Of a stretch of 24,449 bases of DNA, positions 1 through 24,449 are shown piece by piece; the first letter of the stretch is position 1, and each line of letters starts with the position of its first letter. This DNA is from a virus, in IMG/VR virus record IMGVR_UViG_3300046167_000330, positions 1 through 24,449 of that record. One strand, given 5' to 3'. The translations under genes and the position numbers were made by a program. The notes beneath the pieces were generated by a model. It was not told the origin of the DNA and searched no databases. It saw nothing but the letters and a program-made list of their open reading frames with translations.

Positions 1-96
1 ATGTATTACGGGTACCCTGTCCAGCACTCCCCCCATGTGTGATTATTGCGTTATTCTGTACATATTGTATATATATACGCTTAAAAAAGTATCGCC
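1..96. other. Left-edge sequence without a recognisable gene
   Basis: No convincing coding region. On the minus strand a frame starting with ATG at 38 stays open to the left edge (12 codons seen), with no ribosome binding site, so it could be the start of a gene running out of the window. The position just after the small terminase gene is where a large terminase gene would be expected, but 12 residues are too few to recognise it. The stretch contains the palindrome GGGTACCC (10-17) and an AT-repeat (about 66-77). It could also be the artificial end of an assembled contig. Confidence 0.3.
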
Positions 97-507
97 TTAG
101 TTAAGCGAGTCTTTTTCTATAAAATCCAAGCTTTCAAACCAACCATTCTCAGCCATATTTACTTCAAGTTTCTGCTTATCGTCAATCATTCCGTAATACT
201 TCATGAGTAACTCTAAGGCTTTGAGACGGCTTCCGCCTGTGTGTCCTGATACATCACCAAGGGCTTCCTCTTTTAAGCGGTCTATGAGGCTATCATGGTC
301 TTTCAAATGCCTTTCTTTGCTCTCTGCTAGCTCAAATGTCAGCATTTTCTTAACTTCGTCATCTTTCATCAATCGATACCCTTGATTATAACTACTCTTT
401 TCAGAATATCCGCAACGCCTCGCCGATTCTGTGGCGTTCTTAGTTGTTAAGTAATGTTGTACAAACTCCGCTTTTCTTTGGCTCATTGTTTTATCTTTAA
501 TAGTCAT
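97..507 (-). CDS. terS: Terminase small subunit (Terminase_2-like)
   Basis: A 136-residue protein of the size usual for small terminase subunits, which bind the packaging site on phage DNA and recruit the large terminase motor. The N-terminal half has the family pattern: a start resembling 'Qr.aFvqhYl' (residues 10-20), 'NATESARRCGYS' (24-35; the helix-turn-helix), then a Tyr-Arg-Leu-x-Lys element and 'EVKKML' (51-56). The C-terminal half is helical and acidic. The start at 507 is preceded by an AGGA box at good spacing; a second Met at residue 8 is possible. It stands alone on the minus strand with no large subunit visible. Family assignment rests on motif memory. Confidence 0.85.
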   Translation of the reverse strand: MTIKDKTMSQRKAEFVQHYLTTKNATESARRCGYSEKSSYNQGYRLMKDDEVKKMLTFELAESKERHLKDHDSLIDRLKEEALGDVSGHTGGSRLKALELLMKYYGMIDDKQKLEVNMAENGWFESLDFIEKDSLN

Positions 508-557
508 TCTTTTAATCCTTTTATGTTTATATCTCTCTACTAGATACCTTGTCTTTT

Positions 558-586
558 ATTATATATATATTAATGCTTGATGTGTA
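558..586 (-). promoter_or_regulatory. Possible sigma70-type promoter for terS
   Basis: Reading the minus strand, TACACA (586-581) and TATAAT (563-558) are separated by 17 bases. The -10 is a perfect consensus but lies in an AT-dinucleotide run, so it may be fortuitous. It would give a short leader to the terminase start at 507. Confidence 0.4.
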
Positions 587-731
587 GCTGTGTCTTTTGC
601 CTCTCTTTTTTCTTCCCCCAAAAACGCCCCTCCAAAGTACCAGATAGATTCCAGATCAAGAAATTATTGCTTTTTTTATTAGCTTCTAGCCCTTATTAAT
701 ACAGGCTTTTTTAAATTACTTGTTAAAGTTG

Positions 732-760
732 TTGACATGCAGCTCAACATATTATTTAAT
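732..760 (+). promoter_or_regulatory. Strong sigma70-like promoter of the early operon
   Basis: TTGACA (732-737, perfect -35) is followed after exactly 17 bases by TTTAAT (755-760, five of six). Transcription would start near 767, about 35 bases before the first gene at 803. Downstream lies ATTGTA-N8-TTACATAA (759-780), which recurs with identical spacing at the promoter near 6419. Confidence 0.75.
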
Positions 761-802
761 TGTATACATTGATTACATAAACATACAGGAGGGAATGCAA
801 TC

Positions 803-1216
803 ATGGATATTAAAGAAACTAAAAAACTAATTAATGAAGGTTATAACAATCTTTATGTATTAACTAATATTACTTGGAAAGATTATAGGGAGGAAATGCT
901 TAAATCAGAAAAAAGAAATGTTAAGAAATGGAGAGAAGATACTAAATACATTTGGAACATAGATAGAAAATATTATTTAACAATAACAGAAGAGGCTAAG
1001 TATTTTGCTATTCGTCATGTTGTAGAGGCTATGCTTTCAACAAGAAGCCTAGAGTTAAAAGAGACTTTACATGTAAAAAAATCTTTTGCTATGGCTCATG
1101 CGGTAATGGATGCCTATCCTGAAAAAATACAAGAAGCCTTTAAGGATTTCGACACATGTGCATTCTTAGAATTAAACCATACAGATTTCTGTGTTGATGC
1201 TAAGGAGGTAGCGTAA
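803..1216 (+). CDS. Hypothetical protein, first gene of the early operon
   Basis: A 137-residue protein I do not recognise. It is mixed charged and mostly helical in appearance, with a Lys/Arg-rich segment (about residues 30-50) and a helix-like stretch 'EEAKYFAIRHVVEAML' in the middle. No cysteine motif, signal peptide or membrane segment is seen. The ATG at 803 has a strong GGAGGG site (788-793). The final base of its stop codon is the first base of the next start (TAATG), so the two genes are translationally coupled. Being first behind a strong promoter suggests early, high expression. Confidence 0.7.
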   Translation: MDIKETKKLINEGYNNLYVLTNITWKDYREEMLKSEKRNVKKWREDTKYIWNIDRKYYLTITEEAKYFAIRHVVEAMLSTRSLELKETLHVKKSFAMAHAVMDAYPEKIQEAFKDFDTCAFLELNHTDFCVDAKEVA

Positions 1217-1401
1217 TGGAAATATTTTTAACAGTAAAAAATGTTTACGGTAATAATTTAGTTTACCCTCAATGCATAACTTCTGAAAACCTAGCAAATT
1301 TTAAAGGGGTTAAGACATTCAAGGCGGACGATATTTGCATACTTTCAAAACTTGGCTACAAGGTCACTTGGGTAGCACAAAAAATTCAGGGGGTAGCGTA
1401 A
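1216..1401 (+). CDS. Hypothetical small protein
   Basis: A 61-residue protein of unknown function. Its start overlaps the stop of the preceding gene and its stop overlaps the next start by one base (TAATG at both ends), the usual sign of coupled translation. The C-terminal part (KADDICILSKLGYKVTWVAQK) has a plausible alpha/beta look. The ribosome binding site AAGGAGG lies just upstream, inside the previous gene. No known domain recognised. Confidence 0.65.
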   Translation: MEIFLTVKNVYGNNLVYPQCITSENLANFKGVKTFKADDICILSKLGYKVTWVAQKIQGVA

Positions 1402-1712
1402 TGGAAGAATACATGGAGTACGAACAAGCCATGGTTGATTATGAGGATGACAACGATATTGTATATTGTTGCTTTCCTCTAGACATTGGAAAGGTTGAAA
1501 TCTTTATGCATGAAACATCAGCACACAAAGAACAAGGTATTACTTACAACATTTTTATCAATAAAAAAGAGTTTGATGGTGGTATCTATAGGCATGAACT
1601 CTTCCAAGATGCTGACGAGTTGGGAGACTTTGAGTTTGACCTATGCGTCATTGATGCTTTGCGATACATAAAACAAAGATTTCAAGAATCAAATTTAATA
1701 ATTAATACATAA
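1401..1712 (+). CDS. Hypothetical acidic small protein
   Basis: 103 residues from the ATG at 1401, chosen because it overlaps the previous stop by one base and follows an in-frame run of GG-rich sequence; the frame remains open upstream to 1335, but that would overlap the neighbour for no reason. The N-terminus is rich in Asp, Glu and Tyr. Not recognised. It belongs to the chain of tiny early genes with start/stop overlaps. Confidence 0.65.
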   Translation: MEEYMEYEQAMVDYEDDNDIVYCCFPLDIGKVEIFMHETSAHKEQGITYNIFINKKEFDGGIYRHELFQDADELGDFEFDLCVIDALRYIKQRFQESNLIINT

Positions 1713-1722
1713 GGGGTAAATA

Positions 1723-1878
1723 ATGAATTTTAATATCAACATACAAAAACAAGGCGGTTTCTATGAACTGTCTTGCATTCATTTAGGGCTAAGAGTTAGC
1801 AAGGTTTATCATGGGTACTCACTTGCTGATTCTATCAGAGCGTTTCAGGAATACTTAGATTATGGATTTAGGGGGTAA
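1723..1878 (+). CDS. Hypothetical 51-residue protein
   Basis: A small gene between two others, beginning 10 bases after the previous stop with AAGGGG upstream as ribosome binding site. The product (MNFNINIQKQGG... ending EYLDYGFRG) has an alternating hydrophobic pattern suggesting two or three beta strands followed by a helix. No known family recognised. Support comes from the ribosome binding site, operon position and reasonable amino-acid composition. Confidence 0.55.
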   Translation: MNFNINIQKQGGFYELSCIHLGLRVSKVYHGYSLADSIRAFQEYLDYGFRG

Positions 1879-1880
1879 TT

Positions 1881-2054
1881 ATGGCACAGTTTAAAATAGT
1901 TAAGGTTTCAAGGGTTGTATCTATTGCATACGTTGAAGCAGAGTCTTGGGAACTAGCAGAGGATATGGCTCACTATCATGGCGATAGTATGGAATGGAAC
2001 ACGGATAATGAAGACGAGTCTATAGAGGCTATTAGTATTACTGATGAGGAATAA
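1881..2054 (+). CDS. Hypothetical 57-residue acidic phage protein
   Basis: Starts two bases after the previous stop with GGGGG upstream. The product begins 'MAQFKIVKVSRVVSIAYVEA' and continues 'ESWELAEDMA', the beta-strand-then-'(S)WExAxxxA' helix layout that I associate with many small phage proteins of unknown role; the tail is strongly acidic. It is the last gene before the first hairpin-bearing intergenic repeat, so it may end a transcription or processing unit. Confidence 0.6.
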   Translation: MAQFKIVKVSRVVSIAYVEAESWELAEDMAHYHGDSMEWNTDNEDESIEAISITDEE

Positions 2055-2134
2055 TTTTCCGAAACTTTCTTTTTTCCCCAAATCGAGGGGCGGAGAAAGT
2101 CTAATACATATACGAACATTAAAGGAGGGAATAT
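2055..2134 (+). repeat. Hairpin-containing intergenic leader repeat, copy 1
   Basis: The first 28 bases (2055-2082) match 3071-3098 at 27 positions. The element can fold as a stem with ACTTTCT (2064-2070) pairing AGAAAGT (2094-2100), and inside it CCCC (2076-2079) pairing GGGG (2087-2090). It is followed by AGTCTAATACATA and a strong ribosome binding site GGAGGG (2124-2129) before the gene at 2135. There is no T-run after the stem, so it does not look like a simple intrinsic terminator; a processing site or leader element is more likely. Confidence 0.65.
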
Positions 2135-2671
2135 ATGCATACATTTGAAGTTGACACATGGATATTCTTTGATAGGGATTCTTTTAATCTCAAGGGATAT
2201 AAATATAACTTTTATGAAGGGAAGCAAAATCTTTTAGAGATTGACAAAACTGATCTTCCTAAGCTTAAAAAGGAACTTAGTTCCTATCATTATGATTGGG
2301 CAACAGACGGAGGCGATACAGTCATTTTTTCAGAGGATGACTTTGAAGATACATACAACCCATTCAGGGGCTTGACTTGGCATGATTATTATAAAGACCT
2401 AGACATCCCTGAAGATTGGGAAAACATATCTTACAGCAATGATGAATTGCCTAGTTTTCTTTATAAAGATTATCAGATTTGGATTAACTCTCCACTTCTT
2501 AATGAAAGGAAGGAAGCATATCTTGGTATAGGTTTTGACAACCTAGACCATTATAAAGATTGGAGGTTTGCAGTTTGCAACTATGATGCTAACGATTGCG
2601 AAACCAAAGACGAGATTTATTCAAGCTTACATCTAAACGAAGTCATTAATTTTTTAAAGGAGCAATACTAA
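2135..2671 (+). CDS. Hypothetical strongly acidic, aromatic-rich protein
   Basis: A 178-residue protein with no family I recognise. It has about 38 Asp/Glu against about 17 Lys/Arg and many Tyr, Trp and Phe residues. Phage early proteins of this composition are sometimes DNA mimics that block restriction or other DNA-binding host proteins, but nothing here proves that. It has its own leader (hairpin repeat plus GGAGGG site) and its stop overlaps the start of the next gene by one base. No membrane segments. Confidence 0.75.
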   Translation: MHTFEVDTWIFFDRDSFNLKGYKYNFYEGKQNLLEIDKTDLPKLKKELSSYHYDWATDGGDTVIFSEDDFEDTYNPFRGLTWHDYYKDLDIPEDWENISYSNDELPSFLYKDYQIWINSPLLNERKEAYLGIGFDNLDHYKDWRFAVCNYDANDCETKDEIYSSLHLNEVINFLKEQY

Positions 2672-2901
2672 TGAAACATTTTAAGAGGTGGAATTTTAGT
2701 TTATCTATTTACATGTGTGACATCCTTTTTGATTTCTATGAAAGAAATGAATTAGAACATTGTTGTGCTTTAGAAAGCCTTATGGGTGGAAACTTTCACA
2801 ACGAAGAGCAGAAGGAATGGTTGAGGAGGTTCAATGATGTTTGGGAAAGGGTTGAGCAAAGAGATATTAATATTAATTTAAAGGAGAAGAGTAATGTCTA
2901 A
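2671..2901 (+). CDS. Hypothetical 76-residue protein
   Basis: Start codon overlaps the previous stop (TAATG); AAAGGAGCAA is a good ribosome binding site. The product begins MKHFKRWNF, has a hydrophobic stretch with two cysteines in the middle (HCCALESLMGG), and ends in a charged helix with 'EEQKEWLRRFNDVWERVEQ'. No known domain. It overlaps the following small gene by 8 bases. Confidence 0.65.
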   Translation: MKHFKRWNFSLSIYMCDILFDFYERNELEHCCALESLMGGNFHNEEQKEWLRRFNDVWERVEQRDININLKEKSNV

Positions 2902-3046
2902 ATCACAATTAGAAAAGGTTAAGAGCCTAGTGGATGACCTAGGGTGGGATTTTCAGTCTATGACTAGAGGTGGCAGGGACACCTATAAAGAGTTATGTCT
3001 CTTACTAGGTTGGAAGTTTGAATGGGATGAAGATGAACTTGGTTAA
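2894..3046 (+). CDS. Hypothetical 50-residue protein
   Basis: A small gene starting inside the end of the previous one, with AAAGGAGAAGAGT upstream as ribosome binding site. The product MSKSQLEKVKSLVDDLGWDF... has an amphipathic first helix, a central Arg/Gly-rich turn and an acidic Trp-rich end. Unknown function. It is the last gene before the second hairpin repeat. Confidence 0.55.
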   Translation: MSKSQLEKVKSLVDDLGWDFQSMTRGGRDTYKELCLLLGWKFEWDEDELG

Positions 3047-3070
3047 TGCAGTAATACTGACGAGCAATGA

Positions 3071-3147
3071 TTTTGCGAAACTTTCTTTTTTCCCCAAAAA
3101 ACAGGGTTGAAAGGAAGTCTATTACATAACCAATTAAGGAGGGAAAT
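3071..3147 (+). repeat. Hairpin-containing intergenic leader repeat, copy 2
   Basis: Second copy of the element at 2055, almost identical over its first 28 bases. Its 3' arm has diverged, yet pairing is kept: CTTTC (3081-3085) with GAAAG (3109-3113) and CCC with GGG (3104-3106). It ends in AAGTCTATTACATAA and a GGAGGG ribosome binding site (3138-3143) before the gene at 3148. Confidence 0.65.
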
Positions 3148-3378
3148 ATGTATAACGATAGAATAGATAAACTAAATGCTATTACTGATAGCCCAGATCT
3201 TGGGAAATGGGAGCAAAAAAACATTTATAACGCAGAAATAACTTTTACAACACTAGATATAGGAAGAGAGGCAAACTCTAAAGAAGAATGTATTGAAAGT
3301 ATAAAAATGCAATTTTTAGAAGAAAACAATATTGAACTTAGAGATGATGAAATAACTATATTAGAGGAGCAAGACTAA
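3148..3378 (+). CDS. Hypothetical 76-residue acidic protein
   Basis: Starts after the second hairpin leader with an excellent ribosome binding site. The product has a charged N-terminal part and a C-terminal half 'ANSKEECIESIKMQFLEENNIELRDDEITILEEQD' that reads as helix, strand, acidic tail. No known family. The stop overlaps the following start by one base (TAATG). Confidence 0.65.
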   Translation: MYNDRIDKLNAITDSPDLGKWEQKNIYNAEITFTTLDIGREANSKEECIESIKMQFLEENNIELRDDEITILEEQD

Positions 3379-3605
3379 TGAAAAATGAATGTAATTATGA
3401 CAGACATGAAAGACACATGAAGCCTATTAGAGAAGCACAACTTTTGAAAGATAATATGGATTTAATTTGTGCATTATGTGATGGGGTTGGTTGGGTTGAT
3501 ACGTTTAATACCCAAGATCGAGTCCAGGAAATACAGAAATGTGATGACTGCAACATATTTAAAGATGATGAACAAGCAAGACAGGGGGTGTCTAATGAAG
3601 TTTAA
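3378..3605 (+). CDS. Small phage zinc-ribbon protein (CxxCxGxGW / CDxC)
   Basis: 75 residues with a DnaJ-like half motif 'CALCDGVGWVDT' (about 31-42) followed by 'EIQKCDDCNIFKDDEQARQ'. Four cysteines as CxxC...CxxC suggest one structural zinc. A final 'IQ(K/R)CDxC..F..D..A' segment is familiar to me from small proteins in many phages; their function is unknown. It overlaps the neighbour on each side (one base upstream, 11 bases downstream). Probably a protein- or nucleic-acid-binding adaptor, but the role is inference. Confidence 0.75.
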   Translation: MKNECNYDRHERHMKPIREAQLLKDNMDLICALCDGVGWVDTFNTQDRVQEIQKCDDCNIFKDDEQARQGVSNEV

Positions 3606-3822
3606 AAAAACAAGAATAGAAAGAGAGTGTGCTAATTGTAGTAAGCAAATAAATAAGGGAGAGCCTTATGGACAAAAAACAAAAAGCATACCAATGAAAC
3701 AAACATGTTGGAGTGTTGACAATAGACCTAAGGAAGATATACCTGATTGGGCATGGGAAACTGTTTATTTTAGGGAAACATTTGATTGGTGTGAGCCATG
3801 TGGAAATAAGGGAGGTGTCTAA
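3595..3822 (+). CDS. Hypothetical cysteine-rich (zinc-ribbon-like) protein
   Basis: 75 residues from the ATG at 3595, chosen because GGGGGTGTCTA precedes it and the frame upstream only overlaps the neighbouring gene. 'ECANCSKQINKGEPYG' near the N-terminus and 'WCEPCGN' at the C-terminus form a CxxC...CxxC pair, consistent with a single zinc site. The product lies directly after another zinc-ribbon gene. It overlaps the next start by one base. No family recognised beyond the metal-binding pattern. Confidence 0.65.
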   Translation: MKFKKTRIERECANCSKQINKGEPYGQKTKSIPMKQTCWSVDNRPKEDIPDWAWETVYFRETFDWCEPCGNKGGV

Positions 3823-3968
3823 TGAGTAATAAACAACTAATAAAAGAACTTGTAGAAACTATAAAAGAAGATGTAACAAACGAAGAGTTTACATCATTAA
3901 TACATTTAATTGAGGTGTTGTTAGGCTTTGAAGTTAACAAACAGATAATAGAGGAATATTTATCATGA
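3822..3968 (+). CDS. Hypothetical 48-residue helical protein
   Basis: Starts on the last base of the previous stop with GGGAGGTGTCT as ribosome binding site. The product MSNKQLIKELVETIKEDVTNEEFTS... is almost entirely amphipathic helix with an LIHLIEVLLGF hydrophobic core, compatible with a small helical bundle or dimer. Its stop overlaps the next start (ATGA). Function unknown. Confidence 0.6.
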   Translation: MSNKQLIKELVETIKEDVTNEEFTSLIHLIEVLLGFEVNKQIIEEYLS

Positions 3969-4123
3969 GAGTACAGATTAAAGGAACAACTATATTTGGC
4001 TATGTAAGGGGAGATATTAAGGATTCTAAAAAAACTAAGGTTGATTTCTTAGACGAGGAAACAAATGAGATAATAAAGGTAAAAGTAACACAATTAAAAG
4101 AAACATATCAAAAGGAGAGATAA
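3965..4123 (+). CDS. Hypothetical 52-residue protein
   Basis: Begins with an ATGA overlap to the preceding gene and ends immediately before the methyltransferase start. The product MRVQIKGTTIFGYVRGDIKD... is basic, with short alternating-hydrophobic stretches and a 'FLDEETNEIIKVKVTQLKETY' segment, suggesting a small beta-barrel. I do not recognise it. Its last codons contain the AAAGGAGAGA ribosome binding site of the methyltransferase. Confidence 0.6.
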   Translation: MRVQIKGTTIFGYVRGDIKDSKKTKVDFLDEETNEIIKVKVTQLKETYQKER

Positions 4124-5212
4124 ATGAATGTACTAAGTTTGTTTGATGGAATGAGTTGCGGAAGAATTGCACTTGATAGATTGGGAGTAAAAGTAGATAA
4201 CTATTACGCAAGTGAGATAGATAAGTATGCTATTGAAGTAAGTAAGGCTAACTACCCGGAAATTATACAAGTGGGGGACATTACGGAACTTGACCTATCA
4301 ACCTTACCAAAGATTGATTTGATTATGGGTGGTTCTCCATGCCAAGGATTCTCTTTTGCAGGAAAGCAACTAGCCTTTGACGACCCCAGATCCATGTTAT
4401 TTTTTGAGTTTGTTAAATGTGTTGAGACATTAAAACCTAAATATTTCTTACTTGAAAATGTAAGAATGAAAAAAGAATACTTAGATGTTATCTCTGAATA
4501 CATGGGTGTCGAACCTATTTTTATAAATAGTTCGCTTGTCTCTGCACAGTCAAGGCAAAGATATTATTGGACTAACATTCCTAATGTGGAACTTCCAGAA
4601 GAAAGGGGAATTGTCCTAAAAGATATCCTAGAGGGCGATACAGTAGAACACAAACCTGTAAAGAGAACAGAAAGGAACGCAAGGCATCTTAAAAAGTTAG
4701 ATGATAAGTCTTTATGCATGACCGCAACCATGTATAAGGGAGCTGGGAACAATGGAATGACTTTAGTTCCACAACAAATAGGAACTGCTGTTGATGTTAA
4801 TGGTCACGACATTTTAAAAAGGGTTTATAGTCCAGAAGGAAAATCTCCAACAGTAAACACTTGTCAAGGTGGCAATAGGGAACCCAAAGTAGTCTGCGGA
4901 AGATACGTTGGAAGGTATAAGGTGGATGGAGTACGACAAGATCACAAGGGTTCTATTGCAGGAAAGTCTAAACAGATGCTTGAACTAAGAAGGGATGACA
5001 AAACCAACAACATATCTACAGTACAAAAGGATAATGTTTTAGTTAAGGATGATGTTTATTGGAGAAAGCTAACGCCTTTAGAGTGTGAAAGATTACAAAC
5101 CGTTCCTGATAATTACACCAACCATGTATCTAACACCCAAAGATATAAGATGCTAGGAAATGGGTGGACTATAGAGGTTATTACCCACATCCTTAGTAAT
5201 ATGGAAGCCTAA
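4124..5212 (+). CDS. DNA (cytosine-5)-methyltransferase
   Basis: A 362-residue C5-cytosine methyltransferase, transferring a methyl group from S-adenosylmethionine to cytosine in DNA. Motifs are in canonical order: motif I 'LSLFDGMSCGRIAL' (4-17), motif IV 'GGSPCQGFS' with nucleophile Cys73, motif VI 'ENV' (111-113), motif VIII 'QSRQRYYW' (142-149), a variable target-recognition region (about 170-310), and motifs IX/X 'LTPLECERLQ' and 'LGNGWTIEVI' near the C-terminus. It appears complete and active. It ends the early operon; its stop overlaps that of a convergent HNH endonuclease. Protection of phage DNA from restriction is the likely role; the target sequence cannot be read from the protein. 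Confidence 0.97.
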   Translation: MNVLSLFDGMSCGRIALDRLGVKVDNYYASEIDKYAIEVSKANYPEIIQVGDITELDLSTLPKIDLIMGGSPCQGFSFAGKQLAFDDPRSMLFFEFVKCVETLKPKYFLLENVRMKKEYLDVISEYMGVEPIFINSSLVSAQSRQRYYWTNIPNVELPEERGIVLKDILEGDTVEHKPVKRTERNARHLKKLDDKSLCMTATMYKGAGNNGMTLVPQQIGTAVDVNGHDILKRVYSPEGKSPTVNTCQGGNREPKVVCGRYVGRYKVDGVRQDHKGSIAGKSKQMLELRRDDKTNNISTVQKDNVLVKDDVYWRKLTPLECERLQTVPDNYTNHVSNTQRYKMLGNGWTIEVITHILSNMEA

Positions 5213-5715
5213 TTATTTTTTGATATGTTTTTACACCAATCTATGAGTTCTTCTAACTCTAAGGTGTACTTCATCATGTTTACTGCTAGACACACTAAGG
5301 CAATGTTACCCTCCTCGTAACCCTTAGTGTTGTCAATGCGGTCTATTGATATGTTTTCTAAATGATATCCTGTACCATCCTTTATGTGAGTCATGACTAC
5401 TCCAGAATACTGACAAATACCTTTTTGTCGATCATATAGTTTATGTAGATGATCTACTGTAATATTAAATTTATGTGTTTCTTTTCTTCTATATGCTAAT
5501 TGTGAGTATATGCTATTGATGTAAGCATATGGGGATTCACTAATTCTTTTTCTTTTCCGCGATTGACGGCAGGAATGACAAACTCTTGATCTATAGCCCT
5601 TGCTTATTTCAAAGCGGTTTATATTCTTGTTTTCTTTACAAGTTCTACAAGTCCTGGTTTTATGACCAGTCGTATGGGGTTGTGTCTTTAATTTCGATAT
5701 CGAAGCTTTCAACAT
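5209..5715 (-). CDS. HNH endonuclease with N-terminal zinc cluster
   Basis: 168 residues. The N-terminus has 'CRTCKENKNINRF' and 'RSRVCHSCRQSRKRKR', a Cys4 ribbon typical of phage HNH proteins. The C-terminal half carries 'ICQYSGVVM...' and 'ISIDRIDNTKGYEEGNIALVC', which fits the HNH metal-finger core of phage and group-I-intron type enzymes, cutting DNA. No start codon exists downstream of the ATG at 5715, so the gene must overlap the DUF5675 gene by 56 bases, unusual in this compact genome and suggestive of insertion at that gene's end. Either a free-standing homing-type nuclease or a restriction partner of the convergent methyltransferase. Confidence 0.85.
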   Translation of the reverse strand: MLKASISKLKTQPHTTGHKTRTCRTCKENKNINRFEISKGYRSRVCHSCRQSRKRKRISESPYAYINSIYSQLAYRRKETHKFNITVDHLHKLYDRQKGICQYSGVVMTHIKDGTGYHLENISIDRIDNTKGYEEGNIALVCLAVNMMKYTLELEELIDWCKNISKNN

Positions 5716-6088
5716 CTTTTAAAGTCTCTCTAAATCTATTTACTGCAACCTTGCTAGACGATACGGCTGCTTGATTGTCCATTAGTCTTTCGCCAAGCAG
5801 AATACATCCATGAGAATCTTTTTCTGGAAAGTTCCCAACATGAAAAAGAATATATGTTCTGTTTTCTACATCAGTAACCTCAAATGTTTCTCCAAATCTT
5901 TTTGATGTATAGGCTTTACAGGTATAGTTTCCATTGGGAATGCAGCTTACTTCTTTTTGATTGTTTCTCCAGGGACGCTCAGCAGTCCAAAAGACTTCGG
6001 ATCCTATGGTAAGTTTTCCTAAGGTTCCTTGTGGCATATATGCAATCCTTTCAAGAACAGCGTCTGAATCTTTTTTATTAAAGAACAT
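5660..6088 (-). CDS. DUF5675 family protein
   Basis: About 142 residues from the ATG at 6088; the frame is open to a TTG at 6109. The protein shows the DUF5675 layout: 'LERIAYMPQGTLGKLTIG', 'TAERPWRNNQKEVSCIPNGNY', 'FEVTDVENRTYILFHVGNFPEKDSHGCILLG', ending with an 'S..AV.RF...' helix. Such proteins occur in phages near lysis or tail genes; a cell-wall role has been suggested from the Cys/His pattern that recalls L,D-transpeptidases (here ...H...SHGC), but the activity is not established to my knowledge. The neighbour upstream is a coiled-coil/membrane protein, compatible with a lysis cassette. Confidence 0.85.
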   Translation of the reverse strand: MFFNKKDSDAVLERIAYMPQGTLGKLTIGSEVFWTAERPWRNNQKEVSCIPNGNYTCKAYTSKRFGETFEVTDVENRTYILFHVGNFPEKDSHGCILLGERLMDNQAAVSSSKVAVNRFRETLKDVESFDIEIKDTTPYDWS

Positions 6089-6347
6089 AGGTAAATATTG
6101 CTCCGCCAATTCCTATAATAGAACCAATCACTACGCCACCTATAATTCTTTCAGCCCATTTAGACTGGACATTGTCTCTCATTTGAGACTGTTCAAGCGT
6201 TCTAAGTCTAACCTCGTGATCTGAAGATTGGCTTAATGATCTTCCAATTCTCTCTTCAAGGACTGGTATATGTCTTACAAAAGAAAGAACCTCTTCCATG
6301 TGTTTCTCTAAGTTTGCTATACGCATTTCTATGCCTGTTGCTTCCAT
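6078..6347 (-). CDS. Small coiled-coil protein with C-terminal membrane anchor (holin-like or XhlA-like)
   Basis: 89 residues: an amphipathic coiled-coil region (about 5-60, with 'RIANLEKHMEEVLSFV' and 'EVRLRTLEQSQ') followed by one hydrophobic segment at the C-terminus (about 68-89, 'IIGGVVIGSIIGIGGAIFTYVL'). This is the architecture of XhlA-like and spanin/holin-associated proteins, which sit in the inner membrane and help release the lytic enzyme. The single membrane segment and following DUF5675 gene support a lysis-cassette reading, but no canonical endolysin is present, so a different membrane role is possible. The end overlaps the next gene by 11 bases. Confidence 0.6.
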   Translation of the reverse strand: MEATGIEMRIANLEKHMEEVLSFVRHIPVLEERIGRSLSQSSDHEVRLRTLEQSQMRDNVQSKWAERIIGGVVIGSIIGIGGAIFTYVL

Positions 6348-6479
6348 TCTTTTTTATTGAAAATTATGTGAATAATAGTGTAAAGATACATTAATTAATA
6401 AATAAAACAATATTCCAATTGACTATAAATTATCATGGCTTTATTATTGTAATCTTTGGTTACATAAAAGGGGAACAAA
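6348..6479. other. Divergent intergenic region upstream of the NrdR-like gene
   Basis: 132 bases, very AT-rich, between the minus-strand lysis-like group and the plus-strand zinc-ribbon gene. It holds the plus promoter at 6419-6447 and the second ATTGTA-N8-TTACATAA motif. On the minus strand I see only weak promoter candidates. Confidence 0.55.
6419..6447 (+). promoter_or_regulatory. Sigma70-like promoter of the NrdR-like gene
   Basis: TTGACT (6419-6424) and TATTAT (6442-6447) are separated by 17 bases. As at 732-780, ATTGTA-N8-TTACATAA follows (6446-6467), and in both places TTACATAA begins 13 bases after the end of the -10 box. The leader to the ATG at 6480 is short and carries AAGGGGAA as ribosome binding site. 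Confidence 0.7.
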
Positions 6480-6638
6480 ATGCTTTGCTATGAATGTGGA
6501 ACTGACACTAAAGTTATTGATGTTAGAAAGTTTGTTGATGGTACTGTTTTAAAAAGAAGAAGGGAGTGTTTGAAATGCAAAAGAAGGTTTACCACATACG
6601 AAGAAGAGCATAAAAAGAAAAAGCAAAATATAGTCTAA
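6480..6638 (+). CDS. Stand-alone NrdR-type zinc-ribbon protein
   Basis: A 52-residue protein that closely follows the N-terminal DNA-binding zinc ribbon of the ribonucleotide-reductase repressor NrdR: CxxC at 3-6, '[24 protein letters not shown]' and 'RFTTYE' at 36-41, with the second CxxC at 30-33. Cellular NrdR continues into an ATP-cone of about 100 residues that senses ATP/dATP; here a Lys-rich tail and a stop follow instead, so nucleotide sensing is absent. It might bind NrdR boxes constitutively, or compete with the host repressor at nrd promoters, affecting dNTP supply. It sits behind its own strong promoter. The similarity is strong; the function is inferred. Confidence 0.8.
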
Positions 6639-6693
6639 TTTTTAAATGTCAAGACTGTTATTCATTTTTCTTTTTGATAGACTAGTAAGTTCT

Positions 6694-6870
6694 ATGTTAA
6701 TAAAAGAAGCCATAATAAAAATAGCCAGGGATCTCAAATCAGAGAACGGCTTTCACTATCAAGAAAAACTAATTCTTGATAACTATCCTAATGATCTGAC
6801 AGAATCAGATATTAAAAAAGCAATGATGGCTGTTGCTTCAGTATCAGACGTGTTGCTTGATCTAAAGTAA
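6694..6870 (+). CDS. Hypothetical 58-residue helical protein
   Basis: Begins with 'MLIKEAIIKIARDLKSENGFHYQEKLILDNYPNDL', a helical protein of unknown function. The frame is open to an ATG at 6646, but the extra 16 residues are hydrophobic and arbitrary, and neither start has a clear ribosome binding site; I prefer 6694. It follows the NrdR-like gene by 55 bases and its end overlaps the convergent minus-strand gene by 9 bases. No ATP-cone similarity, so it is not the missing half of NrdR. Confidence 0.5.
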   Translation: MLIKEAIIKIARDLKSENGFHYQEKLILDNYPNDLTESDIKKAMMAVASVSDVLLDLK

Positions 6871-7059
6871 ATCTATTTCTTTTATTGAATCTTCGTAGTT
6901 GTTTCCAAGTTTTGACCACTCAGCATCTCCACTCATTTTGTATACCCATCCGCTTGCCTTGTGCTTTCTGCCATGAGGGTTGCTTGGTATCCATCTGATC
7001 ATAACTCTGTCGTGTCCATTTTCTAGAAACTTTTTTTGAAGCTCTTCTTTTTTGCTCAT
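6862..7059 (-). CDS. Hypothetical 65-residue protein
   Basis: From the ATG at 7059 the product begins MSKKEELQKKFLENGHDRVMIRW and ends in an acidic tail. The longer frame starts at a GTG (7107) inside the upstream gene; the ATG two bases after that gene's TGA (TGATATG) fits translational coupling better. The central part 'NPHGRKHKASGWVYKMSGDAEWSKLG' may be a small beta sheet. Not recognised. Last gene of the replication operon. Confidence 0.6.
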   Translation of the reverse strand: MSKKEELQKKFLENGHDRVMIRWIPSNPHGRKHKASGWVYKMSGDAEWSKLGNNYEDSIKEIDLL

Positions 7060-7060
7060 A

Positions 7061-7237
7061 TCAGTGTATGGTTTTTTTACCGTCCTTATGATAAACGAAA
7101 ACCTCACTTAATTCACCCATAAGATCTAATCCTACTTCGTGCAGTGCCTCTTCCGCCTCCTCCCAGTTTGGAGCAACTATAATTAATTCTTGTGATGTGT
7201 CATCAATGTTGGTAAGTGAACCAAGAAATATTTTCAT
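7061..7237 (-). CDS. Hypothetical 58-residue acidic protein
   Basis: A short gene (MKIFLGSLTNIDDTSQELIIVAPNWEEAEEALHE... ending KDGKKTIH) directly followed by the next start. The 'IVAPNWEEAEEAL' segment is a strand followed by the 'WExAxxA' helix, the same general layout as the 57-residue protein at 1881, so the two may belong to one fold. A short spacing from the upstream gene (end 7239) puts it in the operon. No known function. Confidence 0.6.
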   Translation of the reverse strand: MKIFLGSLTNIDDTSQELIIVAPNWEEAEEALHEVGLDLMGELSEVFVYHKDGKKTIH

Positions 7238-7238
7238 A

Positions 7239-7520
7239 TTACCATTTAACTTTGTTTGCCCAATAAGCCGCAGACATCTTTCCTCTTGCTATGTTCTTGG
7301 CGTGTCTTGCTTTAAATGATTTTTTTCTGGCTTTATTTTTTGCGGTGGTTGGATTTTTCCCCGCTCCGCTCACGCCCTGCTGACCAAACCTAATTGTTTT
7401 TACTTTGGTTCCTTGCTTGGCTACTACAACGTGTGATTTAGTTTTATGACCTGGTGTTCGTTTAGGTTTATTAAAACCACTAACGCCAGCTCTTGTAAGT
7501 CTTGAATCTTTTTTAGACAT
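7239..7520 (-). CDS. Conserved basic phage protein ('RAGVSGFNKPKRTPxH' type)
   Basis: 93 residues with many Lys/Arg. I recognise the sequence pattern 'RAGVSGFNKPKRTPGHKTKSHVVVAKQG...KTIRFGQQG' and the C-terminal 'KSFKARHAKNI..GKMSAAYWANKVKW' from many phages of marine and other bacteria, where it is annotated only as hypothetical (I think DUF6321, not verified). The composition suggests nucleic-acid binding, perhaps packaging or virion DNA association, but its function is unknown. It overlaps the upstream gene's stop by one base. Confidence 0.8.
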   Translation of the reverse strand: MSKKDSRLTRAGVSGFNKPKRTPGHKTKSHVVVAKQGTKVKTIRFGQQGVSGAGKNPTTAKNKARKKSFKARHAKNIARGKMSAAYWANKVKW

Positions 7521-7762
7521 TATCTTTTTTTTCCTTTGTGCAAACCATGTCTTGCGTGTTGTTTGCCCTTGGCGGTAGCTTGTCTTTTCTTTTTGTTTGC
7601 CTGTGCTAGCTTGCTTCTTCCTTTGGCTGTGGACTTTAGTTTCTTAATTGTTTTAGCTGGGGCGTAAACCTCTCCAGTAGTTGAGGACTTCTTTCCGCTT
7701 GGAGTTCTCCATTTCTGCTTGGTCCATCTTTTTAAAGACTTTTGTTGTTTCTTAAGTGGCAT
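7520..7762 (-). CDS. Lys-rich protein, DUF5872-like
   Basis: 80 residues, extremely basic. 'SLKRWTKQKWRTPSGKKSSTTGEVYAPAKTIKKL' matches the 'LxxWtkqkWrTxsGkpS...RYlP' layout of DUF5872, a short domain common in phage proteins of unknown function. The rest is a Lys/Ala/His-rich tail (about 40-80) that is probably disordered. It overlaps both neighbours by a few bases. Nucleic-acid association is likely from charge, but unproven. Confidence 0.75.
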   Translation of the reverse strand: MPLKKQQKSLKRWTKQKWRTPSGKKSSTTGEVYAPAKTIKKLKSTAKGRSKLAQANKKKRQATAKGKQHARHGLHKGKKR

Positions 7763-7892
7763 TCTTTTTCTTAGCGTTTGCCTTCCTTCTAACTCTAGAA
7801 ACTTTTCTTTTTGGCTTTGGCTCTTTCATTAGGTGTGATTCCTGCCTGTTGAGACTCCATTCAACAAATCTGTCAAATAATTTTCCTAGCAT
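7752..7892 (-). CDS. Hypothetical 46-residue basic protein
   Basis: A tiny gene between two basic-protein genes: MLGKLFDRFVEWSLNRQESH followed by a Lys/Arg-rich tail. The first 20 residues form an amphipathic helix; the rest is polycationic. Its start overlaps the upstream stop (TAATG) and its end overlaps the downstream start by 11 bases, matching the packing of the neighbours. Not recognised. Confidence 0.6.
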   Translation of the reverse strand: MLGKLFDRFVEWSLNRQESHLMKEPKPKRKVSRVRRKANAKKKNAT

Positions 7893-8086
7893 TATCTGTA
7901 ACCTCCACCTTTTGCTTTATACATTTTTGCTAACATTTGAGCTTTTCTTGCAGACCACTGACCGGGTCTTCCACCTTTTGATCCAGCCTTGATCCTGTTA
8001 AAAAGATTCTTACGCATGGTTGGTTTAGTATAGTTACCAGCAGAATTAACAGTGGACTTTTTCTTTCCTGGTTTTTTAGCAGGCAT
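7892..8086 (-). CDS. Conserved small basic phage protein ('PGQWSARKAQMLAKxYK' type)
   Basis: 64 residues. 'NYTKPTMRKNLFNRIKAGSKGGRPGQWSARKAQMLAKMYKAKGGGY' is a pattern I know from many phages as a hypothetical protein, frequently next to other tiny basic proteins. The N-terminus is a run of Lys-Pro-Ala. Function is unknown; charge suggests DNA or RNA binding. It ends on an overlap with the next start and begins on an overlap with the preceding stop. Confidence 0.75.
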   Translation of the reverse strand: MPAKKPGKKKSTVNSAGNYTKPTMRKNLFNRIKAGSKGGRPGQWSARKAQMLAKMYKAKGGGYR

Positions 8087-8175
8087 TACTTTTTAGTTTT
8101 TTTGCCTTTCTTTTTACCCTTTTTCATTGAGGGTCTTCCTCTTGTGTTTCCGTATGTTCCTTTTCCTTGTGGCAT
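8086..8175 (-). CDS. 29-residue basic phage peptide (MPQGKGTYG type)
   Basis: A very small gene with a strong AGGAG ribosome binding site 8 bases before its ATG and a stop overlapping the next start by one base. The product starts MPQGKGTYGNTRGRPS and ends in an almost pure Lys tail. Very similar 'MPQGKGTYGxxxGRP' peptides are familiar from other phage genomes, where they are annotated as hypothetical. The good ribosome binding site makes the call stronger than its size would suggest. Confidence 0.7.
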   Translation of the reverse strand: MPQGKGTYGNTRGRPSMKKGKKKGKKTKK

Positions 8176-8176
8176 G

Positions 8177-8470
8177 TTATGTACTCCTAAATTTTCTTAC
8201 TACCCTATGATAGACCATGTCTTTCATGCCCTTCATAGACCTTGTATGCTCTGGTAGTTCGTCCCATGCTTTTTTTCTTTCCTCCCGAGTTGGAAGGTCA
8301 GCAATGGTGTTGACGATTCCCATTTGCATAGATGTAAGATATACCAAATCAACAAAATTTTCATCTATATCATCAAGATAGTTCATACGCTCCTGATGGG
8401 ATTTCATTAAACTAATTCTGTGTGCGTACTGCAATATGTTTATTTGACCTGTCTGATCTGTGTGCTTCAC
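8177..8470 (-). CDS. Hypothetical 97-residue protein
   Basis: A helical protein: 'QYAHRISLMKSHQERMNYLDDID' then 'VDLVYLTSMQMGIV...LPTREERKKAWDELPEHTRSMKGMKDMVYHRV'. The repeated 'R.xYLddI' and 'ReerkkAwdelP' wording recalls short helical phage proteins, but I cannot name a family. Its start overlaps the stop of the DUF3310 gene by four bases, so the two are coupled and may act together. Confidence 0.65.
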   Translation of the reverse strand: MKHTDQTGQINILQYAHRISLMKSHQERMNYLDDIDENFVDLVYLTSMQMGIVNTIADLPTREERKKAWDELPEHTRSMKGMKDMVYHRVVRKFRST

Positions 8471-8757
8471 TTCTTGTTTTGCAAGTCATGATTGTATAAA
8501 GCAAAGAACCCATAGTGTATTACCTTAAGTATATCAGCCCTGTTCTTACCTTCTTTTTTGCCATAGCGTTGTGCATATTTCATCACATTACCCATGCAGA
8601 ACCCTTCACCGTGCCCACTATCCATTATGAACTCTGTGGCTTGAAACTTGTTGAGAGAGTAGTGTTGTTCATAAGTCTTGTCCACATACTTTGCAAACTC
8701 TTTTATAAGTTCTGCTTCGTTGTATTTATAATCTATTTCTGTTTTTTTTCTTTGCAT
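8467..8757 (-). CDS. DUF3310-like protein (T7 gp1.7 nucleotide kinase family)
   Basis: 96 residues. The core 'FCMGNVMKYAQRYGKKEGKNRADILKVIHYGFFALYN' is the DUF3310 signature (f..GN.iKY..R.gkK....DL.Ka..Y) and an upstream HY..N.FQATEFI element fits the 'HY....iqp.e.i' part. T7 gp1.7, which contains this domain, is a dTMP/dGMP kinase; whether this smaller form is catalytic is not known. It overlaps a small gene upstream and the 97-residue gene downstream. In a replication operon, nucleotide metabolism is a plausible job. Confidence 0.8.
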   Translation of the reverse strand: MQRKKTEIDYKYNEAELIKEFAKYVDKTYEQHYSLNKFQATEFIMDSGHGEGFCMGNVMKYAQRYGKKEGKNRADILKVIHYGFFALYNHDLQNKK

Positions 8758-8888
8758 TCTTTATCCTTCTTTTTTTTCTTTTCCCCAAAAATCTTGTCAA
8801 AGTTTTCATTAAACTTATCTTTATTGGAAACCCTGTCGCGATCTCCCTTGCCACCATGCCAGCCCCCAAGCCTTTCTCGTGTTGTCAT
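8733..8888 (-). CDS. Small conserved phage protein ('GKGDxxR...FNxNxDxIFG' type)
   Basis: 51 residues. 'GGWHGGKGDRDRVSNKDKFNENFDKIFG' matches a short pattern I associate with many phages (gGkGs.xRp...e.Fn.nwD.IFGkk), always small and of unknown function, commonly near replication or packaging genes. The remainder is a Lys/Glu tail. It overlaps the DUF3310 start by 25 bases and starts 10 bases after the Ref-like gene ends. Confidence 0.7.
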   Translation of the reverse strand: MTTRERLGGWHGGKGDRDRVSNKDKFNENFDKIFGEKKKKKDKECKEKKQK

Positions 8889-8897
8889 AATTGTTCC

Positions 8898-9200
8898 TCA
8901 GTCATTTTCTATTAATTCTACAAGCCTATCCAGCAAATCTGTTTGCTTGCCGTACCTTCTTTCAAATTCATTTTTAAAAGGATGCCGTGAAACATACATG
9001 TCATTGTTTGCACCCTCTCTGTGATGTTTAAAACAAAGAGGTAGGGTCAAGAGATGTGCCTGCGGTTTTGTTTTTCCGTCAATATGGTGTATTTCTGCGG
9101 GTGAATAACAACCATAAAACAAATGACAGACCACACAGCCAAAATTAGCTATGGAGTCCATCCATTCTTTTTCTTTTTTAGTTGGAGATCTTCCTCGCAT
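8898..9200 (-). CDS. Ref-like HNH nuclease (recombination enhancement function family)
   Basis: 100 residues from the ATG at 9200: 'MRGRSPTKKEKEWMDSIANFGCVVC' is a classic Ref-family start, followed by 'AEIHHIDGKTK' (His38-His39), 'LLTLPLCFKHH' and 'FERRYGKQTDLLDRL'. Phage P1 Ref is a RecA-dependent HNH-type nuclease that cuts at RecA-coated sites; smaller relatives in many phages share the zinc/HNH core. The longer frame to 9296 was rejected, because that region encodes another gene in a different frame. Neighbours are replication genes; a recombination or repair role is likely. Confidence 0.85.
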   Translation of the reverse strand: MRGRSPTKKEKEWMDSIANFGCVVCHLFYGCYSPAEIHHIDGKTKPQAHLLTLPLCFKHHREGANNDMYVSRHPFKNEFERRYGKQTDLLDRLVELIEND

Positions 9201-9336
9201 AGTCCTTAAGTAACATTTTATTATTGTTTGTAACGTATTCCTTGTATGTAATTTCAGGTTCGTTATGTTTTCTTCTCTCAGTTTTGCACTCTTCATACAT
9301 CATTCTGCAATAATCTTTAAAAGTATTATGCTCCAT
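9178..9336 (-). CDS. Hypothetical 52-residue charged protein
   Basis: A small gene whose start overlaps the end of the coiled-coil protein by 11 bases and whose end overlaps the Ref-like start by 23 bases. The product begins MEHNTFKDYCRMMYEECKTERR, is charged and helical, and has 'EITYKEYVTNNNKMLLKDYARKISN'. I did not recognise it. Its well-balanced composition, and the fact that it removes the odd N-terminal extension of the Ref-like gene, support it as real. Confidence 0.65.
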   Translation of the reverse strand: MEHNTFKDYCRMMYEECKTERRKHNEPEITYKEYVTNNNKMLLKDYARKISN

Positions 9337-9661
9337 ATCTATTTCTCTCTGATCTTAGGTTAGCCATTTTTGTTCTCCACTCTTCAAACTGCATATCAAC
9401 AGCCTGCTTCTCTGTCTGTAAAGCATCAAGGCTAGCCTTAGCACCTGCAACGTGTAAAGATGCCTCATAATAGCTCTCAGTAGCCTCTGCTTTAGATTTT
9501 TGTGCATTGTAACTACGCTCCCCATCTTCCTTTGCTTGACAAAGCTCTATCCAAAAAACTCTTTTGAGATTTACTTCAGACTTAAGCACGTTGACTCTTG
9601 CCTCAGATATTTTTGGTATGATTGCTCTTAGTTGTTCGTGAAAGTTTTCAGATCTGTCCAT
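9326..9661 (-). CDS. Hypothetical coiled-coil protein
   Basis: 111 residues from the ATG at 9661, preceded by GGGAGA and overlapping the helicase stop by 14 bases. The product is one long charged helix: 'QLRAIIPKISEARVNVLKSEVNLKRVF', then 'AEATESYYEASLHVAGAKASLDALQTEKQAVDMQFEEWRTKMANLRSERNRYG'. No known family is evident. Located between DnaB-type helicase and Ref-like genes, it could be a helicase accessory or structural helper, which is pure inference. Confidence 0.75.
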   Translation of the reverse strand: MDRSENFHEQLRAIIPKISEARVNVLKSEVNLKRVFWIELCQAKEDGERSYNAQKSKAEATESYYEASLHVAGAKASLDALQTEKQAVDMQFEEWRTKMANLRSERNRYGA

Positions 9662-10955
9662 ATTCTTTTTTTCTCCCGAATGCGATGTCTGCTGGATCAA
9701 GAAACTTAGAGCGACTTCCATCAAACCCTAGCTCAAACTCGCCCAACTCACCCATTCTATTTTTTCTTACTATAACCTCTGAGTTTCCTGTTTCAAGTGA
9801 ATCATAGTAATCGCCCCTATAAAGCATGATTACCATATCAGCATCTTGTTCAATAGAGCCTGAGTCTCTTAAATCTGAAAGAACTGGTCTTTTATCCGTT
9901 CTCGACTCCACACCCCTGTTTAATTGAGATAACGAAATTAGCGGACAACCTACGTCCTTTGCCAATCCTTTCAGAAGATTTGAAATATAAGTCATCGAAG
10001 CAGTCCTGGAATCAGAGTTGCTTGGTGCTTTATTTGATGTCATTAGTAGTTGTAAATAATCTACAACTATTAAATCTATATCCTTAACGGCTTGTATAGA
10101 TTTTGTTTTATTAATTAATGTTTCTATTGTAATAGGTGACTTATCATATACATATAAATTTGTTTTAGATAACTTTTCTTTATGATCCCTGAAGGTTGTC
10201 CACTCTGCTTGGCTCATTCCACCAGACATCATCTTGTCTATTGTTAGACCAGAGTCTGAGCTTATAATCTTTTTGATTAGCTGTTCGTTTGTCATTTCCA
10301 AACTAAACATCAAAACAGTTTTACCTTTAAATATATTATATGACGCTATATTTAAAGCCCAGGTGGTCTTACCCATTCCCGGTCTTCCAGCTACAATAAC
10401 AAGATCTCCAGACTTGAAGCCCTTGATTTTTTCATCTATTTCACCAAACCCCGTAGATACAACATTTTGATCCTCTGTTCCAGCAAGCCTTATCTCCTCT
10501 TCAACGCCATCTAAAATATCAGCAACGGGTTTTGGAGTACCAATGTTTTTTATAATTTTATTATCTATAAGAGATTGATTGACCTTGTCTATCTTCTCCT
10601 CAATAGTGGTTCTTGACTCTACAATTTCTGGTATTTCTTTTGATAGTTTAAGAAGCTTGTTGTTCGCTGTCTTATATTTCATTTGCTTAAGCCATCCGTC
10701 AAACCCAGCTGGGCTTATACAATAGGTTGCAGCATATCTTATCTCATCAAATAAAATGTCATCTTTAATATTGTTTCTAAGAGTAACCATGTCTGATGCT
10801 CGAAGGTCTAGCATGGTTGTGTATGCTTTGCTGTATGCAACACTATCAAACTCCCCTGGCTCTAAGCCGAGATCCTGTGCGTCCTGAAACTTTGCATGAC
10901 TTAATATCATTGCACCAATAATGTTTGCTTCTAATTCATATATTTCTTTATCCAT
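9648..10955 (-). CDS. dnaB: DnaB-type replicative DNA helicase
   Basis: 435 residues, the usual length for phage DnaB. N-terminal domain at about 1-100 ('LEANIIGAMILSHAKF'), a linker, then the RecA-like domain from about 165: 'VSTGFGEIDEKIKGFKSGDLVIVAGRPGMGKTT' (Walker A, 190-197), 'FSLEM' (218-221), 'IDLIVVDYLQLL' (Walker B, Asp299), 'LSQLNRGVESR' and 'VRKNRMGELG' (arginine finger region). It unwinds DNA 5' to 3' as a hexamer at the replication fork. The start at 10955 follows a GAGAGAAG box; an upstream TTG frame was dismissed. It overlaps the upstream initiator-like gene by 8 bases. Confidence 0.97.
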   Translation of the reverse strand: MDKEIYELEANIIGAMILSHAKFQDAQDLGLEPGEFDSVAYSKAYTTMLDLRASDMVTLRNNIKDDILFDEIRYAATYCISPAGFDGWLKQMKYKTANNKLLKLSKEIPEIVESRTTIEEKIDKVNQSLIDNKIIKNIGTPKPVADILDGVEEEIRLAGTEDQNVVSTGFGEIDEKIKGFKSGDLVIVAGRPGMGKTTWALNIASYNIFKGKTVLMFSLEMTNEQLIKKIISSDSGLTIDKMMSGGMSQAEWTTFRDHKEKLSKTNLYVYDKSPITIETLINKTKSIQAVKDIDLIVVDYLQLLMTSNKAPSNSDSRTASMTYISNLLKGLAKDVGCPLISLSQLNRGVESRTDKRPVLSDLRDSGSIEQDADMVIMLYRGDYYDSLETGNSEVIVRKNRMGELGEFELGFDGSRSKFLDPADIAFGRKKEYGQI

Positions 10956-11580
10956 ATCTTCTCTCAATTATTGCATCAAACTGATTTAAACCTAACATTG
11001 TCATAAGTGTTGGTTTTTTATCCCAATAAGATCTTATCCACTTTCTATGACCGCTTGAGTTTGCTATCTGAAAATAACTAAACCAAAAATCTTCAGCTAC
11101 TAAATCTATTTTGTTTCCTGTCTTTGGTGAAACTATTCCTTTTCTCCCCAATTCACGGAGCTCCTTCCATCTTGGCTGTGCTTTAAATACGTTAGCACTA
11201 TGTTGATAAAAAGACTTGTCTGTCGCTTCTTTAAAAATCTCATTAATCCTTTCCAAATCTAATATATATATCTTTTTAGTATAGTCTTTAGTATTGGGGT
11301 CAGCAGGTGGCTGTACCTTGGATTTAAACGACCCCACCTTTAAAGTGTATAAATTGCTATTGTTTGTTCTTTTTTCCCAAGAAACATAGCCTGCCACCTT
11401 AAGCTTTTTTAAATTATCTTTTATGGCTGTCAGACCTAATCCAGTAATTTCAACCAATCTTTCATGTGAAGGATAAGACTGTCCAAACTGATCTGAATAA
11501 TTTGCTAATATAAATAATATTAACTTTTGTGTTGGAGTAACCTCTACCTTAATAATTTTTGTAATGTATTCAACAGACAT
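10948..11580 (-). CDS. Helix-turn-helix replication initiator-like protein (possible helicase loader)
   Basis: 210 residues. An N-terminal winged helix of the helix_turn_helix_36 type (about 15-80) with 'TPTQKLILFILANYSDQFGQSYPSHERLVEITGL...AIKDNLKKLKVAGYVSWEKR', which is the layout of phage replication proteins such as O and DnaD-like loaders. The C-terminal part (about 100-210) is unlike anything I can name, with a 'GRKGIVSPKTGNKIDLVAEDFWFSYFQIA' segment. It directly precedes DnaB and overlaps it by 8 bases, so a role in origin recognition or helicase loading is likely. First gene of the minus-strand replication operon. Confidence 0.8.
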   Translation of the reverse strand: MSVEYITKIIKVEVTPTQKLILFILANYSDQFGQSYPSHERLVEITGLGLTAIKDNLKKLKVAGYVSWEKRTNNSNLYTLKVGSFKSKVQPPADPNTKDYTKKIYILDLERINEIFKEATDKSFYQHSANVFKAQPRWKELRELGRKGIVSPKTGNKIDLVAEDFWFSYFQIANSSGHRKWIRSYWDKKPTLMTMLGLNQFDAIIERRYG

Positions 11581-11620
11581 GCTTTTCCCTCATGCAGACA
11601 TTTAACTAAAAAAAATAATC

Positions 11621-11650
11621 ATTGTAAAGTATTGTTTTAAAATTAATTAA
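11621..11650 (-). promoter_or_regulatory. Candidate promoter of the replication operon
   Basis: On the minus strand TACAAT (11626-11621) is a good -10. A weak -35 (TTAATT, 11650-11645) lies 18 bases upstream. The -10 box is the mirror image of the plus-strand -10 at 11655-11660 (ATTGTAA / TTACAAT). The start codon at 11580 has GAGGGAAA upstream. Confidence 0.45.
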
Positions 11651-11660
11651 ATATTACAAT
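11632..11660 (+). promoter_or_regulatory. Candidate promoter of the recombination operon
   Basis: TTGTTT (11632-11637) and TACAAT (11655-11660) with a 17-base spacer. A GGAGG ribosome binding site (11666-11670) and the ERF start at 11679 follow at once, so the untranslated leader is very short. Its -35 lies inside the spacer of the divergent promoter, so the two cannot easily be occupied together. Confidence 0.55.
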
Positions 11661-11678
11661 CATTGCGGAGGTTTTATT

Positions 11679-12296
11679 ATGACAAAACAAAAAATATACA
11701 CAGCACTGTCTAATGTGCAAAAACATATGCTAGCAAACCCTATAGCAAAAGAGGGTGTCAATAGCTATCAAAAATATAAATACAGGGGTATAGATCAAAT
11801 CATACAATCTTTTTCTAAACCACTTCATGACAACAATATTCTTACGTTGGTTCAACCAGACTTAAACGTATCAACCAAGTTTTTAGATGATGGCAGATCA
11901 ACACTAACAAGGGTTGTTGGAACCTTAAGGTTTGTTTGTACTGATGATGGGTCCTATGTAGACAGATCATATGTTGGTCATAGCAAATCACAACAGGGAA
12001 AAGACTTAGAATCTGCAAGATCTTTTGCTTACAGAAACGCTTTGCTTGAAACATTCTGCGTACCGTTTGAAGGCATAGAAGAGCCAGAGCTAGAGGGTGT
12101 TGATAAGCCCTCACAACCTGAACAAGATCAAGATGAGTTTTCTGTAATAGAAGATTTTAAAAAAGAGCTTAAGTCAGCACAAACCAAAGAGCAAGCACAA
12201 CAAATATTTAAAAACTACGACAAGGTTGCAGAGCTTAGCAATGATAAAGAAACAAGAGTTCAGTTAAATCTTATATATAGCAAGGCGGTAAAATAG
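11679..12296 (+). CDS. erf: ERF-family single-strand annealing recombinase
   Basis: 205 residues. The N-terminal ERF domain (about 5-140) has 'YQKYKYRGIDQIIQSFSKPLHDNNI' and 'SYVGHSKSQQGKDLESARSFAYRNALLETFCVP', matching the 'y.Yr.id.i' and 'DkgKA.s.AyknaLl.tF' blocks of the family. ERF proteins anneal complementary single strands during phage recombination, working with an exonuclease. The C-terminal part (about 145-205) is an acidic Gln-rich linker followed by a helical region. A GGAGG site lies 8 bases upstream. It overlaps the exonuclease start by one base, the usual pairing. Confidence 0.93.
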   Translation: MTKQKIYTALSNVQKHMLANPIAKEGVNSYQKYKYRGIDQIIQSFSKPLHDNNILTLVQPDLNVSTKFLDDGRSTLTRVVGTLRFVCTDDGSYVDRSYVGHSKSQQGKDLESARSFAYRNALLETFCVPFEGIEEPELEGVDKPSQPEQDQDEFSVIEDFKKELKSAQTKEQAQQIFKNYDKVAELSNDKETRVQLNLIYSKAVK

Positions 12297-13243
12297 TGGT
12301 GCAGATAAAACAAGGTACACCTGCTTGGCATGATCAAAGATCTAACAGGATTACTGGGACAAGACTTCCAAAAGCTGTAGATGAATGCATTTGGACAAAA
12401 GGAGATCAATGGGAGGCACTAGGAAGAGATATCTTTAGAGAGGCAAACCATTTAACCCAGGATCCTTTTAATCAATTTGCCATGTTTGCAATGAAGCACG
12501 GTACTGACAGTGAGCCCTTAGCATTAAAAACTTTGGCTAGGATGGGATATAAAATAACACAACCGTCTTTTGTTGTTCACCCCAAACATAACTGGATGGG
12601 TATATCACCAGATGGAATAATGCTTAAGGGTAGGAATGGATCTATATCGGCGGTAGAAATAAAATGTCCGCAATCTAAGCCATGTACGAACGTAAAAGAA
12701 CAGAAAAGAAACTACTGGCATCAAATGCAAATGGCTATGGAATGCATGGATATTGATGAAATGCTTTTCTTTCAATGGTATAGCGATACAGAATATTTTG
12801 AGCAATGGATATCAAGAGACACTAAATGGGCTCAAACATATATACCTAAAGCACAAAAGTTTATGGACTGGTATAACGAAAAATCTAAGGATCTTACTTA
12901 TATTGAAAGGTGGTCAGAAGATAAAGATGAACCAGGAATTAATTATAAAACGGTTGAAGATACTGATGAAACATCAGAGCTTGCAACTGTATTAAAAGAA
13001 CTAAAGCAGCTCAAAGACAAGTCTTCTGTCCTAGATCTTAGGAAAAAAGAATTGTCTGCTATGTTGATAAAAAAACATGGCGGGGCGTTTGGTACGTCTT
13101 CAGTGAAATGTCACATGACACAAGCTAGAGGCAGAATTAACTATAGTCGACTGGTCAAGGATCAGAACATTGAAAGAGATGTGTTAGAAGAATACAGATC
13201 TGAAGGTGATTCAAGGATCTATACCAAATTACTAGAGGAATAA
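12296..13243 (+). CDS. YqaJ-like phage exonuclease (lambda Exo family)
   Basis: 315 residues, GTG start at 12296 overlapping the ERF stop (TAGTG; a second GTG follows at 12299). The YqaJ nuclease domain covers about 1-170: 'IKQGTPAWHDQRSNRITGTRLPK', 'GTDSEPLALKTL' (Glu73), 'MGISPDGIM' (Asp106), 'AVEIKCPQSK' (Glu121, Lys123) and 'YWHQMQMAME' (Gln143), the PD-(D/E)XK catalytic set. The C-terminal 120 residues are a helical region ending 'SRIYTKLLEE'. It resects double-stranded ends 5' to 3' to make the single strands that ERF anneals. Confidence 0.93.
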   Translation: MVQIKQGTPAWHDQRSNRITGTRLPKAVDECIWTKGDQWEALGRDIFREANHLTQDPFNQFAMFAMKHGTDSEPLALKTLARMGYKITQPSFVVHPKHNWMGISPDGIMLKGRNGSISAVEIKCPQSKPCTNVKEQKRNYWHQMQMAMECMDIDEMLFFQWYSDTEYFEQWISRDTKWAQTYIPKAQKFMDWYNEKSKDLTYIERWSEDKDEPGINYKTVEDTDETSELATVLKELKQLKDKSSVLDLRKKELSAMLIKKHGGAFGTSSVKCHMTQARGRINYSRLVKDQNIERDVLEEYRSEGDSRIYTKLLEE

Positions 13244-13247
13244 GAAA

Positions 13248-13412
13248 ATGGCTAATAATAAAAAATCAATTAGTTCAAGAATTGAAGAGGATGTTTACAA
13301 CAAACTTATAGCAATAAGTAAAAAAGAAGATCACAAATTCTTTGATAGAAAAATTGCTTATATGGTAAATAAAATTTTAGAGTCTTGGGTTAACAAGGAG
13401 AAAAATATATAA
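13248..13412 (+). CDS. Small ribbon-helix-helix-like protein
   Basis: 54 residues: 'KSISSRIEEDVYNKLIAISKKEDHKFFDRKIAYMVNKILESWV'. This reads as one beta strand and two helices with the Arc/CopG spacing (I.sRi.e..y..L......), the fold of small DNA-binding repressors. It begins 4 bases after the exonuclease stop and overlaps the next start by one base. It may regulate the operon; the fold is a sequence-based guess. Confidence 0.65.
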   Translation: MANNKKSISSRIEEDVYNKLIAISKKEDHKFFDRKIAYMVNKILESWVNKEKNI

Positions 13413-13669
13413 TGGAATACGATAATACTAATCGCGGTGCGATCTGGAAAAACGACAAAAAGGAAACAGAAAAACATCCTGACTTCAGGGGAGAACTGAA
13501 TGTTAAAGGTGAAGATTTTTTTGTTAGTGCTTGGAAAAGAAAACCTGGTGCTAGTGAAAAATCCCCAGCCCTTAGCTTTAGTATACAACCTAAAAGCGAT
13601 GTTTCTTTTAAGCCAAAAACTGATGAAGTTTTTCCTAAAAGTACAATTGACGAGGATTTACCATTTTAA
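13412..13669 (+). CDS. Small SSB-like protein with acidic C-terminal tail
   Basis: 85 residues: 'YDNTNRGAIWKNDKKETEKHPDFRGELNVKGEDFFVSAWKRKPGASEKSPALSFSIQPK' followed by a disordered linker and 'DEDLPF'. The beta-rich core and the final Asp-Glu-Asp-x-Pro-Phe are like single-strand binding proteins, whose acidic tail with terminal Phe recruits helicases, nucleases and RecO-type proteins. A related short phage family occurs next to recombinases (similar to 'DUF736-like' in annotation, not verified). Position beside ERF and exonuclease fits an ssDNA-handling role. Confidence 0.65.
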   Translation: MEYDNTNRGAIWKNDKKETEKHPDFRGELNVKGEDFFVSAWKRKPGASEKSPALSFSIQPKSDVSFKPKTDEVFPKSTIDEDLPF

Positions 13670-13680
13670 AAGGAGCAACA

Positions 13681-13959
13681 ATGGAACAACAAGAAAATAA
13701 AAACATTATATTAAATGTAGACGGAGAGGCTAGAGAGTATGAGATTGACTCTTTATCCAAGGAAGCCAAGAACAGATTAAATGTTTTGGGATTTCATTCA
13801 AATACAATCATGCCTTTGCTTACTGAGATAGTAAGACTGGTACAGCTTGGAAATCAAGTGGATCAGGGACAGCTCACTGAGAAGTTACCTGAGAAGTACG
13901 AAGTTGTACAACAAGAAGAGGTAGAGGCTGTAGAGGCTGAGGAAGAGCCGTCTAACTAA
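13681..13959 (+). CDS. Hypothetical acidic protein (DUF6447-like)
   Basis: 92 residues: an N-terminal 'IILNVDGEAREYEIDSLSKEAKNRLNVLGF' that resembles the DUF6447 layout (I.idG.eY..dsLs.eAk..l), a helix, and a long Glu/Val/Gln tail. AAAGGAGCAAC supplies the ribosome binding site. The tail looks disordered. Function unknown; conserved in position next to recombination genes only by inference. Confidence 0.65.
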   Translation: MEQQENKNIILNVDGEAREYEIDSLSKEAKNRLNVLGFHSNTIMPLLTEIVRLVQLGNQVDQGQLTEKLPEKYEVVQQEEVEAVEAEEEPSN

Positions 13960-13961
13960 AG

Positions 13962-14675
13962 ATGGATGACAAACTAGAAAAGAGTCTCTCTCACTCAGAG
14001 AGGCTCTCGTCTATTCTAGGCGAAGGTAGCCTATCAGGATCTCCGTGCAATGGCGGAGTATGTTCAACAATGATAGGTGATACAAGATGCAAAACATGCG
14101 GACGACATGAAGACGAAATCAACAAATGGAATCAGTTTCCAGAAGAACAAAGAAAAATTATAAACATTAAAAATGCCGCCGAAGGTTTTAAAATAAGACA
14201 AGTTTTATCACAAGAAGATAGGTGGAGGGACTTACAAAAATTGAAAACAGACACCAATAAAGCATTTGAAAAAGATTTAAGGGTTGGTCAGGAACTAGAA
14301 CAATTAGTTCTTGATGCCATAAAAAAGAAATACCCATCAGCAGTACAGGTTCCTGGTAAGTTTAAACCATACGATATATTTGTAGCAGAGAAAAACCTAA
14401 AGGTAGAAGTTAAGGTTGACTACAAGAGTCAAGAGACTGGAAACATTATCATTGAGCTTTACATGTTTAATAAACCATCAGCATTATTAAGCACAGAGGC
14501 TGACTACTGGATCATACATACGGGCAAAGAGATTCTTTGGGCTAAGCCTAAAAAGATTATTGAGTGCATAATGATAAACAATATAAAATCGAAAGAGATT
14601 CTTGGTAGCGGTGACACGCAAAGAAAAATAGCATGCCTTATACCAATAGAATTATTCAAACAATACACCATTTGA
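13962..14675 (+). CDS. Fusion of DUF1289-type zinc cluster and PD-(D/E)XK nuclease-like domain
   Basis: 237 residues. Residues 27-75 follow DUF1289: 'GSPCNGGVCSTMIGDTRCKTCGRHEDEINKW...EEQRKII' with Cys29, Cys34, Cys43 and Cys46. Residues about 105-200 look like a PD-(D/E)XK fold: 'GQELEQLVLDAIKKKYP', 'KPYDIFVAEKNLKVEVKVD' (Asp138, Glu149, Lys151) and 'ETGNIIIEL' (a motif known from phage nucleases of the resolvase/restriction type). DUF1289 proteins are small and mostly of unknown function; as a domain fused to a nuclease I have not met them. Follows the DUF6447-like gene by 2 bases. Likely a DNA-cleaving enzyme acting in recombination or repair. Confidence 0.75.
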   Translation: MDDKLEKSLSHSERLSSILGEGSLSGSPCNGGVCSTMIGDTRCKTCGRHEDEINKWNQFPEEQRKIINIKNAAEGFKIRQVLSQEDRWRDLQKLKTDTNKAFEKDLRVGQELEQLVLDAIKKKYPSAVQVPGKFKPYDIFVAEKNLKVEVKVDYKSQETGNIIIELYMFNKPSALLSTEADYWIIHTGKEILWAKPKKIIECIMINNIKSKEILGSGDTQRKIACLIPIELFKQYTI

Positions 14676-14700
14676 CTTTGATGATTTAACAAATTACAAT
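14672..14700 (+). promoter_or_regulatory. Sigma70-like promoter before the integrase pair
   Basis: TTGACT (14672-14677) and TACAAT (14695-14700) with a 17-base spacer; the -35 begins at the stop codon of the nuclease fusion. The next gene starts at 14728 with GAGGGAA upstream. It would allow integrase expression separate from the recombination genes, as expected in a temperate phage. Confidence 0.65.
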
Positions 14701-14727
14701 GTTTACATTACTAACTATGAGGGAATT

Positions 14728-14910
14728 ATGGTAATAGATATAACAATAGAAGACATACAAAATCTGAAAACTCATTGTGAGTCTAAGATTTCAGAAATAT
14801 ATGACAAAGAAGGTTTAACGATCCAACAAAAAGCAGACGAAGCTTCTGTTTACAGACAAAGAATTGAGAATCTTATTGATGTGATACATCAAGCAAAACT
14901 AATTAAATAA
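14728..14910 (+). CDS. Hypothetical 60-residue helical protein
   Basis: A charged, mostly helical protein: 'TIEDIQNLKTHCESKISEIYDKEGLTIQQKADEASVYRQRIENLIDVI'. A GAGGG site precedes the ATG at 14728, and its stop overlaps the integrase start by one base (TAATG), so they are translated together. It could be an integrase partner, but has no recognisable DNA-binding motif. Behind its own promoter. Confidence 0.65.
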   Translation: MVIDITIEDIQNLKTHCESKISEIYDKEGLTIQQKADEASVYRQRIENLIDVIHQAKLIK

Positions 14911-15710
14911 TGAATACATGGAAAGAATCCGTTACTGAATATTATAAGTTTAATAAAATGGGTAAAAATGATTTTACCTATCGTAAATACTTTGACCCAA
15001 GACTAGAGGGCATAGATATAAAAGACATAAAGAAGTCAGATATTGTAGACATTAGATCTGGAATCAAGGGTAAACCTGGCACCGTTAATAGGTATTTAAA
15101 TTATTTTAGAGCAATACTTATGTATGCTTATGAAGAACTAGGATGGTTAGACTCTAAGCCTATAATTAAAAAAGTTAAAGAGGAGTCTGCAAGAGTTAAG
15201 TATTTTAGTTTGGATGATATAAACAGGCTTCGCAACGAACTTCCCAATCATCTACAAAAACCATTTGTTTTTTCTTTGCTTACAGGCGTAAGAATGTCTA
15301 ACTGTTTTAATCTAAAATGGATTGACATCATGGAAAATCAAATAGCCATTGATGGATCTGAAACCAAAAACGGCAGAAGTTTATGCGTACCTTTAAATAA
15401 CAAGTGCAAGGAGCTGCTAGACTCTATAGAGCAAGTTGGTCCCTATGTTTTTACATACGCTGGCAGAAAGATTGGCAGGGCTTCTAATACAGGATGGTAC
15501 AACGCTCTAAAAAAAGCAAACTTAGAGGGTTTTAGATGGCATGATATAAGGCATACTTGGGCTACTCATCATGTGCAAAACGGAACACCTCTTCATACAT
15601 TACAACATCTTGGTGGTTGGTCAGACTTTAATATAGTTAATAGGTATGCACATCTTTCAAAAGATTATCTAAGCGATGCTTGTGAGGTTAGTAATACTTT
15701 GATATCCTAA
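14910..15710 (+). CDS. int: Tyrosine recombinase / phage integrase
   Basis: 266 residues, somewhat short for the family (often 300-400). An N-terminal SAM-like core-binding region (about 1-90, 'GKPGTVNRYLNYFRAILMYAYEELGW') precedes the catalytic domain: Arg128 in 'TGVRMSN', Lys153 in 'ETKNGRSL', 'HDIRHTWAT' (His211, Arg214), 'LGGWSDF' and nucleophile Tyr246 in 'NRYAHLS'. All catalytic residues are present, so an active enzyme is likely. It catalyses attP/attB site-specific recombination and implies lysogeny. No arm-binding N-terminal domain is obvious. It ends 56 bases before the convergent structural module. Confidence 0.95.
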   Translation: MNTWKESVTEYYKFNKMGKNDFTYRKYFDPRLEGIDIKDIKKSDIVDIRSGIKGKPGTVNRYLNYFRAILMYAYEELGWLDSKPIIKKVKEESARVKYFSLDDINRLRNELPNHLQKPFVFSLLTGVRMSNCFNLKWIDIMENQIAIDGSETKNGRSLCVPLNNKCKELLDSIEQVGPYVFTYAGRKIGRASNTGWYNALKKANLEGFRWHDIRHTWATHHVQNGTPLHTLQHLGGWSDFNIVNRYAHLSKDYLSDACEVSNTLIS

Positions 15711-15772
15711 TGTTTACAGCAGGACTAACGGACTTTGTCATATTTCCCCCTACTAGTATGTATCTGTTAGTC
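15711..15772. repeat. Inverted repeat at the integrase / structural-gene junction (possible attP)
   Basis: The convergent gap holds GACTAACGGA (15723-15732) and TCTGTTAGTC (15763-15772), a 9-of-10 inverted repeat around a 30-base centre; the second arm runs into the last codons and stop of the giant virion gene. Between them lie a pyrimidine tract and ACTAGT. The loop is too long for a typical terminator and no T-run follows. Attachment sites often lie next to the integrase, but no tRNA-like sequence or known core was found. Confidence 0.35.
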
Positions 15773-18700
15773 TTGCTTCTCATCTTTTGCCATAGCCTTC
15801 TCATACTGTTTCAGTAAGTCTATGTGAACTCTTCTTTTATCTTCTTTAATTTTGTCTATTTTTAAATAGTAAGAGGATGGATCTTTTTGTCTAAGTTTTA
15901 GTGCTTGCAATGTCTTATCAGCATCTTTAATCTTATCCATTCTACGTCTAATATCAGTTAGTGGTTTTTCTACAATTCCTTTTAGCTCTGATGGTAAAGA
16001 TTTTTTGATCTGCTTATCCATATCACTCAGGTAATTTAACTTAATAACATTTTTGTTTTTTCTGTAAAACTCAGCCTTAGCCTCTGCGTCTTCTATTTTG
16101 TCATATTTATAAGTCTTGCTCTCTATGTCATCCATAGCACTGTAAAATCTTCTTGAGTAAACCCCATCTTGTTCTTGAACCAAGAAGGTATTAACAAAAT
16201 TAATATCTTTTACATCTTGTACCTCAGAGTACATAAACCTTCTTAAACCCTCTACTGTTTTGCTTGCAAAAGACATTGGTCCTCCGCCGTAGTATTCTGT
16301 TATGTATTTTATTTGACCAGGCTGTAGATCAATAAAGCCTTTTTCCAACATCTTATTATTGCCCCCAGTCATTTCATTAGCAAGCTGAGCTAACGATATG
16401 TAAACATCTTTGTCATAACTTGTTACTACAGATGATTCTGGTATACCCTTGGATCCGCCATAAAATTGTTTTGTAATAGGAATATTAAAAAAGTTTTCAT
16501 TAACGGCTATCTCTGTTAAAGGTCTTGCATAAGAAGGCGTTACTGCTCTTATAACCGTAGAGGCAAAGCCCTCCAAGTCTCCCTTCTTAGACACATTTAC
16601 GCCTAATGGCATAACACCAGTGCTAAAAGTATCAAACATATCTAAGGCAGCTTTACCAACAGTCTTTGATTGTCTGTTAAGACCGAATATCTTGTGAGCT
16701 TGAGTCTCTACTGCGTTCCTTGCTAAGTTGAACGGCACGTTAAATCCTAAGGTTTGTGGATAAGCAAAAGCAACAGTCTTGCCATTGACCTTTATTGGTC
16801 CTCCACCAAAAGAAAGTTTGGGAAGTTCATCATCGCTATTAATCTTTGCTCCAGGGATCATGGTAATAACGTATCTGTTACCATATCTTTCTGCTATATT
16901 TTCATAGATGGGTCTTCCAGTCTCGTCCTCTTCAGAAACCAAGAAGTTATATAAAGTAAGCATAGTTCCATAGGTAGCAATGCCCCCTCCGACTTGTAAA
17001 GCTATTTTCTTGTTTTTCGCTAATGCTCTATAAAGAGGAACATTACTTTGAACCGCAGCATTAAAGAAAATAAAATGTGAATTAATAGTATTATTCATTT
17101 GACCTTTCGTGGTGTAGTCTATGGTCAACTGTTTGGCTAAAGAGGCTGCTTGCTCTAAAGTTTCTTTTTTGGCACCTTGTATTTTGCCACCATTTTCTGC
17201 CTTTATAAATTCAACAAAGGTAGAGAATCTTATCCCATTTTCCACTGAACTGTTTAAATCATACATCCAATCAGCAGTTGCTTTGAATGGCTTTTTAATA
17301 CCGCCAGCGATCCTAAGAAGTAATTTATCTTTTCCTTCCAGCGATGCGGTTCCTTCGTATTTCTTTGTTAGCTCTTTATAAAAATCTCCTATTCTTTCTT
17401 GTCCAAGGGTGGTAACAAAACCAGAGTTGGCACCATATTCGTTAAACCTTTCATAAGCTTCTTGGATTCCATCCTCCTCTATCTGCTTTCCTTTTACGCC
17501 TTGATAGAATTGTCTTAGCCTTGGCAAGACATTTTTAACACTACTTTCAAGTATCGCTTTTCCCTCAGCCCTTCCTCCGGGTAAATTTTGTTCTGTGTAT
17601 ATTCCTATACCACCACCAATAAGATCTCGCATAAAGTTTTTTAAGACAAATGGCGGAGAGAATGCTGTATATAATGCTGACTGTAATCTTGTTATAGGTC
17701 GCATAGTTTTTGAGAATGCATCTAAAGAGTCTGCATCATAAGCGTTTAAGGATCTAGCCAGTTTTTCATCATAAACTTTTAACCACTTTTGATTGCCATC
17801 TTGCTTAAAACCAAAAACCATTTCCATTGCTTTTGGCTTTATATCAACCACTTCTGCTATATCACTCCCATCAAACTCTTCTGTGAATAGTTTTCCTATT
17901 CTGTTTAATACATCATTCTTTGTGGCTCTTTCTATAGCCGTCTGTCTTTGATTAACCATTTGAATAAATGGAGATGCTGATATAGATTTTCTTCCTTCTG
18001 CTTTTATAAATTCACCGTCTCTAATAGAAAGACCTTTGCCTTTTCTGTTTGGCTTGTTATCTATTGTTGTATCGGCAGCCCATCCTGTTAATGGTACATA
18101 ATACTTATAATTTTCTCCAGATTTAAAATCCTCTGTTATAGAGTCGTCTATCAAACCACCCTCATTATAAAGATCTACTGTTTCTTTGATGTACTGATGA
18201 TATTCATTTGTCAGATCTAATAATGCTTTACCGTCTTCGTTAAGTGCCGTTGCATCTGTTCCATTGTGCTCTATTCCATAATCTTTTAAAACATCTATTG
18301 CCTCTTCTGTTCTTATTCCAGAGCCATTGTCTTCAAACCTTGCTGCATCTTTCTTTGCTTTTTCTATCTGAGCTACTTGATTTTTAGTAGGAGTTTCCCC
18401 TGCTTCTTTTATTAATTCATCAATGTTATTTAACTTATCTTTATAAACTTTTCTATTTCTTTCTGGTGCATGTAATGCCCTGGCAACAATATCAACATCA
18501 TTTGCTTTGACATTCTTTTCTTGCATTTTTTCAACAATAGTTTCTGCAGCCTCTAAAGACTTTTGTTGCTTGTTAGCTCTTATCCCCGGTAGCCTTACAA
18601 AAGCTTCAGATGGTTTTTCAGATATAGTAAGTTTTGGTAAGCCTTTTTCTTCTGCTCTTTGATCCCTAGCCTTTTCTACATCTTTGACATAACCAACTGT

Positions 18701-21286
18701 ATTTTGAAATTTAAATTCTAGCTCTTGTTTTTTCTGTTCCAACAAAGAAACCTCGCCAACGCCCCATGGGTCAACCTCTCTTTCTTTTGGTGCGTCTGTG
18801 ATGTTAGAACCGTTATCTAAATCACTTTTACTACCAGATCTTGCTGGCTTTAATGGAGTATTTTTTGGCGTGTACTCTTCAAACTCTGGATAAACAGGAA
18901 TCTTGTCTTGTTCATTAAAGTAATCATCGGCTGGGAAGCTTGGTATGTTTTCAAAATCTTCTAAGGTTACAGGTTGCGATGAGTCTGGAACCACCTGTTC
19001 TGTAAAATCTATTTCTGCTGGGTCTGTTTTTACTTGCTCTTCCTGACCTTTTATTTTATAAGTATAATCTCCACTAAGAGTAGATTTTTCTATTCCGTCT
19101 GCATCTTCTAGTCTAATAAGTGCGTCTTCTATATTTATTTTACTTGTTCTACCTGCAGCTTTGGCTATATCAGAGACAGAAGATCCTGGGTTTTTTCTAA
19201 TAAAGTTATATATAGTGCCTTCCATTTCAGACTCATAAGCATTTAGCTCTTCTTGAGACTTCGGTGTTAAAGGGTTTTCTTCTAAAAGATCTGCAATTTC
19301 ATTTACACTAAGCCTAGATGTTTCTCCACTAGTTTCTATTGTTCCGCCTTCTCCCCTTCCCCTGAAGAACCCCTCTTCTAAAAGAGCTGCACCACCCATA
19401 TCAAGGCTGTCCTCACCTCCACCTTTTTTAGCTCTATATACAGGAGAAACCTTATCCCCACCACCTGATAAAGCTCTTACTATTTCTTCTTGCTTCAGTG
19501 CGTTATTACTCATAGAGCCAAGATAAAAGCTTCTTGCTGTTATAGGTTTTGGTTTTTTTGGTAAAACTATTTTTTCTTTTGGAGTTGGCTTAACCTTTAT
19601 TTTAAATTTCTTTTCTGCATTTTGCTTAATGATAAATTCATCTATCTTGTTTGCTGTCTCTTTTACATTATTAAAATCTACGCGGAAACCTATTGAATCT
19701 AAAAGTCTTATTTGGTTTGGCGGTTCGTTTCTTAACCCGGCAGCATAATCAGTACCAGTGGTAAGGTTCATTTTGTCTATATCATAACCTTTTGCTTTTA
19801 AGAACTTCTCTACATTTACAAGCCCATCATCTATATTAGATACATCATTTAATGGATCTCCAGCAGATTCGGTGATCGGGTCAGATGTAACCTCAGACTT
19901 CTTTCCTGGAAGCTTTATCTTTAAAATTTCTTCAGCCAATATTTCCATTGGATCAGTATTAGCATCATTCAAGTTGTCTTCTTCTAATGCCCTTATAGAT
20001 GCCTGCTCAAGTGCTACTTTGTCCAGCTCTTTTGAGAGTATGACGTTTTTTATAGACTCTTGTGTTTCTTGAGGTTTGGGACTGTTCTTTACCCAATCCT
20101 TTGATGCGTTATATTTTATAGCCCCATTTGCAGTCACCATCCCGCCACCAGCTGCCAAACTTGCTATAGATGTTAACCTAGCCCTCTCCCATAATATATC
20201 TTTATAATCTGTTCCCTCGTATAAAGGATTGTCTTTGTTATCCCAAGCAATCTTTAGCTCATCTGTATTATCGTAATATGCCTGAGTAATAGATTGTGCT
20301 AATCCATTAAATTGTTCACCGACTGATTCTGCGGCAAGTATTCCTCCACCCTCTAATACCAAACTTTTTATATTTTGTTTTTGTTTTTTTAACAATTTGT
20401 TTAAGCTTTTTACAACAGTAAATTGAGTTAACATTTCTGAAGCAATCTCTGTTCCGCCCTGAATATAAGAGTTGTATCTAGCATCTTTATCTGACATGCC
20501 TGATGCTATTGAGCTCTCATAAGTTTCTTGTTGTGTTACAAGACCAAAATAAGGCAGTGTTGCATACGCAACTTTTGGGTTTCTAGTAAATACAGCTGCC
20601 CCCATGCTAGTTAGTGAAACAGCCATAGAAGAAACACCACCAACTAATGCTATCTCTTCTTCGGTATATCCTCTCTTATCCCAAAGTTTTTGTTTCTTTA
20701 GGTTATATGCATCATTAATTTTTTTTGTTTCAGCAACATGTTCTTTAGACTCTTGTTTTAAATCGTTTAAACTTTTAGACCTTTCATCTAAAGACATCTC
20801 TTTGTATTTAACTTTTTTCTTTAGGATGGATGTTGCACTTTCTCCAAAGACTGTTTCCCAAAGTATACCTAAGTTTCCTTTATCAGATAATCCCAATTCA
20901 TTTTCAAGAGTTTGTTTTTCATATCTATACTTTAGACCACCGCCTCTTAGCAAAAGATTGTCCAGTAATGATCTATCACTTTGATCTATAGAGTCATTTA
21001 TATCATCTGTTATATCTTGTATAGCTGCATTTTTTACTGATCTGGTTAGTCTTCCAGGTAGGTTAGCACCCTGCTCACCTGCCATTACCACCGCATCAAA
21101 TAACTTTGTTCCTGTTGGTTTAAATGCACCAATGTAAGAGCCTTCTTGTTCTTCTAATAGAGGAACATTGAATTTTTCTTTTTTGGGTTCTTCTAAATCT
21201 GCTGTTTGATTTAATAAAGGTACTGAAAAAGATTCTTTTTTTTCTTCTTCTTCCCCTAATAACGGTACGCTAAATTCGTTAGCCAT
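15767..21286 (-). CDS. Giant internal virion / ejection protein (large polyvalent protein-like)
   Basis: 1839 residues. Starts with three copies of F-(S/N)-V-P-L-L (residues 5-10, 20-25, 39-44) spaced by acidic/Lys linkers. Hydrophobic segments lie near 213-240, 365-385 and 1425-1450. Around 675-745 is a winged-helix-like region ('IYNFIRKNPGSSVSDIAKAAGRTS...ALIRLEDADGIEKS'). Near 935 is 'VARALHAPERN', and about 1190-1220 'RPITRLQSALYTAFSPPFVLKNFMRDLIGG'; both are patterns of large polyvalent phage proteins that travel in the capsid. The C-terminus is long helix. A lytic transglycosylase was not seen. It probably enters the host with DNA, like T7 gp16. Confidence 0.8.
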   Translation of the reverse strand: MANEFSVPLLGEEEEKKESFSVPLLNQTADLEEPKKEKFNVPLLEEQEGSYIGAFKPTGTKLFDAVVMAGEQGANLPGRLTRSVKNAAIQDITDDINDSIDQSDRSLLDNLLLRGGGLKYRYEKQTLENELGLSDKGNLGILWETVFGESATSILKKKVKYKEMSLDERSKSLNDLKQESKEHVAETKKINDAYNLKKQKLWDKRGYTEEEIALVGGVSSMAVSLTSMGAAVFTRNPKVAYATLPYFGLVTQQETYESSIASGMSDKDARYNSYIQGGTEIASEMLTQFTVVKSLNKLLKKQKQNIKSLVLEGGGILAAESVGEQFNGLAQSITQAYYDNTDELKIAWDNKDNPLYEGTDYKDILWERARLTSIASLAAGGGMVTANGAIKYNASKDWVKNSPKPQETQESIKNVILSKELDKVALEQASIRALEEDNLNDANTDPMEILAEEILKIKLPGKKSEVTSDPITESAGDPLNDVSNIDDGLVNVEKFLKAKGYDIDKMNLTTGTDYAAGLRNEPPNQIRLLDSIGFRVDFNNVKETANKIDEFIIKQNAEKKFKIKVKPTPKEKIVLPKKPKPITARSFYLGSMSNNALKQEEIVRALSGGGDKVSPVYRAKKGGGEDSLDMGGAALLEEGFFRGRGEGGTIETSGETSRLSVNEIADLLEENPLTPKSQEELNAYESEMEGTIYNFIRKNPGSSVSDIAKAAGRTSKINIEDALIRLEDADGIEKSTLSGDYTYKIKGQEEQVKTDPAEIDFTEQVVPDSSQPVTLEDFENIPSFPADDYFNEQDKIPVYPEFEEYTPKNTPLKPARSGSKSDLDNGSNITDAPKEREVDPWGVGEVSLLEQKKQELEFKFQNTVGYVKDVEKARDQRAEEKGLPKLTISEKPSEAFVRLPGIRANKQQKSLEAAETIVEKMQEKNVKANDVDIVARALHAPERNRKVYKDKLNNIDELIKEAGETPTKNQVAQIEKAKKDAARFEDNGSGIRTEEAIDVLKDYGIEHNGTDATALNEDGKALLDLTNEYHQYIKETVDLYNEGGLIDDSITEDFKSGENYKYYVPLTGWAADTTIDNKPNRKGKGLSIRDGEFIKAEGRKSISASPFIQMVNQRQTAIERATKNDVLNRIGKLFTEEFDGSDIAEVVDIKPKAMEMVFGFKQDGNQKWLKVYDEKLARSLNAYDADSLDAFSKTMRPITRLQSALYTAFSPPFVLKNFMRDLIGGGIGIYTEQNLPGGRAEGKAILESSVKNVLPRLRQFYQGVKGKQIEEDGIQEAYERFNEYGANSGFVTTLGQERIGDFYKELTKKYEGTASLEGKDKLLLRIAGGIKKPFKATADWMYDLNSSVENGIRFSTFVEFIKAENGGKIQGAKKETLEQAASLAKQLTIDYTTKGQMNNTINSHFIFFNAAVQSNVPLYRALAKNKKIALQVGGGIATYGTMLTLYNFLVSEEDETGRPIYENIAERYGNRYVITMIPGAKINSDDELPKLSFGGGPIKVNGKTVAFAYPQTLGFNVPFNLARNAVETQAHKIFGLNRQSKTVGKAALDMFDTFSTGVMPLGVNVSKKGDLEGFASTVIRAVTPSYARPLTEIAVNENFFNIPITKQFYGGSKGIPESSVVTSYDKDVYISLAQLANEMTGGNNKMLEKGFIDLQPGQIKYITEYYGGGPMSFASKTVEGLRRFMYSEVQDVKDINFVNTFLVQEQDGVYSRRFYSAMDDIESKTYKYDKIEDAEAKAEFYRKNKNVIKLNYLSDMDKQIKKSLPSELKGIVEKPLTDIRRRMDKIKDADKTLQALKLRQKDPSSYYLKIDKIKEDKRRVHIDLLKQYEKAMAKDEKQD

Positions 21287-21287
21287 A

Positions 21288-22847
21288 TTAAGACCCTTTA
21301 TTTGTTAAGGCTTTTTCTATATGTTTTTTAAGTTCCTTGGTGTATTCACTTTCTTTTATATTTCCTTCTCTCACTGCTTGGTTAAAAGCATTATCAAAGT
21401 TTTCAATCTCTGCTTGCATGTCCAAATTATCATTGTAGAACTCTAACATTGTCTCTTTTACTTTATTTACTGGAGCATCAAATGAGAAGATGTTATTTCC
21501 AATATTAGTTGTTGGTGCACCCTTTGCATCTGGATTATTATTATATCTGTTTAGAGTATCTTCAATAGAAGACCCATCATATAAAGTTCTTGCATTGCTG
21601 TATTTTGGTGCATTCCCAAGTATTGTAGCCAGTGGATCTTCTCCGCCTTTTGTTACAAACGTATCTCCATCTTTTGTGATCCCTGAGCTATCTCCATAGA
21701 AAGCATAAGTCATTCTTAATGCATTTTGCATTTGCATATCTTTGGGATCTGTAATACTTTTAAGAGAGTCAATATCAATTGAAGCTATTAAGGTATTAAA
21801 CTCTATTCCTTCTTGTTTATATATATTATTTATTGCGGTTTGTTTTTGTGCTTCTTTTGTTTTTGAAATAGGCGTATAAACATCTTCAATAGAACCTGTC
21901 ATTTTTTGTAAATGAGAAAGCATTCTTGGGTTTTGGTCTAATATCATTGCTAGATGTTTTTGACCAGAGACATAATCAACAGTGTCTTTTACTGATACTG
22001 CTTTTGAATCATCTGCTTGTAAATCTTCTCTAAATATTCTTTTACCTCCATCGGTTTGATCTGGTAAAAATGTTTGGTATTCTTTAACCCCACCCTCTCC
22101 AAAGTCAACAGTTACTTTTGATCCAAGGATCATTTCATCACCTATTCCTTTAGCTATAAAGTCTCCATTCAAAACAACATCTTCAACCTTTCCAACATTT
22201 CCGTTAGTGTCGATAAAATCAGCACCCAAAAAGGTTGTTTGTATTTGTGGTTTTAAAATTTTTGTCAGATCTTCATTAAAACTTTGAGGGGCATTTTCAA
22301 AGTCTCCAGATTGAAATACTGGCATTAAATTATTAAATGACTTTCTAAAGCCCGGATCTATATTTTTTAATTGTGCTCTTACAATAGGAGATTCTATGTA
22401 TTGCATTTGTGATGTTATTGTATTTAACTCAAAGTCTGTTACATCTTCGGGAAGATTGCTTATTTGTTCTAAAATGTTAACAAGCAATGCAGAGTCTTCT
22501 GTTATTTGTTCTCTTCTTTGATCGGAAACCAAACCGCTTGTTATGTTTTTTGTGTAGTCAATCCTTGCTTGAGTGTATGTATTATCTAGCTCCTTTCCTG
22601 CAAGTTCTGCAGCGGCTATTGGCTTTGCGTAACCAAGTTTAATGTTGTTAAGATCTATTGCTTGTTGTGTTTGCGTCTGAGTTAGCCCTGCTGTTTTTAA
22701 ATTACTGTTTAAGAGCTCTGTTGATTGCTCCATATCAAGCCTAGTCTTCTCCATGAGAAGTTCGTCTTTTTCTTTTTGCGAAGCAAGACCCGATACTTTA
22801 AGCCCTATATTAATTCCGTCTATAATTCCTGATGATAAGTTTGCCAT
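21288..22847 (-). CDS. Probable internal virion protein, 519 residues
   Basis: Not recognised by motif. The N-terminus is Met/Ala/Ser-rich and a helical Gln/Thr-rich region follows ('LKTAGLTQTQTQQAID'); the middle has a beta-rich part ('ILGSKVTVDFGEGGVKEYQTFLP') and the C-terminus is charged helix. It is separated by one base from the giant protein gene and three from the next, so the set is one transcription unit. Length and position between the small Ala-rich protein and the giant protein match podovirus internal-core proteins (T7 gp15 position), an inference from order only. Confidence 0.6.
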   Translation of the reverse strand: MANLSSGIIDGINIGLKVSGLASQKEKDELLMEKTRLDMEQSTELLNSNLKTAGLTQTQTQQAIDLNNIKLGYAKPIAAAELAGKELDNTYTQARIDYTKNITSGLVSDQRREQITEDSALLVNILEQISNLPEDVTDFELNTITSQMQYIESPIVRAQLKNIDPGFRKSFNNLMPVFQSGDFENAPQSFNEDLTKILKPQIQTTFLGADFIDTNGNVGKVEDVVLNGDFIAKGIGDEMILGSKVTVDFGEGGVKEYQTFLPDQTDGGKRIFREDLQADDSKAVSVKDTVDYVSGQKHLAMILDQNPRMLSHLQKMTGSIEDVYTPISKTKEAQKQTAINNIYKQEGIEFNTLIASIDIDSLKSITDPKDMQMQNALRMTYAFYGDSSGITKDGDTFVTKGGEDPLATILGNAPKYSNARTLYDGSSIEDTLNRYNNNPDAKGAPTTNIGNNIFSFDAPVNKVKETMLEFYNDNLDMQAEIENFDNAFNQAVREGNIKESEYTKELKKHIEKALTNKGS

Positions 22848-22849
22848 AA

Positions 22850-23203
22850 TTAATCGAAAAGTTTATTTAGTAATGTTGCCGCCGCTAATGCTATTAAGAC
22901 TGGCGGAGCTAATGCACTTGCTGCTGCTCCTGCTTTTGCACCCAATGTTGCCACAGTTCCTGCTGCTTTTGCTTCTGCTACAGTGCCTGCTATTGCAGTT
23001 CCTGCTGCCTTTGCACCTATTACACCACCGATACCTACAGCAGTACCCGTAAGTTGTTGTTTTCCTGCCTCTTTTTGCATATCAAGATTTTTTTGTGCTA
23101 TATCTTGTTGTGCTTCAAGACGTGCAGCTCCTAATAAACCTGCCTTAGCTTGTTCTTTTGTTTTTTGACCTGTTGCCAATAATCCACCTAATCCGTTAGC
23201 CAC
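22850..23203 (-). CDS. Ala/Gly-rich virion protein with hydrophobic C-terminus
   Basis: 117 residues. Helical Gln/Lys-rich N-terminus (about 1-50), then 'GTAVGIGGVIGAKAAGTAIAGTVAEAKAAGTVATLGAKAGAAASALAPPVLIALAAATLLNKLF', with Gly/Ala zipper-like repeats and a hydrophobic end. Such proteins form membrane-spanning channels or core stacks in podovirus ejection machinery (T7 gp14-like position). No signal peptide. It overlaps the upstream gene by 8 bases. Confidence 0.65.
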   Translation of the reverse strand: MANGLGGLLATGQKTKEQAKAGLLGAARLEAQQDIAQKNLDMQKEAGKQQLTGTAVGIGGVIGAKAAGTAIAGTVAEAKAAGTVATLGAKAGAAASALAPPVLIALAAATLLNKLFD

Positions 23204-23675
23204 TTAATCCTCCTGTTACTGATTTTTGCCCCATTGCACTACCAAGACCTCCAGAAAGAACTTGCATTCTTCTCTCTTCAGATCTCATTTTTGCAAAATT
23301 TCTAGCAGCTACTAATGCAGATGTCTCTGATCTTTGGAAATCGCCTTGAGACTCAGGTCTTAAATTAAGACCATATCCTTGCTGTCTTCTTGTTTCTTGA
23401 CCTCTTACATTAGCATACTGTTTTGCTACAGCTTCCTGTGCTCTGCCTATTTCTTCTTGTTGCAAGCCCTCAAATCCTGTTGTCATTTGGGCTATTAGAT
23501 CTTGTTCTACAGGAAAAAACCTATTTAAATAATCTTGAAACTCAGACTCATATAAGTCTGATAAAGTGTCTTGAGCTGACTGATCTCCAGTTCTAAAAGG
23601 GTTTACATATAAGCTGCCATCATTGGGGTTATATGGATCATCGTTCCTTTCGTTTGTTACATTGTAGAATGCCAT
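23196..23675 (-). CDS. Virion-associated protein, 159 residues
   Basis: Soluble-looking helical protein with an N-terminal Asn/Asp/Pro-rich stretch and a central 'QEEIGRAQEAVAKQYANVRGQETRRQQGYGL'. The Gln/Arg-rich helices and the Gly/Ser-rich end resemble the neighbouring 187-residue protein. No family recognised. It overlaps the following gene in the operon by 8 bases and the preceding one by one base. Confidence 0.6.
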   Translation of the reverse strand: MAFYNVTNERNDDPYNPNDGSLYVNPFRTGDQSAQDTLSDLYESEFQDYLNRFFPVEQDLIAQMTTGFEGLQQEEIGRAQEAVAKQYANVRGQETRRQQGYGLNLRPESQGDFQRSETSALVAARNFAKMRSEERRMQVLSGGLGSAMGQKSVTGGLSG

Positions 23676-24238
23676 TAACTATTGCCCATATATAAACCAG
23701 CACCGACACCTAGCCCGGTTCCAACTATTGATGCATTGCCTTGTGACCTTTGGGCTGTTTGTTTGGCTTCTGCTATTCCTCTTTTTTGAGCAAGCTCACC
23801 AACATCTCCAAGACCAGCAATAGCTGATCCTGCCTGACCTTGACCCATTGCTATTATGTTTTGCATTCCTTGATAGTATCTATCAACTTGACCAGAAAGA
23901 CCTTCGGCAGTACCCAAACCCATTCCTCTTGCTTGAGCTTGAGTTGCTTGCTGACTTGCCGCTTGATACTGACCGCTAGTTGGGTCTGCTCCTTGACTGA
24001 ATGCTTGTGATTCTAATTGTCTTCTTGCGTTTTGAAACTCTGGTTGTTGTAAAGAAGTAACGTAAGATTCTACGTTTTCAAAAGACTCTGGACTTGTCAT
24101 TGCGGCAACTTGACCCATAAACTCATTCTCTAAAGGAACATAGTATTGTTGGTAAAGATTAAATCTTTGTGCAGCAATAGAGGCTAAAGCCTTCTGTGAT
24201 TTCGTGTCTTTTATTGTTGTTGATCCACCGCCACTCAT
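23675..24238 (-). CDS. Virion-associated Gln/Ala-rich protein, 187 residues
   Basis: 'LYQQYYVPLENEFMGQVAAM' and 'RRQLESQAFSQGADPTSGQYQAASQQATQAQARGMGLG' are helix-rich, low-complexity Gln/Ala/Gly segments, and the C-terminus ends in a Gly-rich hydrophobic run ('GTGLGVGAGLYMG'). The layout is usual for small podovirus internal proteins. It shows partial resemblance to its neighbour (both Gln/Arg helix then Gly-rich end), perhaps from duplication. It overlaps its neighbours by one base on each side. Confidence 0.6.
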   Translation of the reverse strand: MSGGGSTTIKDTKSQKALASIAAQRFNLYQQYYVPLENEFMGQVAAMTSPESFENVESYVTSLQQPEFQNARRQLESQAFSQGADPTSGQYQAASQQATQAQARGMGLGTAEGLSGQVDRYYQGMQNIIAMGQGQAGSAIAGLGDVGELAQKRGIAEAKQTAQRSQGNASIVGTGLGVGAGLYMGNS

Positions 24239-24449
24239 TATAACTCCTTTTCTACTATGTATAATTTTGTTTTATAATCCTTGTGAGATAATGCTTGAGC
24301 AAGTCCCCTCCACGGAGTCCAAAACTCAACTTTATTGCATCCTCTCTTTCTTGCCATTTCTTCTATGTATTCCATATACATCTCGTTAGCATCTCCTCTT
24401 TTATCATATGCTATCCAAATGAGTAACGACTTTGTTGGACTAAACATTG
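24238..24449 (-). CDS. T7 gp13-like internal virion protein, 5' end cut by the window edge
   Basis: The last 69-70 codons of a gene entering from the right. 'EMYMEYIEEMARKRGCNKVEFWTPWRGLAQALSHKDYKTKLYIVEKEL' resembles the C-terminal half of the GNAT-fold family that includes T7 gp13 ('kveF.T.R.gl...L...gyk...~i..k.l'). An ATG occurs at 24447, but as the related proteins are roughly twice this length, the true start is probably outside. It supports a podovirus-like virion module. Confidence 0.6.
   Translation of the reverse strand, partial: MFSPTKSLLIWIAYDKRGDANEMYMEYIEEMARKRGCNKVEFWTPWRGLAQALSHKDYKTKLYIVEKEL

What the first reader, a model, noticed from the sequence alone, without database searches (positions are those of the whole stretch)
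2055..3147. Duplicated intergenic hairpin leader with conserved pairing
Elements at 2055-2134 and 3071-3147 share 27 of 28 bases in their 5' arm, while the 3' arm has diverged but still pairs (ACTTTCT/AGAAAGT and CTTTC/GAAAG, plus CCCC/GGGG). Each divides the small-gene operon and leads into TACATA and GGAGGG. Sequence drift with kept pairing suggests a functional RNA structure: processing site, stabiliser or attenuator.
Basis: seen in the sequence. Interest (0 to 1): 0.6.

Follow-up and report, generated by a model that had tools for sequence, protein, structure and literature searches.

The report
Two self-cutting RNAs between phage genes
The repeated hairpins are the visible half of two hammerhead ribozymes, RNAs predicted to cut themselves, which would slice one long phage message into separate ready-to-translate messages; this is a known kind of element, here missed by the standard RNA library and sitting at or across the upstream gene's stop codon.

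Summary
The single mismatch in the shared 28 bases is compensated in stem II. Within CUGANGA, only N7 varies across 12 related copies. All three stems show compensated changes, and RNAalifold finds the three-way junction unaided. A model trained on 92 other phage hammerheads, none from this family, hits both copies at E = 1.4e-13 and 4.8e-11; the next hit is 0.34. No Rfam family reaches its cut-off. Tandem hammerheads splitting phage operons were described in 2011 (PMC3088659), so this is a new member of a known kind. Less familiar is the tight packing: in 140 of 143 distinct phage hammerheads with a called upstream gene, the stop codon lies within -17 to +15 nt of the core, and in 72 it is inside the ribozyme, as in copy 1. 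Cleavage itself was not tested.

The parts
2035..2107 (+). hammerhead ribozyme copy 1, type I, stem I to stem I
   Evidence: R2 model hit 53.5 bits, E 1.4e-13; descriptor hit; best Rfam match RAGATH-1-hammerhead 25.7 bits, below its cut-off
2035..2040 (+). copy 1 stem I, 5' strand (GTATTA)
   Evidence: pairs with 2102-2107; two of six pairs have changes on both sides in relatives
2041..2047 (+). copy 1 core C3-A9 (CTGATGA)
   Evidence: only N7 varies among 12 relatives
2048..2060 (+). copy 1 stem-loop II (GGAA-TAATT-TTCC); the loop holds the TAA stop (2052-2054) of the 1881-2054 gene
   Evidence: G-C to C-G compensation against copy 2; stop offset +11 from C3
2061..2063 (+). copy 1 core G12 A13 A14 (GAA)
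   Evidence: invariant
   Evidence: 9 consecutive pairs plus CCCC/GGGG; covariation
2101..2101 (+). copy 1 C17; predicted cleavage between 2101 and 2102
   Evidence: GUC invariant in the family; inferred from hammerhead chemistry, not measured
2102..2107 (+). copy 1 stem I, 3' strand (TAATAC); first bases of the downstream message after cleavage
2124..2129 (+). GGAGGG ribosome-binding site, 22 nt after the predicted cut
   Evidence: sequence
2135..2671 (+). downstream gene of copy 1 (178 aa, no Pfam, PHROG or PADLOC family)
3051..3125 (+). hammerhead ribozyme copy 2, type I, stem I to stem I
   Evidence: R2 model hit 44.9 bits, E 4.8e-11; descriptor hit
3051..3056 (+). copy 2 stem I, 5' strand (GTAATA)
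   Evidence: pairs with 3120-3125; T-A to A-T compensation against copy 1
3057..3063 (+). copy 2 core C3-A9 (CTGACGA)
   Evidence: differs from copy 1 only at N7
3064..3076 (+). copy 2 stem-loop II (GCAA-TGATT-TTGC)
   Evidence: compensated G-C to C-G
3077..3079 (+). copy 2 core GAA
   Evidence: invariant
3080..3118 (+). copy 2 stem-loop III
   Evidence: 10 consecutive pairs
3119..3119 (+). copy 2 C17; predicted cleavage between 3119 and 3120
   Evidence: as copy 1; inferred
3120..3125 (+). copy 2 stem I, 3' strand (TATTAC)
3138..3143 (+). GGAGGG ribosome-binding site, 18 nt after the predicted cut
   Evidence: sequence
3148..3378 (+). downstream gene of copy 2 (76 aa, unknown)

Best explanation
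Each element is a type I hammerhead ribozyme in a polycistronic phage mRNA of small genes. Once about 75 nt of the boundary are transcribed, stems I, II and III meet at the core CUGANGA / GAA / UH, and the RNA cuts itself after GUC. The upstream messages end in a 2',3'-cyclic phosphate behind two hairpins. Each downstream message starts with a 5'-hydroxyl and a short leader (33 or 28 nt) holding GGAGGG. Two cuts would divide the operon after gene 1881-2054 and after gene 2894-3046 into separately stabilised, separately translated pieces. Shown here: sequence, fold, core conservation, covariation, family membership by model. Inferred: cleavage, end chemistry, effect on stability and expression.
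For: The core matches the hammerhead consensus at every position, and in 12 related copies only N7 of CUGANGA changes: T, C or G. On the hammerhead structure 98% of cells pair; 5 pairs, spread over all three stems, have both-sided changes; the score is 0.321 against 0.144 shuffled (0 of 500) and at most 0.146 when slid. RNAalifold, unguided, draws the same junction. Model R2, from 92 hammerheads outside this family, finds both copies at 1.4e-13 and 4.8e-11, next 0.34, and finds one site in phage PaP3, a phage with a tested active hammerhead (PMC3088659). A generic descriptor finds only these two sites in the window, 3 in 300 shuffled windows, and none in reversed controls. Rfam's best match out of 4227 families is a hammerhead, with the core aligned. 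L097 has a wholly different 3' strand of stem III that still pairs.
Against: No cleavage was measured. No Rfam family reaches its curated cut-off. In 170 nt of context, thermodynamic folding prefers other partners for the stem I strands (-30.7 against -25.8 kcal/mol for copy 1, -28.7 against -24.7 for copy 2), though these programs ignore tertiary contacts and folding during transcription. I could not assign the stem I / loop II contact that natural hammerheads need for fast cleavage. The 12 relatives represent few independent events.
Confidence: 0.9

Rival explanations
1. A plain hairpin processed by a host nuclease such as RNase III, or protecting mRNA ends, with the hammerhead likeness incidental.
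For: Stem III is the most stable part and forms in every fold.
Against: It does not explain conservation of CUGANGA, GAA and GUC, or the compensated stem I and stem II outside the hairpin. A double-stranded length of about 13 bp is short for RNase III (general knowledge).
Confidence: 0.03
2. Once-active hammerheads now kept only as recombination boundaries between gene modules.
For: Upstream and downstream genes differ between copies and genomes while the element stays; copies share sequence that could recombine.
Against: Core intact in all 12 copies and pairing restored after change, which decay would not give.
Confidence: 0.05
3. Translational attenuator: the U- and C-rich conserved strand alternately pairs with GGAGGG and hides the ribosome-binding site.
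Against: Not seen in copy 2 nor in the longer folds; UUUUCC is the 3' side of stem II, whose conservation the hammerhead explains.
Confidence: 0.02

Closest known systems
Clustered hammerhead ribozymes in prophages (Perreault et al. 2011, PMC3088659)
   Same: Hammerheads in tandem flanking single genes or short gene blocks in phage DNA, proposed to process long transcripts; sets from Clostridium scindens, Azorhizobium and Agrobacterium were shown to cleave in vitro, the last also in E. coli.
   Different: This family is in an uncultured phage with no near relative among named phages; long A/U-rich stem III; copy 1 shares its 5' half with the coding end of the upstream gene, which the main text of that paper does not mention.
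RAGATH-1 hammerhead (Rfam RF03152)
   Same: Best Rfam match; core and stems align.
   Different: 25.7 and 31.5 bits against a cut-off of 56.3; the conserved upstream hairpin of that family is not convincingly present.
HF1/HF2 halovirus hammerhead (in PMC3088659)
   Same: Hammerhead a short way (13 nt) upstream of a start codon among early viral genes.
   Different: Single copy upstream of a helicase gene, different core variant, archaeal virus.
Start-associated sequences with inverted repeats of cluster K mycobacteriophages (from memory)
   Same: Repeated hairpin plus ribosome-binding site before small phage genes.
   Different: Not described as ribozymes; recalled only, not compared here.

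Membership tests
Type I hammerhead ribozyme | Core C3 U4 G5 A6 N7 G8 A9 | tested here: met
   CTGATGA 2041-2047 and CTGACGA 3057-3063; only N7 varies in 12 copies
Type I hammerhead ribozyme | G12 A13 A14 with pair A15.1-U16.1 | tested here: met
   invariant in 12 copies
Type I hammerhead ribozyme | H17 (not G) at the cleavage site | tested here: met
   C in both copies and all 12 family rows
Type I hammerhead ribozyme | Three helices around the core, pairs next to the core intact, open end at stem I | tested here: met
   stems 6/4/9 and 6/4/10 bp; covariation; R2 model
Type I hammerhead ribozyme | Tertiary contact between stem I periphery and loop II | tested here: inconclusive
   no covarying contact could be assigned by inspection of A1
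Type I hammerhead ribozyme | Self-cleavage after H17 leaving 2',3'-cyclic phosphate and 5'-OH | not testable with these tools
   needs a transcription assay
Rfam RF03152 RAGATH-1-hammerhead as curated | Score at or above gathering cut-off 56.3 | tested here: not met
   25.7 bits in the window, 31.5 in relative L091
Rfam RF00163 Hammerhead_1 as curated | Score at or above gathering cut-off 34 | tested here: not met
   no hit in window; a broad-set phage hammerhead also scores below (19.9)
Intrinsic terminator | GC stem followed by a T run | tested here: not met
   none at the elements

The most novel reading that the evidence does not exclude
Translation-gated self-cleavage. Because the upstream stop codon lies inside the ribozyme (loop II, core UGA, or stem I) or a few bases before it, a ribosome finishing the upstream gene would cover the stem I strand and core and block folding. 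Cleavage would then occur only when upstream translation pauses or ends, making phage hammerheads sensors of translation rather than constitutive scissors.
Probability: 0.2. Interest if true: 0.8.

Novelty: new member of a known kind. Interest (0 to 1): 0.55.

Why it matters
What hammerhead ribozymes do for phages and bacteria is stated to be an open question (PMC6155905). Here is a compact, clearly defined pair between known bases of one operon, plus about 150 others with the same layout: upstream stop at the core, cut, then a start codon usually 15-34 nt on. That layout makes concrete predictions about where mRNAs end and begin and whether translation controls the cut. It also shows that curated Rfam cut-offs miss many phage hammerheads, so annotation pipelines that rely on them will not see these.

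Tried and rejected
Megablast of the window against named phages: no match. Protein search of the 178-aa downstream gene in named phages: no match. A pattern scan of bacterial genomes gave 40 matches, all judged chance on inspection; whether prophages carry this family is otherwise untested. The idea that the 178-aa acidic protein is an ArdA-like anti-restriction protein (ArdA sits behind hammerheads in other phages, PMC3088659) could not be tested: no family match and a poor model (pLDDT 57), so no fold search was run. Promoter and terminator readings: no coding-strand site at the elements. A T7-like promoter resemblance (TAATAC) was dismissed: wrong spacing, and TAATAC varies together with its stem I partner. 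One call failed on wrong coordinates.

Full report
What was claimed. Two intergenic hairpins in a phage small-gene operon share 27 of 28 bases in the 5' arm while the 3' arms differ and still pair. That is true at the stated coordinates, and the repeat goes further upstream: 2034-2082 and 3050-3098 are 90% identical.

What it is. Relatives were fetched by exact DNA patterns that do not ask for pairing. Lining them up showed that the bases just before the hairpin pair in two further stems, and that what is left unpaired is the hammerhead core: stem I GTATTA / TAATAC (2035-2040 with 2102-2107), CTGATGA (2041-2047), stem II GGAA / TTCC (2048-2051 with 2057-2060), GAA (2061-2063), stem III from A2064 to T2100, then C2101. 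Copy 2 reads GTAATA / TATTAC (3051-3056 with 3120-3125), CTGACGA (3057-3063), GCAA / TTGC (3064-3067 with 3073-3076), GAA (3077-3079), stem III 3080-3118, C3119. Stem I is the open end, so the type is I and the cut is predicted at 2101|2102 and 3119|3120. With full boundaries the minimum-energy fold of 2033-2110 and 3049-3128 is exactly this junction, z -2.26 and -2.79.

Tests. (a) Core: among 12 distinct copies in the window and related contigs, CUGANGA varies only at N7, with T, C and G seen; GAA, A15.1-U16.1 and GUC never vary. (b) Covariation: 98% of cells pair, five pairs spread over all three stems have changes on both sides, 21 such cells against 7.0 in shuffles, score 0.321 against 0.144 (0 of 500) and at most 0.146 with the partner slid. 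Related sequences inflate such numbers, but both-sided changes at five pairs are hard to get otherwise. L097 and L100 carry a stem III whose 3' strand is entirely different (GAAAAGAATTGGT) and still pairs, with two U-U mismatches. (c) RNAalifold draws the same junction without being told. (d) Chance: a generic type I descriptor finds exactly these two sites in the window and 3 in 300 shuffled windows; over 2.9 Mb of loci it finds only plausible sites and 0 in the reversed control.

Independent membership test. 102 of the 118 loci held a complete type I hammerhead, 158 sites in all, against 0 in the reversed control. From 92 distinct ones, none of this family, model R2 was built. Those rows were chosen for pairing, so their 100% pairing is by construction. 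R2 finds both window copies (E 1.4e-13, 4.8e-11; next 0.34), the eight other family copies in the loci searched, and both L094 sites. As a positive control it finds one site in phage PaP3, between orf66 and orf67 (E 2.3e-5); PaP3 has a hammerhead reported as active in PMC3088659, though I could not check that it is the same bases. It finds none in Bcep176, whose published example is a core variant.

Rfam. No family reaches its cut-off in the window. In permissive mode the best of 4227 families is RAGATH-1-hammerhead at 25.7 bits against 56.3. Ten loci holding several dozen descriptor-positive hammerheads also gave nothing at the cut-offs. So failure to reach the cut-off says more about the library than about this element.

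How it most likely works. The copies separate three gene blocks: 803-2054, 2135-3046 and 3148 onward. A sigma-70-like promoter reading TTGACA, 17 nt, TTTAAT lies before 803 by eye (it is not in the scan's list), and no coding-strand promoter or terminator lies at the elements. One transcript would therefore be cut twice. After the cut, the downstream messages begin UAAUACAUA... and UAUUACAUA..., with GGAGGG 22 and 18 nt in and leaders of 33 and 28 nt before the AUG. The upstream messages end in two hairpins. From general knowledge, a 5'-OH is a poor substrate for 5'-sensing decay by RNase E, and a hairpin with a cyclic phosphate resists 3' exonucleases, so each cut should stabilise both sides and uncouple the blocks. 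These last steps are inference.

Layout. The same element precedes different genes (the 178-aa gene in most; a 76-aa gene at copy 2; 60-aa, 124-aa and 165-aa genes in L009, L091, L097) and follows different genes. In copy 1 and in the first L009 site, L011, L012, L091, L092 and both L094 sites the upstream gene stops exactly in loop II (+11 from C3), so the ribozyme core writes the protein end [S/T]-D-E-x. In copy 2, the second L009 site, L089, L097 and L144 the stop is at -11 or -13. Over 154 distinct phage hammerheads, 140 of 143 with a called upstream gene have its stop between -17 and +15, 72 of them inside the ribozyme (-5 to +15), and 109 of 134 downstream ATGs lie 15-34 nt after the cut. 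Compact genomes would favour this anyway, but a terminating ribosome there should clash with the fold. That is the basis of the gating idea, which is untested.

Doubts. No activity was measured. In 170 nt of context the programs prefer other partners for the stem I strands by 4-5 kcal/mol. The peripheral contact needed for fast cleavage was not identified. Relatives are few.

Novelty. Tandem hammerheads dividing phage transcripts were proposed and partly tested in 2011 (PMC3088659), and later reviews restate their presence in phages (PMC6155905, PMC7761336). This is a new family of that kind. I found no paper in the open library on stop codons inside phage hammerheads, but subscription papers are not held.

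Noticed in passing
Curated Rfam cut-offs find none in ten of these loci.
   Followed up: partly
L094, minus strand, positions 377 and 1869 counted on the reverse complement: An unrelated 68.8 kb viral contig has two tandem hammerheads cutting after GUA. At one, an ATG lies 1 nt after the cut, so the product could be a leaderless mRNA; similar cases occur in the broad set but some have a second ATG with a ribosome-binding site further down.
   Followed up: partly
window 2135-2671: 178-aa acidic protein (38 D+E, 17 K+R) downstream of copy 1, conserved behind the element in most relatives and without any known family; an anti-restriction role is only a guess.
   Followed up: partly
window 4124-5212: C5 cytosine DNA methyltransferase (Pfam PF00145) next to the small-gene operon, with a convergent gene of unknown family (5209-5715) that looks HNH-like by eye.
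   Followed up: no
window 15767-21286 and 14910-15710: 1839-aa protein with C-terminal matches to very large PHROG families (phrog_14770, phrog_616), probably virion-associated; a tyrosine integrase gene suggests a temperate phage.
   Followed up: no
window 2029-2047 and 3049-3061: The bases before the core can form a competing hairpin (UAUUAGU/ACUGAUG in copy 1, CAGU/ACUG in copy 2) that would hide the core.
   Followed up: partly
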